DNA of 64,000 nt from an uncultured Opitutia bacterium (GTDB lineage: Bacteria > Verrucomicrobiota > Verrucomicrobiia > Opitutales > UBA953): contig CAIOAN010000002.1 in assembly GCA_903855995.1 (NCBI GenBank), positions 248,001 through 312,000 of the forward strand, read 5' to 3'. This document shows, piece after piece, positions 1-64,000 of this stretch. The position numbers and the translations under genes are program-made. A model generated the notes under the pieces. The model worked only from the letters and a program-made list of their open reading frames with translations. It was not told the origin of the DNA and did not search any database. How positions within the stretch are numbered: the stretch's first letter is position 1; each line of letters starts with the position of its first letter.

Positions 1-1303
1 GCGGAAACCAATCGGTATAAAACGAGCCCAGCAGACGATCACCGTCGCGCACCTCATAGAAGCGCACCTGCGGATGCCAGACATCGACCGGAGCACCTTC
101 CACCCGCGGAGCCGCGGCGCGCACCAAGGTCTTTTCTCCGCTGACCTGGTCCACGAAGATCGTGTCGCGCGCGACGACTTGGATACCGAAAAGGCCGCCG
201 AAAAGATTGAACATACCCGCAATGACGCCGTCGACCGGGAACCACGGGCGCAGGGCTTCGTCGTCGAAGCCGTGCTGCTCACGGCGCATCTTCTCGGAAT
301 AGTATCCAAATTCCCAAGGATGCAACGAACGCAGCTTGTCGCCCACTTTGGCGGCTCGATACTGCTCCAGCTCGACGCCTTCGGCCTGGAATTTCGGGCG
401 AATCCGTCGGCCGATGTCTTCGATGAATTTCAAGGCGGTCTCGCCGTTGCGGGCCATGCGCCGGGCGGTGGTGAAATCAGCGAAGTGCTGCTTGCCGAGC
501 AGGCGGGCCTTCTCGTGACGCAGGGCGAGAATCTCGCCGACGAGCGCGGTGTTATCCCATGCACCCTTCAGGCCGACCTCGCCGAGGCCTTCCCAGCAGA
601 GGCGACGCAGGTCCTCGTCGTCCGCATACTGCAACACAGGGAAGACCGAGGGTGAATGCAGCGTGAAGCGCCAGGCTTCCGGGCGGCCTTTGGCGGTTGC
701 GGCCTGCTTGGCGGCGGCGAGCGCACTGGCGGGAAGCCCCGCGAGTCGATTCTCCTCGTCGATGAAAAGCTCCCAGGCATTCGTCGAATCGAGGACGTTC
801 TCGGAATACTTCTGCGTCTTGGCGGCGAGTGCGGCATTGAGCACGGCGAGGCGCTCCTTGCCGGCGGGCGGAAGATCGGCGCCGTTCTCCTCGAAATCAG
901 CGAGGGTCTCCTGCAAGAAGCGACGCCGGACGCCGCTGAGCGCCTCCGCATCCGGGGTGCCCGCATAAGCCTTGAAGACGGCCCAGAGTTCGGGGTCGAG
1001 CGTGAGCGAGGTGAAGAATGCCGTGACCTCCGGCATCATCGCGTTGTAGGCCTTGCGCAGTTCAGGCGAGTTCAACACGGCGTCTAGATGCGAGACCAGA
1101 CCCCATGCACGGGAGAGTTCCTTGGTCGTCGCTTCAAATCCCAGCAGCACCTGCGCATAGGTCAGGTCGGCGCCCTTCGTCAGCTTAAACGCATCGACGT
1201 TGGCGCGCGCGCGGTGCAGGGCCTCGCGGATGTCAGGCTCGACGGCTTCGGCCTTAAGGCTGCTCCAGTCGAAAAGAAACTCGTCGGCGAGGAAAGGGTG
1301 CAC
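1..1303 (-). CDS. M3 family oligopeptidase (PrlC/Dcp-like), C-terminus cut by window edge
   Basis: This reading frame is open from the window edge for 434 codons and encodes the N-terminal two thirds of an M3 (thimet oligopeptidase-like) zinc peptidase, a cytoplasmic enzyme that degrades short peptides. The start reads HPFLADEFLFDWSSL and the visible end reads WHPQVRFYEVRDGDRLLGS, which matches the stretch before the HExxH zinc site in oligopeptidase A. The HExxH site itself would lie beyond position 1, so catalytic residues cannot be checked. An in-frame stop lies 10 codons upstream of the chosen GTG (1303-1301). GTG is the only usual start codon in between, and a GAGGG stretch precedes it closely. 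Oligopeptidase A and Dcp cannot be separated from this part. Confidence 0.85.
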   Translation of the reverse strand, partial: MHPFLADEFLFDWSSLKAEAVEPDIREALHRARANVDAFKLTKGADLTYAQVLLGFEATTKELSRAWGLVSHLDAVLNSPELRKAYNAMMPEVTAFFTSLTLDPELWAVFKAYAGTPDAEALSGVRRRFLQETLADFEENGADLPPAGKERLAVLNAALAAKTQKYSENVLDSTNAWELFIDEENRLAGLPASALAAAKQAATAKGRPEAWRFTLHSPSVFPVLQYADDEDLRRLCWEGLGEVGLKGAWDNTALVGEILALRHEKARLLGKQHFADFTTARRMARNGETALKFIEDIGRRIRPKFQAEGVELEQYRAAKVGDKLRSLHPWEFGYYSEKMRREQHGFDDEALRPWFPVDGVIAGMFNLFGGLFGIQVVARDTIFVDQVSGEKTLVRAAAPRVEGAPVDVWHPQVRFYEVRDGDRLLGSFYTDWFP

Positions 1304-1411
1304 ACCCTCAAGGTGCGACTTGGACGGCTGATTTCAAGGCAACCCTGTGTAAAAGCCCGTCGGGATGCACCGTGGGCTTGCGAAACGGGCCTGGGCGACA
1401 CACTTTGCGGC

Positions 1412-1855
1412 ATGAGCAAGTTGGAGGCAGTACCCGTCACCGGCATCGAAGTCGTCCCCACCAAGGGAGGTACGGCGGTATTCCTCGTGACCGAGCACAA
1501 GACCATGGTCATCCAGGTCGACCCCTCCGTCGGCGAATCCCTGCAAGGCGCCCTGGCCGGCAAGACGCCGGACCGCCCCCAGTCGCATGACCTGATGCTC
1601 CACCTTTTGCTGGGCCTGGACGCCGCGGTCATCCATATCGTAATCGTTGATGTCAAAGACGGCGTCTTCTTCGCCCGGATCCTGCTCGGTCAGGACGGTC
1701 CGGTGGCCCGCAAGATCGCCGAAGTTGACGCCCGCCCCAGCGACGCGCTCGTTCTCGCCGTGAAAGCCAAGCGACCAGTGTTCATCGCGAAATCCGTCCT
1801 GGAGTCGTGCGATGACATGGCGGAAATGCTCGCGCGCCTGCGCAAGCAGGCGTGA
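1412..1855 (+). CDS. Bifunctional nuclease family protein (DUF151)
   Basis: A 147-residue protein of the DUF151 / bifunctional nuclease domain family. Members in plants and bacteria have been linked to DNase/RNase activity, but the physiological role in bacteria is poorly defined. Supporting features are the central segment with ILLGQDG and the typical EVDARPSDALVLAVK block followed by a helical end. The frame stays open further upstream to 1088, but the alignable domain begins at ATG 1412, and the extra upstream residues are antisense to the neighbouring peptidase gene. The stop overlaps the start of the downstream tRNA-modification gene (GTGA), so the two are probably translationally coupled. 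Confidence 0.75.
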   Translation: MSKLEAVPVTGIEVVPTKGGTAVFLVTEHKTMVIQVDPSVGESLQGALAGKTPDRPQSHDLMLHLLLGLDAAVIHIVIVDVKDGVFFARILLGQDGPVARKIAEVDARPSDALVLAVKAKRPVFIAKSVLESCDDMAEMLARLRKQA

Positions 1856-2910
1856 GCGGACCGCTGCCAGTCCCGGCCATCGCCGGCACGCACCCATCGG
1901 TACTCGCGCCGATGCAGGACGTGACCACGACCGGCTTCATGCGCGTCATCGGACGCCGCGGCGCTCCAGATTGGTTCGTGACGGAATATTTCCGGGTGCA
2001 CGAAACCTCGACCCTCGAGAAGCATATCGTCGATTCGGTCGTGAACCATGGCACCGGCCGGCCGGTCTTCGCTCAATTAATCGGCGAGGACACGCCGCAC
2101 ATGCTGCGCACCATCCGCGAACTGCGTCAGCTCCCCGTGGCGGGCGTCGACCTCAACATGGGTTGCCCCGCACCGAAAGTGTACCGCAAGAACGTCGGCG
2201 GCGGCCTGCTCCGCGATCCTTCGAAAATCGACGAACTGATCGGGGCGATGCGCCAGGAGATCCCGGGCCTCTTCACGGTTAAAATGCGAATCGGCTTCGA
2301 CGGACAAGAGCGCTTCGAGGAAATCCTCGCAATCCTCGCCAAGCATCAGGTCGACCTCCTCACCGTGCACGGCCGCACCGTCAAAGGACTCTATTGGTCC
2401 GAAGTCGATTACGTCGCGATCGCCAAGGCCGTACAATCCGTGCCCTGCCCCGTCATCGCCAACGGCGACGTCACCTCCGCCGCCAAGGCTCAGCGCCTCG
2501 CATCCGAGACCAAGGCACACGGCATGATGATGGGCCGCCACGCCATCCGGAATCCATGGATCTTTCGCCAGTGGCGCGAAGTCCAGCAGGGACAGACGCC
2601 CTTCGTGCCCACGCTGGCGGACGTGCGGACCTATATCCAGGAGCTCGCCGACGAATGCTGCGACGCCGCCAAGGCCACCGACAAGCAGGCCGGACGCCTC
2701 AAGAAATTCCTTAACTTCGTCGGCCTCGCCGTGGATACCGAAGGCAGGTTCCTGCATGACATGCGCCGGACCGACAACCTGGCGGACCTCTTGAAGTGCT
2801 GTGACGCGCACCTACTGGGAACGCGCGCGAGCGAAGCCTATCCCGACGAGCCATACCGCGGCCTGATTGCCAGGCCGACGCGCGAAACGCAGCAAACCTG
2901 CGAGCTCTGA
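1852..2910 (+). CDS. tRNA-dihydrouridine synthase (Dus family)
   Basis: A 352-residue FMN-dependent enzyme that reduces uridine to dihydrouridine in the tRNA D-loop or variable region. The TIM-barrel N-terminus shows the substrate/FMN signature (LAPMQDVTTTGF). The catalytic-cysteine region LNMGCPAPKVYRKNVGGG lies near residue 105, KMRIGFDG follows, and then the phosphate-binding stretch NGDVTS and GMMMGRHAIRNPW. The length fits the family. Which Dus subfamily (A, B or C) it belongs to is not decided by these motifs. It starts with GTG inside the stop of the DUF151 gene, which indicates coupled translation. Confidence 0.9.
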   Translation: MSGPLPVPAIAGTHPSVLAPMQDVTTTGFMRVIGRRGAPDWFVTEYFRVHETSTLEKHIVDSVVNHGTGRPVFAQLIGEDTPHMLRTIRELRQLPVAGVDLNMGCPAPKVYRKNVGGGLLRDPSKIDELIGAMRQEIPGLFTVKMRIGFDGQERFEEILAILAKHQVDLLTVHGRTVKGLYWSEVDYVAIAKAVQSVPCPVIANGDVTSAAKAQRLASETKAHGMMMGRHAIRNPWIFRQWREVQQGQTPFVPTLADVRTYIQELADECCDAAKATDKQAGRLKKFLNFVGLAVDTEGRFLHDMRRTDNLADLLKCCDAHLLGTRASEAYPDEPYRGLIARPTRETQQTCEL

Positions 2911-2913
2911 GAC

Positions 2914-3606
2914 TCAGCCTTCGCGCACACCGGCACGGATACGACGGTCACGAGCGAGCACGAAGAGCAGCGGACCACCGATCACCAGCAGCGACCAGAG
3001 TCCCAGCACCAGGGCCCAGAACGTGCCCAGGCTGCAGATGCAGGACTGCTTACGACGCAGCACGAAATACCAAGGCAGACAGAGCGCCAGTCCCACCGCG
3101 GAGCCCGCGATGTTCTTGCCTACGAAGCGCTCGACCGCGTCGGCTTGACCGCGGGAACGGTGCAGGAGGATTGGCGTCCAGATCAACCACGACAGCACCC
3201 AGACGGCGAGGACACCGATCACATACGGCACAGGGTTGAAACCCTTCGGGTCAGCCTTGGCCGAAAGAAAATCGATCGAAGCGAAGAGCGGGATCGCGAT
3301 GAAGAGTCCTCCCAAGAAAGCGGCGGCGATGATGCGTGGGCCCAGCGGGGCTTTGCCGCCTGTCGAAGGTGCGACCGGCATCGGGAGGAGCAACAGGCAG
3401 GCCTGCAGGAGAGCGAATCCCCAGAGCAGCAGGACCCAGAACCAATCCTTCCCGGAGGCCTCGAAGACACCCGCTCCGAGCAAATCTTTCAGGGTCAACG
3501 TGTCGGCATTCCAAGCTACCAAGGCGACGACCACCATCATCACGAAATTAAACGCGAAGGCGAGCAGCACAGAGAGGGCCAGAATGCGAACAAGGATGCG
3601 GGGCAT
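2914..3606 (-). CDS. Multi-pass membrane protein of unknown function
   Basis: Not recognised as a named family. The 230-residue product starts with a hydrophobic, signal-anchor-like segment (ILALSVLLAFAFNFVMMVV) and carries about six hydrophobic helices in all, with short charged loops. The C-terminal part contains a cysteine pair (SCICSLG) before the last helix and ends in an arginine-rich tail. The frame is open to 3897, but those codons overlap the divergent IscA-like gene, so the start was placed at ATG 3606. It converges with the dihydrouridine synthase gene, leaving only 3 bases between stops. Confidence 0.6.
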   Translation of the reverse strand: MPRILVRILALSVLLAFAFNFVMMVVVALVAWNADTLTLKDLLGAGVFEASGKDWFWVLLLWGFALLQACLLLLPMPVAPSTGGKAPLGPRIIAAAFLGGLFIAIPLFASIDFLSAKADPKGFNPVPYVIGVLAVWVLSWLIWTPILLHRSRGQADAVERFVGKNIAGSAVGLALCLPWYFVLRRKQSCICSLGTFWALVLGLWSLLVIGGPLLFVLARDRRIRAGVREG

Positions 3607-3709
3607 GGCGGGGTACCCGAACCCTATCCTGCCTGCCCGATTAGCCAAGGAAAAGCCCCGGACGGCGGCCGCCCCTTGACTCCCGCCGTTTGCCCCTAAA
3701 CTTAAAGGC

Positions 3710-4027
3710 ATGATCAACCTCACCGAAGCCGCCGCCCAGCAGATCCAGGTGCTCCAGAAAGCCCAGGCCAACCCTGAGTCCGTCCTCCGCGTGCTCGTGG
3801 AGACCGGGGGTTGCTCCGGCTTCGAATACGGCATGGCGTTCGACGTGCGCAAGGACGGCGATCTCGAGTTCGAAAGCCAAGGCATGAAGATCCTCATCGA
3901 CCCGACCAGCCACGCCTACCTCGACGGCTCCACCGTGCATTTCGATGATGGCCTGCACGGTAAAGGCTTCGAAGTCCGCAACCCCAACGCAGCCAGCACC
4001 TGCGGCTGCGGAAAATCTTTCAATTAA
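3710..4027 (+). CDS. Iron-sulfur cluster insertion/carrier protein (HesB/IscA/ErpA family)
   Basis: A 105-residue A-type Fe-S carrier that passes [2Fe-2S] or [4Fe-4S] clusters to client proteins in the cytoplasm. The three conserved cysteines are present: one in [13 protein letters not shown] (about residue 35) and the C-terminal pair CGCGKS. This is the full C-x(n)-C-G-C pattern. The opening [14 protein letters not shown] is also typical. No isc or suf genes adjoin it, so this is a stand-alone carrier. ErpA and IscA cannot be told apart here. The msrB-like gene starts 4 bases after its stop. Confidence 0.88.
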
Positions 4028-4031
4028 ACCT

Positions 4032-4601
4032 ATGAAGACCTTCGCCCTCCTCACCCTGCTCATCACAGCTGCGCTCAGCGCCGCGGTCACTAAGTCCGAC
4101 ACCCCTTCCAAGCCCATGAAAGATCCTGCCGCCAAATCCGACACCCCCAAAGTCCTCGTCACACCCGACGACGGCAAAGGCGGCGTCGGCAAACCCGTGC
4201 TGGTCGATAAGGTCATCAAGAGCGATGACGCCTGGGCCGCCCAGCTCACCCCCGAGCAATACCGCATCACGCGCGGCAAAGGCACCGAACGCCCCTTCTG
4301 CGGGACCTTGCTAGATAATCATAAAGACGGGACCTATCACTGCGTCTGCTGCGATCTGCCGCTCTTCTCCTCCACCGCCAAATTCAACTCCGGCACCGGC
4401 TGGCCCAGCTTTTTCCAAGGCGTGTCTAAGGAGAACGTGGCCACCCATGAGGACAATGCCTACGGCATGAAGCGCACGGAGATTCTTTGCGCGCGTTGTG
4501 ACTGCCATCTCGGACACGTCTTTGAAGACGGTCCGGCCCCGACCGGCCTCCGCTATTGCCTAAACTCCGAGTCGTTGAAGTTCAAGGAACTGAAGAAGTA
4601 A
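4032..4601 (+). CDS. msrB: Secreted peptide-methionine (R)-S-oxide reductase
   Basis: A 189-residue MsrB that repairs methionine-R-sulfoxide in proteins. The zinc site is complete (CVCC near residue 100 and CARC in [14 protein letters not shown]). The catalytic cysteine lies in RYCLNSESL, and the fold signature [10 protein letters not shown] is present. The first 20 residues ([17 protein letters not shown]) are a signal peptide, followed by a Lys/Asp/Pro-rich linker of about 50 residues, so the enzyme probably acts in the periplasm or is lipid-free exported. The start at 4032 was chosen because it gives the signal peptide. Upstream in-frame codons lie inside the iscA-like gene, which ends 4 bases before, implying co-transcription. 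Confidence 0.92.
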
Positions 4602-4607
4602 GCCCGC

Positions 4608-5873
4608 TTAGGCCATCTCCAGTCCGCGGAGGGTGCTCTTGGATAAGGCGAATTCACCCGTCTCGATGCCCATGCGCTGCAGCATCGTGACATACAGATT
4701 GCTGAGCGGGTAGTTGTTCACGGTGTCGAAGGCCAAGTGCTGGCCGTGGCGATAACCACCCCCGGCAAGCAAGACCGGGAGATTCACATTCGAGTGGGAA
4801 TTAGCGCTCCCCATCGGCGTGCCATAGAGGACCTGGGTGCGATCCAGGAGCGACTGGCCCTCTTCCTTGGTGCCGTCCAAAGCCGTCAGGAAATCATTCA
4901 AGGCTCCGAACTGGGCTTCCTCCTTGGCGCGCAGCTCGGCCACCGCGTCGGGGCGGTTGCCGTGGTGGGTGATATTATGAATGACGCTGGTGTCGACGAA
5001 CAGCGTGATGATGCGCGTGGAGTCTGTCTCGAGCGCCAGCTTCATGACGTCGAACATGAGCCTGGTCTTCGCGACGAACTCACGCGCATCGTCGATATCG
5101 TTCGGGGCCGCGGCCTTGACGACCGGCTTGGGGCGATACTCCCATTCCTCAGAACTGTGCAGGCGCTTTTCCAGCTCACGCACAGTGGTATAATATTCAT
5201 CCATCCGGTGCTGGTCAGCATGCGAAAGACTCCGGCTCAGTCGGCGGGACTGTTCGCCCACGAAATCGAGCATGCTGCGCCCTTGGCGAAGCGCCTCGAC
5301 GTTCGCCTCGATCTCACTGGCCTTGCCTTGCATGAATAGTTTCTGAAACAGCCGACGTGGGCTCTTCTCGGCCGGGATCGGGGCACCGCTGCGGGTATAG
5401 CTCAGGGTCGGGGAGCCATCGCTGACCATCGCCAGCGGAAGCGAAGGATAGCGCGTGGCCGAGCCAATGTGCTCGGCGGCGAGCTGATCCAGCGAAACCC
5501 AGTTACGGAAGCCGCCGCGATCGGGATGCGGCGTGCCCGTCAAGAAGCACTTCTCGGCGGCGTGCCCGCCAGTGACGCCTGGCAAACTGACTCCGGAGAA
5601 GACAGTCATCTTCTCGCGATGTGTGGAAAGTTTCTGGAGGTAAGCGGGCAGCGCGAAATCCCGACCGGACTTCTCCGGGAAGAAGAACGGTGCCATGATC
5701 CCCATGTTCGTCTCAATGCAGACCATGCGCCGAGGAATCTTCCGGGCACCCTCCTCCTTCGCGAAGGCGGGCATCATGGCATCCAACAAAGGCAGTGCGA
5801 TACCGGCGCCGGCGGCGCGGAGAAATGTCCGGCGAGAAAGAGAACGGCGGAGGCCGAGGTGGAGACTATTCAT
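4608..5873 (-). CDS. DUF1552 domain protein, Tat-exported
   Basis: A 421-residue protein of the DUF1552 family, common in Planctomycetota and Verrucomicrobiota and related to the DUF1501/sulfatase-like alkaline phosphatase fold. The biochemical role is unknown. The N-terminus carries a twin-arginine signal (LSRRTFLRAAGAGIALPLLDA). The family stretch KIPRRMVCIETNMGI follows, and KTRLMFDVMKLALETDSTR and the end are typical. It is the last gene of a three-gene minus-strand unit after the DUF1592 cytochrome gene and the HMA-like gene. The DUF1592+DUF1552 pairing is a recurrent verrucomicrobial arrangement. Confidence 0.85.
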   Translation of the reverse strand: MNSLHLGLRRSLSRRTFLRAAGAGIALPLLDAMMPAFAKEEGARKIPRRMVCIETNMGIMAPFFFPEKSGRDFALPAYLQKLSTHREKMTVFSGVSLPGVTGGHAAEKCFLTGTPHPDRGGFRNWVSLDQLAAEHIGSATRYPSLPLAMVSDGSPTLSYTRSGAPIPAEKSPRRLFQKLFMQGKASEIEANVEALRQGRSMLDFVGEQSRRLSRSLSHADQHRMDEYYTTVRELEKRLHSSEEWEYRPKPVVKAAAPNDIDDAREFVAKTRLMFDVMKLALETDSTRIITLFVDTSVIHNITHHGNRPDAVAELRAKEEAQFGALNDFLTALDGTKEEGQSLLDRTQVLYGTPMGSANSHSNVNLPVLLAGGGYRHGQHLAFDTVNNYPLSNLYVTMLQRMGIETGEFALSKSTLRGLEMA

Positions 5874-5887
5874 AAAGTGAGGCTGGC

Positions 5888-6457
5888 TTATTGGGCGGGG
5901 ATTTCTAGCCCCTTCACTTTCTTGAGGGCCGCCAGCAGGGCTTTTTGGTCAAGCTTGGCGGGGTCGATGCGCGCGATCAGACGTCCGTCAGTCGTGACCG
6001 TCGCGCTTTCCAAGCCATCGAGTCTGGAAACGCCATTGTACACGGCATAGCGGCAGCCCCGGCAGTCGAGGAGACCCGTCTTGACCTCGACGACTACCGC
6101 TGGCACAGCGGATGCAGACGCAAGGGGCTTGAGCGAGAAGGTGCGATTGGAAGCCGAGGCGAGTTGTTCGTCTAGGCGGCGGGCCAGCTGCTCGTCGGAA
6201 GGCGGGTGCTTGGCATTATAAGACCCCATCAACTGGGCCGGGTCCACGCGCAGCACGACGACCGTCGAAGCGAAATCCAGGCTGACCCATTCGACCCCAG
6301 GAAGGGTCGGCACCACGGCACGTAGATCATCCACGCGGGAAGGCTCGAACAACCCGCTGACCCGTCGCGATACCTCGACCGTGGGAGCCGCCTGCAGAAT
6401 CGTGACCAGACCGACGATCAGCAACCCCACCCATGCTAGTTTCAAAAGATGACGCAT
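5888..6457 (-). CDS. Exported HMA-like (heavy-metal-associated fold) protein
   Basis: A 189-residue protein with a signal peptide or anchor (LLKLAWVGLLIVGLVTILQAA). Two segments resemble ferredoxin-like HMA units: one at residues 30-80 without cysteines (LRAVVPTLPGVEWVSLDFAS), and a C-terminal one at about 120-185 with a CxxC site (LLDCRGCRYAVYNGVSRLDG) followed by ATVTTDGRLIARIDP. HMA domains bind Cu, Zn or Hg through CxxC, so metal binding is inferred, not shown. It sits 4 bases after the DUF1592 gene and 14 bases before the DUF1552 gene, so it belongs to the same transcript. The start ATG 6457 immediately follows the upstream stop. Confidence 0.6.
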   Translation of the reverse strand: MRHLLKLAWVGLLIVGLVTILQAAPTVEVSRRVSGLFEPSRVDDLRAVVPTLPGVEWVSLDFASTVVVLRVDPAQLMGSYNAKHPPSDEQLARRLDEQLASASNRTFSLKPLASASAVPAVVVEVKTGLLDCRGCRYAVYNGVSRLDGLESATVTTDGRLIARIDPAKLDQKALLAALKKVKGLEIPAQ

Positions 6458-6461
6458 GGGT

Positions 6462-9119
6462 TCAGCGAGTCTGGAAAAGCGGGCTGCGCACGAGTTCATG
6501 GAAGAGCGTCCGGATGCCGCCGCCCGCGGCCTCGGTGCGTTCGATAATCTGAGCCAGGGCGGCGCGGTCGCCAAAGGCGATGGCTCGACCCGTAGAATAA
6601 ACCATCAACTGCTCGGCCAGATTACGCAGCAGTTGGCGGCGTTCGGCGACCAGCAATCCTTGGAGCTCGCCGATGTCCGCGAACTTCCGGCCGTCGGGCA
6701 GACTGCCACTGGCGTCCACCTTCGGTCCCAGTTTGAAGTCAATTTTAATGAGGGGATCAATGCTGCCGCGGACGGCCGGCTCCCCTTCCCCGATGCTGCG
6801 GTAGCGTGATCTTTCACCGCCGATGACATCGAAAGCCTCCAGCGCGAAGCCGGCGGGGTCAATCTTGGCGTGACAGGAGGCGCAGCTCGCATCGGCGCGG
6901 TGCTTCGCCAACTGTTCGCGGATAGTCGTCGCACCCTGCACGTCGGGTTCGACCGCAGGCACGTTGGCGGGCGGCGGCTCGGGCGGACGTCCCAGCAATC
7001 TCGACATCACGAAGGCACCGCGCACCACCGGAGAAGTCGTGGTGCCGTTGGCGGTGACTTTCAAGATCGCCGCCTGGGTGAGGAAACCGCCGCGGACGCA
7101 GCCGGCTGGCAGGGTCACCCGTCGGATTTCCGGACCGCTGACGCCCTTGATACCATAATGCACGGCGAGCTTTTCGTTGAGCATCGCGAAGTCGGAGCGT
7201 ACCAGAAAACCTGCATCGAGATTCCGTTCAAGCAACTCACGGAAATAAGCCCGAGTCTCGGCGACCATGGAGTCCTGGAGGTAAGGACTGAATTCCGGGT
7301 AAAGTTTCTTATCCGGATCATTGACGCCGATGGAACGCAGTTTCAACCACTGCCCCAGGAATTCTTCCACGAAGCGCCCGAACTTCGGGTCTTTCAGCAT
7401 GCGTTCGACCTGTTGGTCGAGGACCTCCGGATCACGCAGGTGACCCGCCGGAATCAAGGCGGCGAGAACTTCGTCGGGCTGAGAGTTCCAGAGGAAATAG
7501 GAGAGCCGGGAAGCCAGCGCATGATCATCTAGCCGACCCGGGACTTCGACATGGTAGAGGAAATCAGGTGAACAGAGCGCCGCCCGGTAAACCCAGCGCA
7601 TCGCGGTCTCGAAACAGTCTCCTGCCCTCAGGCGCTCCTCGAAACGAGCCAGGTATTGCGCACGCACCTCTGCATCGACGGGGCGGCGGAAGGCCTTCGG
7701 TAGAAACGCAGCCAGCAGGCGGTCCGCATCTTCCCGCGGATGGGCGCTGGCGACCGTCCAGACGCCTTTTTCCGGTTCGGGTTTATTGCGGCAGCCAATC
7801 ACTTCCTGTCGGAGCGGAACGCGCACGGGCGCGCGCGCCCCTGCCTGCTCGGCGGCTTTGAATTCGGACACCGGAAGCGAACCGAAGAGAAGTTGATGGC
7901 TGCGAGGCGGCCAGACGTCATGCAAAGGGCCTTCGATATCAAGCCAGTCGCTGACAATACACGGCCCCGTGAAGCCCATGATGCGGCCCTTCGGACCGTA
8001 GTTGCCCACCCGGTATAATTTCACAGGGGCGAGCGAAGCCGTGTTAAAGCCGATGGTTTCCTTGCTATTGAACCAGACATCCAGCTCGTGTACGCGGGAC
8101 TCCAGGGAAGGTGCCGCATAATAGCCGAGTACGTAGCTCGGATGCTGACCGCCGCGGCCGTTCTCATTGAACTGTACCACCGAAAGACGGGCGGCTTCAG
8201 TACCACGGGAGGGTCGGACCTCACCCTTATCCCAGAGCAGACTCCAGAAAGAAGCCCTGATGCGATACTTTCCCGGATAGAGCGCGGAGAAATGCCGGAA
8301 GTATGCGTTCCAAGATTCATCCTCATGACGGAAGACCCCAACGCTGCTCATCCGATCAAAGATGCCGAGCTGCTCATGCGGACCTTGATCGACATGTGCG
8401 AATTCACCGGCCGGCGGAAAGATCGGGTCGGGCTTCTTGTCGCGGAACAGCATGGCGTCGCCCTGCATCAGCATGATGTCGGGCTCGTAGTTGCGGGCCA
8501 GCGACAGCCGCACCACCGCGGAAGGCGGGGCGGTCGGCCGGGTGGCGATCGCCATGTCCAGCACCGCGTCGGCGGCTTCGATATACTTGGCCAGATTAAC
8601 ATGGGAAATATCGAGCGCGTCGCTGTTGTTATCGAAACCATGTGCGGACCCGTCGGCAGGCAACCCGGCGCGAACGGCGATACCTGGCAGGGCGAAAAGA
8701 TCACGGACCGTGTTCTCGTATTCGGAGCGGGTCAGCCGATGTAGCGTCGTTCGCCCGTCGCCGCCCAGCCAGGTCGCCTCCGTCCGGACCAGTGAGCTGG
8801 CCAGTGCGGATTGCACCACGGCCAGCGACGCTGCCGCGGGACGTGCCTTCTTCTTCGGGGGCATCTCGCCGGACTCCATCCGATCATGGATCTTAACCCA
8901 TCGGTTGAAATTTTCGGAATCCTCTAAATGCAGTTTCAAAGCCGTCAGATCGAGATTCCCCTTCTTCGTGTCGGCGTCATGGCACTCCGTACAATGTTTT
9001 TCGAAGAAAGGCAGGACGACGGGCGGCAAGGAATCGCTGGTCGGACCGGCGGCAAGAACGTAGCCCAATGCCATTCCCAGTAAAACTGCTAATCGGAAAA
9101 CTGGGCGAAGGGGCGACAT
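6462..9119 (-). CDS. Planctomycete-type cytochrome c / DUF1592-DUF1588-DUF1585 protein
   Basis: An 885-residue exported protein of the PSD1/DUF1587-DUF1592-DUF1588-DUF1585 architecture. After the signal peptide comes a c-type heme site (CTECHDAD near residue 40). DUF1587 follows (LHRLTRSEYENTVRDLF), a large middle part, then DUF1592 (YLARFEERL... PDFLYHVE), DUF1588 with LLGRPPEPPPANVPAVEPD, a second CxxCH (CASCHAKIDPAGFALEAFD), and DUF1585 at the end. Such proteins are expected to be periplasmic multi-domain redox proteins in polysaccharide or sulfated-compound metabolism, but none has a firmly assigned reaction. Start ATG 9119 is preferred over 9179 because it gives a clean signal peptide. 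It is first in the operon. Confidence 0.88.
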   Translation of the reverse strand: MSPLRPVFRLAVLLGMALGYVLAAGPTSDSLPPVVLPFFEKHCTECHDADTKKGNLDLTALKLHLEDSENFNRWVKIHDRMESGEMPPKKKARPAAASLAVVQSALASSLVRTEATWLGGDGRTTLHRLTRSEYENTVRDLFALPGIAVRAGLPADGSAHGFDNNSDALDISHVNLAKYIEAADAVLDMAIATRPTAPPSAVVRLSLARNYEPDIMLMQGDAMLFRDKKPDPIFPPAGEFAHVDQGPHEQLGIFDRMSSVGVFRHEDESWNAYFRHFSALYPGKYRIRASFWSLLWDKGEVRPSRGTEAARLSVVQFNENGRGGQHPSYVLGYYAAPSLESRVHELDVWFNSKETIGFNTASLAPVKLYRVGNYGPKGRIMGFTGPCIVSDWLDIEGPLHDVWPPRSHQLLFGSLPVSEFKAAEQAGARAPVRVPLRQEVIGCRNKPEPEKGVWTVASAHPREDADRLLAAFLPKAFRRPVDAEVRAQYLARFEERLRAGDCFETAMRWVYRAALCSPDFLYHVEVPGRLDDHALASRLSYFLWNSQPDEVLAALIPAGHLRDPEVLDQQVERMLKDPKFGRFVEEFLGQWLKLRSIGVNDPDKKLYPEFSPYLQDSMVAETRAYFRELLERNLDAGFLVRSDFAMLNEKLAVHYGIKGVSGPEIRRVTLPAGCVRGGFLTQAAILKVTANGTTTSPVVRGAFVMSRLLGRPPEPPPANVPAVEPDVQGATTIREQLAKHRADASCASCHAKIDPAGFALEAFDVIGGERSRYRSIGEGEPAVRGSIDPLIKIDFKLGPKVDASGSLPDGRKFADIGELQGLLVAERRQLLRNLAEQLMVYSTGRAIAFGDRAALAQIIERTEAAGGGIRTLFHELVRSPLFQTR

Positions 9120-9230
9120 GGGATGCGTTGCGCTTTCTCGTCCGGAGCAGACAAGGAAGGCCAGACAGGGGCGATGCACCTAATGTGCGTTCCCTTGCCT
9201 GATTGCCAAACCTATACCCCGCCGGAAAGA

Positions 9231-10547
9231 CTATCGGCGACGGTTCTTTGACGCTTTGACCCTAACGACCGTCGCCTTCTTTTTCTTCAGCGGGGCGATC
9301 TTCTTCTTAGCCACCGCTTTACCGGGCGACTTCTTCTTTGCGGCTGGCTTGGACTTCTTCGGGAGAGGCTTCTTGGCGACGACCTTGGCCTTTTGGGCCG
9401 GAACTGGCTTGGCCTTGGCTTTGACGGCATCCTTCTTCGCCGGCTTCGCCTTCTCCTTGGCCTTCGGAGCGACCACCTTCGCCACGTGTACCTTGGCGAG
9501 ACGCTTGGCCACCGCTGGCTCAACGTAGGGGGCCGGGGCCTTCGGACGCTGATCGACCGGACCTTTGACGGCGGCCCAAAGTTTATCGCGGAATTCCTGG
9601 ATGCCGGCTTGGGAGTAACAAGAAATCGGGATGACGATATCCTTCACGCGTTCCTGGAACAGCTTCAGTTTCGCCGCGGCTTCAGGGAGGTCCATCTTGT
9701 TGGCCACGATGATGCGCGGCTTCGCGGCGAGAATCGGCGAGTAGAGGCGAAGTTCGCGCTCAAGGATGCGGTGGTCGTCCCACGGATTACGGTTCTCGCT
9801 GCCGGCCATATCGATGATGAACACCAGCAACGAACAGCGTTCGACGTGGCGAAGGAACTGGTGACCGAGGCCGCGGTTTTCGTGGGCGCCTTCGATGAGA
9901 CCAGGAATATCGGCCATCACGATGCGGTCGAAACGATCTTCGTAATCGATCACGCCCACGTTGACGTGCAAGGTCGTGAACGGATACGGCGCCATCTTCG
10001 GACGGGCGGCCGTGAGGAGATTCGTAAGCGTCGACTTGCCGGCGTTCGGGTAGCCCACGAGGCCGATGTCGGCGATGGTCTTCAGCACGATGCGGAAGGT
10101 CCCTTCTTCTCCGGGGTAACCCGGGGTCGTGCGACGCGGAGCCTGATTGACCGAGCTCTTGAAATTCATGTTGCCCATGCCGCCTTTGCCACCGGCGAGA
10201 AGGATGACGCGTTCACCGTGCTCGGTGAGTTCAGCCACGAGACGGTTGGAGCCCTCTTCGAGCACCTGCGTGCCCGGAGGCACTGGCAGAATCAAATCGC
10301 CACCATCAGGCCCAGCGCACTGGCGACCCATCCCAGGGGCACCATTACGAGCGCGGCGGTGAGGCTGCCAGCGGTAGTGCTGTAGGTCGCCTTCGTTACG
10401 ATCGCAGACCAGTACGACGTCGCCACCCTTGCCACCGTTACCGCCGTCGGGGCCGCCCTTTGGAATAAATTTCTCACGGCGGAAGCTGACGCAGCCGTGG
10501 CCGCCGTCTCCGGACTTCAATACAACCTTGGCTTCGTCGATAAACAT
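9231..10547 (-). CDS. obgE: Obg GTPase with a long lysine/alanine/proline-rich C-terminal tail
   Basis: A conserved ribosome-assembly GTPase. The glycine-rich Obg domain opens with MFIDEAKVVLKSGDGGHG and is followed by the G domain: G1 GYPNAGKST, G3 ADIPGLIEGAH, G4 NKMDLPEA, and G5 around IPISCYS. The core ends near residue 330. The remaining ~105 residues are a low-complexity basic tail built from AK, KP and KK units, ending KASKNRRR, which resembles histone-H1-like or AlgP-like tails and not an ordinary Obg C-terminal domain. The reading frame is continuous, and the G-rich/C-rich codons agree with the gene, so it is not a frameshift. An imperfect hairpin (CCTCC...GGAGG, 10564-10589) lies just upstream. 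Confidence 0.93.
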   Translation of the reverse strand: MFIDEAKVVLKSGDGGHGCVSFRREKFIPKGGPDGGNGGKGGDVVLVCDRNEGDLQHYRWQPHRRARNGAPGMGRQCAGPDGGDLILPVPPGTQVLEEGSNRLVAELTEHGERVILLAGGKGGMGNMNFKSSVNQAPRRTTPGYPGEEGTFRIVLKTIADIGLVGYPNAGKSTLTNLLTAARPKMAPYPFTTLHVNVGVIDYEDRFDRIVMADIPGLIEGAHENRGLGHQFLRHVERCSLLVFIIDMAGSENRNPWDDHRILERELRLYSPILAAKPRIIVANKMDLPEAAAKLKLFQERVKDIVIPISCYSQAGIQEFRDKLWAAVKGPVDQRPKAPAPYVEPAVAKRLAKVHVAKVVAPKAKEKAKPAKKDAVKAKAKPVPAQKAKVVAKKPLPKKSKPAAKKKSPGKAVAKKKIAPLKKKKATVVRVKASKNRRR

Positions 10548-10601
10548 TTGCCCCTTAAGTAGGCCTCCCCTGCCCCGAGGGCGAGGAGGAAAGGCGATGG
10601 T

Positions 10602-11384
10602 TTAGCGCTCCAGCCCGCGCGAACGACGCAACCAGCGCTCAATCGGCGAGAAGAAGATGAGGTTGGCCAGCAAGCCGACCAGCATCACCACCGCCATCAC
10701 GCCCATGACCTGATCCATGCGGAGCAACTCACGGCCTGCATTAAGGAGCGAGCCAAGGCCGAAGCCCGTGACAATCACCACGAAGATTTCCGCCGCCATC
10801 AAAGAGCGCCAAGCAAAGGCCCACCCCTGCTTCATCCCACTGAGCACGCCCGGAAGCGCGGCGGGGAAAATCACGCGATACCAAAGATGCCAGCCCTTGG
10901 ATCCCATAGTCTGGGCTGCCCGCAAGTAGAGCGGCTCAACATTCAGGACGGACTCCTGGACGGCAATGACGACGGCCCAGACCGTACCCATCACGACGAC
11001 GAAGAGCACGGCTTCCTCCCGGATGCCGAACCAGAGTAACGCTAGGGGCACCCAGCAAACAGAAGGTAAGGTCTGCAGGCCGAGGGCAAGGACGCCCAGC
11101 GTATCACGAATCCAGCGGACGCGAGCGCAGAGGGCACCCAGCGGCACGCCCAGCGCGGCACCGATAGCGAATCCGATGATGAGTCGGCGCATCGTCACCC
11201 AGGTTGCTGAAAGGAGCTCGCCACTGAGGAGGGCCTCCCAGAACCACTGTAGAATATGCGAAGGGGCCGGCACCAGCACCTCGTTGACGTGGCCCGTGCG
11301 CACGAACCACTCCCAACCGCCGAGGAAGAGAACGGCGATGAGGGTCGGAATGACCGGACGTGGAAGCTTCGAAGCCATGATCAC
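10602..11384 (-). CDS. ABC transporter permease (SsuC/TauC/NrtB family)
   Basis: A 260-residue inner-membrane permease with about six hydrophobic helices. It carries the cytoplasmic EAA-type loop typical of BPD_transp_1 (RAAQTMGSKGWHLWYRVIFPAALP), which docks the ATPase. Its family imports sulfonates, taurine, nitrate or pyrimidine precursors, and substrate cannot be read from the permease. Its start overlaps the stop of the upstream ATPase gene by 4 bases, so the two are co-translated. A second ATG two codons downstream is equally possible as the start. Confidence 0.88.
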   Translation of the reverse strand: MIMASKLPRPVIPTLIAVLFLGGWEWFVRTGHVNEVLVPAPSHILQWFWEALLSGELLSATWVTMRRLIIGFAIGAALGVPLGALCARVRWIRDTLGVLALGLQTLPSVCWVPLALLWFGIREEAVLFVVVMGTVWAVVIAVQESVLNVEPLYLRAAQTMGSKGWHLWYRVIFPAALPGVLSGMKQGWAFAWRSLMAAEIFVVIVTGFGLGSLLNAGRELLRMDQVMGVMAVVMLVGLLANLIFFSPIERWLRRSRGLER

Positions 11385-12169
11385 TTAGCGAGATGGGCGG
11401 ACAGGGCTTCAGTCACCTCGGAGGCGAGCGTGGCGAGGGAGGGATCGTTCATGCGGCGCGGGCGGGGCAGATTCACATCAAAGACCTGTTGGACGCGGCC
11501 AGGATTGGGCGAAAACAGTACGACCCGGTCACCGAGGCAGACCGCTTCACGAATATTATGCGTCACGAGCACGATGGTCTTCTTCCGCTTCGTGAAGATC
11601 TCCTGGATATCGCCATAGAGCTGCTCACGCGTAAGCGCATCGAGGGCGGAGAACGGCTCGTCCATCAGTAACACCCTCGGATTCGGGGCAAGTGAACGGG
11701 CCAGCGCAACGCGCTGACGCATCCCACCGGAAAGTTCATGCGGACGGGCCTTCTCCTTATCGCCGAGGCCAACAAGGTTCAGGTAATAGCGAGCCGACTC
11801 CAGGCGTTCGGCTTCGGTGAGGTCAGGCTTGAGGCGAAGACCGAACATCACGTTCTCCAGCGCATTGAGCCAAGGAAACAGTGCATCCTGTTGGAACATC
11901 ACCAAGCGATCGCGGCCGGGGGCCACGACTTCCTGATCACCAAGCCGGATTTGGCCTTCGTTCGTATGCTCCAGCCCGGCCAGTAAGCTGAGCAGGGTCG
12001 ATTTACCGCAACCGGAGGGGCCGACGACCGCCAGAAACTCCCCTTCCCTCACGTCTAAGGTGATATCCTCTAACGCCGTAACCTTGCCAGCTGCCCCTTC
12101 AAAACGTTTGGTGACGTTACGAAGGGTTAACGCCGGAAGATTGGCGGCCTTATCGCTGGGGGAACTCAT
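11381..12169 (-). CDS. ABC transporter ATP-binding protein (SsuB/TauB/NrtD family)
   Basis: A 262-residue nucleotide-binding subunit that powers import by the adjacent permease. Walker A is GPSGCGKST, the Q-loop region is MFQQDALFPW, the ABC signature is LSGGMRQR, Walker B is VLLMDEPFSALD, and the switch His is in VTHNIREA. The length fits single-domain ATPases of the nitrate/sulfonate/taurine group. It lies 151 bases after the binding-protein gene and overlaps the permease gene. The spacer upstream is AT-rich compared with its surroundings, so an internal promoter or mRNA processing site is possible. Confidence 0.9.
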   Translation of the reverse strand: MSSPSDKAANLPALTLRNVTKRFEGAAGKVTALEDITLDVREGEFLAVVGPSGCGKSTLLSLLAGLEHTNEGQIRLGDQEVVAPGRDRLVMFQQDALFPWLNALENVMFGLRLKPDLTEAERLESARYYLNLVGLGDKEKARPHELSGGMRQRVALARSLAPNPRVLLMDEPFSALDALTREQLYGDIQEIFTKRKKTIVLVTHNIREAVCLGDRVVLFSPNPGRVQQVFDVNLPRPRRMNDPSLATLASEVTEALSAHLAK

Positions 12170-12320
12170 GGAACGAACCGAGGGTATAACTTGGGGCTCT
12201 GGGCTGAATATGTCAAGATTAGTTAAGTTATCAGGATTAAGACGATTCCCCTAGTAATCAAAGCCTATACCGCAACTCCTACCTCGTTCACGGGGCCCAT
12301 AGCTTTGAACTAATTGGCCC

Positions 12321-13331
12321 TTACTTGGCCAATGGCGCTGGATCGGCGACCAAGGACTCGAGCAGCGGTTCGATGGGGGCGTCGCCCCTGAGAAGACCTG
12401 AATCCTTTGAATCCTTCAACGCTTGGGTAAAAGCGGCGGTCAGTCGCACCTTCCTGGCAGCATCGTCTTCGCGAGCATCGAAGATCACGCGGCCAAGTGC
12501 CGGACCGATGAGGGAGGCCTTGGGCGGGGTCGAACGGGTTTCGGAACCGATGCCAGCGATGACCAATTTCTCGTGCCACGACTGCTCAGCGAGCAACTTA
12601 TCGCGGAGAGCATAATGAGAGCGAACAAAGGCCTCGATGCCCTTGCCGTTCTTAGCGAGCGCGGTCTTCGAGGAAGTCAGCACCGTGATGATTGCGTCCT
12701 TCTTCTCGACGAGGACTTCGCCGCCGAATTCGCTCGTGAGACGGGTGACCCAGGGCTCAACCGTCCAGGCTGCATCGATATCGCCGCGAGAGAATAGTAG
12801 CACCATCTCGGCGTTCTGCGCTGGAATGACCTGGGCGTCGCCACCGCTGATGGTGACTTTAAGCCCGCCATCGCGAAGCCAGACGCGAGCGTCGATGTCC
12901 TGCGTGTTACCGAGCTGCGGGGTGGAAAGACGACGGCCGATGAAATCCTTCGGGGTCTTCAGCCCGAGTCCTTTGCGGACGACGAGGGCGTTGCCGCCGT
13001 GAGCAACAGAAGCCAGCACGCGGATTTCATTACCTTTCGTGCGGACGTGAGCGTTGATGACGGGCGACGGACCGATGTAGGTCAAATCGACCGCACCAGC
13101 AAGGAGGGCTTCAATCGCGGAAGGGCCCGCGTTAAACGCCCGCCATTCAATCTTCGAACCTTTCGGTAGATGCGCGAGATGCCAGTCCGTACCTTCGCGT
13201 TCGAGCTGGCGAGCCGCGAGGGCCGGGGAGTGGGTGAGGTTCGGGAAGAATCCAACCCGCAGCGTCACCGGTTCCTCGGCCGCGCTGACAAGGGAGGCGA
13301 AAATCAAAAAGGGGAGAGAGAAAACTCGCAT
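12321..13331 (-). CDS. ABC transporter substrate-binding protein (sulfonate/taurine/nitrate type)
   Basis: A 336-residue periplasmic binding protein with signal peptide (MRVFSLPFLIFASLVSA). The mature part starts with the family pattern TLRVGFFPNLTHSPALAA. It continues with IEALLAGAVDLTYIGPSPVINA and, later, DIDAAWTVEPWVTRL, all hallmarks of the SsuA/TauA/NrtA fold. Given the neighbouring Rrf2-type regulator and porin, an organosulfur or sulfate-related substrate is the best guess, but nitrate or another anion is not excluded. A short hairpin (ATTGGCC/GGCCAAT, 12313-12333) overlaps its stop codon. Confidence 0.85.
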   Translation of the reverse strand: MRVFSLPFLIFASLVSAAEEPVTLRVGFFPNLTHSPALAARQLEREGTDWHLAHLPKGSKIEWRAFNAGPSAIEALLAGAVDLTYIGPSPVINAHVRTKGNEIRVLASVAHGGNALVVRKGLGLKTPKDFIGRRLSTPQLGNTQDIDARVWLRDGGLKVTISGGDAQVIPAQNAEMVLLFSRGDIDAAWTVEPWVTRLTSEFGGEVLVEKKDAIITVLTSSKTALAKNGKGIEAFVRSHYALRDKLLAEQSWHEKLVIAGIGSETRSTPPKASLIGPALGRVIFDAREDDAARKVRLTAAFTQALKDSKDSGLLRGDAPIEPLLESLVADPAPLAK

Positions 13332-13357
13332 ACGTGAGAATCAGGTGAAGAAATTAC

Positions 13358-14704
13358 TCAGAAGCTAAACTGATAGCGAGTCAGCAAAGCACGCTCAGGA
13401 TGGCTGGTGACGGAACTCGCGGAGGGAACGGCACCGGAGAAGAGACCAAACCGCGTGTATTCGAAGTCGACCGAGAAACGATAAAACCGATTCAGGTACC
13501 AATTTATGCCGATGCCTAACGTCTCCGCCGAGCGGGCGGACTTCGTCGGATCAGCGAACCCCGTCGAACCCCCATTGACGAAGGATTTATCGTCGAAGCG
13601 AATGGAGGCAATACGCGCCACCAGTTCAACCGCGCCCAAAGTTCCCGTAGCGCGATCAAAGTCATGGGCGGGGATGACGCCGCTGTAACTCGATTTCTCA
13701 CCCGTAAGCACATACCCACCTTCAATCTGCCAGGCGCTATGACGCAAATTACCGATTGCTGCACCGCGCTTCACATCAGCGGACGAAGCAGCGTATTCGG
13801 CAAATAATCCGAAGGCACCGTTGTAATAGGAAAGCTGCGGAGAAAGCCGCCGGATCTTGCCGTTGGCGAAGGTATTGGCATTATAAGTAAAAATCGTCTG
13901 CTGGCCGTCGGATTTATACCCTGGCGTCAATGAGCCAGAGGCATCCTGCAGTCCGTAAGTGCTACCGAGGCCGATCGACAGGCCTTGCAAGACGGACGCG
14001 GAATCCTTCACCCACGGAGAGAACATGACGCGCGCGGCAAGATCCTTCCCGTCATTGGAGTCCGACTGCGTAAGATTATTCCCCCCGTCAAACGTGCCAT
14101 TAAACACTCCCACCGCATAGGTAATTCGACCATCAGCAAGAACTCCGCCCAGTTGGGCGCCAATATCACGATTGGGTAATAGCTGAGACACCAAAGACCG
14201 CTCAGTGAAAAATAGGGTAGAGGAATCTCCCTGTAACTGTTCCAACCCGATGGGCGTCTTAAAGCGACCGAGCTTTAATTGAAGTTCAGGCGAATACGTC
14301 ACCGTGACATTGGCATCCAGTAAACTTGCCGAACTGGAAGCGAACTCACCGATCAGCTGGTATTCCGTCGTGTTGGCAAATTTTCCTTCGAGCCCGAGTC
14401 GAGCACGCCGAATCAGAAAGGCGTCGTTATCGATGGCCTTATCAAAAAACCAGCGGGAATCGACTTGGAGCAGACCGCGAAGACGTAAGGACGTGGATGT
14501 ATCGGGCGAAACGAGGGCGAAGCCTTTGTCACCGGCCGTAGTCTCGGCGCGCTGAAGGGGGCGCACCTTGGCGTCGAGCTCGGCGATACGAGCCTTCAAG
14601 GCATCGATCTGTTCCTGGACGGTCGGCTCCGCGGCCAAGGCCACCGAAGCGAAGGCCAGGAGAGCGGCGAGCGGGAGGATGGTGTTACGTTGGGTGGTTT
14701 TCAT
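13358..14704 (-). CDS. OprP/OprO-like anion-selective porin
   Basis: A 448-residue outer-membrane porin of the phosphate-selective porin O/P family. It has a signal peptide to about residue 24 and a short coiled-coil (VQEQIDALKARIAELDAKV). A β-barrel follows, beginning RLRGLLQVDSRWFF and containing the family block LIRRARLGLEGKF, and the chain ends in YQFSF, a typical β-signal with terminal Phe. The coiled coil is expected to help trimerise and anchor the barrel. It is the first gene of the porin-SBP-ATPase-permease unit, so it probably admits the ABC importer's anionic substrate through the outer membrane. Confidence 0.85.
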   Translation of the reverse strand: MKTTQRNTILPLAALLAFASVALAAEPTVQEQIDALKARIAELDAKVRPLQRAETTAGDKGFALVSPDTSTSLRLRGLLQVDSRWFFDKAIDNDAFLIRRARLGLEGKFANTTEYQLIGEFASSSASLLDANVTVTYSPELQLKLGRFKTPIGLEQLQGDSSTLFFTERSLVSQLLPNRDIGAQLGGVLADGRITYAVGVFNGTFDGGNNLTQSDSNDGKDLAARVMFSPWVKDSASVLQGLSIGLGSTYGLQDASGSLTPGYKSDGQQTIFTYNANTFANGKIRRLSPQLSYYNGAFGLFAEYAASSADVKRGAAIGNLRHSAWQIEGGYVLTGEKSSYSGVIPAHDFDRATGTLGAVELVARIASIRFDDKSFVNGGSTGFADPTKSARSAETLGIGINWYLNRFYRFSVDFEYTRFGLFSGAVPSASSVTSHPERALLTRYQFSF

Positions 14705-14749
14705 GGCTTGGCTTGGTTGGCGGAAGTGACCTTTTATTAAGGTGACATC

Positions 14750-14778
14750 ATTAGTTATGATAAAATGATTAGGGTCAA
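14750..14778 (-). promoter_or_regulatory. Candidate sigma-70 promoter of the porin/ABC unit
   Basis: On the minus strand a TTGACC hexamer (14778-14773) is separated by 17 bases from ACTAAT (14755-14750), leaving a leader of about 45 bases to the porin ATG. The matches are partial (5 of 6 and 4 of 6). Confidence 0.35.
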
Positions 14779-14795
14779 TATAAGACTACTATTTT

Positions 14796-14817
14796 GGTAT
14801 GTTTTTATTAACATACC
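14796..14817. promoter_or_regulatory. Perfect inverted repeat, candidate operator of the porin/ABC unit
   Basis: GGTATGTT and AACATACC form a perfect 8-bp inverted repeat with a 6-base T/A spacer. It sits in a 215-base AT-rich gap between the porin gene and the Rrf2-type regulator gene, just upstream of the candidate -35 element. The size and symmetry fit a dimeric regulator site. The neighbouring Rrf2 protein is the obvious candidate ligand, by position only. Confidence 0.45.
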
Positions 14818-14919
14818 CATCAATGACTTACATAATTATCCCAGAAAACGTGGCCGATAAACACCCCAAGCCAGTATGTTTAATGAGCGACTCACACCCC
14901 TTCCCTGCCCTTCTGCAGA

Positions 14920-15468
14920 TCAGATGAAGTAATCAGGCAGCAGATTGGAGATCAAACCGTCCGTCAGCCTTCCCTTGCCGGCATTCTCAAATGATTCGTC
15001 TCCGCCGATGAAAGCGGGCCGACGTCCGGAACTGACGAACTTCTTATGCGCGACCTGCACGACCGAACTCAGCGTATGGCGATCCAGGATGTCGGAGATG
15101 GCATTGCGTACGTCGAGCATGAGCATGCGCAGGCCGCAGTTTGCTTCGTCGGGACATGAACACCGCTCATAGGCCGTGTGCGAAGCGCAAGCGACGGGAG
15201 CGAGCGGTCCTTCGATATGGCGGATGATCTGGCCGAGCGAGATCTGTTCAGCCGGACGCGAGAGACGATAGCCGCCGTTGCGTCCTCGCTGGCCCTCCAC
15301 GAAGCCTCCGTCTCGCAGGTCGTTCATGATCTGTTCGAGGAATTTTTCCGGGATGTTGTCGGACGAGGAAATCTCGGCGACGCGTAGCTGCTTGCGACCG
15401 AAAGCCTCGCCGAGTCCCAGGCAAATCAGGGCTCGGAGCGCGTATTCGCCTTTGCGTGACAGCTTCAT
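14920..15468 (-). CDS. Rrf2 family transcriptional regulator with a cysteine cluster
   Basis: A 182-residue winged-helix regulator of the Rrf2 (IscR/CymR/NsrR) family. The N-terminal MKLSRKGEYALRALICLG, the recognition region IPEKFLEQIMNDLRDGGFV and the wing RGRNGGYRLSRP are characteristic. Cysteines at residues 94, 103, 105 and 111 (in VACASHTAYERCSCPDEANC) fall where IscR and NsrR hold their [2Fe-2S] or [4Fe-4S] cluster, although the spacing differs, so cluster sensing is plausible but unproven. It lies between the porin/ABC unit and an Nramp gene, all on the minus strand. Likely targets are sulfur or metal uptake. Confidence 0.88.
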   Translation of the reverse strand: MKLSRKGEYALRALICLGLGEAFGRKQLRVAEISSSDNIPEKFLEQIMNDLRDGGFVEGQRGRNGGYRLSRPAEQISLGQIIRHIEGPLAPVACASHTAYERCSCPDEANCGLRMLMLDVRNAISDILDRHTLSSVVQVAHKKFVSSGRRPAFIGGDESFENAGKGRLTDGLISNLLPDYFI

Positions 15469-15516
15469 TCTTCACCTTGATAAGACGAGGCGAAGAGGGG
15501 TCTCACAATTAAATAA

Positions 15517-16794
15517 TCAGAAGGCACTCACGACGAACCAGAGGCTGGCACCGACCACGACCGCCGTCGCGAACCATCCCAGTAGGCTCAGCCAGCGCGG
15601 GGCGACGAAAGCCCCCATCCGGCCGGCATCGGCCGTAATGCGCACCAAGGGCCAGCAGGCGAAGCCCAGCTGGAGGCTTAAAATCACCTGACTCCAGACG
15701 AGTAGCGACTCCACCTTACCCTCGCCTGTCAGGCCGATGACGAGCAAGGCTGGCACGAGCGCGGCGATACGCGTGGCCGCTCGCACGACCCAACCGGTGC
15801 TTTTAATCTTCAAGAAACCCTCGAGCACAATCTGGCCGGCCATGGTGCCGGTGATCGTCGCGTTCTGGCCAGAGGCGAGTAAGGCCAGCGCGAAGAGTGT
15901 ACCGGCGATGGTGGAGCCGAGTGCACCGTCTAAAAGGCGATGTGCTTCACGGATATCCGTCACGGCGACTTGGCCGGTTTTGTGAAAGACCGCGGCACTT
16001 AGCACGAGCAAGCCCGCGTTAACAAAAAAGGCGAAGGTGAGTGCAATGGTGGAGTCGTAAGTCGCGAAACGCATCGCCTCGCGGCGTTCCGCCTCCGTCG
16101 AGCCTTGGGCCCGGGTGCCGACGATGGAGGAATGCAGATAGAGGTTATGCGGCATCACGGTCGCACCGATGATGCCCAGTGCCACGAAAAGCATCCCTGG
16201 GCGCGTGATTACATCCGTCGAAGGAATGAAGCCGTGAAGCAAGGCTGCGACGGAAGGCTGGGCGAGTAGCAGCTCTACTCCTACGCAGGAGGCGATGGTG
16301 AGTACCAATACGGCGACCAGTGATTCGAGCCAGCGATAGCCGAGACGATTCAACGCCAAAAGAACCAGCACATCCAGGGCGGTAATCATGGCTCCGAAGA
16401 GCAGTGGGATGTGGAAAAGAATCTGCAGGGCTATCGCCGAACCGAGCAGCTCGGCAAGGTCCATGGCCACGATGCCAATCTGCGCCGAAACCCACAGAAA
16501 CTTGGTCACCCCGATGGAATAACGCTCACGACAGGCTTGGGCGAGGTCGAGGCCGGTGGCGACGTTGAGGCGAACGCAAAGGTGCTGGAAAAGAATGGCC
16601 ATCAGGTTCGACAGCAGAATGACCCAGAGTAGCGAATAGCCGAAACGCGAACCACCCTCTAGGTCGGTGGCCCAGTTGCCGGGATCCATGTAGCCGACCG
16701 AGACGAGAAAGCCTGGGCCCACAAATGCGAGGAAACGACGGAAAGCACCGAGGCGCGAGGCCTCGAGGGCTTGGGTCGGTTCGCCTGTTCGCAT
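15517..16794 (-). CDS. Nramp family divalent metal transporter (MntH-like)
   Basis: A 425-residue inner-membrane proton-coupled Mn2+/Fe2+ importer with about 11 helices. Both metal-binding helices are intact: DPGNWATDLEGG in TM1 and MPHNLYLHSS in TM6. The length is normal. It is transcribed toward the Rrf2 regulator gene, 48 bases away, so the two may share a transcript. Mn versus Fe selectivity cannot be read reliably from sequence. Confidence 0.9.
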   Translation of the reverse strand: MRTGEPTQALEASRLGAFRRFLAFVGPGFLVSVGYMDPGNWATDLEGGSRFGYSLLWVILLSNLMAILFQHLCVRLNVATGLDLAQACRERYSIGVTKFLWVSAQIGIVAMDLAELLGSAIALQILFHIPLLFGAMITALDVLVLLALNRLGYRWLESLVAVLVLTIASCVGVELLLAQPSVAALLHGFIPSTDVITRPGMLFVALGIIGATVMPHNLYLHSSIVGTRAQGSTEAERREAMRFATYDSTIALTFAFFVNAGLLVLSAAVFHKTGQVAVTDIREAHRLLDGALGSTIAGTLFALALLASGQNATITGTMAGQIVLEGFLKIKSTGWVVRAATRIAALVPALLVIGLTGEGKVESLLVWSQVILSLQLGFACWPLVRITADAGRMGAFVAPRWLSLLGWFATAVVVGASLWFVVSAF

Positions 16795-16885
16795 CAGGGT
16801 TAAGCGTTTAGGCTGAGGCTCAAAGTGTCAATCCGCCTAACCTTTTTCACCTTTGCACCGCCTGCCCACCCGCTAAGGTTCGCCT

Positions 16886-18817
16886 ATGCCCCGCCGCTTC
16901 CTCGGTCTCCTCACCGCGTTCCTCCTCGGCCTCGCTCCACTCCACAGCGAAGAGACTCCGCCCAACATCGTCATTCTCCTCGCCGACGACCTCGGCATCA
17001 ACGACCTCGGCTGCTACGGCCGCAAGGATCAGCACACCCCCCATCTTGATAAACTCGCCGCGGAAGGAGTGCGCTTCACTTCGGCCTACGCGGCGGCCTC
17101 GGTATGCTCCGCCTCCCGCGCAGCGCTGCTCACCGGCCAAAGCCCGGCCCGACTTAATATCACCACCTTCCTACCAGGACGGCCGGATCGTGCCTCACAT
17201 CGCTTACTTTCACCGACCATCAACCAACACCTGCCGGCAGGCGTCCAGACCATCGCTGAACTCCTGAAGGCCAAAGGCTATGTCACCGGCGCCATCGGCA
17301 AATGGCACCTCGGCGGTAAAGGCCACCAGCCGACCGATCACGGCTTCGACGAGTATTTCGCCGGCAAGGCGAACCCCGGCGCGGAATCGCCCTTGGGTGG
17401 CAAAGGCGAACTGGGGCACGCCGACCAAGCGGTGAAGTTCATCGAGCGCAACAAAGCCAAACCTTTCTTCCTCTACCTCGCCTTCGACAACCCACACATC
17501 CCGCTGGCCGCACCGGCCAAAGGCATCGAAGCCAACGCCAAGGCCTTTCACCCAACCTACGCCGCACTAGTCGAGTCCCTGGACATGGCCTGCGGGCGTG
17601 TCCTCCAGAAACTCGAAGAGGCCGGCCTAACCAAGAACACCGTGGTCATCTTCGCTTCTGATAACGGGGGCGTACACGTCTCGGAGCTCAAAGAAAGCCC
17701 GCCCACCTTCAATGCCCCCAGTCGCGCGGGCAAAGGCTATCTTTACGAAGGAGGCATCCGCGTCCCGCTCATCATTCGTTACCCCGGCCGCCTAGCCGTG
17801 AAGGAAATCGCCGAGCCAGCCGTGCTCGGCGACCTCTGCCCCACCCTTTGCGCCTTAGCGAAAATCCCGGCCCCGAAGGTGCAGGATTTCCAAGACCTAT
17901 CCGGGACAATGTTCAATAGCCTGCCTACTGCGGCGGCACCGCGCGCCCTAACCTGGCATCAACCGCATTACATGAATCAAGGCAGCCAACCCGGGGGCAT
18001 CATCCGCGAAGGCGACTGGAAGCTCATCGAGTTCTACGAAACTGGCCGCATGGAACTATTCAATCTAGCCAAAGATCCGAGCGAAACCACGGACGTAGCC
18101 GCCGCCGAGCCGAACCGAATTGCGGCGATGCGCGGTAAACTCGAAGCCTGGCGCCGGAGCGTCGGGGCCAAACCGATGACCGCCAATCCGCAGTTTAGCC
18201 GCTCCCTTTGGGAGGAATGCTTCGTCAAACTCGACCCTACTCAAATCAAGGCCACCGCGAGCTCCGAAGCCATGCGCCCGCAACTAGCTGCTTGGCGCAA
18301 GGCCATGGACGACGCCCGCACTGAGGGTGCGAACTGCCTCATTCATCTCGAAGCCCGCGACGCTCAAGTGCAGGCCAAAAAGATGCACTACGAAGATCCA
18401 CCCCAGAAAGATACGCTCGGATTCTGGGTGAACGTCGAAGACACCGCCTCATGGAAATTCACCGCCCCTCTCGCCGGCAAATACCGCCTCACGGTCCTGC
18501 AAGGCTGCGGCAAGGGCAACGGCGGCTCGACCGTCGCCGTCGAAGTCGGCACAAACAAATGCCAGTTCACCGTCGAGGAAACCGGCCACTTCCAGCGCTT
18601 CGTGCCCCGCGAAATCGGGCAGATCGAACTCGCGGCCGGCGACAATACGCTGACCATTCGTCCGCTCACGAAAGCGAAAGCCGCGGTGATGGATCTCCGC
18701 CGCGTCATCCTCGAACGTATGGATCAGGCTGGCCCGATGCGCAGCGCCTTCATGGATATGCCGGCGACCAAAGCGATTAGCCTCACCGCATTCCTGCCCT
18801 ACCCGGAGACGGAGTAA
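16886..18817 (+). CDS. Secreted type I sulfatase with C-terminal β-sandwich-like module
   Basis: A 643-residue exported arylsulfatase-family enzyme (S1) that hydrolyses sulfate esters, probably on sulfated polysaccharides. The signal peptide spans residues 1-22. Metal-binding aspartates are in NIVILLADDLGINDLG. The formylglycine-generating motif is CSASRAALLTGQ, so maturation needs an FGE enzyme. KWHLGG and the later DNGG match the active-site pattern. The sulfatase domain ends near residue 450. The last ~140 residues (WKFTAPLAGKYRLTVLQGCG, VAVEVG, LAAGDNTLTIRPL) look like a carbohydrate-binding-type β-sandwich. The gene is monocistronic, divergent from the Nramp gene. Confidence 0.9.
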   Translation: MPRRFLGLLTAFLLGLAPLHSEETPPNIVILLADDLGINDLGCYGRKDQHTPHLDKLAAEGVRFTSAYAAASVCSASRAALLTGQSPARLNITTFLPGRPDRASHRLLSPTINQHLPAGVQTIAELLKAKGYVTGAIGKWHLGGKGHQPTDHGFDEYFAGKANPGAESPLGGKGELGHADQAVKFIERNKAKPFFLYLAFDNPHIPLAAPAKGIEANAKAFHPTYAALVESLDMACGRVLQKLEEAGLTKNTVVIFASDNGGVHVSELKESPPTFNAPSRAGKGYLYEGGIRVPLIIRYPGRLAVKEIAEPAVLGDLCPTLCALAKIPAPKVQDFQDLSGTMFNSLPTAAAPRALTWHQPHYMNQGSQPGGIIREGDWKLIEFYETGRMELFNLAKDPSETTDVAAAEPNRIAAMRGKLEAWRRSVGAKPMTANPQFSRSLWEECFVKLDPTQIKATASSEAMRPQLAAWRKAMDDARTEGANCLIHLEARDAQVQAKKMHYEDPPQKDTLGFWVNVEDTASWKFTAPLAGKYRLTVLQGCGKGNGGSTVAVEVGTNKCQFTVEETGHFQRFVPREIGQIELAAGDNTLTIRPLTKAKAAVMDLRRVILERMDQAGPMRSAFMDMPATKAISLTAFLPYPETE

Positions 18818-18821
18818 GGCC

Positions 18822-19127
18822 TCAGAGCAACGCCAGTAAGGTGTGCAGCTCTTCTTCAGGCTCTTCGTGTCCCTGCGCCACGGCGAGCGCGAGCGCATCG
18901 GCGAAGGCCGTCTTAGCGGCAGATTTGTCGCCGACGGCCAGCAGACACTTTCCGAGGAGGATCCGTGGCATCATCCAATCGGTCTTGGAATCAGCCGCAA
19001 ACTGCAGGTGTTCGATCGCGCCCCCGGGATCTCCTCCCGTCCAGAGCGCCTGTCCCAACGAGAAACGAAATAACGTGTTCGCGGGATCGGCGGCCACATG
19101 GCGGCGGAAAATTTCGGCTCGAGACAT
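18822..19127 (-). CDS. Small tetratricopeptide-type protein
   Basis: A 101-residue helical protein whose two repeats (FRFSLGQALWTGGDPGGAIE and RILLGKCLLAVGDKSAAKTA) follow the TPR pattern of paired helices. TPRs bind other proteins, and the partner is unknown. It lies 3 bases after the glycogen branching enzyme gene on the same strand and faces the end of the sulfatase gene. A role tied to glycogen metabolism is only suggested by position. Confidence 0.65.
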   Translation of the reverse strand: MSRAEIFRRHVAADPANTLFRFSLGQALWTGGDPGGAIEHLQFAADSKTDWMMPRILLGKCLLAVGDKSAAKTAFADALALAVAQGHEEPEEELHTLLALL

Positions 19128-19130
19128 CGT

Positions 19131-21347
19131 TCAGCGTTTCGATTTCACCGCAGGTTTCGCCGCAGAGGACTGACGAAAGACCAACAGGGAAAGACCCGGC
19201 AGGCGGACTTGAATCGAGTAGGGCTTGCCCTGGCAGGGAATCGAGTCGGCCAGCACGCCGCCGAGATTACCAAGTCCCTGGCCGGCATAATGCTTGGAAT
19301 CGGTGTTCAACGCCTCCTCCCACTTTCCAGCGGTCGGCACACCCAGTCGATAGGTTCGCTCGACCGGCGTGAAGTTACCCGCGACGACCCAGGCGCAATC
19401 GCGACCGCGACGTTCGAAGGCCACGACGCTCTGCGCACCATCATCCGCGGCCAGCCAGCCAAAGCATTCGGGCTGCAGCTCGTTCTCTGCCATCGCCGCG
19501 TCACCGACATAGAGCGCGTTCAAGTCCGCGACCAAGTGCTGCAATCCGGCATGCAGCGGGTATTCCAAAAGATGCCAGTCGAGGGAGCTGTCGTATTTCC
19601 ACTCGGCGAACTGACCGAATTCACAGCCCATGAAGAGGGTTTTCTTACCCGGCCAGGTCCACTGCAGCGCCAGCAGACAACGCAGATTCGCGGCCTTGGA
19701 GGCATCGTCGCCCGCGCCCATCTTATTGATCAGCGAACCTTTACCGTGCACGACCTCGTCATGGGAGAACGCCTGCATAAAGGCTTCGGTCCAATGGTAG
19801 AGCATCCCGAACGTCAGCTTGTCGTGGGAATATTTCCGGTACAGAGGGTCCTTTCGGAAAAAATCGAGCGTATCGTGCATCCAACCCATGTTCCATTTGA
19901 AGTCGAAACCCAGACCGCCTTCGGCGACCGCCTTCGTCACGCCGGGGAAAGAGGTGGACTCCTCCGCGATGACGACGACGCCAGGCTGGTAGAGATGGAT
20001 GAGCGAGTTGACGTGACGCAGGAATTCAATCGCCTCGATATTCTCGCGGCCACCATGGCGATTCGGAATCCATTCGCCCGCCTTACGGGAATAATCGAGG
20101 TAGAGCATCGAGGCCACCGCATCGACCCGCAGGCCGTCGATATGGAAGCGCTCAAGCCAGGATAGGGCCGAGGAGGTCAGGAAGCCGCGGACCTCATGCC
20201 GTCCGTAATTAAAGATCAGCGTACCCCAATCCTGATGCTCGCCGAGCCGCGGGTCCGCGTGCTCGTAGAGATGCGTGCCGTCGAAACGGGCGAGGGCGAA
20301 GAAATCGCGAGGAAAGTGGGCAGGCACCCAATCAACAATCACCCCGACGCCGGCGCGATGGAGCGTATCCACCATCGTCATGAAATCGAGGGGTGAGCCG
20401 AAACGGTGCGTAGGGGCGAAGAAACCGGTCACCTGATAACCCCACGAACCGTCGAACGGATGCTCCGAGGGCGGCATCAGTTCCACGTGCGTAAAGCCCA
20501 TGCGGGTGCAATATTCGGCGAGTTGCTCGCCGAGCTCTCGGTAGTTCAGGACACGCCCGCCCTCTTCCGGCACGCGACGCCAAGAAGCGAGATGCACCTC
20601 GTAGACCGACATTGGGCGCCGGCGGAGATCGCCACGACGGCGCTGCTCAAGCCACGCTTCATCGTGCCAGACGAAGCCCGAGAGATCGCAGACAATCGCT
20701 GCATGGTTAGGTGAGGGCTCGAAGTGCAGACCGTACGGGTCGGTCTTGAGGAAAGGCGTCGGATCGTGTGGGCCGACAATTTCATATTTATAACGAGCGC
20801 CGGCGGCCAGACCGGGAATGAAAAGTTCCCAGATACCCGAAGCCCCCAGCATGCGCATCGGGTGCGCCCGGCCGTTCCAGAGATTATGGTCGCCGACGAC
20901 CGCCACCCGCCTGGCGGACGGCGCCCAGACGAGGAAAGACACCCCCGCGATACCATCGAGGGTGCGGACGTGGGAGCCGAACTTATGGTGGCAACCATGG
21001 TCGTCGCCCTTGCCGACCAGGAAGAGATCTGCCTCCGAAATCGTCGGCAGGAAGCGGTACGGATCATCGACCGTGCGGACCGAGCCGTCGGCATAAACCA
21101 CTTCGAAAGAATAGCGGAAATCCGGGCTACTGGTCAGCTCGAGTTCGAAGACGCCGCAGGCATGCAGGCGGGCCATCGGGAGGGACGAACTGGCCTGGGC
21201 CTTCCGCAGTCCGCACGAAACGGCCCCGGGGAAGAGGGAACGGACCACGCAACCGCCTCCAGCCATCCCGTGGAGACCCAGAAAACGGTGCGGGGAGGTC
21301 TCCGTGACGTCCACCAGGGCGGTCAACTCTGCTGGACTGAGGCGCAT
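19131..21347 (-). CDS. glgB: 1,4-alpha-glucan (glycogen) branching enzyme
   Basis: A 738-residue GH13 enzyme that creates alpha-1,6 branches in glycogen. Two N-terminal CBM48-like units precede the catalytic barrel. The catalytic Asp is in DGLRVDAVASMLYLDYSR, the acid/base Glu is in VIAEESTSFPG, and the third Asp region is FSHDEVVHGKGSL. The family stretch WGYQVTGFFAPTHRFGSP is clear. The length equals that of typical GlgB (about 730). ATG 21347 was chosen over GTG 21362 because a GGAG ribosome-binding site lies just ahead of it. No other glg gene adjoins it. The GH13 debranching-type gene 20 kb away may act on the same polymer. Confidence 0.93.
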   Translation of the reverse strand: MRLSPAELTALVDVTETSPHRFLGLHGMAGGGCVVRSLFPGAVSCGLRKAQASSSLPMARLHACGVFELELTSSPDFRYSFEVVYADGSVRTVDDPYRFLPTISEADLFLVGKGDDHGCHHKFGSHVRTLDGIAGVSFLVWAPSARRVAVVGDHNLWNGRAHPMRMLGASGIWELFIPGLAAGARYKYEIVGPHDPTPFLKTDPYGLHFEPSPNHAAIVCDLSGFVWHDEAWLEQRRRGDLRRRPMSVYEVHLASWRRVPEEGGRVLNYRELGEQLAEYCTRMGFTHVELMPPSEHPFDGSWGYQVTGFFAPTHRFGSPLDFMTMVDTLHRAGVGVIVDWVPAHFPRDFFALARFDGTHLYEHADPRLGEHQDWGTLIFNYGRHEVRGFLTSSALSWLERFHIDGLRVDAVASMLYLDYSRKAGEWIPNRHGGRENIEAIEFLRHVNSLIHLYQPGVVVIAEESTSFPGVTKAVAEGGLGFDFKWNMGWMHDTLDFFRKDPLYRKYSHDKLTFGMLYHWTEAFMQAFSHDEVVHGKGSLINKMGAGDDASKAANLRCLLALQWTWPGKKTLFMGCEFGQFAEWKYDSSLDWHLLEYPLHAGLQHLVADLNALYVGDAAMAENELQPECFGWLAADDGAQSVVAFERRGRDCAWVVAGNFTPVERTYRLGVPTAGKWEEALNTDSKHYAGQGLGNLGGVLADSIPCQGKPYSIQVRLPGLSLLVFRQSSAAKPAVKSKR

Positions 21348-21438
21348 GGCAGAACACTCCACTCCCGGGGATAAGTCGGCAAGCGCTCATTGCCCGAAAA
21401 TACTTGAGGGAAACCCCTGAGCGACAACTCTGGGAAGG

Positions 21439-23604
21439 ATGCCCGGACGACGTTTTTGGATTCTTGCAGCAAGCCTCGGGCTGGCCCTCACCGCCTACGC
21501 CGCGGACTCCGTCGCACCCGCCCCGAAGGGATTCACGATGCCCAACATCGAGGCGGATGCCTTCTCGAATGAGGAAGGCGGCCAAGTCGTCGTGGCCACC
21601 AACGCGCGACTGGAAACCAAAGACTCCAGCATCAGCGCGAAGAAAATTCGTTACGATACCCGTACCGGGGTGATCACCGCCGAAGGGGATGTCGTCTACG
21701 CCACCCGCTCGCTGCGCATCATGGGCGCCAAGGTACGGGTCGACCCGCAGGCTGACACCATCGACGCCACCGCGGTACGCTTCGGTCGCAGCCCCGTCTA
21801 CTTCACCGCCGAAGAACTGCACGTCGTCAAAGGGGACAAGACCATGAAGGGCGTCCGGATGTGGAACAGCGAACCTGATCCGCTCGGCATGAATCTCAGC
21901 ATCAACGAAGCTCACTACGCGGAGAAAGAAGATTGGCTGACCTTGCGCGGCACTTCGCCACACCTCGCCGGCGTGCCGTTCTTCTACCTGCCCTACTACG
22001 GCCAGGAAGGGTATCGGGATATTCCCTACGACCTCTACCTGAACATGAGCTCGCAGGATGCCCAGGGGCACTACCTGCGCTCGACCTTCCTCATGCGCAC
22101 CTCGCCCTCCCTCTGGGTCGGCGGCCTGCTTGATTATTACTCCAAGTCGGGACTCCTGATCGGCCCGGCGTTGCGCTTCGACAACTGGAACAAACCGGAA
22201 GAAGGGACGATCTGGAAAGGTAAATTCCAGGCCGGTTATATCAATGACCACGGCGACCTGCTCGTGGATGACTTCGGCCGCACGCCAGGACGCAGCCGGA
22301 GTTTCGCACTGGGCGAAATCAACGGCCGCACCGCCCAAGGCCTCGAAGTCGCGGGCTCGATCTTCGCGGAATCCGACCCCGGATTCATCCGCGACTTCCG
22401 CCCCAATCTGCTCAGCCAGACCGGCATTCCGCAGGCCAACCTCGAAGTCTCCTCGCCTTACGCCGGCGGCTATCTTTCGGCCAGCATCACCGCCAAGGCC
22501 GACAACTTCCAGGACGTCGTCCAGAAACTCCCGGAAGTGCGCTTCGACCTCCCGCAGACCGCACTGGGCACAGGCGGATGGATGCAACGCAGCTTCGCCA
22601 GCCTGAGCTATCTCTCAGAAAGGCCCTCGGCCGCCCTACCCCTCCCGGCCTTTCAGACGGCGACGCTTTCAGCCGACGCTTGGTCCACCGCGCGCCTCGA
22701 CGCCTACTATGGAATCAGCCGACCGATCATCATCAGCGATTGGCTCACCTTCAAGCCCGTCGCAGGTGTGCGCACGACCGACTGGACCTCTGGCATCAAC
22801 AATAACGGGAACGCCGCCAAAGTCATCGGACAGGTCGGCTTCGACCTCGAAGGACTAGCCACCGGATCCTGGGACCTCGTCGCAGACAAATGGAGTATCG
22901 ATGGCATGCGCCACTCCGTTCGCCCCATCTTACAATACCGCGCCATGCCCGGTGCGGACCGTCAAATCGGTGTCGTCCCGATGTCCGAACGCGCCGTGTC
23001 CTCATCCGTCCTCGAAGAAGTGGATCTCGCCGACCGCCTCGACGCCGCCTCAACGACCGACACCCAAGTCGCCCGTTTCGGCATCCGTAATACCCTGGAA
23101 ACACGCGATGCCAAGTATGGCACCCGCGAGCTGCTCAGTTTCGACATCTATACGGATTGGCGCAAAGGAGCGACGGACGCTCAGACCGGCCGCAGCGATT
23201 TGCTCTGGGCGCTCAAGCTCAACCCGGCCCCTTGGGTCTCACTCGGCTCGAGCATGAGCCTGCCCAACGGCGGCGGTGCGCCTAAAGAATCCATCCAAAG
23301 CCTAGGCTTCCACTCCGGTGATTTCTGGAAAACCACCATCAGCTGGGTGGAACTCCGTGACATCACCGTGGCCCGCCAGTTGATGTGGAACAGCCGGGTG
23401 ACCCTCAACTCCGTCTACTCCCTCGTTGCTAACTTCAATTACGACGCCCTGGCCCACCAAATGTCGTACGAAGAAATCGGTATCGTCCAGCGTATCGGCA
23501 ACTCCTGGGAGCTAGAATATGCCGTTGAGCAGCGGGCCGACCCGCTCAGCGGAAGCGGCCACTCATTGGGCTTCCACCTGCGGGCCACTTTGTTCAAGTT
23601 CTGA
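21439..23604 (+). CDS. lptD: LPS-assembly protein LptD (OstA/organic solvent tolerance protein)
   Basis: A 721-residue outer-membrane protein that inserts lipopolysaccharide into the outer leaflet. After the signal peptide (to about residue 21), an OstA/LptA-like β-jellyroll occupies residues 35-170 (ATNARLETKDSSISAKKIRYD and VITAEGDVVYATRS). The LptD β-barrel follows and ends GFHLRATLFKF, with a terminal Phe. Cysteines for the disulfide-controlled folding seen in E. coli are not evident, so maturation may differ. The scpA start lies 2 bases after its stop. The presence of LptD supports an LPS-type diderm envelope. Confidence 0.88.
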   Translation: MPGRRFWILAASLGLALTAYAADSVAPAPKGFTMPNIEADAFSNEEGGQVVVATNARLETKDSSISAKKIRYDTRTGVITAEGDVVYATRSLRIMGAKVRVDPQADTIDATAVRFGRSPVYFTAEELHVVKGDKTMKGVRMWNSEPDPLGMNLSINEAHYAEKEDWLTLRGTSPHLAGVPFFYLPYYGQEGYRDIPYDLYLNMSSQDAQGHYLRSTFLMRTSPSLWVGGLLDYYSKSGLLIGPALRFDNWNKPEEGTIWKGKFQAGYINDHGDLLVDDFGRTPGRSRSFALGEINGRTAQGLEVAGSIFAESDPGFIRDFRPNLLSQTGIPQANLEVSSPYAGGYLSASITAKADNFQDVVQKLPEVRFDLPQTALGTGGWMQRSFASLSYLSERPSAALPLPAFQTATLSADAWSTARLDAYYGISRPIIISDWLTFKPVAGVRTTDWTSGINNNGNAAKVIGQVGFDLEGLATGSWDLVADKWSIDGMRHSVRPILQYRAMPGADRQIGVVPMSERAVSSSVLEEVDLADRLDAASTTDTQVARFGIRNTLETRDAKYGTRELLSFDIYTDWRKGATDAQTGRSDLLWALKLNPAPWVSLGSSMSLPNGGGAPKESIQSLGFHSGDFWKTTISWVELRDITVARQLMWNSRVTLNSVYSLVANFNYDALAHQMSYEEIGIVQRIGNSWELEYAVEQRADPLSGSGHSLGFHLRATLFKF

Positions 23605-23606
23605 CC

Positions 23607-24467
23607 GTGACGGACTCACCTCCAGACTCCCCCGGCGTCCCCGCGGACGGCATCCTGCCGCCGTCAGACCTGCCCATTCGCCTCGATGTCTTCGAAGGCC
23701 CGCTGGACCTTCTGCTGTTCCTAATCCGCAAAAACGAAATCGATATCTACGATATCCCAATCGAGAAGGTCACCCGCCAGTATCTCGAAATCCTCCGGAC
23801 CCAGGAAAAAGATAACCTCGAGCTTGCTGGTGATTTTTTCGTGATGGCCGCGACCCTGATGTACATCAAGAGCCGCATGCTTCTGCCGGTCGAAAGCCGC
23901 CCCGAAGAAGAAGTCGCCGCCGCCGAAGAAGGGCAGGACCCTCGCTGGGCGCTCGTCCAACAGCTCATCCAATATAAGCGGGTCAAAGAGACCGCCGCGA
24001 TTATCCGCGGGCTCGTCGACGACCGCCAAGGACTGCTCAGCCGCGTTGTGATCCAACCGCAGGGAGACGACGCCGTCATCCGCCCCGTCGCCCCGGCCGA
24101 CCGCATCGAACTTTGGAACACTTTCAATCTCGTCCTGCGCCGCCTCGCTGAGCGCATCCAGCCGGGCAGCATCACGACCGAGAACGTGACCGTCTCGGAC
24201 CGCATGGAGACGATTCTCGCCCGTCTGCAGACCGAGGAAAAATTCACCTTCACCAGCCTGCTCCCCGACCGCCCCACCATCGGGCTCCTGGTCGCCACCT
24301 TCCTCGCCTGCCTAGAACTTGCTCGACTCGGAAAACTTCGACTCGAACAAGACGCCTCCTTCGCCGACATCAACTGCTCCAAGGCGGAAGCTACGACCGT
24401 TCCGCACGCCGGAGAAGCCACCGAGGGACTTTCGGAGTTCGATACGCCGGCCGAAGGCACGAACTGA
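23607..24467 (+). CDS. scpA: Segregation and condensation protein A
   Basis: A 286-residue kleisin that bridges the SMC heads and, with ScpB, organises the chromosome. The N-terminal kleisin signature is exact: IRLDVFEGPLDLLLFLIRKN and IDIYDIPIEKVTRQYLEI. The C-terminal winged helix (FTFTSLLPDRPTIGLLVATF) is also present. It starts with GTG 2 bases after lptD, so translation is probably coupled. scpB is not visible in the window. Confidence 0.92.
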   Translation: MTDSPPDSPGVPADGILPPSDLPIRLDVFEGPLDLLLFLIRKNEIDIYDIPIEKVTRQYLEILRTQEKDNLELAGDFFVMAATLMYIKSRMLLPVESRPEEEVAAAEEGQDPRWALVQQLIQYKRVKETAAIIRGLVDDRQGLLSRVVIQPQGDDAVIRPVAPADRIELWNTFNLVLRRLAERIQPGSITTENVTVSDRMETILARLQTEEKFTFTSLLPDRPTIGLLVATFLACLELARLGKLRLEQDASFADINCSKAEATTVPHAGEATEGLSEFDTPAEGTN

Positions 24468-24510
24468 GCCGCAGGCTTGAATCCGCGGTAAAACCGGCCA
24501 GTCTTTCCGC

Positions 24511-24759
24511 ATGGCTAGCGCGAAGCGCCCCCTTAACCAACTTCTTGGCATCGGCCTGGACGCACAGGATAAACATAAACGCATGACGCGAGGGGAGGGC
24601 TTCAACCTCGTGGGCGGCTCGGAGGAAACCCACGAGCGCATGACCGAGACGGTCATCAAGACCACGGAGGATCTGGGTCGAAAAGGACGCACCATCGGGG
24701 ACGCCCACCCGGAGGAACTCGCCGACTTGCTGCGCAAGCATGACCGCAGTCGCGACTAG
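24511..24759 (+). CDS. Small hypothetical protein
   Basis: An 82-residue, highly charged soluble protein with no recognised family. It begins with MASAKRPLNQLLGIGLDAQ and has a lysine/arginine-rich middle and an acidic/basic C-terminal end (EELADLLRKHDRSRD). Codon use (GC-rich third positions) resembles neighbouring real genes. It lies 43 bases after scpA and 63 bases before the proline-rich membrane protein. Confidence 0.5.
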   Translation: MASAKRPLNQLLGIGLDAQDKHKRMTRGEGFNLVGGSEETHERMTETVIKTTEDLGRKGRTIGDAHPEELADLLRKHDRSRD

Positions 24760-24822
24760 TCCAAAAAGCGTTACAGACTGATTGACTCACCTCTTTTGCA
24801 GGATTTGACTGTCTCTCCCCAA

Positions 24823-25134
24823 ATGAGCAACGAGCTGCCCCCTCCCCCGCCCCCTCCTCCTTCTGAAGGAGAGAACTCCGCACCGCAGGCACCGAAACTG
24901 AAACTGGCCAAGCCCGCTGGCTTCGTCCCGCCTCCTCCGCCCGCCGCCGCAGCCGGCATCCCGACCCCTCCACCAGTCGCCGGCATTCCGGCCGCTCCCG
25001 CCCAGCGCCAACTCGTCCCGTCGAACCGTACGGTCGGAAATGCCGCCGCCGCATTTGACGTGGTCGCCCTTGTCGCTTCTCTAGCTGGTGCCGTCCTGCT
25101 CTTCCTCGAGCTGTTCGTAAAATCCAAGGGTTAA
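24823..25134 (+). CDS. Proline-rich single-pass membrane protein
   Basis: A 103-residue protein of unknown function. Residues 5-12 are eight consecutive prolines. A Pro/Ala-rich linker with further runs (FVPPPPPAAAAG) follows to about residue 65, then one transmembrane helix (FDVVALVASLAGAVLLFLEL) and a short KSKG end. The long proline runs will need elongation factor P for translation. The layout (disordered N-terminus, C-terminal anchor) suggests a tail-anchored or interaction-tether protein. ATG 24823 is preferred over 24796. It precedes trxA by 16 bases. Confidence 0.6.
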   Translation: MSNELPPPPPPPPSEGENSAPQAPKLKLAKPAGFVPPPPPAAAAGIPTPPPVAGIPAAPAQRQLVPSNRTVGNAAAAFDVVALVASLAGAVLLFLELFVKSKG

Positions 25135-25150
25135 GTCTTAAGTCTCTTCC

Positions 25151-25492
25151 ATGGCCTCCGATCTCATCTTAAATCTCGATAACGCAACCTTCGACTCGAC
25201 CATCAAGTCGGCGACGGTCCCCGTCCTGGTGGACTTCTGGGCCACCTGGTGCGGCCCATGCAAGCAGATCGGCCCCGTGCTCGATCAGCTCGCCACCGAG
25301 ATGAACGGCACCGTGCAGATCGCCAAGGTCGATGTGGATACCAATCAGGCTCTGGCTCAGCAGCTGGGCGTGAACTCCATCCCTGCCCTCTTCCTCTTCA
25401 AGAACGGCGTGGTGGTGGATAAAATCGTCGGCGCCCGCCCGAAGGGCGACATCGCCGCCTTCATCCGGAAACATACGGACGCCAAGGCCTAA
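25151..25492 (+). CDS. trxA: Thioredoxin
   Basis: A 113-residue cytoplasmic thioredoxin that reduces protein disulfides and supplies electrons to reductases, including Msr-type enzymes. The active site is WATWCGPCKQIGPVL. The cis-Pro follows in VNSIPALFLFKNG, and the family Asp-Phe pair is in VLVDFWA. Length and motifs are canonical. A strong bidirectional terminator follows at 25515-25545. Confidence 0.97.
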   Translation: MASDLILNLDNATFDSTIKSATVPVLVDFWATWCGPCKQIGPVLDQLATEMNGTVQIAKVDVDTNQALAQQLGVNSIPALFLFKNGVVVDKIVGARPKGDIAAFIRKHTDAKA

Positions 25493-25514
25493 ACGGACCG
25501 CAAGTCCGACAACA

Positions 25515-25545
25515 AAAAGGCCCGGGATTAACTCCCGGGCCTTTT
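25515..25545. terminator. Bidirectional intrinsic terminator between trxA and the respiratory operon
   Basis: A 13-bp perfect stem (AAAAGGCCCGGGA / TCCCGGGCCTTTT) with a 5-base loop. It has T-runs on both strands and lies between convergent genes. Confidence 0.92.
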
Positions 25546-25566
25546 AATTTCTAAGACCTCTAAGGC

Positions 25567-26256
25567 TTACTTAGCTTCGAGAGGGTGCTCCTTGGCCAGC
25601 TCAGCCGGGCTATACGGTGCGTGACCGGCGAGGGCCTTGCGGACCTCAGCCACCTTAGTGTCCATGACGGGCTCGGCGTTGTTACCCCAGGCCGAGCGGA
25701 CGTAAGTGGCGATGTTGGCGATCTGGGCGTCCTTCAGGCCGGCGCCGATATTCGGCATGATGCCGACATACTTGACGCCCTTGACCTCAATCTCGCCAGC
25801 AAGGCCAGCGAGGATGGCCTTGATCATCCTCTCATCGGTGCCGGCCACCCAGGGCGAGCCTGCGAGCGGAGGGAAGACGCCGGTAAGGCCGAGGCCCGTC
25901 GGCTGGTGGCAGACCGCACAATTCGTTAGGAAGAGTTTCTCGCCCTTGGCTGCATCGGGCTCGAACACCTTGGAGGCGCCCTCGGCGACGGCCTTGGGAG
26001 CATCGAGATCGAACGCACTGGCAGAGAACTGACCGGAATTACGCGTCAGGTAGAGGCCGGCCCAGAAGCCGAATCCGCAGAACAGGAAGACAATCAGGAT
26101 CGGCGTCAGGGAGAAACCCTCCTGAGGCTCCTCCTTGTCGCGGGCGATCTGCGAGTGAACCTCCACTAGGCGTCCGTCGGAAAGGCCGTCGGAGCCAGCA
26201 CCGGAGGGGCCCCGGCGGTGACGGTTATTATCAGGATGACGATTACGGTCGTTCAT
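25567..26256 (-). CDS. Membrane-anchored monoheme cytochrome c
   Basis: A 229-residue cytochrome c with a long polar N-terminus, one transmembrane segment near residues 50-70 (LTPILIVFLFCGFGFWAGLYL) and one heme site (TNCAVCHQPTGLG). The distal Met is probably in YVGIMPNIGAG. It is the last gene of the ten-gene respiratory operon, in the place a CcoP subunit would hold, but it has only one heme and lacks CcoP-specific N-terminal features. A role as electron carrier from alternative complex III to an acceptor is the likely function. Confidence 0.85.
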   Translation of the reverse strand: MNDRNRHPDNNRHRRGPSGAGSDGLSDGRLVEVHSQIARDKEEPQEGFSLTPILIVFLFCGFGFWAGLYLTRNSGQFSASAFDLDAPKAVAEGASKVFEPDAAKGEKLFLTNCAVCHQPTGLGLTGVFPPLAGSPWVAGTDERMIKAILAGLAGEIEVKGVKYVGIMPNIGAGLKDAQIANIATYVRSAWGNNAEPVMDTKVAEVRKALAGHAPYSPAELAKEHPLEAK

Positions 26257-26260
26257 GGGT

Positions 26261-26791
26261 TCACTGCTTCAGTTTGGCTTCCGGCGAGGAGTAATCCTGA
26301 CGGAGAGATTGGAGATAGGCGGCCAGGCTGGCGGCACGTTCCGAAGGGATTTCCCCCTTGGCGCCCGATTCATAAAGGAACGCGAACGCTTTGCCGTGAT
26401 GGATGGCGACATGCACATCAGCGATGGACTTGGCGCGGACACCGTAGTTAGCGAGGTCCGGACCGATGCGACGGTCGCCCAAGAGGACGTCTGGCTGCAA
26501 GACGTAGTCGCGGGCGACAGAAGGACGTTCGCCATAACCGCGAGCGATATCGCTACCCTGCCCGGCCGGACGCACCTGCTGGGTGTGGCAACTGACACAA
26601 CCGAGAGAGACGTAGACCGCCCGGCCTTGGACGGCGAGACCCGGCGTGCGCGGAGGGAAGAGCGGTCCACCTTCTTCGGCGGGAGCCCGCCCGAGCGAGC
26701 CAAGCTGAGCCTGCGAGCTGAGGAGCAAGGCCCCGAAGGGCAAAGCGACCGTCAGAAAGACGCCAGCGATGAGGAGTTTGGTATTCTTCAT
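26261..26791 (-). CDS. CcoO-like monoheme cytochrome c without a distal methionine
   Basis: A 176-residue membrane-anchored protein homologous to subunit II (CcoO/FixO) of cbb3 oxidases. The N-terminal helix (LLIAGVFLTVALPFGALLL) is followed by the heme site LGCVSCHTQQVRP and the CcoO-type block DRRIGPDLANYG. In canonical CcoO the sixth heme ligand is a Met within a SxMPxY-like motif. Here that part reads HHGKAFAFLYE, and the only Met in the protein is the initiator. Heme c, if attached, would need another axial ligand (His residues in VHVAIHHG are candidates). It is encoded 11 bases after the CcoN-like gene and 4 bases before the last cytochrome gene. Confidence 0.8.
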   Translation of the reverse strand: MKNTKLLIAGVFLTVALPFGALLLSSQAQLGSLGRAPAEEGGPLFPPRTPGLAVQGRAVYVSLGCVSCHTQQVRPAGQGSDIARGYGERPSVARDYVLQPDVLLGDRRIGPDLANYGVRAKSIADVHVAIHHGKAFAFLYESGAKGEIPSERAASLAAYLQSLRQDYSSPEAKLKQ

Positions 26792-26802
26792 GGCGGGGGC
26801 GA

Positions 26803-28242
26803 TTAGTCGTGGCGGCTTTCAGCAGCCGGGGCGGAGGATTTAAGGATCATGCCGAAAGCGTTCAACGCGAAGGCCACATGGCCGACGAGGAAGAGGATCG
26901 CGAAGAGGACACTGGCGGTCGCGAGGCCCGAAGAGGCGGCGAGGACCTTGGCATAAGGCACGGAGGCATCGGCGAGCTGTTTGCCCGATTGCCAGCCGAC
27001 CGTAAGGGCGGCGGCGATCGACCCAACCGCAGCCAGAGCGGTCGCCCAGAAATGCAGATGCACCAGTTTCGCGGACGGCCAAAGCGAGCCCGTCAGACGC
27101 GGAAGAATGAAGTACGCGGCGCCGAAGATCACCATAGAGGCGAAGGCGTAAGTCAGGAGCTGCTCCTGACCGGCGCCGAAGGAAGTAAAGCGCACCACGG
27201 CGTTGTAGCCACGGAAAGAGAAGAAAGCATTCAGGAAACCGGCAATCGTGAAGGCGACGGCCCCGAAGGAGACAAAGCGGAGCGTCGTGCTGTTCCAGGC
27301 GCGCGACCAGCCGCCGTCCACCGAAAGCGTACCATGGAAATTGATCGCCGTGATGATGATTGGCACGAGCAACATGGCCGCGCCGACGACCCCGACGGAC
27401 TGCACCCAAAGCGGAATCGGGCTACCGAGCAGGCTGGCCGAGCCCGTCCATCCGGCGAACAGGAAGAAAGTCCAGAAAGCCACGGATGCCAGATAGTAAC
27501 CCGTGATATTCCGTCCCAGCACCTTGGGCAAAAAATAATACACCGAGGCCAACGCGGAGCCACCGAGCCAAAGCAGGAGCAGGTTCTGGATGAACCAGCT
27601 ATGCGCGAGTGCCTGCACGACGCCCGAAGCGGGATTCCAGAGCACCAGCAACTGCGTGAGCAGATAAGTCAGCGGGAAGACGAAGGATGCCCCGACGATG
27701 AACCACTGCGAGGCGAAGGAATGTCCCGTCGGGCGGCGCGCGTAAGCCACAATCGGCCAGAAAGCGGCCAGCAGGAAAGCCACCGCCAGCACTGGGCCAA
27801 CGCCACGAGGCATTTCCAGCAGGCTGAAACTATTCATATCGCCCGCGAAGATACGGAGCACGCCATAGGTGAGCGTCAGATTCCAGACAACCGCACCCAG
27901 CGTTACCAGCCAGGCGTTGCGCAGCTCAAAACGCCCGAGCTGAGAGGTCAGCCAAAGGTTGACGGCGAAGAACGCATTGAAACCCCATCCGTAGATGAAG
28001 AGATTATGCTGCGCCGCGGACACGCGGCCGTAGGTGAAGATCTCGCAGTCAAGGACGCCGGCGGCGGCCTGAAGTTTGAAGGCGGAGATTAGGGCAAGCA
28101 CCGAAGAGGCGAGCAGCCAGATCAAGGCGGAGACGAAGAAGAAGAGAAAGGGACTGCGCAGCTGGGCTTCGACGCGGGAGAGACGCGAATCTCCTTCGGG
28201 AGGGCGGCCCTGCGGGCGGGCGGAATGATTATCCTGTGACAT
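26803..28242 (-). CDS. CcoN-like heme-copper oxidase subunit I homologue lacking the canonical heme and CuB histidines
   Basis: A 479-residue protein with about 12 transmembrane helices, homologous to subunit I of C-family (cbb3) oxygen reductases. The fold-level matches are good: GRV...NLFIYGWGFNA, YYFLPKVLGR, and a 26-residue block aligned without gaps to the high-/low-spin heme ligand helix. The ligands are gone. The first low-spin His position is Gln78 (His79 is adjacent). The CuB His of the GHN motif is Gln219 (WFIQN). The CuB His-His pair is missing (GWTGSASLLG, residues 264-273). The HxH pair holding both hemes is Gln359-Glu-Gln361 (GAGQEQLL). It therefore cannot be assigned as an oxygen reductase. 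A structural, proton-channel or quinol/cytochrome docking role is inference. Confidence 0.85.
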   Translation of the reverse strand: MSQDNHSARPQGRPPEGDSRLSRVEAQLRSPFLFFFVSALIWLLASSVLALISAFKLQAAAGVLDCEIFTYGRVSAAQHNLFIYGWGFNAFFAVNLWLTSQLGRFELRNAWLVTLGAVVWNLTLTYGVLRIFAGDMNSFSLLEMPRGVGPVLAVAFLLAAFWPIVAYARRPTGHSFASQWFIVGASFVFPLTYLLTQLLVLWNPASGVVQALAHSWFIQNLLLLWLGGSALASVYYFLPKVLGRNITGYYLASVAFWTFFLFAGWTGSASLLGSPIPLWVQSVGVVGAAMLLVPIIITAINFHGTLSVDGGWSRAWNSTTLRFVSFGAVAFTIAGFLNAFFSFRGYNAVVRFTSFGAGQEQLLTYAFASMVIFGAAYFILPRLTGSLWPSAKLVHLHFWATALAAVGSIAAALTVGWQSGKQLADASVPYAKVLAASSGLATASVLFAILFLVGHVAFALNAFGMILKSSAPAAESRHD

Positions 28243-28262
28243 CTTGGGGAAAGGTTCGGGGG

Positions 28263-29028
28263 TTATTTGAGGCCGAGTTCAGCGGTATTCCACATAGCAG
28301 TGCGGGCAGCGTTAGCGGCACGGACGGCCTTGACTTGGTCGACGGAGACCGGGTTGCCCTTGTTGCCGAAACTCTGGCGAACGTAGGTGAGAACATCGGC
28401 GATATCCTGCTCGGTCACGCCGGCGACCGGAGGCATCATGCTGTTAAAGGTCGTGCCCGCAACGGTGATGGGTCCCATGAGTCCGTTGGTGATGAACTTG
28501 ATCGGCAGCTCAGGATTACCGACGACGATGGGCGTCTCGGCGATCGAGGGGAAGACGGGCGGCAGGCCCTTCCCTGTCGGCTGGTGGCAGGCGATGCAGG
28601 TGCGGGCGTAGACGGCGGCACCCCGCTTCATCTGCTCGGCATCGGCCGCAACGAACGGACCAGGAAGATAAGCCGCTGCAGTTGAAGAGCCGGCGGGAGC
28701 GGCGGACACGGCGGGAGTTCCGGCGGCTTGAATCTTGGCGATGACCTTGGGGTCAGCGGCGATGAGCGCGCGAGCAACGTTTAACGGGATGCGGTAAGTG
28801 CCGTCGGCATTGCGCGCGGGCTGGGTGATGAGCTCCAGCGCCTGTTTGTTGTTGTCGACCCGCAGGGCCTTCTCTTCCTGACGGCGCTGTGCATCGGCGC
28901 TGGGAGCCCGTCGGACAAGCGTGTAGGCGGTACCCGTCGCGATTAAAGCGGCGGCGGCGGCGGCGACAACGCCGAGCCAGGAGGAAATCTGGCCGGGAAT
29001 CAGCGGGCGGCTCCCGGAAGAGGGATGG

Positions 29029-29036
<8 letters not shown>
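28263..29036 (-). CDS. Membrane-anchored monoheme cytochrome c
   Basis: A 257-residue cytochrome c with an N-terminal anchor (SWLGVVAAAAAALIATGTAY), a polar Ala/Pro-rich linker and a C-terminal heme domain. The heme site is RTCIACHQPTGKGLPPVFP, and the distal Met is likely in FNSMMPPVAG. Start ATG 29036 lies inside the last codons of actF (overlap ATGAGTGA), so it is translated with that gene. The domain is similar to the last cytochrome of the operon, which suggests duplication. It probably carries electrons between complex III and the downstream module. Confidence 0.85.
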
Positions 29037-30309
<1,273 letters not shown>

Positions 30310-30316
30310 ATGCGAA

Positions 30317-31030
30317 TTACTTGATTTGGGCCTTCACGGCGGCGGGCACGAGGTCGGCGGGGCAGTTCTGCGAGAGCTGCAGCGCACGTACATAGGCGAC
30401 GACCGCCCAGCGCTCCTCGGGGGAAAGTTTGTCGCCATAACCCATCATCGTGTTCTTGCCATTGGTGATGACATCAAAGATTTGGCCGTTCGGATAGCCA
30501 CGGATGATCGGGGCCTGCAGATTGGCGATGGTCACGATCGCCACATCGCCTTCGATTTTGGAGCGGGTCTTCATGATGCCGTTGCCGTCGGCGGCGAGGC
30601 CGTGACAGACCGCGCAATAGATCTGGAATTTACCACGACCCACTTCGAGGACGCGGTCGTTGATTGCGTAGTCCTGCAACTCACCCTTGGCCGTCGCGAG
30701 GGACTTAGCTGGGAAGCCAACCAAGAAAGCACCCTTGGCGTCCTTACCCGTGACAAAGGAAGGGTTGAGGGATTCGGTGCGGCGATAGTTCGGCGAGAAA
30801 ACCTTGCTAGGCTCAAGCGCGTTGCCGCGGGCGACCGTGCCGGCCACCGGAGGGCGGGCGTCGCGGCCATCGGCGAAGAAAGTGTTCTCCCCCTGGGCCT
30901 TGTACTTGTTCTGGTAGTCCATGTCGTCGAAGACATAGACGGGCGTGTCCTTGGACTTCTTGCCCTGGAACCCGAGGAAGCTGACCATGGCGATGACAGC
31001 GACGGCGAGAAATGCGAGATAGCGGCTCAT
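30317..31030 (-). CDS. actE: Alternative complex III monoheme cytochrome c subunit ActE
   Basis: A 237-residue membrane-anchored cytochrome c, the terminal electron acceptor in alternative complex III. It has an N-terminal anchor (YLAFLAVAVIAMVSFLGF), one heme site (IYCAVCHGLAADGNG) and a likely distal Met in KNTMMGYGDKLSPEERW. The protein lies in the normal place between actD and actF, with gaps of 9 and 7 bases. It hands electrons to soluble or membrane cytochrome c, possibly those encoded further down the operon. Confidence 0.88.
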   Translation of the reverse strand: MSRYLAFLAVAVIAMVSFLGFQGKKSKDTPVYVFDDMDYQNKYKAQGENTFFADGRDARPPVAGTVARGNALEPSKVFSPNYRRTESLNPSFVTGKDAKGAFLVGFPAKSLATAKGELQDYAINDRVLEVGRGKFQIYCAVCHGLAADGNGIMKTRSKIEGDVAIVTIANLQAPIIRGYPNGQIFDVITNGKNTMMGYGDKLSPEERWAVVAYVRALQLSQNCPADLVPAAVKAQIK

Positions 31031-31039
31031 GGTTGCGGA

Positions 31040-31582
31040 TTAGGCGCGGATGACGGTGATTTCCTGACCGCCGAGCGACAGGAGGAAGTTGCGGGAATCA
31101 TCCAGATGGAAGCGCGGGTCGCGGGCCTCGAGCACAATCATGAACGTGTCATCGGAGACCCGACTGAACTGCGGGAGATCGAACAACGGATGGTGGTGGT
31201 GCGGCAGGCGGTTGAAGATAAACTGCCCAAAGAACGTCCCAAAGGCGGCGAAAAGAATCGTGCACTCGTAGATGACCGGGAACGGGAAGATGACACTCCA
31301 GTAAGGCTTGCCGCCGACGATGAGCGGGTAGTCGTAGGAGTTCATATACCAGGTGAGCAGACAGCCGGTGATGAAGCCGGTGATGCCGCCCAAAAGGGTC
31401 AGGCGCGGGACCGGCGAGCGGGGCAAGCCCATGGCTTGGTCCATGCCGTGGATTGGGAAAGGCGTATGCACGTCCCAGTTCTTCCAGCCGGCGTCGCGCA
31501 CTTTCTCGGCGGCGTGAAACACGTCGGAGACATTGCGGAAGGTGCAGGCTACGCCGTGGATGCGTTCGTTGCGTTCGTTCAT
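31040..31582 (-). CDS. actD: Alternative complex III subunit ActD (DUF3341)
   Basis: A 180-residue protein of the DUF3341 family. It begins with a soluble segment containing DVHTPFPIHGMDQAMGLP, followed by two transmembrane helices (LLGGITGFITGCLLTW and a second one around residues 105-125) and a short soluble end. ActD has no cofactor and anchors the peripheral arm. Length and motifs fit the family. It is separated from actC by 20 bases and from actE by 9 bases. Confidence 0.86.
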   Translation of the reverse strand: MNERNERIHGVACTFRNVSDVFHAAEKVRDAGWKNWDVHTPFPIHGMDQAMGLPRSPVPRLTLLGGITGFITGCLLTWYMNSYDYPLIVGGKPYWSVIFPFPVIYECTILFAAFGTFFGQFIFNRLPHHHHPLFDLPQFSRVSDDTFMIVLEARDPRFHLDDSRNFLLSLGGQEITVIRA

Positions 31583-31602
31583 GGTCGGATCGGCGGCGGA
31601 AA

Positions 31603-33012
31603 TCAGTGGGCGTGGGGGTCGGCCTGCGGCGTGACCATCTTCACCTCAGCCATGGGCAGCAGAGGGAGGAAGCGCACGAACAGGAGGAAGAGGACGGAGA
31701 AGAAGCCGAAGGTGCCGAAGAAGGTGAAGATATCCACGATCGTCGGGCTGTAATAACCCCAGCTGGACGGCAGGTAGTCGTTCGCGAGGGACGTGATGGT
31801 GATCACGAAGCGCTCGAACCACATGCCGACGTTGACGAAGAGGCAGATGATCCAGACGAGCGAGTGATTCTCGCGGACCTTCTTGAACCAGAAGAGCTGC
31901 GGAGTGATGACATTGCAGGACACCATGATCCAGTAAGCCCAGGCGTACTGACCGAAGGCGCGATTCACGAAGGCGAACTTCTCGAACGAATTACCGGAGT
32001 AAGCGGCGATGAAGAATTCTGTCGCGTAGGCGTAGCCGACCATCGTGCCAGTGGCCAAGATGATCTTACACATGTTGTCGATGTGGTACTGATTAATGAC
32101 GTCGTGCAGGCGATAGATCGCACGCAACGGGAGCATCAGGGTCAGCACCATCGCGAAGCCGGAGAAAATGGCCCCAGCGACGAAGTACGGCGGAAAGATG
32201 GTGGTGTGCCAGCCAGGGACGTTCGAGACCGCGAAGTCAAACGAGACGATGGTGTGCACCGAGAGCACGAGCGGCGTCGAAAGGCCGGCGAGCAACAGGT
32301 AGGCCATTTCGAAGTTGGACCACTGGCGGTTACCGCCGCGCCAGCCCATGGCCAAGAGGCTGTAGAAGGCCTTGCGCCACCAGGTCGTCGCACGGTCGCG
32401 AATCGCACCGAGGTCGGGAATCATGCCCATGTACCAGAAGAGCGTGGAGACGGTGAAGTAAGTCGAGACCGCGAAGACGTCCCACTCGAGCGGTGAACGG
32501 AACTGTGGCCAGATACCGTTCTGATTCGGAATCGGGAAGAGCCACCAGGCGAACCAGACGCGGCCGACGTGAAAGAGCGGGAACAGTCCGGCGCACATGA
32601 CCGCGAAGATGGTCATGGCCTCGGCGGCGCGATTAATGGAGGTGCGCCACTTCTGACGGAGAAGGCAAAGAATCGCCGAGATCAGAGTTCCGGCGTGGCC
32701 GATACCGACCCAGAACACAAAGTTGACGATCGCCCAACCCCAACCCACCGGGGAGCGCAAACCCCACGTACCCGTGCCGGTGGAGACAAGGTAACCGAGG
32801 CCGATGAACGTGAACGAAGCGACGAAGAGAGCCGCGACGAACATGACCTTCCACCAAAGCGGGGTCGGTTCTTCGACGATACCGCAGACCTTGTCGGTGA
32901 TCCAGTGGAAGCCGCGATTGTTGAGGATCAGCGGCGAGCGCGGAAGCTCGGCTGGTCGAACCCTGTCGAGGATTGCGGGGCGCTCCTGGGAGCTGTCGTG
33001 GGCGTGAGCCAT
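31603..33012 (-). CDS. actC: Alternative complex III subunit ActC (NrfD/PsrC-like quinol-site subunit)
   Basis: A 469-residue polytopic membrane protein of the NrfD/PsrC family that carries the menaquinol/quinol site of alternative complex III. About ten helices are visible, including [20 protein letters not shown] (the Q-site helix region) and [21 protein letters not shown], which is typical of ActC. It lies between actB (22 bases) and actD (20 bases). Confidence 0.92.
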
Positions 33013-33034
33013 GGGACGGTAATTCGGTTAAGGG

Positions 33035-36000
33035 TTATTGGGCGTGCTTCTCAGCGCCGTGTTCGGGCTGCGCATGGGCTTCGCCGTGGGCGGGAGCACC
33101 ATGCACCGTGCCGTGAGGCGCGGCCGAGTGACCTTCGCGACCGGCCATCTCCTTACGGGAGAGCGGCGTGAGGAGCGCACCAGGCATGCGCAGGTTGAGG
33201 TTACGCAGCTTGGCCTGATAAGTCGTGCGCGGACGGGTGTTGAGGTAGGTCAACGCACCGTAAGAACGGTTCGAAGCCTTGGCCTTGGAGACGCGCGACT
33301 CCGGATCGGTGATATCGCCGAACTCGATCGCGCCGGCGGGACAAGCCTGCTGGCAAGCGACCTGGATGGCGCCGTCCTGAATATTGATTTTGGCCGAATT
33401 GCGGGCGCGGACCTTGGCGTGAATCTTGGCCTCCTGGATGCGCTGCACGCAATAGGTGCACTTTTCCATGACGCCTCGCATGCGGACAGAGACGTCAGGA
33501 TTCTTCTGAAGCTGAGGCAGGTCAGCCGGATCCTTCGGCAACTTCTCCGGCCCGAGAGGACCTTCGTAGTAGTGGCCGTCGACGCGCTTGTTGAAATCAA
33601 GGAAGTTGAAGCGGCGAACCTTATATGGGCAGTTGTTCGCGCAATAGCGGGTACCGATACAACGGTTGTACGCCATGGTGTTGAGACCTTGGTCGTCATG
33701 GACGGTGGCGTTGGCGGGGCAGACGGTCTCGCAAGGGGCGGTTTCGCAATGCTGGCAGGCGACACCCATAAACGTGACCTGCGGGTCTTCCGGGATGGCG
33801 TTGCCGGCCTTCTCGCGGCCGTCGAAGAAGTAGCGGTCCAGGCGGATCCAATGCATGTTACGTCCCTTCAGCACCTGATGGCGGCCGACGACCGGAATAT
33901 TATTCTCGGACTGACAGGCGGTCACGCAAGCGTTGCAACCCGTGCAGGTATTGAGATCGATCGACATCCCCCATTGCTGGAGCTGCAATTCGGTTTCATG
34001 CCCCTTCCAGACCGCTACGTTCGGCGCGGCCCCATGATTAGGATGTTCGTAGGCCGAATTACCGCGCGGGGTGGTGCGGGCTTTGTCGGCCGGCGACATC
34101 GCACCGTCCTTGCCGTAAACGGCGGGTGCGTGTCCGTCGATGCCCAGCTTGGCGAAGGTCTCGTTTTTCTTCATGTCCTCGACACTGCCCTCACGGACGA
34201 TGTCGCGGCCTTCCATCGACCAGTGATCCTGCATATTGCAGACCGCGACAGTGCGCTCGGTAATTTCGATCTTAGCCCCCGTGCGGAAGGCGGACGCCGT
34301 GCTGCTGACAAAACCATAGACGTCGAAACCATTGCCAGTTCGGACGCGACCGGCGAGACGTTCATCGACGCGCGTGGCGACGCGGCCGGCGACCGTGCGA
34401 CCGAAGCCGAGCTGCACACCGATCGTATTATCGGCGAGGCCCGGCATGATGAAGACCGGACCCTGAACGGTATAGCCGTCGACGGTAAGTTTGGCGACGT
34501 GGCAGATCAGGCGACCGGCGTCGAGTTGGTTGATATTACGGTTAAGCGCACCGATCTTGTTGATGACCATCTCCGTTGGCTCGACCGCGAGTTTAGCGGC
34601 CAACTTCGGGCTGATGAGAATGACATTCTCCCAGCAGGTCTTAGACATCGGATCCGGGGCCTCGGCGAGCCAGCCGTTATTGGCATAGGAGCCATCGCCG
34701 GCGTGCACGCTCGGCAGGATGCGTACTTCCAACGAATCAAGCGAGAGAGCCGGGGCGGCGAGAGACTTGATCTGCTCGGCGCTGACGGCCGGCTTGGCGG
34801 CGGCGAATTCGGAATGGGCGAGCACGCCCTCGGCGAGCCAGGCGGCGAAGGCTTCGTCGGAGGCACTCTTCGAGAGCGAGTTGAACGTCTCGCGGACGAG
34901 CGCGTGGGCGTCTTTATCGGTACCGGCGAAAGGCGCGAGAACGTCGAGTTCGGTGACCGTCGCGAAAAGCGGGTCAATCATCGGCTGGACGGGCACGTAG
35001 GTGCCGTTGATGGTACGGCCATCCGACCAGCTTTCGAGGTAATGCGAGGAGGCGAGGACGGTTCCACCGGCAGCCTTAACCAGCGAAGAGGTCTCGTCGA
35101 ACGCGGCACCGAAGTAACCGAGGCGAACGACCTTTTTCGCGGCCTTCACAGCTTCGACGAATTTCGCGTCGGACGGTCCGTCGTAGGCGGGGTTGCCACC
35201 AAGAATGATCAGCGTGTCGGCCGGCTTGGCGGAAAGCGCAGAGATCGCCAGCGAGGAAGCAGCAGGGGCGGCGACATACTTGACCGCGGCACCAAGGGCT
35301 TGGTTCGCGAGGAAGACCGCGCGATGAGCGTCCGCCGTGAGGTGATCGCCAGCGACGATGAGAGCGGACCCTTTCGCCTGCACGAGATCGGCGACGCATT
35401 CCTTGACCCAATGTTCGTCGACGGAGACGCCGGAGACTTTGGCCTTCAGCGCGGCACCCGACGAGTTGTTACCCGTCTGGGCGAGAACTTCGGCGGCAAA
35501 AAGCGCGGCGAGCGCGGAAATATGGGAGGTCGAAGCACGGAGACGGTGATCGGCGGCGGCGCCGGTCAGCGTGAAGGTCGATTCGACGACGTAGAGTCGG
35601 GTCATCTTCTCAGCCTGTTCAGCGCTGTCGGCGCGTCGGGCGGAGGAGTAGGCGCGGGTGTCTTCGACAGTCGTGTCGTGCATGCCCAAGAAATCACGGT
35701 CAAGGCTCAGGACGCGGCGAGCTTTCGCATAATCAGGCAACACGCGCGCACCGAGGATGGCTTCCGCGCGATTTTGGGCGACGGGAGTGTATTCAACCCA
35801 GCGGGCCTTCGGATAGACGGACTTAAGACCAGCCACAAGGCGGGCGCGGGTCGGCGACGTCGAAGGACGGGCCAGGAAAGCAAGACCAGCGCCGGCATCG
35901 GCTTTAGAGGCAGTGGCTAAGCTGGCAAGGAGGGTGCGGACTTCGGCGACGGAAAGAGCAACCCCGTTGGCACCGTAAGACGACTGCGCACGATCTGGAT

Positions 36001-36451
36001 CGTACATGTCGAGCACGCTAGCCTGGGCGTACTTCGATGAGGCACCACCATTGGCATGATGACTCGGATTGCCTTCGATCTTGGTCGGGCGGTGCTGATG
36101 CGTCTCGACGAGAATGGGCTGATTGGCGAACTCGCCCGGGAAGGAGGAAGCGTAGAAAGTCGGGACGCCCGGAATCGTGTTTTCCGGCTGCTTCGAGTAA
36201 GGCAGGGTGTGGTTGCGGGGCTCGCGGCAACCGGCGAGGCCGAGGCCAGCCAGACCGAAGGAGGCACCCATGAGCATCAGGAACTCACGACGCTCGACGG
36301 AAGTGATGGCGGCGGCGCCGTCGACGAACTCGCGTTCGGCGCGCGTGCGGAACTCGGGCGTCTTGTTGCGCTCATCCAAGCTGCGCCAATAGGAGGGACC
36401 GACAGGTTCGCCGGGCTGGGCGACGGGGTGTTCGAAAACTTTCTTGCTCAT
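33035..36451 (-). CDS. actB: Alternative complex III subunit ActB (molybdopterin-oxidoreductase-like plus Fe-S domains)
   Basis: A 1138-residue periplasmic fusion. It opens with a twin-arginine-like signal (VERREFLMLMGASFGLAG). The N-terminal two thirds resemble molybdopterin oxidoreductases (complex iron-sulfur molybdoenzyme fold), although ActB proteins are known not to bind molybdenum. The C-terminal third is a four-cluster ferredoxin-like domain: CTGCNACVTACQSE, CQHCETAPCETVCP, CIGTRYCANNCPY and the final group starting CTYCVQRI and ending CQQACPAG. The third group has Thr in one Cys position, as is usual for the [3Fe-4S] cluster in this family. It moves electrons from quinol (ActC) to the hemes of ActA and ActE. 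Confidence 0.93.
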   Translation of the reverse strand: MSKKVFEHPVAQPGEPVGPSYWRSLDERNKTPEFRTRAEREFVDGAAAITSVERREFLMLMGASFGLAGLGLAGCREPRNHTLPYSKQPENTIPGVPTFYASSFPGEFANQPILVETHQHRPTKIEGNPSHHANGGASSKYAQASVLDMYDPDRAQSSYGANGVALSVAEVRTLLASLATASKADAGAGLAFLARPSTSPTRARLVAGLKSVYPKARWVEYTPVAQNRAEAILGARVLPDYAKARRVLSLDRDFLGMHDTTVEDTRAYSSARRADSAEQAEKMTRLYVVESTFTLTGAAADHRLRASTSHISALAALFAAEVLAQTGNNSSGAALKAKVSGVSVDEHWVKECVADLVQAKGSALIVAGDHLTADAHRAVFLANQALGAAVKYVAAPAASSLAISALSAKPADTLIILGGNPAYDGPSDAKFVEAVKAAKKVVRLGYFGAAFDETSSLVKAAGGTVLASSHYLESWSDGRTINGTYVPVQPMIDPLFATVTELDVLAPFAGTDKDAHALVRETFNSLSKSASDEAFAAWLAEGVLAHSEFAAAKPAVSAEQIKSLAAPALSLDSLEVRILPSVHAGDGSYANNGWLAEAPDPMSKTCWENVILISPKLAAKLAVEPTEMVINKIGALNRNINQLDAGRLICHVAKLTVDGYTVQGPVFIMPGLADNTIGVQLGFGRTVAGRVATRVDERLAGRVRTGNGFDVYGFVSSTASAFRTGAKIEITERTVAVCNMQDHWSMEGRDIVREGSVEDMKKNETFAKLGIDGHAPAVYGKDGAMSPADKARTTPRGNSAYEHPNHGAAPNVAVWKGHETELQLQQWGMSIDLNTCTGCNACVTACQSENNIPVVGRHQVLKGRNMHWIRLDRYFFDGREKAGNAIPEDPQVTFMGVACQHCETAPCETVCPANATVHDDQGLNTMAYNRCIGTRYCANNCPYKVRRFNFLDFNKRVDGHYYEGPLGPEKLPKDPADLPQLQKNPDVSVRMRGVMEKCTYCVQRIQEAKIHAKVRARNSAKINIQDGAIQVACQQACPAGAIEFGDITDPESRVSKAKASNRSYGALTYLNTRPRTTYQAKLRNLNLRMPGALLTPLSRKEMAGREGHSAAPHGTVHGAPAHGEAHAQPEHGAEKHAQ

Positions 36452-36469
36452 CGAGGAAAAGGTAGGGGA

Positions 36470-37171
36470 TTAGCGGTGGCAGCCCGAGCAGCTCTGGGGC
36501 GGGTTGACCTTCCAGTCGTGGACGAACTTCGTCCCCTGCTCGATCTGCTTGGCAGGCGATTCGGCCTTCCAAGCAAGGTCGGTGATTTTGTCGACCGGGC
36601 GCAGGGCGTTCTCCGGATTGCGGTGGCAATCGAGGCAGAACGACATGTTAAGAGCCTTCTGCTGGCCGACAACGGCCTGCTGGTCAATGCGACCGTGACA
36701 CTCCACGCAGCTCACGCCGCGGTTCACGTGCACCGAGTGATTGAAGTAAACATAATCAGGCAACTTGTGCACCTTCACCCAGCGAATCGCGTCGCCCGTC
36801 TCCATGCTCTTCTTGACGAGTGCCAGCGCCGGGCTGTCGGGCTTCACCTGGCTGTGACAGTTCCAGCACGTATTCGTGGTGGGCACATTGGAATGACCCG
36901 ACTTCTCGACGAAGTTGTGGCAGTAGCGGCAATCGAGACCTAGGACGGAATCCGGACCAGCGTGGAAGGAGTGATCGAAGGCCACCGGCTGATCAGGCGT
37001 GTATCCGACGTTCAGATACTTGTTCGTGGCGTACTCGTTGACCGCAGCCGTGACGACGACACCGGTGATCAACAGGCAGACGAGGATCTGGAAGGGGGCG
37101 GCATTGACGCCCCGGGAGAAGAAGTTCCCACGGGGGGCTGGGCGGTTGAGATAATCGAGGAGCTTGCGCAT
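36470..37171 (-). CDS. actA: Alternative complex III pentaheme cytochrome c subunit ActA
   Basis: A 233-residue membrane-anchored multiheme cytochrome. Five CxxCH sites are present: CRYCH, CWNCH, CVECH, CLDCH and CSGCH. Several extra histidines (FDHSFHAG, FNHSVHVN) are suited to bis-His coordination. One N-terminal helix (ILVCLLITGVVVTAAV) anchors it. This is the first gene of the operon. ATG 37171 was chosen because upstream codons to 37243 lack family similarity. A 312-base AT-rich region upstream probably holds the operon promoter. Confidence 0.92.
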   Translation of the reverse strand: MRKLLDYLNRPAPRGNFFSRGVNAAPFQILVCLLITGVVVTAAVNEYATNKYLNVGYTPDQPVAFDHSFHAGPDSVLGLDCRYCHNFVEKSGHSNVPTTNTCWNCHSQVKPDSPALALVKKSMETGDAIRWVKVHKLPDYVYFNHSVHVNRGVSCVECHGRIDQQAVVGQQKALNMSFCLDCHRNPENALRPVDKITDLAWKAESPAKQIEQGTKFVHDWKVNPPQSCSGCHR

Positions 37172-37483
37172 CGCGTTCGGACGAAGGGATTGACGGTTTT
37201 TTGACCGAAGAAGCACGAAAGGCGGACCCCCTTCGCAACCCAAAATTAAGGGGTTTTAGTCGCTTTTCAGGGGTTGCCTGTGAATCAGCACACGAAATCG
37301 CTGTGATTTAACTGTCTATAAGTATCTTAAACTGCTGTTCAATAATTACTTACAAACTTTTGAAGTATTCCAGTCATTTGGGCATGTCTAAAAGCCGCCA
37401 ATGGCCGCTTCCGAACTATTAGACCAGCAACGGGAAAACCCCAGTTGGGCTTATCCCGTTACTGGATTTAAGTTAGGGCTCAA
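37172..37483. other. Upstream region of the respiratory operon, no gene seen
   Basis: About 312 bases without a credible coding frame, clearly more AT-rich than the surroundings between 37250 and 37400. It must hold the promoter of the ten-gene act operon. A TTGAAC hexamer with a TATAGA-like hexamer 16 bases downstream on the minus strand is a weak candidate. Near the tpiA end it contains a strong hairpin (37424-37465, listed separately). Confidence 0.5.
37424..37465 (-). terminator. Hairpin downstream of tpiA
   Basis: A 12-bp stem with one mismatch (CCAGCAACGGGA / TCCCGTTACTGG) enclosing a second small stem (CCCC/GGG). It starts 18 bases after the tpiA stop on the minus strand. There is no clear U-run, so it may be a 3'-end stabiliser or factor-assisted terminator and not an intrinsic one. 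Confidence 0.4.
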
Positions 37484-38260
37484 TCAGTGGGTCAAGGACT
37501 TCGCCGCGCTCTTCACGAGATCGACAAAGCTCTTGGCCTCAAGGGCGGCGCCACCAATCAGGCCGCCATCGATGTCGTGTTCAGCCAGCAACGCGTCCGC
37601 ATTGTCGGGCTTCATCGATCCACCGTAAAGAATCCGCATGCGGCCAGCGCCCTCGGCGCCGAACTGGGCAACCAGCAGCGAACGGATGAAAGCATGCACT
37701 TCCTGCGCCATGGCCGGGGTGGCGGTCTTGCCGGTACCAATCGCCCAGACGGGCTCATAAGCGATAATGACCTCTGCGGCCTTCCCGGCGGGGACACCCG
37801 CCAGACCGAGCTCAACCTGGCGCTTCACTACGGCGTTCGTGGTGCCAGCTTCGCGTTCCGAGAGCAATTCACCAACGCAGAGAATCGGTTTCAGCGAGGC
37901 CGCCAGCGCGGCGTTGACCTTGCGGTTGATGAAAGCGTCGTCTTCGCCGAAGATACTCCGGCGCTCGCTGTGTCCGAGAATCACGTGCGTGACGTGCAAG
38001 TCGCGCAGCATGGCGGCGGAAATCTCGCCCGTGAAAGCGCCGCTGGGCTTGTCATGCATGTTCTGCGCGCCCACGGCGAGGTGCGTGCCTTCGGCGGCGG
38101 CGCTCACTGCGGAAAGCGCGGTGAAGGGCGGGCAAAGGACCATCTGGACGGCGGATTCAGTGCCGACCGCGGCCGCGATGGCCTTGACGAGTTCGGTGCC
38201 TTCGGTGGCCGTCTTGTTCATCTTCCAGTTACCGGCGATGAGGGGAGTGCGTTTGGACAT
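37484..38260 (-). CDS. tpiA: Triose-phosphate isomerase
   Basis: A 258-residue glycolytic enzyme that interconverts dihydroxyacetone phosphate and glyceraldehyde 3-phosphate. Catalytic residues are visible: Lys in AGNWKMN, His in ILGHSERR, Glu in AYEPVWAIGTGK. The phosphate-binding end YGGSMKP is also present. The frame is open upstream to 38383, but those codons overlap the end of pgk's leader, and ATG 38260 begins the conserved domain. It follows pgk by 44 bases, likely on the same transcript. Confidence 0.97.
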   Translation of the reverse strand: MSKRTPLIAGNWKMNKTATEGTELVKAIAAAVGTESAVQMVLCPPFTALSAVSAAAEGTHLAVGAQNMHDKPSGAFTGEISAAMLRDLHVTHVILGHSERRSIFGEDDAFINRKVNAALAASLKPILCVGELLSEREAGTTNAVVKRQVELGLAGVPAGKAAEVIIAYEPVWAIGTGKTATPAMAQEVHAFIRSLLVAQFGAEGAGRMRILYGGSMKPDNADALLAEHDIDGGLIGGAALEAKSFVDLVKSAAKSLTH

Positions 38261-38304
38261 GGTGATTATAAATCTGAGGGTTGTACGAAATGAGGGTGCG
38301 CAAA

Positions 38305-39549
38305 TCAGGCGGAGAGAGCCGCGACGCCGGGCAGGATCTTGCCTTCGAGGTATTCGAGCGAAGCCCCGCCGCCCGTGGAGCAATGCGTCACCTTGGTATC
38401 AACGCCAAACTTCTTGGCCGCCGTGGCCGTGTCGCCGCCGCCGACGATGGTGATTGCACCGCGTTCCGTGGCCTTGGCCACTGCGGCCGCCATGGCCTTG
38501 GAGCCGACGGCGAACTTCTCGAATTCGAAGACGCCACAAGGACCGTTCCAGACCACCGTGCCGGCGCGGCCGATGGCGGCGTCGTACAGCTTGATGGATT
38601 CCGGACCGCAATCCATGCCTTCCCAGCCGGCCGGAATACCAGACTGCATCGTGGCGGGCTGGGTGTTAGAATCAGGGGAGAATTTGTCGCCGCAGAGGAA
38701 GTCGACCGGGAGGGTGACTTTCACGCCACGGGCCTTGGCCTTGTCGAGCAGCTCCTGGACAATCTTGGCGCCTTCCGCATCGTAGAGCGAATTGCCGATT
38801 TCCATGCCGTCGCAGACCTTACGGAAAGTATAGGCCATGCCGCCGCCGATGATGATCTCGTCGGCCTTCTCGATGAGATTACGAATCAGCGGGATCTTAT
38901 CGGCGATCTTCGCGCCGCCCAGGATGGCGAGGAGCGGGCGTTTCGGGCTGTTCAGCACGGTGTCGAAGGCCTTGAGCTCGGCTTCAAGGAGGAAGCCCGC
39001 GGCCTTGCGCGAGAGGTTCACGCCGACCATCGAGGAGTGGGCGCGGTGCGCGGTGCCGAAGGCATCGTTGACGTAAACATCGCCCAGACGTGAGAGAGAA
39101 GCCCTGAATTCAGCCACTTTAGTAGGGTCGGCCTTCTGGCTCGTGCCGTCCTCGAGCTTCACTTTGCCTTCTTCTTCAATGTGGAAACGGAGGTTTTCCA
39201 GCAGCAGGACTTCGCCCGGCTGGAGGGATTGAGCAGCGGCTTCCGCTTCGGGCCCGACGCAGGCGGCGACGAACTTCACCGGCTTGCCGAGAAGTTTCTC
39301 GAGCTCGACGGCGATGGGGCGGAGGGAGAACTTCTCGACGACCTTACCGTCCGGACGGCCAAGATGCGACATCAGCACCAGGGAGGCGCCGCCTTCGAGC
39401 AGGAACTTGATCGTCGGCAGGGCCGCCGCGATACGCTGGGTATTCGTGATGGCGCCGGTCTTCTTGTCCTGGGGGACGTTAAAGTCGACACGGACGAGGA
39501 CACGCTGGCCCTTGACGGAGCCGAGTTCGCGGAGGGTAGGAGCAGGCAT
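38305..39549 (-). CDS. pgk: Phosphoglycerate kinase
   Basis: A 414-residue glycolytic kinase producing ATP from 1,3-bisphosphoglycerate. The signatures are [20 protein letters not shown], and the nucleotide-binding [13 protein letters not shown] near the C-terminus, with [14 protein letters not shown] ending the domain. ATG 39549 was preferred over the open frame to 39675, which carries no family similarity and overlaps the gap terminator. The gene lies 161 bases downstream of gap on the minus strand, with a terminator between them, so it probably has its own promoter. Confidence 0.96.
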
Positions 39550-39661
39550 GGTGGTGAAAGAGAGCACAGAAAGGCGTAAGGCCAAGGGTGGGAAGAACAA
39601 ACCGCCCAAGCCCTCGCAAACCCTCGTTACCACCCTCCCCTCCCACCAAAGCCTAAAACAA

Positions 39662-39689
39662 GACAGGCGGCCCACTTGGGCCGCCTGTC
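39662..39689 (-). terminator. Intrinsic terminator of gap
   Basis: A perfect 12-bp GC-rich stem (GACAGGCGGCCC / GGGCCGCCTGTC) with a 4-base loop. It is followed on the minus strand by TTGTTTTAG and lies 21 bases after the gap stop. Confidence 0.88.
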
Positions 39690-39710
39690 GCGGAGGATTC
39701 TAAGCGAGGC

Positions 39711-43233
<3,523 letters not shown>

Positions 43234-43242
43234 TCTTCCGCA

Positions 43243-44199
43243 ATGAGGATGCAGGAAAAACATTTGGCGAGCAAAAGCGGGCTTCCCTCCGTGCCGCTGC
43301 TTCCCCACGATGCCGCCGTGGAAATAAGCGTACTAGTGAGCGACTGGGAAGGTCACCGCCTCCTGGATTCCGGCGACGGGTTCAAACTCGAGGAGATCGG
43401 CGGCGTCCGCATGATCCGCAGCGAGCCTAAGGCTTGGTGGAGCAAGTCCCTGCCTGCCACCGAATGGGCCCGCGCCGTCGCCGAGCACGAAGAAGGCGGT
43501 CGCGAAGGCCACTGGAAACTCAAAGGCAACTGCCCGAAAGAATGGGAAACCCAGCTCGGTAAGCTTCGCTTCCAATTGCGGTTCATGGACAACTCTAAGC
43601 AGTTCGGCGTCTTCGCCGAACAATCGCCTCATTGGAAATGGGTGTCCGCCCGCCCCCAGAAGAGCGAACCCCGCCCGCGCCTGCTCAATCTCTTCGGCTA
43701 TACCGGCGCCGCCTCGCTCGGTGCCGCCCAAGCGGGCTGGCATGTCACGCACGTCGACGCGTCCAAGCCCGCCGTGGCGTGGGGCCGCCGCAACCAGGAG
43801 CTTTCGGGCATGGCCCAGGAACCCATCCGCTGGATCATCGAAGACGCGATGACCTTCGTGAAGCGCGAAGTGAAGCGCGGCAACAAGTACGAGGCCATCA
43901 TGCTCGACCCGCCCGCCTTCGGCCGCGGCCCGACCGGCGAATTCTGGAAAGTAGAACGGGATCTCGCCCCCTTACTCCGCGCCTGCCGCGAACTCCTCTC
44001 CCCACAAGCCCAGTTCATCCTGCTCACCGTCTACACGATCGATGCCTCGTCGATCCTCTGTCATAACCTGCTCGAGGAGAACACCCGCGGCTTGGGTGGT
44101 AAGATTGATATTGGGGAATTAGCGCTCAAGCAGGAAGGCACCGGCCGGCTGCTACCGCTCTCGCTGTGGGGCCGCTGGACCGCACCGGACAAGGCATAA
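43243..44199 (+). CDS. Class I SAM-dependent rRNA large-subunit methyltransferase (RlmI/RlmK-like)
   Basis: A 318-residue methyltransferase of the YccW/RlmI group, which methylates cytosine or guanine in 23S rRNA. The SAM-binding motif is RLLNLFGYTGAASLGAAQAG, the next Asp is in HVDASKPAV, and the catalytic motif is IMLDPPAFGRG. Usual RlmI proteins carry an N-terminal PUA domain, but here only a short β-rich segment precedes the Rossmann domain, so the protein is shorter than the ~395 residues of E. coli RlmI. ATG 43243 or ATG 43249 may be used. Confidence 0.82.
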   Translation: MRMQEKHLASKSGLPSVPLLPHDAAVEISVLVSDWEGHRLLDSGDGFKLEEIGGVRMIRSEPKAWWSKSLPATEWARAVAEHEEGGREGHWKLKGNCPKEWETQLGKLRFQLRFMDNSKQFGVFAEQSPHWKWVSARPQKSEPRPRLLNLFGYTGAASLGAAQAGWHVTHVDASKPAVAWGRRNQELSGMAQEPIRWIIEDAMTFVKREVKRGNKYEAIMLDPPAFGRGPTGEFWKVERDLAPLLRACRELLSPQAQFILLTVYTIDASSILCHNLLEENTRGLGGKIDIGELALKQEGTGRLLPLSLWGRWTAPDKA

Positions 44200-44271
44200 G
44201 CCCTAGCATTGGGCCGCATTAGGCCTGAAGGCGGTTTAAATAGTTTCCAACCGGGGGCCGATGTCTTCTAA

Positions 44272-45777
44272 ATGAACGGCGTGAGCCTTGTACCAGATCA
44301 AGCTACCTTCCGCCAACTGGCACTGAAGAACGATCTTATCCCGGTGTGCCTCGATCTGATGGCCGACCTCGAGACACCCGTATCGGTCTACGCCCGCCTG
44401 CGTACCCTGGGCTCCCCTTTCCTTTTTGAATCCGTCACCGGGGGCGATAAGCTCGGTCGTTACAGCTTCTGCGGCGCCGCGCCGGCGATGACCCTCACGG
44501 CGTGGGAAGATCGCACGGAAATCACACGCCGCGATGGATCGAAGGAAACCATCCCGACTCCGGCCGACCCGCTCACGCTGGTTAAGAAGGAACTTTCCGG
44601 CCTGCGCGTAGCCAAAGTGCCAGGGCTCCCCCCTTTCGTCGGCGGCATGGTCGGCATGGTGAGCTACGAATACGTTCACCGCGTCGAGCCGACTGTACCG
44701 AAGCCCGCGAAGGATCCGGCAGGCACCCCGATTCTCCATTTCATGCTGGTCGACCGCGTCGTCGCCTTCGACAACGCCCGCCAGACCCTGCGCCTCATCG
44801 TCAACGCCCGCGTGAAGTCGCCGGCCGAAGCGGATGCCGCCTGGGAAGCCGCTCGCAAGGAGCTGGAATCCCTCCGCGCGGTCGTCACCGGCCCCCGCGC
44901 CGCCGTCGCCGCCGAACTCCCCGCCAGCGTTGAATTCGCCACCGGTAAGGCCAACGTGAATCAGGCTGATTTCGAAGCGGCCATTCTCAAGACGCAGGAA
45001 TACATCCGGGCCGGAGATTGCGTGCAGGTGGTGCTCTCCCGTCGGACGGATGTCGCCTTCAAGGGAGACCCGCTCGACCTCTATCGCGTGCTCCGCCACG
45101 TGAATCCTTCGCCTTACATGTTCGTGATGGAGACCGGCCGGGGCTTCGACGTCGTGGGCGCCTCGCCCGAGGTCAACGTCCGCCTTACGGGCCAGCTCTG
45201 CGAAATCCGCCCGATCGCCGGCACCCGCCCCCGTGGCGCCGATGAGGCCGCTGACCGTCGACTCGAAGCCGAACTGCTTGCAGATCCTAAGGAACGCTCA
45301 GAGCACCTGATGCTGGTCGACCTCGCCCGTAACGACCTTGGGCGCGTCTGCGTCCCAGGCTCCGTCAAGGTGCCCGACTACGCGATCGTCGAACGCTATT
45401 CGCATGTGATGCACATCGTCTCGCAGGTCGAAGGCCAGCTCTCTCCGGAGAGGGACGCCTTCGACCTCTTCCGTGCGACCTTCCCGGCGGGCACTCTTTC
45501 CGGAGCGCCCAAGGTGCGCGCCATGCAAGTCATCTCGGAACTCGAAGGCGAACGACGCGGCGTCTACGGCGGCGCGGTCGGCTACTTCGGCTTCGATGGC
45601 GGACACGATTCCTGTATCGTGATCCGCACCGCCTCGCTGCGTAACGGCGTCGCCAGCATCCAAGCAGGCGCGGGCATCGTCGCTGATTCGGTGCCGACGT
45701 CCGAGTTCGAGGAAACCATCAACAAGTCCAAGAGTGTCCTCCGCGCGCTGGGACTTGCCGCCGGCCTTCGCTCCTAG
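44272..45777 (+). CDS. trpE: Anthranilate synthase component I
   Basis: A 501-residue enzyme that makes anthranilate from chorismate for tryptophan synthesis, with ammonia supplied by TrpG. The Trp-binding feedback motif FLFESVTGGDKLGRYS lies near the N-terminus. The chorismate-binding region IAGTRPRGADEAADRR and SEHLMLVDLARNDLG, and the end AGIVADSVPTSEFEE, are intact. Length equals that of usual TrpE. No trpG or other trp gene adjoins it, so the Gln amidotransferase is encoded elsewhere. A sigma-factor gene starts 10 bases after its stop. Confidence 0.93.
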   Translation: MNGVSLVPDQATFRQLALKNDLIPVCLDLMADLETPVSVYARLRTLGSPFLFESVTGGDKLGRYSFCGAAPAMTLTAWEDRTEITRRDGSKETIPTPADPLTLVKKELSGLRVAKVPGLPPFVGGMVGMVSYEYVHRVEPTVPKPAKDPAGTPILHFMLVDRVVAFDNARQTLRLIVNARVKSPAEADAAWEAARKELESLRAVVTGPRAAVAAELPASVEFATGKANVNQADFEAAILKTQEYIRAGDCVQVVLSRRTDVAFKGDPLDLYRVLRHVNPSPYMFVMETGRGFDVVGASPEVNVRLTGQLCEIRPIAGTRPRGADEAADRRLEAELLADPKERSEHLMLVDLARNDLGRVCVPGSVKVPDYAIVERYSHVMHIVSQVEGQLSPERDAFDLFRATFPAGTLSGAPKVRAMQVISELEGERRGVYGGAVGYFGFDGGHDSCIVIRTASLRNGVASIQAGAGIVADSVPTSEFEETINKSKSVLRALGLAAGLRS

Positions 45778-45787
45778 CCGAACCCTC

Positions 45788-46885
45788 GTGCCCAAGTCGA
45801 AGCCACAGAAGAGCGCCAAAGGAAAGGCGGCAGATGCGTCGACCCCCGAGAGACCCCTGAGCCCCCCCCTCGGCTTGCCGCGCACGAACCTACCCGCGGA
45901 AACGGACCCCACGGAGCCGGGCCTACCTTGGGAAGCATTATCCTCGGAGGAGCGTTCTCCGATCCGCTATTACCTGGATCAGATTGGCAAGACGCCACTG
46001 CTGACGCTGGAGCAAGAAACCGCCCTTGCCCGGCGCGTGCTCAAAGGCGACGAGGCCGCCCGGCTGAAGATGATTCAGTCTAACCTCCGACTGGTCGTAC
46101 GCATCGCCAAGGACTACGATGATTTCGGACTTTCGCTGATGGATCTCATCAGCGAGGGCAACTTCGGCCTCATTAAGGCGGTGGAACGCTTCGATCCCGA
46201 CAAGGGCGGCAAGCTCAGCACCTATGCCTCGTGGTGGATCAAGCAGGCTATCAAGCGCGCGCTGGCTTCCAACGGGAAGACCATTCGCCTACCGGTGCAC
46301 ATGGTCGATCGCATTGCCCACATGCGCCGCACCGTCAATCGCCTGACGACCGAGCTCGGCCGCGAACCTCATAACGACGAAATCGCCCAGGCGATGGAAA
46401 TCCCGTTGTCCAAGGTCGTGCACATGAAGTCGGTGGCCAATCGCGCCGCCTCCCTGGATCAACCCGTCGGCGAAGAAGGCGACGCCACGCTGGGCGATCT
46501 GGTCAAAGACGAATCAGAACGCACCCCTTTCGAGACCCTACGTGGCAAGTCCGATAATGCCGAAATCGGCGAGATGCTCGCCGCACTGGACCCGCGTGAA
46601 GCGGAAGTGCTGACCCTTCGTTTTGGACTCAATGGCGAAAGCCCCCTGACACTCGAGGAAGTGGGAGAGATGTTTAAACTTACCCGTGAACGCGTGCGCC
46701 AACTCCAGCAGTCGGCTCTGATGCAATTGCGCCGCATCATGACGGAGCGCCAAAAACTCCTGACGCCCGAAGACGTCCAGAAAAACAAGATGGCTGAGGC
46801 CCGTTCCGAAGTCTTGAGCGAGTTTTTCCGATCCAAGGGAGGCGCCGCTGGCGCGAAGGCCGCGCGGACGCGCGAGGGGCTCTGA
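45788..46885 (+). CDS. RNA polymerase sigma-70 factor (group 1/2, short form)
   Basis: A 365-residue sigma factor. A disordered, Lys/Pro-rich N-terminus is followed by region 1.2 (IRYYLDQIGKTPLLTLEQE), the region 2 -10-recognition part (FGLIKAVERFDPDKGGKLS, TYASWWIKQAIKRAL), region 3, and region 4 with the -35 helix-turn-helix (TLEEVGEMFKLTRERVRQLQ). It lacks region 1.1 and the non-conserved region of a large RpoD, so it may be RpoS-like (group 2) or a lineage-specific primary factor. GTG 45788 was chosen. An ATG frame from 45734 overlaps trpE. It is transcribed with or directly after trpE. Confidence 0.88.
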   Translation: MPKSKPQKSAKGKAADASTPERPLSPPLGLPRTNLPAETDPTEPGLPWEALSSEERSPIRYYLDQIGKTPLLTLEQETALARRVLKGDEAARLKMIQSNLRLVVRIAKDYDDFGLSLMDLISEGNFGLIKAVERFDPDKGGKLSTYASWWIKQAIKRALASNGKTIRLPVHMVDRIAHMRRTVNRLTTELGREPHNDEIAQAMEIPLSKVVHMKSVANRAASLDQPVGEEGDATLGDLVKDESERTPFETLRGKSDNAEIGEMLAALDPREAEVLTLRFGLNGESPLTLEEVGEMFKLTRERVRQLQQSALMQLRRIMTERQKLLTPEDVQKNKMAEARSEVLSEFFRSKGGAAGAKAARTREGL

Positions 46886-46902
46886 AGCCTTTGCTTATTA
46901 TT

Positions 46903-46932
46903 GGCCCTGACTTGCTTAAGTTCAGTCGGGCC
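46903..46932 (+). terminator. Candidate terminator-like hairpin after the sigma-factor gene
   Basis: GGCCC(T)GACT pairs with AGTCGGGCC across an 11-base loop that itself contains CTTAAG. The hairpin begins 18 bases after the sigma-gene stop. Only a short T-run follows (ATTTT, about 10 bases on), so termination may be partial. Confidence 0.4.
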
Positions 46933-46997
46933 TGGCGGTGATTTTAACCATTAGCCTCCCTCTCAGGGAATGGCAGGGCCTGTGCTTACAAATAGGC

Positions 46998-48431
46998 ATG
47001 ATCCTGACTGACTACAGGGGCGCCAATCTTTTCGACGAGCTGGTCGACTCTACGGGCAAGATTCGCCCTTACTACCGGAATGTCGCGGACAAACTTTCCG
47101 GCCTCGGCAACGAGGAGCTAAGCCAGAAGCTGCGCAGCCTCGAACTTCTCTTCCTCAAGCAGGGCATCACCTTCACCGTCTACGGCGACGACAAAGGCAC
47201 CGAACGCGTCTTCCCCTTCGACCCATTTCCCCGCGTCATCCCAGCGGCTGAGTGGGAGCAGATCGAAGCCGGCTTAGTCCAGCGCATCACGGCGTTGAAT
47301 CTATTCCTCTACGACGTCTATCACGAGCAGCGCATCATCAAGGACGGCATCATTCCGCCAGAAGTGGTCTTCGGCGCCTCTCATTATCGCCCAGAATTCG
47401 TCGGTGTCTCCGTGCCTAAGGACGCGTACATCCATGTTTGCGGTACCGACTTGATCCGTGATCAAGACGGTCGCTACCTCGTCCTGGAAGATAATGGTCG
47501 CTGCCCTTCTGGCGTCTCCTACGTCCTTGAAAACCGCGCCGCGATGAAGCGGGTTTTTCCCCAGCTCTTCAGCGCCAGCGGTGTCCGCCCGGTCGACACC
47601 TATCCGGCCGACCTCTTGGCGACGCTCCGCCACGTCGCCCCGCGCGAGAACCCCAATCCTAACGTCGTCCTGCTCACCCCGGGCGTCCACAATAGCGCCT
47701 ATTTCGAGCACTCTTTCCTCGCCCGCCAGATGAGCATCGAAATCGTGGAAGGGCGCGACCTCATCGCCCTCGATGGGTTCGTCTACATGCGCACCACGCG
47801 CGGCCTACGCCAAGTCGATGTGATCTACCGACGCATCGACGATGACTTCCTGGACCCACAGGTCTTCCGCAAAGATTCCTGCCTGGGCGTACCGGGACTC
47901 GTGGACGCCGTCCGCCGCGGCAACGTGGCGCTCGCCAACGCCATCGGCACGGGCGTGGCCGACGACAAGGTCACTTACGCCTTCGTGCCCGACATGATTC
48001 GCTATTACCTGTGCCAGGAGCCGATCCTCGATCAGGTGCCCACCTACCTCGCGTGGCGCGACAGCGATAAGAAATATATCTTGGAGAACCTGCCGAAGCT
48101 CGTCGTCAAGGCCGCCAACGAAAGCGGCGGCTACGGCATGCTCATCGGTCCGGCGGCCACCGCCGCACAGATCGAGGAGTTCCGTCAGAAAGTCACGGCC
48201 CACCCACGCAACTACATCGCCCAGCCGGTCGTGAATTTCTCCCAACACCCGACCCTCGTCGACGGAGGGCTGGAAGGTCGCCACGTAGACCTCCGGCCCT
48301 TTGTGTTGTGGGGTGATTCCATCAAGGTGCTCCCCGGCGGCCTGACGCGCGTCGCCCTCAAACGCGGCTCCCTCGTCGTGAACTCCTCCCAGGGCGGCGG
48401 CAGCAAAGACACCTGGGTCCTCGCGGCCTGA
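46998..48431 (+). CDS. Circularly permuted ATP-grasp type 2 protein (DUF404/DUF407)
   Basis: A 477-residue ATP-grasp enzyme of the circularly permuted type. The DUF404 start is [27 protein letters not shown]-type stretches and [20 protein letters not shown] follow, then the ATP-binding end [20 protein letters not shown]-grasp enzymes of this type are predicted to ligate amino or peptide groups, and the actual substrate is unknown. ATG 46998 was chosen over an upstream frame to 46938. The next gene begins 11 bases downstream, and the three-gene set recurs in many phyla. Confidence 0.88.
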
Positions 48432-48442
48432 TTCCCACGGCC

Positions 48443-49483
48443 ATGATGCTATCTAGAGTCGCCGACCATCAGTATTGGATGGCCCGTCAGATGGAACGAG
48501 CCGAGAACCTCGCCCGCCTCGTCCGCGTCTCAGAAGAGATGCTGCTCGACGATGAAACCCTCGGCCGCGGCACCGCCCAGGAGTATTGGACGCCGGTGCT
48601 AGGAGCTACGGCCATGGAAGCCCCATTCCGCACGCTCTACCCTGAGCCGAAGTGCGGCGATGCGGCCCGCTTCCTGACCCTCGACCTTCGGAATCCGGAT
48701 TCGATTCTCGCCTGCATCCGCCAAGCCCGCGAAAACGCGCGCTCGGTGCGAGATAAGATCTCCGACGAAATGTGGGCGGAAATCAACGCCCTCAACATGT
48801 TCGTGACCTCCGCCGAAGGACTCGAGCTGCTCGAACGCTTTCCGCAGGCCTATTACGAGAAAATCATCTCCTCTTCGATGCTGTTCGACGGCATCACCGA
48901 CGCCACCCTCACGCGCGATGAGGGATGGAACTTCCTCCAGCTGGGCCGTTTGCTGGAACGCGCGGACATGACCAGCCGCTTCCTTGATATCCGCTCGCAG
49001 ACCCAGCCGATCGCCGGCGAGTCAGCCTTGGAATCCCTCCAGTGGGGCGCTGTCCTGCGCGCGTGCAGCGCCCACGCGGGCTATCGACGCGTCCACGGCG
49101 GCGAAATCAGCGTCGAAGGCGTCGTGGATTTGCTCCTCTTCTCCAACGAATTTCCCCGTTCCGTCCGCCACTGCATCCGCCGGGCGGACGAAGTTCTGCA
49201 CGACATCTCCGGTACCCCCACCGGCCGATATTCGAATACCTGCGAGAAAATCACTGGAGCCCTGCTCGCCAAACTGAGTTTCGCTGGCCCGCCTGAAGTC
49301 ATGGCCCGCGGCTTACACGCCTACATCGATGAATTGCAGTTACAGCTAAACTCGGCCGGGCAGGCCGTCTTCGAGAGTTACGTGCTATTACCCGGCGAGA
49401 TTGATCGTCATTTCCCGCGCGGCACCCGGCCCGACTCCCTTTCCGACTGGCATCGCGAACAGCAGCAACAACAGCAGCAATAA
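48443..49483 (+). CDS. Alpha-E domain protein (DUF403) with poly-Gln tail
   Basis: A 346-residue helical protein of the Alpha-E (DUF403) family that travels with circularly permuted ATP-grasp proteins. Typical stretches are MMLSRVADHQYWMARQMERAE at the start and WNFLQLGRLLERADMTSRFLDI in the middle. Its molecular role is unknown. The chain ends in DWHREQ followed by a run of glutamines encoded by CAG/CAA repeats, an unusual ending that looks like repeat-slippage DNA. It is 11 bases after the ATP-grasp gene and 15 bases before the transglutaminase gene. Confidence 0.87.
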   Translation: MMLSRVADHQYWMARQMERAENLARLVRVSEEMLLDDETLGRGTAQEYWTPVLGATAMEAPFRTLYPEPKCGDAARFLTLDLRNPDSILACIRQARENARSVRDKISDEMWAEINALNMFVTSAEGLELLERFPQAYYEKIISSSMLFDGITDATLTRDEGWNFLQLGRLLERADMTSRFLDIRSQTQPIAGESALESLQWGAVLRACSAHAGYRRVHGGEISVEGVVDLLLFSNEFPRSVRHCIRRADEVLHDISGTPTGRYSNTCEKITGALLAKLSFAGPPEVMARGLHAYIDELQLQLNSAGQAVFESYVLLPGEIDRHFPRGTRPDSLSDWHREQQQQQQQ

Positions 49484-49498
49484 GGCCGAACTGCCGAC

Positions 49499-50341
49499 AT
49501 GAAGCTCCGCATTCTGCACCGGACTGAATACCGCTACGCCCTACCGGTCAGGAATAACACCAATGAGCTGAGGGTGACCCCGCTCACCACCCATCGCCAG
49601 AAACTCGGTCTCCATGTGGTGCGCGTGGTCCCCGCCGTCCGGATGCGACGCTACCCGGACCTGTATCGCAACAGCGTGCACCTCTTTGAAGTCGAGGAGC
49701 CCCACAAAGATCTGGTCATCGATGTCTCCAGCATGGTCGAGACCCTGGCCACGCCGATTTCGGCGATCCCTACTGACGTCTCCCTTTCGCGGGTCCGCAG
49801 CGAAGAGATTATCGAGACCTTCCAGACCTTCCTGCAGCCTGACGGACCCATTCGCATCACCCCCGACATCTGGCGGGCCGCGGTAGACGTAGAAAAAGAC
49901 CGGGGCGACGTTTTCTCGGTGATCTTGGGACTAATGGAACTCATCCATACCACCTGTCGCTACGTCCCTGGTGCCACGCACATCGGCACCACCACTGAGG
50001 AGTTCTTCACCAAGCCCCAAGGCGTCTGCCAAGACTACGCCCACCTGCTCCTCGCCCTGTGTCGGGCAATTGGCATCCCCGCGCGTTATGTTTGCGGCTA
50101 CGTCTATGACGCCAAGCGTGGCGACGTCATCGGTAGCCATGCTTCCCACGCCTGGTGTGAGATTTGGATTCCTGACTACGGATGGCTCGGCGTAGATCCG
50201 ACGAATAAGAAAGTCATCCATGAAGCCTATGTGGCCTCGGCGGTCGGTCGTGACTATCGTGACGCCACACCGGTGAGCGGGAGCTACTGGGGCGGAGGCG
50301 ACCGCGAGATGCGCGTGACCGTGCACGTCGAAGCCAAGTAG
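49499..50341 (+). CDS. Transglutaminase-like (papain-fold) protein
   Basis: A 280-residue protein with an N-terminal β-rich part and a transglutaminase-like core. The catalytic triad region is visible: Cys in QGVCQDYAHLLLALC, His in SHASHAWCEIW, and Asp in GVDPTNKK. Members of this family with ATP-grasp/alpha-E partners are predicted peptidases or amidases that process the product of the ligase. It is the third gene of the trio. The promoter is presumably upstream of the ATP-grasp gene. Confidence 0.88.
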   Translation: MKLRILHRTEYRYALPVRNNTNELRVTPLTTHRQKLGLHVVRVVPAVRMRRYPDLYRNSVHLFEVEEPHKDLVIDVSSMVETLATPISAIPTDVSLSRVRSEEIIETFQTFLQPDGPIRITPDIWRAAVDVEKDRGDVFSVILGLMELIHTTCRYVPGATHIGTTTEEFFTKPQGVCQDYAHLLLALCRAIGIPARYVCGYVYDAKRGDVIGSHASHAWCEIWIPDYGWLGVDPTNKKVIHEAYVASAVGRDYRDATPVSGSYWGGGDREMRVTVHVEAK

Positions 50342-50415
50342 GGGCGACCTGTTTTCTAGTATCGCACCACCGGCCTTCGGAGGTAAGGTGCACGTGTTCC
50401 GCCTGCCCGCTCTTC

Positions 50416-51372
50416 ATGAATATCACCCTCCCCTCGCAGGCCCCCACCAACCCGTTCGGTTCGTTTGCCTGTGCCTGGCGGCTCACTCGCCAGATTCATG
50501 AAGGCCGTAGCCGACGGGACATTCTCACCAAGTGTTTGGGACGAGCCTTTACCGCTATGGTCGGGCACCGGACTTTCGCCGCCTGGGTCGGCTTTCTCCT
50601 GCAACCGGAAAACCGCCCATTTGTCGAAGCGAACCCCCTGCTCATCCACCGCACCCTGCTGGGCTACCTTTCCATCCGCTGGAACGGCGACCGCAAGCTA
50701 CGCGTCCTGCAGGATTCCTATCGATTTGCCCACGCCCACCCGGGTCCAATCCAGCAGGCACTTTTAGTCCCAAAGAAAGGCGAAGTAACCTTCGCCGAAG
50801 TACCCCTCGGCGAAGAAACGGGCAATATCCGCTATGCGCTCGCGTGGGACGATCGCTTCCGGCGCGAGGGCGAATGGACCCTGCGCGTCTATTGCGATAA
50901 AATCGGCGGCGAACTCTGCTCGATCGCCTTCGCCGTGGAGGAAGTAAACGGCCAATGGGTCGCGTATGCAGGTGCGATTCAAGGTGGCAGCGGAGCCAAC
51001 GAAGAAACCATCAAGGCCTCCGCCAAGGCGATGCACGGCGTCCGCGCCAAAGCCATGGCCATCTTTGCCCTGCAGGAAGTCGTCAGTTCCCTGGGCATCA
51101 CCCGCCTGCTCGGCGCCGGTAATTCGATCCAGATGAGCAACGGCAAGCACATGATCCATGTGCCCTGGAATAAGATCTCCTTTAATTACGACGGAATGTG
51201 GGCCGAAGCCGACGGCAAGCCTGCCGCTGAAGGCTGGTTTGAACTCCCGCTCCGCGAAGAACGCCGCACCCGCGAGGAAATTAAGGCCAATAAGCGGCCG
51301 CTCTACGCCCGCCGGTATGCCCTATTTGATCAGTTACAGGCTGCGGTGGCCCAAGGCCTGAAATCCGCCTAA
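50416..51372 (+). CDS. VirK/YbjX-family protein (DUF535)
   Basis: A 318-residue protein of the DUF535 family, related to YbjX and VirK. Family stretches include IRYALAWDDRFRREGEWTL and IFALQEVVSSLGITRLLGAG, and the C-terminal RRYALFDQL. Family members influence outer-membrane or envelope stress tolerance in enterobacteria, but the molecular function is not established. It follows the ATP-grasp/alpha-E/transglutaminase trio by 74 bases, and co-transcription is possible. It converges with the outer-membrane barrel gene, with one terminator between. Confidence 0.75.
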   Translation: MNITLPSQAPTNPFGSFACAWRLTRQIHEGRSRRDILTKCLGRAFTAMVGHRTFAAWVGFLLQPENRPFVEANPLLIHRTLLGYLSIRWNGDRKLRVLQDSYRFAHAHPGPIQQALLVPKKGEVTFAEVPLGEETGNIRYALAWDDRFRREGEWTLRVYCDKIGGELCSIAFAVEEVNGQWVAYAGAIQGGSGANEETIKASAKAMHGVRAKAMAIFALQEVVSSLGITRLLGAGNSIQMSNGKHMIHVPWNKISFNYDGMWAEADGKPAAEGWFELPLREERRTREEIKANKRPLYARRYALFDQLQAAVAQGLKSA

Positions 51373-51384
51373 TCGGACAACAAA

Positions 51385-51408
51385 AAGGGCCCCGTTGCCG
51401 GGGCCCTT
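51385..51408 (-). terminator. Intrinsic terminator of the first barrel gene
   Basis: The stem AAGGGCCCCG / CGGGGCCCTT with a TTGC loop is followed on the minus strand by CCCTTTTTGTTG. An identical hairpin lies at 52025-52048. Confidence 0.9.
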
Positions 51409-51429
51409 CGTCAGCTTCTAATCCGAAGA

Positions 51430-51918
51430 TTAGAAGTTGTAGCGAACCGACAGGGTGGTCGCGGAGGTACCAGCAGACTCGTGCTGGTAGCCGGCAGCGA
51501 GCTGGGTCTGCTTGCTCAGGTTGTAAGCGAGTTCGACGCCGTAGCTATTGGCACCCGAAACGCGGGTGTAGTTGGCAGCAGCTTCGAAACCAGCACCGAG
51601 TTCGCGGCGCAGATTGAGGCTGTAGAGCTCGTTGGAACCGATCGAGACGGTGGCGTCGGTGCTGTAAGCGACATTCTTGAAGACGTAACCGACGGCAACC
51701 CGGTCAGCGCCATTGGTGGTGTCATTGTGACCGATGGTGGTTTGGGCCTGCAGGAGGTAGTTCGAGCTACCGATGAAGGCAGACGCTTCGAGGCCGAAGC
51801 CCTGGGTGTGGCAGTCATAGCTGACGCCCACGCGGTTGTAGGAGAGACCGGAAGCGGACTGGGCGGAAGCCGCAGCAGCGAGGGTCGTGAGGGTGAGGAT
51901 CGGGAGGATGTGCTTCAT
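51430..51918 (-). CDS. Outer-membrane β-barrel-type protein, tandem paralogue A
   Basis: A 162-residue exported protein. The signal peptide is MKHILPILTLTTLAAAASAQ. The mature chain is built of alternating polar/hydrophobic strands (SGLSYNRVGVSYD, AVGYVFKNVAY, YGVELAYNLSK), and it ends in LSVRYNF with a terminal Phe, as in OmpX/OmpA-like barrels. It shares the signal peptide, ordering of strands and ending with the neighbouring paralogue (52072-52593) and an identical terminator, so the two arose by tandem duplication. The biological role is unknown. ATG 51924 is an alternative start. Confidence 0.7.
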   Translation of the reverse strand: MKHILPILTLTTLAAAASAQSASGLSYNRVGVSYDCHTQGFGLEASAFIGSSNYLLQAQTTIGHNDTTNGADRVAVGYVFKNVAYSTDATVSIGSNELYSLNLRRELGAGFEAAANYTRVSGANSYGVELAYNLSKQTQLAAGYQHESAGTSATTLSVRYNF

Positions 51919-52024
51919 ATGCATGGGTGGTTTTAGGCTTAGTTGCCTTGAAAACAACACCAAATGACAAAAATGACACACTTACGCCATATTCGTCACC
52001 TGTCTAATAACCTGGATAAACAAA

Positions 52025-52048
52025 AAGGGCCCCGTTGCCGGGGCCCTT
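52025..52048 (-). terminator. Intrinsic terminator of the second barrel gene
   Basis: This is an identical copy of the hairpin at 51385-51408 (AAGGGCCCCG/CGGGGCCCTT), followed on the minus strand by CCCTTTTTGTTT. Confidence 0.9.
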
Positions 52049-52071
52049 GTAATCAGCCTCTAATCCTAAGA

Positions 52072-52593
52072 TTAGAAGTTGTAGCGAACCGAGACGGAAG
52101 TCGTGGACGAGCTCGAGGTCGCAGACTTCGAAGCGTAGCCGACAGCAACCTGGTACTGCTTGGTCAGGTTGTAAGCGAGTTCAGCGCCCCAGGCGTTGAC
52201 ATTATTGCTGGAGGCATCCTTGACGCGGTTGTAGGAGACGGCGCCTTCGATGTTCGAGCCGAGATCCTTACGGATGTTGAGGCCGTAGGCTTCGTTCGAG
52301 CCAACCGAGAGGGTGGCGTCAGCACCGAGAGCAACGTTCTTGAAAACGTAGCCAACGGAGACGGCGTCAGCACCGTTACCGGAGCTGTTGCCACCGATGG
52401 AGGTCGAACCGGCCAGGAGAACGTTAGAACCACCGATCAGGGCCGAAGCCGAGAGGGAGTAGCCCTTGACGTTGTTGGTGGCGTAGTTCAGGCCAACGCG
52501 GTTGTAGGAGAGACCGGACGAAGCAACAGCGCTCTGGGCAGAGGCAGCGGCAGCGAGGGTCGTGATGGTGAGGATCGGGAGGATATGCTTCAT
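52072..52593 (-). CDS. Outer-membrane β-barrel-type protein, tandem paralogue B
   Basis: A 173-residue paralogue of the barrel protein encoded just downstream. The signal peptide differs by one residue (MKHILPILTITTLAAAASAQ). The ordered strands SGLSYNRVGLNYA, VSVGYVFKNVALGADA and WGAELAYNLTKQYQVAVGYA, and the ending VSVRYNF, correspond position for position. It is longer by a few Ser/Asn-rich loop residues, so surface loops appear to diverge faster than strands. The AT-rich region upstream (52594-53013) carries the probable promoter and the DnaA-box-like cluster. Confidence 0.7.
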   Translation of the reverse strand: MKHILPILTITTLAAAASAQSAVASSGLSYNRVGLNYATNNVKGYSLSASALIGGSNVLLAGSTSIGGNSSGNGADAVSVGYVFKNVALGADATLSVGSNEAYGLNIRKDLGSNIEGAVSYNRVKDASSNNVNAWGAELAYNLTKQYQVAVGYASKSATSSSSTTSVSVRYNF

Positions 52594-52667
52594 AGCGGTG
52601 CCACTATTGCTACAGCCCCGGTTCGAAATCAAGCACCTTTTGCATTATTTTAAGCCACCCCCCAAAA

Positions 52668-52710
52668 CTATTCACATTATACACCTTAATTCACACACCC
52701 CTGTGAATAA
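52668..52710. promoter_or_regulatory. Cluster of four DnaA-box-like 9-mers
   Basis: CTATTCACA (52668-52676), TTATACACC (52677-52685) and TAATTCACA (52687-52695) on the plus strand each match the DnaA-box consensus TTATNCACA in 8 of 9 positions. TTATTCACA (52710-52702, minus strand) matches in all 9. Three further bases of spacing apart, they surround a TATAAT hexamer. They could be an origin-like array, a DnaA-controlled promoter, or another regulator's TTCACA box. Confidence 0.4.
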
Positions 52711-53013
52711 AGCTGGGGATTATTGATAGTCAGGCCCTTTATAAAAGAAGACCCCCCATCACTCCCAAACAAAAATGGCCTACTTACAGAGCGTACCCAC
52801 CTATGATTCTGCTTCAATATATCTAAAACGCCCTAAAATAGACTAAAAACGAACTAATTACCTCAAAAACCCCCTATTTTATAATAAAACGGCCCCATAC
52901 AGAAAAGTGCGGGCGTCAATACCCTCCAGCCCGCGCTATATCCTTAGATTTACCCTCCCTACCCTCATTGCGTAAACTACCCCTCCCTACCCCCCTGGAT
53001 CCCGGGCAACAAA

Positions 53014-53041
53014 AAACCCGCTAGGCGAACCATGCGGGTTT
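53014..53041 (-). terminator. Intrinsic terminator of the L36-L31 genes
   Basis: AAACCCGC pairs with GCGGGTTT across a 12-base loop. On the minus strand the stem is followed by TTTTTTGTTG. It lies 21 bases after the L31 stop. Confidence 0.85.
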
Positions 53042-53062
53042 GGAGTCGGCCTCGGGGGAGGC

Positions 53063-53305
53063 TTACTTGCGGCGGAACTTCGAGTTGAACTTCTCGACGC
53101 GGCCGGCGGAGTCCACAAAGCGCTTCTCGCCGGTGTAGGCGGGGTGCGAATCCATGGTGACTTCACGGCGGACGACAAAGAACTCCACTCCGTCGATGAC
53201 CTTGGTCTCTTTGGACTTCATGGTCGAACGGGCAGGGAACTCGCGGTTCGTGGAGACATCCACGAAGACGACGTTGTTATATTCAGGATGGCCTTCCTTC
53301 TTCAT
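53063..53305 (-). CDS. rpmE2: Ribosomal protein bL31, type B (zinc-free)
   Basis: An 80-residue bL31. The start MKKEGHPEYNNVVFVDVST and the block VTMDSHPAYTGEKRFVD followed by RVEKFNSKF match type-B L31. The zinc-binding CxxC motif of type A is absent, as expected for the C-minus form. It lies 23 bases after the L36 gene on the same strand. Open upstream codons to 53407 belong to no family. Confidence 0.93.
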   Translation of the reverse strand: MKKEGHPEYNNVVFVDVSTNREFPARSTMKSKETKVIDGVEFFVVRREVTMDSHPAYTGEKRFVDSAGRVEKFNSKFRRK

Positions 53306-53328
53306 AAAATCAGGGGGGTTGCTAGGGG

Positions 53329-53454
53329 TTAGCCCTGACGCGCCTTGTAGCGAGGGTGCGTCTTGTTGATCACGTAGATACGGCCCTTGCGGCGAACTAC
53401 TTGGCAATTGGGGTGGCGCTTCTTCAGCGACTTGAGGGAGGAGGAGACTTTCAT
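53329..53454 (-). CDS. rpmJ: Ribosomal protein bL36, type B
   Basis: A 41-residue bL36 (ykgO-like). [20 protein letters not shown] and [18 protein letters not shown] match the type-B form, which lacks the full zinc-binding Cys/His set. It is transcribed with the L31 gene. In many bacteria the zinc-free pair is induced by zinc starvation through Zur, but no Zur box was recognised here. Confidence 0.93.
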
Positions 53455-53570
53455 GGTCGGGAGAGCCGTTTTAGTAACGGCAGGTCGGCCAACAAAGGTA
53501 TCCCCTGCCCGCCTGTCAACGGGATTTCCAAGGCTGGACGCAGTTCTCTGCACCGCCTATCTTTGACCCT

Positions 53571-54071
53571 ATGGAAACGCGCCTGCGCCCCGCCACCTTG
53601 GCCGACATCCGGGCGATTAACGCTATTTATAACCACTACGTGGGGAGCAGCACCTGCACCTGGCACCTGGCCGAGGAAACCGATGAGGGCCGGGCGGCCT
53701 GGCTGAAGTCTCGCGGGCCCGCTCACCCGGCCATTGTGATCGAATCGGGAGGGGAAGTCCTGGGCTGGGGCTCCCTTTCCAGCTATAACAGCCGCCAAGG
53801 CTGGTCCGGCACGGTCGAAGACTCGATTTTCATCCACCACGCCCACCACGGCAAAGGCCTAGGCAAAAAGGTACTCCATGAGCTACTGCGTCTGGCCGAC
53901 AGCCTCGGGCATCATTCGGTGATCGCCCGTATTTCAGGGGAACAGGCGGCCAGCAGAAGCCTCCATGCCGCCCTGGGCTTTGAAGAAAGCGGCGTCCTGC
54001 GCGGCGTCGGACGCAAATTCGGGCAGAAACTCGATTGCGTCTACATGCTCCGCTCCCGACCCCAGCCCTAA
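53571..54071 (+). CDS. GNAT family N-acetyltransferase (phosphinothricin acetyltransferase-like)
   Basis: A 166-residue GNAT enzyme of the PAT/YncA type, acetylating small amines with acetyl-CoA. The start LRPATLADIRAINAIYNHYV and the acetyl-CoA-binding loop VEDSIFIHHAHHGKGLGKKV are characteristic, and ISGEQAASRSLHAALGFEE is the typical C-terminal motif. The substrate may be phosphinothricin, methionine sulfoximine or another amino compound. It is divergent from the L36/L31 genes and just upstream of tRNA-Leu. Confidence 0.85.
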   Translation: METRLRPATLADIRAINAIYNHYVGSSTCTWHLAEETDEGRAAWLKSRGPAHPAIVIESGGEVLGWGSLSSYNSRQGWSGTVEDSIFIHHAHHGKGLGKKVLHELLRLADSLGHHSVIARISGEQAASRSLHAALGFEESGVLRGVGRKFGQKLDCVYMLRSRPQP

Positions 54072-54118
54072 CCTTGACAGGGGGGAGGCGAACCCTTTGC
54101 TCACCTATCCGCTTTAAT

Positions 54119-54203
54119 GCTCAGGTGGTGGAATGGCAGACACGCTGGATTCAGGTTCCAGTGCCCCTAAAGCGTAAGGGTTCAAGTCCCTTCCTGAGCA
54201 CCA
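54119..54203 (+). tRNA. tRNA-Leu (anticodon CAG)
   Basis: An 85-base class II tRNA with CCA encoded. The acceptor arm GCTCAGG pairs with CCTGAGC at the end. The anticodon loop TTCAGGT within CTGGA/TCCAG gives anticodon CAG (54152-54154). A variable arm of class II length separates it from the T-arm (AAGGG TTCAAGT CCCTT). It decodes CUG leucine codons. A TTGACA hexamer lies at 54074-54079, but no good -10 was seen at the right spacing. Confidence 0.95.
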
Positions 54204-54213
54204 AAAGCAAGAC

Positions 54214-54238
54214 ACGACCCCGGCGACCCCGGGGTCGT
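54214..54238 (+). terminator. Hairpin after tRNA-Leu
   Basis: A perfect 10-bp stem (ACGACCCCGG / CCGGGGTCGT) with a 5-base loop lies 10 bases after the tRNA. There is no T-run, so it is either a weak terminator or a processing structure. Confidence 0.5.
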
Positions 54239-54406
54239 CCGTTGCGGAGCATCCGAACATTGTATCCACTTAACAGATACACTATTCCCACCCCACCCGC
54301 TCCCAGCCCTAACCCCGGTGACTTCCCCCTTCATTAGAGCCTTTCCCTCACGATAAGGATGATTGTGCCCGGGGGCTGGCCGCCTCATGCTGAAAGCCGC
54401 TTCCCG

Positions 54407-57049
54407 ATGGCGGACTTATCGACATTACCCGACGTACTGCCCTGGCCCTTCCTGGTCTGCAGCCGCAAGGGCGAGGTCATCTTCGCCAACCCGCTCATCG
54501 AGCGCGCGGCCGGACGTAAGGTCGAGCCAGGTCTCTCGATCGACCAGATCTTCCTGGAGCTGGAAAATGGCCTGCCAGCCTCCTCGCTCCTCCACTCCGC
54601 TGCCCGCTGGTCCGCCTGGAGCGGTATGCTCGAGCTCCGCAACAACCGCCCAGGCGAACCGATCCGTGCCTCCAAGATCATCCTTCAACCCGACCCGAAG
54701 CTCGACCGCCAAGTCTGGGTCATCTTCGCCGACGACCCGCTCGTCAACGGCGCCCCACTACTCACGCCGCGTTCGGGCATGAGCCTCGCCCGCACGCTGA
54801 TCGAGAACTCGCCCGACTTCATCATCCTGCGCGACCTCCAAGGCCGCATCCTCCACACGAGCCGCAGCTTGGACGAATTCCTCGCACTACCCTACCGGGG
54901 CTACGTCGCCGATCTGACGCTGACCGACATTCTCTCAGGCCGGACGGCCGAACAGTTCAAACAGTTCGACGAGGAAGTGATCCGCACCGGCCAACGCGTG
55001 CTCCATGCCGTGATGCACTTTGAATCCCAGGACGGCCGCTCGCGCCTCGTGCGCGTAGTGCACGAACGCATCAAGGGCGGCAACGGCCTGCCGAACGGAC
55101 TCCTGACTTTTGCGGTCAACATCACGGAATCGGTCGACGAACATAATCGCCTGCGCATCGCCCTGGAAAAGGCCGAAGAAGTCGCCGCCGCGAAGTGGCA
55201 GTTCGTGGCTAACGTCACCCACGAGATCCGTAATCCAATCAACGCCATCCAGGGGCTCTGCGAAACCAATCTTGAAGGAGCCTCCGCGCCCTTCCCAGAC
55301 ATCCTCCGCAAGATTCAGTCCTGCGCCTCCGAGCTGGAGGACACCGTGCGCGACGTGCTCGACTTCTCCCGCCTCGACCGCGGCAACGTCACGATTGAAA
55401 GCATCCCCTTCAACCCGGTGCGCGCCCTCGAGGAAGTCACCGCCCAGTTCCAGCATCAAGCCGGACGCAAGGGCGTCGAACTCGCCGCTCTCTGCCGCGC
55501 CGACTCGCCGCAATCCGTCCTCGGCGATCCGATCAAGTTCCGTCGCATCATCGCCAATCTCGTCGGCAACGCGGTGAAGTTCACCGAAAGCGGCCACGTC
55601 CACGCGCTGCTAGAATTCGAGGAACGCAACGGCCGCCTCCGCGCCCAGTTAATCGTCCGCGATTCGGGCATCGGCATCCCCGCGGACAGCCTGGAGAGTA
55701 TCTTCGAACCCTTCACCCAAGCCGATGCGACCACCACGCGCCGCTTCGGCGGCACGGGCCTCGGCCTCACGATCGTCCGCAGCCTGACCCAAGCGATGGA
55801 TGGCTATATGAAAGTGACGAGTGAAGTCGGCTTCGGGAGCGTCTTCACCGCCACGGTGATGGTTGAGCCTAATCCAAATTTCGTCGCGCCGCCCAAACCC
55901 GACCTCCGCGCCCAACGCCTCCTCTTGGTGGCCGGTAACCCGGCCATCCGAGAATGGTTCGTGGACTGCCTCACGCGCTGGGGCGCGGAATGCGTGCAGT
56001 GCGAATCCTACGATGAAGCCGATATCGCCTGGCGCCACGCGGCGGAAGCCGGCCGACCCTTCGCCCGCGCGGTCATTGATCTCCCCGACGACGTCAGCCC
56101 GCGCCTGCCCGCCATCCCGCGCGAACAAAGCCTGCTGATCACTTCCTCTGACCTCGCGTTCCGCAGCCAAGCCCAACTCTTCCGTCCGGTGACCTTGACC
56201 GCACTGTGGGCCCGCTTCAGCACCGAGATCTCTCCCGAAGGCGAGATCACCCCATCACCCGGTCGCCCCCACGCCACGCGCCGTCTCCGCATCCTGCTCG
56301 CCGAAGATAATGAAGTGAACCGGGAAGTCGCCAGCGCCCGCCTCCGCCGGGCCGGCCACGAAGTCAGCGCGACGGTCGACGGCTCCGCCGCGCTCGAACT
56401 CTGGCGCGCCAAGGAATTCGACGTGGGCATCCTCGACATCCAGATGCCGATCATCGACGGACTGGGGGTTGCCACCGCGATTCGCGCCGAAGAAAAAACC
56501 AGCGGCCGACGCCGCACCGCCCTGCTCGCCCTCACGGCGATGACCCAGGAGCTCGACCGAGCGCGTTGCGAGGCCGCCGGCTTCGACGCCTACCTGGCTA
56601 AACCTGTGCGCGGGGCCGAACTCCTCGAGAAACTCGCCCTGCTTTCGGCCAATCAAGACACCGCCGGCGAGCCCGTCCGGAGCGATGAGTTTGCCGCCCA
56701 ACTGGCCGCCGCCGAAGCCGAAGAAGCGGAGGACCTCCGCTGCGCCGCCCGTGCCTTCCTCCGACATGCCGATCAGATCATCCATCGGCTTACCGTAGCC
56801 CGGGATGACGCCTCGCCGGAAACCCTGAGCCGCGAAGCCCACGGCGCCAAGGGGATGCTTTCGCTCATGGCCTGCAGCGGACTCGCCCGACTCGCCAATA
56901 CGGTCGAACGCCAGCCCGCCGACCCTGGCAGCCGGGCCCGCACGGATGAGCTCATCGACGGCTTGCGGAAGCTCCGTGAGTCGCTACTCTCTCGGGCAGA
57001 CCTGAGCCCCGATGGCCAAGCCGAAACTCAAACCCGAAATCAAGACTGA
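54407..57049 (+). CDS. Hybrid sensor histidine kinase (PAS-PAS-HK-REC-REC-HPt)
   Basis: An 880-residue predicted cytoplasmic hybrid kinase; no transmembrane segment is obvious. Two PAS-like sensor domains (residues ~1-100 and ~120-245) are followed by HisKA (VANVTHEIRNPINAIQG), HATPase (IIANLVGNAVKFT, GIGIP, FGGTGLGLTIV), a degenerate receiver, a full receiver (LLAEDNEVNRE, phospho-Asp in VGILDIQMPIIDG), and an HPt with the phospho-His in REAHGAKGML. The complete internal relay suggests transfer to a separate response regulator, none of which is encoded nearby. It overlaps the clpS gene by 38 bases. An ATG at 54359 is an alternative start. Confidence 0.9.
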   Translation: MADLSTLPDVLPWPFLVCSRKGEVIFANPLIERAAGRKVEPGLSIDQIFLELENGLPASSLLHSAARWSAWSGMLELRNNRPGEPIRASKIILQPDPKLDRQVWVIFADDPLVNGAPLLTPRSGMSLARTLIENSPDFIILRDLQGRILHTSRSLDEFLALPYRGYVADLTLTDILSGRTAEQFKQFDEEVIRTGQRVLHAVMHFESQDGRSRLVRVVHERIKGGNGLPNGLLTFAVNITESVDEHNRLRIALEKAEEVAAAKWQFVANVTHEIRNPINAIQGLCETNLEGASAPFPDILRKIQSCASELEDTVRDVLDFSRLDRGNVTIESIPFNPVRALEEVTAQFQHQAGRKGVELAALCRADSPQSVLGDPIKFRRIIANLVGNAVKFTESGHVHALLEFEERNGRLRAQLIVRDSGIGIPADSLESIFEPFTQADATTTRRFGGTGLGLTIVRSLTQAMDGYMKVTSEVGFGSVFTATVMVEPNPNFVAPPKPDLRAQRLLLVAGNPAIREWFVDCLTRWGAECVQCESYDEADIAWRHAAEAGRPFARAVIDLPDDVSPRLPAIPREQSLLITSSDLAFRSQAQLFRPVTLTALWARFSTEISPEGEITPSPGRPHATRRLRILLAEDNEVNREVASARLRRAGHEVSATVDGSAALELWRAKEFDVGILDIQMPIIDGLGVATAIRAEEKTSGRRRTALLALTAMTQELDRARCEAAGFDAYLAKPVRGAELLEKLALLSANQDTAGEPVRSDEFAAQLAAAEAEEAEDLRCAARAFLRHADQIIHRLTVARDDASPETLSREAHGAKGMLSLMACSGLARLANTVERQPADPGSRARTDELIDGLRKLRESLLSRADLSPDGQAETQTRNQD

Positions 57050-57299
57050 GACCCTGGTCTCGGCGGCACCGAAATGGAACGTTGTCGTGCTCAATGATCC
57101 GATCAATTACACGGGATATGTCGTCGTGGCGTTCATGAGTGTCTTGCGCATCAACGCGACCGAAGCAAAAAAGCTGATGCAGGCCGTGCATGTGGATGGA
57201 CGTGCCACGGTCTGGACCGGCGACCGCGAACGCGCCGAGATGCTCGCCCTCGAACTCCAGCAGTGGCATCTGAATGCCCTGCTCGAAAAAGATGCCTGA
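57012..57299 (+). CDS. clpS: ATP-dependent Clp protease adaptor ClpS
   Basis: A 95-residue adaptor that delivers N-degron substrates to ClpAP/ClpCP. The signature NVVVLNDPINYTGYVVVAF and the substrate/Clp-binding region INATEAKKLMQAVHVDGRA are intact. ERAEMLALELQQW at the C-terminus fits. The start lies inside the histidine-kinase gene, 38 bases before its stop. The DUF2017-like gene starts 8 bases before the clpS stop. No clpA or clpC gene is in the window. Confidence 0.92.
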   Translation: MAKPKLKPEIKTETLVSAAPKWNVVVLNDPINYTGYVVVAFMSVLRINATEAKKLMQAVHVDGRATVWTGDRERAEMLALELQQWHLNALLEKDA

Positions 57300-57756
57300 G
57301 CTTCGCCTCAGCATGACCGCGGAAGCACGCACGGTGCTGACCGACCTTCTTCGCCTGATCGCGCCAGCCGCCGCACGTGTCGCCGTCAACCGCGCCAACA
57401 TCCCCGACAACGATGCCGAAGTCGCTGGCTTCTGGACCGAGACACTCTCCGCCCAAGCCTCCGAAGAAGCCCGCCTGCTCGCCGCGGCCTTCTCTAACGC
57501 GAAGGGCGATCCAGCCGTCGTCATACTCAAGAACGACGCCCAAGCCCACGCCTTTCTCCGCGCCCTCTCCGCGGTGCGGCTGGCCCTCCGCGACCTGGTC
57601 TTCGCCGATATCACGGATGCGCAACTAGAGAGCAATGATGACCTTGACGACGAGTCCCTGCCGACCGAGAAACGCCACGCCCTGGCCTGCTACACCTGCT
57701 TCGGGCTCCTCCAGCAGTCGCTGATCACGCAGCTCTGCCCTGAGGCCTTCGATTGA
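57292..57756 (+). CDS. ClpS-linked helical protein (DUF2017-like)
   Basis: A 154-residue, largely helical protein of unknown function. Leu/Ala-rich helices (ARTVLTDLLRLIAPAAARVA) and the C-terminal ACYTCFGLLQQSLI suggest similarity to the DUF2017 family encoded next to clpS in actinobacteria, but this is a low-confidence guess based on position and helical pattern. It overlaps the end of clpS by 8 bases, so the two are translationally coupled. Confidence 0.5.
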   Translation: MPELRLSMTAEARTVLTDLLRLIAPAAARVAVNRANIPDNDAEVAGFWTETLSAQASEEARLLAAAFSNAKGDPAVVILKNDAQAHAFLRALSAVRLALRDLVFADITDAQLESNDDLDDESLPTEKRHALACYTCFGLLQQSLITQLCPEAFD

Positions 57757-57804
57757 GCGACGAAATCGATTGAACGCCGGGGCTGGCTCCGCAACAAGGA
57801 GAGC

Positions 57805-59664
57805 GTGCTCAGCGGTCTCCTAGGATTTCTCTCCACGCTCCGTTCCTTCGGTCGCCAGCTGATCGCGTTGCCGCGCCCCCGCCTCTTCCCCATCGGTGGC
57901 GTACTGCGCACGATGAACAGCAGCATCTTCAAGGCCGACACCATCGCTGGGCTCAACGTCGCCCTGCTCGCCTTCCCGATGTCGATGGCCTTTGCCATGA
58001 AGGCCGGCCTGCCGATTTGGTGCGGCCTTGTCGGTTGCGGCGTCGCCGCGCTCATCGCACCGCTCTTCAGCGGGTCCGCAAATCTCTCGGCCGGGCCGAC
58101 CAACGCCTCCGCCGCGCTGCTGCTGGGATCCTTCGCCACTCTCGGCGCCATCTCCCCCGACCTCCGGGCGTCCGCCTTGCCAACCTTAGTCCTGATGGCT
58201 GGCTTCTTCCTGCTGCTGACTTCCTGGCTCCGACTGAGCGGCTTCGCTGACTTTGTCCCGCGGACGGTTATCTCCGCATACATCGCCGCGGCCGCGTTGC
58301 GCGTCATCGCCCTACAGCTCCCCACGGCCGTCGGCATGGTCGGCGACCACGGGCCCGATAGCCTGCCGGAAGCGCTCTGGCATATCGCGCAGATGGGCCG
58401 AGCACTGATCAATCCGGACCTCGGCCTCGCCGTCATCACGGGTATCGCGTATTTCCTGCTTCGGCCGAAATACGGAGCCGGCAAGGCAATCCTTGGCTCC
58501 GTCGCGCTTGCGACGTTCGGCGCGATGCTCGCCCAGAACGTCGCCCTCAGCCAAGGCTCGCACGGCGAGTTGGTTCACTACGTCGGCGATGCGGCCAAGG
58601 CCGGCGCAGTGCTGCACCTGCCGGATTTCTCCACCCGCACGCTCTCGACGCTCTTCTCGCCGGCGCTGGCGCTCGCGGTGCTCATCGTCATTGAAGGCAC
58701 CGCCAATGCCCGCGCCTCGGCGCTCAAGACCGGACGCCCGTCGGACCTGCACCAGGAAGTCTTCGGCCTCGGCATGGCCAACGTCGCCTGCGCTTTCACC
58801 GGCGGCATGGCCGCTTCCGGCTCGATCAGCCGCTCCGCGCTGAATGTCGCCAGCGGCGCCCGCACCGCGATGGCCTCGGTGCTCTGCGGGGCTTTCATCC
58901 TCATTGCACTCTTCATCGCCCGCCCCGCCGTGGCCGCCGTGCCGCTCTCGACCTTGGCAATCCTTGTCATCCTCGCGGAGATCGAGCTCGCCAACTTCTC
59001 GGCGATCAAACTGATCCTGAAGTCAAGCCCCCAGGATCGCACGGTCTTCCTCGCGACCTTCGCGACCGCCCTCCTCGCCCCGCTCGACGTGGCGATCTTC
59101 TTCGGCACCGCGGTGGCCGTGGCTTTCTATCTGCGCCAGACCTCGCAACCCGAAGTCGTGGAATACGATTTCTCTGAAACCGGCGAACTCCGCGAACGCC
59201 CGAAGGGGCAAGCCTCGACAGGTATCTCGATCCTGCACGTCGAAGGCAGTCTGCACTTTGGCGCGACCCAAGCCTTCCACGAACACCTTCGCCGGGCCTC
59301 GGCTGACCCAAACCTCAAGGTGCTCGTGCTCAAGTTCCGCGAAGCGCACCACCTCGACGCCAACGGCGTGCTCCTCCTGCGCGACTTGGCCGACACCTTG
59401 AAATCAGACGGTCGTCACCTGATCCTCTGCGAAGCCAAGCCGATCACGATGACAATCATCGTCAACGCCGGGCTCGATAAAGCCGTGGGCACTGAGAACG
59501 TGATTCCGTGGGATGACAGCAACCCCACGGCGGCCCTCGCTAAAGCCGTGCGTCGGGCCCGCGAACTGGCCGGCGGCGGCCAGGCGGTCCTCCGCATCGT
59601 GACGGCCCCTCACCCCGACCTACCTAAGCCCGCTTCGGCCTCGGGAGAAGATTGGCAGATTTAG
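57805..59664 (+). CDS. SulP family anion transporter with STAS domain
   Basis: A 619-residue inner-membrane transporter of the SulP/SLC26 family, importing sulfate, bicarbonate or other anions. The N-terminal core opens with [20 protein letters not shown], and [15 protein letters not shown] and the SulP signature around [20 protein letters not shown] follow. A C-terminal STAS domain ([37 protein letters not shown]) ends it. GTG 57805 is preceded by AAGGAGAG. Sulfate is possible given the sulfatase and organosulfur-type importer in the window, and bicarbonate equally so. Confidence 0.85.
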
Positions 59665-59807
59665 TCATCTGTCGCCGTTTTTCGGACATGCGGCGACGCC
59701 CGTTGGGGCTTTTACGGCGGTTTTTGAATTATGGCTTGAAGCCCGCACCGGGACTCGCCCTTTTGGGGTGGTCTGTTCATCTGAAAGACACCCACCTTCC
59801 CAGCACC

Positions 59808-60881
59808 ATGAGCCACTACAGCGAAATCCAAAAGCACCTCGGCACTGAAGCCGAAAACCTCCTCGGGTTCAACAACCCGAAGATCAAGAAGGACCAGATC
59901 CACTCCCCTCGCGCGGATTGGGTCGACCACGCCTTCTCCGCCTCGGATCGCAACAACCGCGTTCTGGCCAACCTGCAGCGCCTCTACGGCTCGGGCCGCC
60001 TGGCCAACACGGGCTACGTCTCGATCCTCCCGGTCGACCAGGGCATCGAACACTCCGCCGGCGCCTCCTTCGCCAAGAACCCGATCTACTTCGACGGTGA
60101 GAACATCGTGAAGCTCGCCATCGAAGGCGGCTGCAACGCGGTCTGCTCAACCTTCGGCGTCCTCAGCAGCGTCTCCCGCCGCTACGCCCACAAGATTCCG
60201 TTCATGGTGAAGATCAACCATAACCAGTTGCTCACCTACCCTAACGTCGGTGACCAGGTGATGTACGGCACCCTGAAGCAGGCTGCCGACATGGGCTGCG
60301 CCGCCGTCGGTGCGACGATTTACTTCGGTTCCGCCGAGACCAACCGCCAGATCATCGAAGTCTCCTCCGCCTTCCAGCAGGCTCACGAGCTCGGCATGGC
60401 CACCGTCCTCTGGTGCTACACCCGCAACAGCGCCTTCAAGACGAAGGAGAAGGATTTCCACGTGTCCGCCGACCTTACTGGTCAGGCCAACCACCTCGGC
60501 GTCACCATCTGCGCCGATATCATCAAGCAGAAGCTCCCCGAGAACAACGGCGGCTACCTCGCGATTCAGGCCACCGAGTCCTCGTACGGCAAGATCGACA
60601 AGCGCATGTACACCGACCTCTCGTCCGATCACCCGATCGACCTCACCCGCTACCAGGTTGCCAATTGCTACATGGGTCGCATCGGCCTCATCAACTCCGG
60701 CGGCCCTTCGGGCAACAACGACTTCGCCGAAGCCGTCAAGACCGCCGTCATCAACAAGCGCGCGGGTGGCCAGGGTCTCATCTCGGGTCGTAAGGCCTTC
60801 CAGCGTCCGATCGAAGAAGGCGCGAAGCTCCTGCACACCATTCAGGACGTCTACCTCACGAAGGAAGTCACGATCGCCTAA
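59808..60881 (+). CDS. fbaB: Class I fructose-bisphosphate aldolase (DhnA/FbaB type)
   Basis: A 357-residue Schiff-base aldolase of the DhnA/FbaB group, cleaving fructose 1,6-bisphosphate to triose phosphates that feed the gap-pgk-tpiA enzymes. Recognisable stretches are [44 protein letters not shown] and [15 protein letters not shown] 59808 begins the conserved domain. The frame is open upstream to 59652 without family similarity. A strong intrinsic terminator follows at 60903-60928. Confidence 0.9.
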
Positions 60882-61193
60882 GGCGACCGTCATCTCCCGA
60901 CCAAAGCCCCGGCATCCGCCGGGGCTTTTTGTTGGGTGACGACGCGAGGTAGGGACAGCACCACGTGCTGTCCTCTTTCGCCGCAAGGCGAACGCCCTAG
61001 CAAACACATTGAGACACGCTCAAAGGGAAACCGGAGACCGGATGATTGGCTAGGGCAGCATAATATCCGCAGCATCCTTCCCGGTTTCCGGTCTCCATTT
61101 ACTGCCTGCACTATCCGCCAACCGCTATCCGCTATCCGCTTACACCCATCCTTCTCCCTCGCCCCCAGCCACCCTACCCCTCATCCTGCCACC
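60882..61193. other. Non-coding region between aldolase and DUF2157 genes
   Basis: 312 bases without a credible gene. It contains the aldolase terminator, a pair of arms with swapped-order complementarity (61026-61041 and 61081-61096), and a short pyrimidine-rich tandem (CCGCTATCCGCTATCCGCTT) before the next ATG. A promoter for the downstream gene must lie here, but no clear -35/-10 pair was seen. Confidence 0.5.
60903..60928 (+). terminator. Intrinsic terminator of the aldolase gene
   Basis: AAAGCCCCGGC pairs with GCCGGGGCTTT across a 4-base loop and is followed by TTTTTGTTG. It lies 21 bases after the aldolase stop. Confidence 0.9.
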
Positions 61194-63500
61194 ATGCCCC
61201 TCCCCCAAGGCTTACGTGAATGGCTGGCGAAGGAATCCCAGCTCTGGCAAGAAGAAGGCGTCCTGCAGCCCGGCCAACGGGAGCAAATTCTCGCCCGCTA
61301 TCCAGAGGAAGAAAGCGGCACGGGCCGCATGGCCTTCGTGCTGCGCACCTTTGGCGTGCTGCTCCTCGGCGCGGCGCTCCTCCTCGTCATCGGCCACAAC
61401 TGGGATGACCTATCCCGCACCGGCCGCCTGCTCACGGTCATCGGCGGCCTCTGCGGCCTGCATGGCGTCGGCCTCTGGTATCTCCATCGCGTCTCTCGCC
61501 AAGGCTCGGTGCTCGGTGCATTGGCCGGCTGCATCATGTTCGGCGCGGCGATCGCCCTGACGGGCCAAATCTACCACCTTGACGCGCATCAGCCTGACGC
61601 CTTCCTGGCCTGGTGCGTCGGCTCCCTGCCCTTTGCCATCCTGCTCGATTCAAGCCTACTCTACGTGGGCGGCCTGCTCCTCGCGGGCTGTTGGCTCGGT
61701 GCGGAGACCGCCCATGGCTTCGGGAATTCCTGGCGTGACTTCGCCTCCGACCCACGCCCGCTGTTCTTCCTGCTGATCGCACCGGCCGCCCTCGCGGCCT
61801 ACCGTCGCTACCGACCGCTTCTCGCCGGGGCCGTCGCTTGGTCGCTGGTCGTCGCTTGGATTTGGCGTTGGGACTTCAGCGCGCAATACATGATGCTACC
61901 GCTCATCATCGCCTCCTTGCACGCGATCGGAGATGCCCGCGCCCGCGGCTGGCGATTCATCGGCGGCGTCGGTGCCACGATTGCCACGATCGCGATCGGC
62001 CAGATCCGCGACCCGATGACGAGCCACCTCTTCCGCACTGACAGCCTCGCCTGCTGGCTCATCCTCGGTGGCGCGGCCGTGGCGCTCGGCTTGGCCATCC
62101 GCTCCCGCCAATTCCTCCGCATCTGGCCCGCCGGTATCGCGCTGACGATCTTACTGATCGGCCTCGGCTATGAGCTGGCCGGCAAAGGTCATGACGTCTT
62201 CCAGGTGTTGATGATCGCCACGGGCAATATCGCCACGCTCATCCTTTCGGTCTGGCTCATTCGCCTCGGACTCACCGAGGGTCGCCTGCGCCCCTACGTC
62301 TACGGCTCGCTGGTCTTCCTGACCTGGCTGATTGTCCGCTACGTCGACATCAGTAAGGACCTCGGGATGCTCACGATGGCGGGTTTCTTCGCCCTGCTCG
62401 GCGTCATCCTCTTCGTGCTGGCCCGCGTCTGGAAGACGCAACGCGAAGCGCATCAGCCCGAAGTGAGCCCGGACTACCGCCCGGCTTGGCTCGAATCGGC
62501 CATCGCTTTCGTCACCCCTCACCGACGCTCCCTGCTCTGGATCGCGGTCGTGCTGCAGGTCGCGACCATCGGCTGGATGGTCTGGCATCATCAGCAGCCA
62601 GGCGAGTCCGGCGTACGGGTCGTGCTGCGCTGCCGCCCGGTCGATCCGCGCGACCTGCTGAAAGGCGAATACGTCATCCTAAGTTACGACTTCAGCAACG
62701 CCACCGAGGCGCAACATCGGACGTTGTTGGCGGAATTCAAGTCGCTCCATCCCGTCCCCAAGGATTCTGGCTCAGGCGAAGCGCAGTTATGGAATCTTCC
62801 GGCGGATAGCGCCGTTTTCGTTCCTCTTACGCGCACGACGGATGGTACGGTCACAGCTGGCGATCCGACGCTCATCCGGCCGAGCCAAGGACTCTACCTC
62901 CAGGGCCTTACCCGCTACACCGAGCTTCGCTTCGGCATCGAGGCCTACTATGTGAAGGAAGGTGACGGCAAGAAATGGGAAGACCTGGCCCGCAAAGGCG
63001 AACTCGCGGCCGAGATCGGCGTGCTACCCGACGGGCGAGCCGGACTTGTCTCCCTCAAGGCCATGCCGAAGGTCGCACTGACGACGGTAGATTTCCGGAC
63101 GCTTGAGCGCTTCTCCCTCGCCGGTAACCGGGCTCAGTCCAAGTCGGTTAAGCTCGCCAGCAACCGCACCCAGTCACTGGTAATCAGCGACGCCAAGGCT
63201 TTTGCGCAGGACTTCCAACCCGCACCGCTCAACGGGCAGAATGCCATCCCTCCTGACTTCACGAAGGAACTCGTGCTGTCCTATGCGGTCACCGAGAAGT
63301 TCAACGTGATGGGGGTGAACTTCGTGGCAGTGAATCGCGCCGGCCCGCTCCTGATCGCGACGGTGAAAACGCACTACGACAAACCGAAGACCCTAGGCAG
63401 CATCCCGCAGGCCGCCATCATCGTCCGCCGTGAAGGCATCGAAACGGTAGAATTCCGCGAGCCGAACGGCCAACTGGTCCATCGTAAAGAGGTGAAGTGA
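61194..63500 (+). CDS. DUF2157 membrane domain fused to a GDYXXLXY protein
   Basis: A 768-residue membrane protein. The N-terminal DUF2157 region (residues 1-100; WLAKESQLWQEEGVLQPGQ then MAFVLRTFGVLLLGAALLL) is followed by a long run of transmembrane helices. The C-terminal soluble part (about 455-768) starts with the GDYXXLXY-type motif GEYVILSYDFSN and continues with further β-rich segments. In other bacteria the two domains are often encoded by neighbouring genes, but here they are one chain. Function is unknown. The gene is followed by a strong terminator. Confidence 0.8.
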   Translation: MPLPQGLREWLAKESQLWQEEGVLQPGQREQILARYPEEESGTGRMAFVLRTFGVLLLGAALLLVIGHNWDDLSRTGRLLTVIGGLCGLHGVGLWYLHRVSRQGSVLGALAGCIMFGAAIALTGQIYHLDAHQPDAFLAWCVGSLPFAILLDSSLLYVGGLLLAGCWLGAETAHGFGNSWRDFASDPRPLFFLLIAPAALAAYRRYRPLLAGAVAWSLVVAWIWRWDFSAQYMMLPLIIASLHAIGDARARGWRFIGGVGATIATIAIGQIRDPMTSHLFRTDSLACWLILGGAAVALGLAIRSRQFLRIWPAGIALTILLIGLGYELAGKGHDVFQVLMIATGNIATLILSVWLIRLGLTEGRLRPYVYGSLVFLTWLIVRYVDISKDLGMLTMAGFFALLGVILFVLARVWKTQREAHQPEVSPDYRPAWLESAIAFVTPHRRSLLWIAVVLQVATIGWMVWHHQQPGESGVRVVLRCRPVDPRDLLKGEYVILSYDFSNATEAQHRTLLAEFKSLHPVPKDSGSGEAQLWNLPADSAVFVPLTRTTDGTVTAGDPTLIRPSQGLYLQGLTRYTELRFGIEAYYVKEGDGKKWEDLARKGELAAEIGVLPDGRAGLVSLKAMPKVALTTVDFRTLERFSLAGNRAQSKSVKLASNRTQSLVISDAKAFAQDFQPAPLNGQNAIPPDFTKELVLSYAVTEKFNVMGVNFVAVNRAGPLLIATVKTHYDKPKTLGSIPQAAIIVRREGIETVEFREPNGQLVHRKEVK

Positions 63501-63523
63501 TCAGCGGAAGTCCCTGCAACAAA

Positions 63524-63555
63524 AAGGCCCGGTCCTCTCACGAAGACCGGGCCTT
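63524..63555. terminator. Bidirectional intrinsic terminator
   Basis: AAGGCCCGGTC pairs with GACCGGGCCTT across a 10-base loop between convergent genes. On the minus strand it is followed by TTTTTGTTG. Confidence 0.9.
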
Positions 63556-63573
63556 GGTTTTAATCCGGGCCGC

Positions 63574-64000
63574 TTACTTGGCCGGGACGAGATCGGCTTC
63601 GGTCAGCACGGGCTTGCCGACTTCACCGCGCAGGGCCTTGACCTGCTCGGGCGTGACGGCCGGAGCGGAATTGCCGAAGCTATTGCGGACGTAGCTCAGC
63701 ACGGCCGCGATCTGCTCGTCGGTCTGCTGCGCCTGCGCCGGCATGGGCACGGGTGTCGTGTAAGCCTTGCCTGAAACCTGGATCGTGCCCTGCAACCCGC
63801 GCAGCTGGATGCGGATTAGGTTCTCGATCGGACCATTGACCCAATTGGACTTGGCGAGCGGAGGTGCGATCACAGTGCCCTCGGCGTTCGGACCGTGGCA
63901 GGCCATGCACAACATGAAGCCCTGCTTGCCCGCAGCCATGACAGCGACGTCCACACCGGCGACCGCCGCCGCCGGCTTGATCGTCGAGATATCGAGCATC
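63574..64000 (-). CDS. Monoheme cytochrome c, N-terminus outside the window
   Basis: The frame is open to the right edge, so only the last 141 or so residues are seen. They form a cytochrome c domain with the heme site MLCMACHGPNAEG and a likely distal Met in PVPMPAQ. The helix ending LSYVRNSFGNSAP resembles the C-terminal cytochrome helices of the respiratory operon at 25-29 kb, suggesting a related carrier. The ATG at 63999 is not a credible start, because it is not preceded by visible context, and the signal peptide is probably beyond the edge. Confidence 0.85.
   Translation of the reverse strand, partial: MLDISTIKPAAAVAGVDVAVMAAGKQGFMLCMACHGPNAEGTVIAPPLAKSNWVNGPIENLIRIQLRGLQGTIQVSGKAYTTPVPMPAQAQQTDEQIAAVLSYVRNSFGNSAPAVTPEQVKALRGEVGKPVLTEADLVPAK

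Follow-up and report, generated by a model that had tools for sequence, protein, structure and literature searches.

A gene on the minus strand of the window (the whole stretch of 64,000 nucleotides analyzed here, from an uncultured Opitutia bacterium) encodes a protein that resembles CcoN, the catalytic subunit of cbb3-type (C-family) oxidases, in which the six histidines that bind heme and CuB and the cross-linking tyrosine are all gone. Loss of oxidase function is well supported by the sequence comparisons below. We favor, with a probability of roughly 70%, the reading that the protein is a pseudo-oxidase, derived from the catalytic subunit of a cbb3-like oxidase linked to alternative complex III (ACIII) and kept as a cofactor-free ACIII scaffold for c-type cytochromes. 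Several roles are conceivable for such a protein, and that of a scaffold is the one we infer to be most likely.

Results

Loss of the metal ligands

The gene reads from 28242 to 26803 as an open frame of 479 codons, with an ATG start and no internal stop. Its product belongs to the Pfam COX1 family (PF00115, E 1.3e-32, 113.7 bits against a cut-off of 34.8), and phmmer aligns it end to end with the solved CcoN chains 3mk7, 8smr and 6xkw (E 1e-14 to 1e-19); against TIGR00780 (ccoN), where the cut-off is 583, it scores only 97.6 bits. The initial annotation had held that every canonical heme and CuB ligand is lost, with glutamine at 78, 219, 359 and 361 and no CuB histidine pair. This is borne out by a MAFFT alignment to Pseudomonas stutzeri CcoN, in which H60, H207, H257, H258, H345 and H347 were verified to be histidines of the reference and the corresponding residues here read Q, Q, A, S, Q, Q. 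The pair that holds low-spin heme b (H60/H347) is replaced by Q78/Q361 and the proximal ligand of heme b3 (H345) by Q359, and of the CuB ligands H207 has become Q219 and H257/H258 have become Ala/Ser, leaving none of the metal sites of a cbb3 oxidase. Nor does the protein have the heme and FeB His/Glu sites of a cNOR-type nitric oxide reductase, since the histidine positions that the two enzymes share are gone. The cross-linking tyrosine of helix VII (Tyr251) is alanine here and in 31 of 31 rows from the genus.

In the genus alignment these 31 rows all share the ligand loss, together with 126 invariant columns elsewhere, which excludes chance or sequencing error. The CuB His207 column is Gln in 13 rows, Ser in 13 and Ala in 5, and the trait is therefore the loss of ligands rather than a specific exchange of His for Gln; of the His-to-Gln changes first proposed, the loss holds throughout the genus and the conservation of Gln does not. 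His79, next to Gln78, is no stand-in for it and lies in a variable column (H11/R9/Q6/K5). When every histidine of the protein was compared with the genus and with relatives that keep their ligands (intact copies, as opposed to degenerate ones), no conserved replacement appeared at any ligand site, and we dropped the idea of displaced ligands.

An ACIII operon

The CcoN-like gene is the eighth gene of an ActABCDEF operon, whose members follow one another on the minus strand in this order:

36470-37243, minus strand: ActA, multiheme c subunit (the open frame reaches 36470; the start codon is not settled)
33035-36451, minus strand: ActB, fused molybdopterin-like and Fe-S domains (QrcC-like Fe-S domain, TAT-variant MoCo_extend)
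31603-33012, minus strand: ActC, NrfD-like membrane subunit with the quinol site (PF03916)
31040-31582, minus strand: ActD (its own Pfam family, PF11821, E 1.1e-60)
30317-31030, minus strand: ActE, mono-heme cytochrome c (PF13442)
29029-30309, minus strand: ActF, NrfD-like ACIII membrane subunit (assigned by gene order and homologues in 32 operons; no Pfam match)
28263-29099, minus strand: small ActF-adjacent membrane protein fused to a cytochrome c domain
26803-28242, minus strand: CcoN-like (C-family COX1) subunit without the six His and the Tyr, 479 residues
26261-26791, minus strand: CcoO/FixO-like mono-heme c subunit (PF02433, E 1.2e-11; CVSCH kept)
25567-26256, minus strand: CcoP-like membrane-anchored c-type cytochrome (PF00034/PF13442; TIGR00782 ccoP 44.5 bits, below the cut-off)

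None of the 32 operons in the initial survey of the class departs from this order, and this conserved membership predicts that the CcoN-like protein is a subunit of ACIII. The description of an intact 479-residue frame within a conserved operon is thus confirmed.

Both c-heme partners of a cbb3 oxidase, CcoO-like and CcoP-like, are present in the operon, although the CcoO-like protein of the window lacks its axial Met, the loop that carries it (S-x-M-P) being deleted; the coordination of its heme c has probably changed. Among degenerate rows the CXXCH motif of CcoO is present in 118 of 118, and the axial Met is found in 57 of 118, against 67 of 67 intact rows. Within the genus, the Met is kept in some CcoO proteins (as in locus L090), and the loop is deleted or rewritten in others. 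The fusion protein at 28263-29099 occupies the stretch where intact operons have a ccoS-like gene; it is found at full length only in the genus of the window, where the cytochrome c domain was gained, whereas in intact operons the small ActF-adjacent protein carries no heme motif, and ccoS comes next.

Predicted fold

An AlphaFold2 model of the CcoN-like protein, made from an input alignment of 46 related sequences, has a pLDDT of 89.3 and a pTM of 0.90 and superposes on chain D of 3mk7 (P. stutzeri CcoN) with Z 49.9 and an rmsd of 1.8 Å over 445 residues. The best CcoN chains reach Z 48-50 at about 1.8-2.1 Å, and CcoN (Z 49.9) is closer than NOR (Z 43.1 and 40.9). The protein has both the 12 helices and the PF00115 match of a COX1 fold. 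Together with the ligand alignment, the match of the model to 3mk7 indicates that the protein has kept the CcoN fold and lost its metal sites. A crude test of heme-cavity filling was negative: on the same face near the ligands, side chains had not become larger in mean volume (p 0.54). Glycine positions such as 211 and 349 turn bulky, a post hoc observation that we do not count as evidence.

An all-or-none pattern among relatives

The CcoN-like protein has matches in 59 of 79 family members and, in a wider sample of the class, in 176 of 236 genomes; these counts include some canonical CcoN and some unclassified matches. The ligand survey covered 141 non-redundant rows, among them seven canonical CcoN and the reference from P. 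stutzeri. The Tyr and the full set of six His are kept in 59 rows; 81 have at most two His, and 80 of these 81 are without the Tyr. The single intermediate row, from an Opitutaceae MAG (L157:4638-6098), lacks the CuB pair and the Tyr and has the four other His (HHARHH, Tyr replaced by Ser), with ccoS still there; this form is a possible heme-only stage.

The residues R57, H60, W203, H207, T215, S240, Y251, H257, H258, Y317, H337, H345 and H347 do not vary among the 62 intact rows and are for the most part changed across 118 degenerate rows, while W42, G72, G85, W120, N121, W216, P275 and P277 are retained in degenerate copies. These two sets contain genomes fetched twice from different collections; the unique proteins in the spacer survey described below number 52 intact and 88 degenerate. 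The residues that replace the ligands vary between lineages.

A few copies stand apart from the operons described here. A ligand-free CcoN-like frame of 347 residues, followed by a cytochrome, has no detected act genes in the 11 kb upstream (L226:11325 region, genome G119) and is possibly decaying or orphaned. The MAG G053 has a CcoN-like copy closer to the window protein and a second, more divergent one (L088:7-1227) with 33% identity to it, which may be a paralogue or contamination. Weak COX1-family matches also lie outside ACIII operons in Opitutales genomes (G163:C1:4498533-4502090, G171:C1:690039-691103 and G102:C1:4070184-4070468).

Linked loss of a ccoS-like gene

In intact operons a small membrane-protein gene related to CcoS/FixS sits between actF and ccoN. 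Of six products tested, three score above the cut-off of Pfam FixS and others come close to it from below, and the copy of one genome (G022) is above the TIGR00847 cut-off. With a profile made from intact operons, a ccoS-like ORF was found in 61 of 61 intact operons and in the one intermediate operon; the 113 degenerate operons gave no hit, not even at E 0.1. Outside the genus of the window, the spacer between actF and ccoN has a median of 420 bp in degenerate operons versus 627 bp in intact ones, about 200 bp shorter. Genome-wide searches with TIGR02745 (ccoG) and TIGR00847 (ccoS) were of no use as genome markers; ccoG follows canonical cbb3 clusters, and TIGR00847 misses most divergent ccoS copies.

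CcoS is required for b-heme insertion into the cbb3 oxidase of Rhodobacter capsulatus (PMC10588857), where ccoS mutants have a cbb3 complex that is fully assembled yet inactive (PMC5742617). The absence of ccoS supports the view that degenerate operons no longer load heme. Because the mutants build a complete, inactive complex, a heme-poor CcoN can still assemble.

Number of losses

Ligand loss is common to the whole sampled genus and recurs independently across the class. On a tree of ActC, ActD and ActF from 77 operons, genes that do not themselves carry the trait, the ligand state changes 12 times (about 10-12 over the bootstrap trees), and well-supported branches require 9 of these changes; ActC alone also gives 12 changes. 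Fifteen losses are required if regain of six His, the Tyr and ccoS is barred. Such a parsimony count does not separate gain from loss, and transfer of intact ccoN between operons could lower it. On balance the evidence tips toward the view that in Verrucomicrobiota the ACIII-linked cbb3 catalytic subunit became, on at least about 10 independent occasions, a structural ACIII subunit devoid of heme and copper, with ccoS lost each time.

Selection

Degenerate ccoN is under purifying though relaxed selection. The median dN/dS is 0.225 for degenerate ccoN and 0.034 for intact ccoN, about 6-7 times higher, a rough comparison in which there are only seven usable intact pairs and dS is high or near saturation. 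CcoO, ActF and ActC are likewise under relaxed constraint. The degenerate genes nevertheless remain open and of full length in nearly every genome searched. A suggested check was whether homologues beside act operons keep Gln under purifying selection; the selection is there, in its relaxed form, and the Gln is not kept. The proposal of a retained non-oxidase role in place of decay is supported, with an adjustment. Full length and a dN/dS far below 1 speak for retention, but the clear relaxation of constraint makes a reduced role a better inference than a new catalytic one.

Other oxidases in the same genomes

The only other COX1 in the genome of the window is of the A type, with COX2 (carrying a cytochrome c domain) and COX3 alongside, a caa3 oxidase on contig C12; no bd oxidase was found in this genome. 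More generally, an A-type COX1 is present in 31 of 32 genomes with a degenerate copy, the exception (G038) being a MAG of 350 contigs whose near relatives carry one. The corresponding figure for genomes with an intact copy is 20 of 26, a weak difference (Fisher 0.038) that ignores relatedness. Among loci with enough flank, an A-type oxidase lies downstream in 14 of the 65 degenerate cases and in none of the 32 intact ones; this is a tendency only and was rejected as a strict rule, as the intact copy of G167 has an A-type cox1 about 1.7 kb downstream. Two genomes (G086 and G222, 99% and 98% complete) have no COX1 besides an intact ACIII-linked copy, and neither COX2 nor bd oxidase. As the sole heme-copper oxidase there, the intact copy is probably a working oxidase.

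Discussion

Our proposal is that the ancestor of the protein was the catalytic subunit of a cbb3-like oxygen reductase integrated in the ACIII operon of Verrucomicrobiota. Many lineages, including the genus of the window, would have given up the two b hemes and CuB; the cross-linked Tyr, residues of the proton channel and the adjacent ccoS went as well, and the complex would have retained the ligand-free subunit as a membrane body. The protein would then bind no heme b or copper and reduce no O2, and would act as a cofactor-free scaffold that holds the CcoO- and CcoP-like cytochromes on ACIII. Electrons from quinol would exit ACIII by way of these c hemes and reach the caa3 oxidase encoded separately on contig C12. 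A relay through CcoO is doubtful in the genus of the window because its axial Met is lost there; electrons may instead pass by way of the cytochrome domain gained at 28263-29099, or of the CcoP-like protein.

Could the gene simply be dying, an A-type oxidase having made the cbb3-like subunit needless, so that the relaxation we see is a stage toward its loss? The raised dN/dS, the relaxation in CcoO, ActF and ActC, the missing axial Met of CcoO in the genus and the truncated 347-residue copy with no act genes nearby are all what such a course would produce. We nonetheless consider it unlikely, as open, full-length frames persist in nearly every genome searched with a dN/dS well below 1, the position is conserved in all 32 operons surveyed in deep lineages, structural residues are fixed among degenerate copies of independent origin, and losses as old as a family, for example that in Methylacidiphilaceae, have passed without deletion of the gene.

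The two other explanations give the protein more to do. That it is a modified cytochrome b, with hemes or copper still held by displaced or unusual ligands such as Gln or a neighboring His, might be suggested by the frequency of Q359/Q361 and Q78 in the genus and by the location of H79, H214 and H395 in the region of the old sites. H79 is not conserved, however; H214 is found only genus-wide and aligns to N in intact copies; H397 and H455 are found in intact copies just as well. The heme-insertion gene is, moreover, missing from 113 of 113 degenerate operons, and replacements that differ by lineage argue against one new coordination scheme, so that we hold this explanation to be very improbable. 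A new specific function, such as conducting protons or ions or binding quinone together with ActC/ActF, would fit a 12-helix membrane body that is kept, operon and all, beside two cofactor-free NrfD-like membrane subunits. But K-channel-type T215, S240 and Y317 are lost in most degenerate copies, and the listed conserved columns hold no new conserved polar residues; this, too, seems to us quite unlikely.

The scaffold reading bears directly on the verrucomicrobial methanotrophs. We take one family in our survey (f13) to be Methylacidiphilaceae because pmoA-type genes occur in every member tested. Its ACIII operons contain ActABCDEF, a ligand-free CcoN, CcoO, a cytochrome c, an A-type cox1 and cox3, with ADAHQT, ADAHQI or SESHFV at the ligand positions. 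All seven pmoA-family loci examined for ligands have the ligand-free form followed by an A-type oxidase, and in the f13 genomes surveyed for COX1 none scored as canonical CcoN-like. In one pmoA-bearing genome (G110, L228:9293-13533) a nos cluster (NosZ, NosD) lies between actF and the ligand-free ccoN, and a nos cluster has been described at the matching place in Methylacidiphilum caldifontis IT6 (PMC11102522). Reviews and genome papers name the ACIII-adjacent gene of these methanotrophs a cbb3-type oxidase (PMC8498564, PMC6688271), and it is one of the three terminal oxidases listed in a physiological study (PMC10205796); these three papers and PMC11102522 all count a cbb3-type oxidase next to ACIII, and one of the four infers a high affinity for O2. 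Judged from the ligand positions, the "cbb3 oxidase" beside ACIII in Methylacidiphilaceae appears to be the same kind of ligand-free protein. The warning that automatic annotation would mislead was therefore apt, given that a homologue has been published as a cbb3-type oxidase.

Comparison with known systems sets off what is distinctive here. With CcoN of C-family oxidases (3mk7, 8smr, 6xkw) the window protein shares the 12-helix fold and the order of CcoO- and CcoP-like partner genes, but it has lost the ligands, Tyr and channel residues, is only about 21-22% identical and has no ccoS. The intact ACIII-linked cbb3-like oxidase of Opitutales and relatives (L062, L064, L077) occupies the same place, is 34-42% identical and shares the conserved structural residues, yet keeps six of six His and the Tyr (62/62 rows) and ccoS (61/61). 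In the ACIII-aa3/caa3 supercomplexes of Flavobacterium johnsoniae and Rhodothermus marinus (PMC5928083) a heme-copper oxidase fold is likewise paired with ACIII and its genes adjoin act; there, however, the partner is an active A-type oxidase, whereas here it would be a stripped C-type subunit. The R. capsulatus cbb3 assembled without CcoS (PMC5742617, PMC10588857) resembles our proposal in being an assembled complex with an inactive catalytic subunit, but it is a laboratory mutant with its ligands intact, while the window protein is an evolved, ligand-free form. We found no earlier report of a ligand-free subunit I in the literature searched, which mostly excluded subscription journals. The new elements are how widespread the loss is, that it arose repeatedly, its link to ccoS and the re-reading of methanotroph annotations.

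In many genomes, then, an annotated terminal oxidase would become a non-oxidase, and ccoS offers a genetic marker that separates active from inactive operons. ACIII in these organisms is predicted to contain a previously unseen cofactor-free body. The lineages may provide some 10 natural replicates in which a respiratory complex sheds its catalytic center and the protein is kept. If this is true, evolution would have repeatedly made a scaffold of a respiratory enzyme inside one operon.
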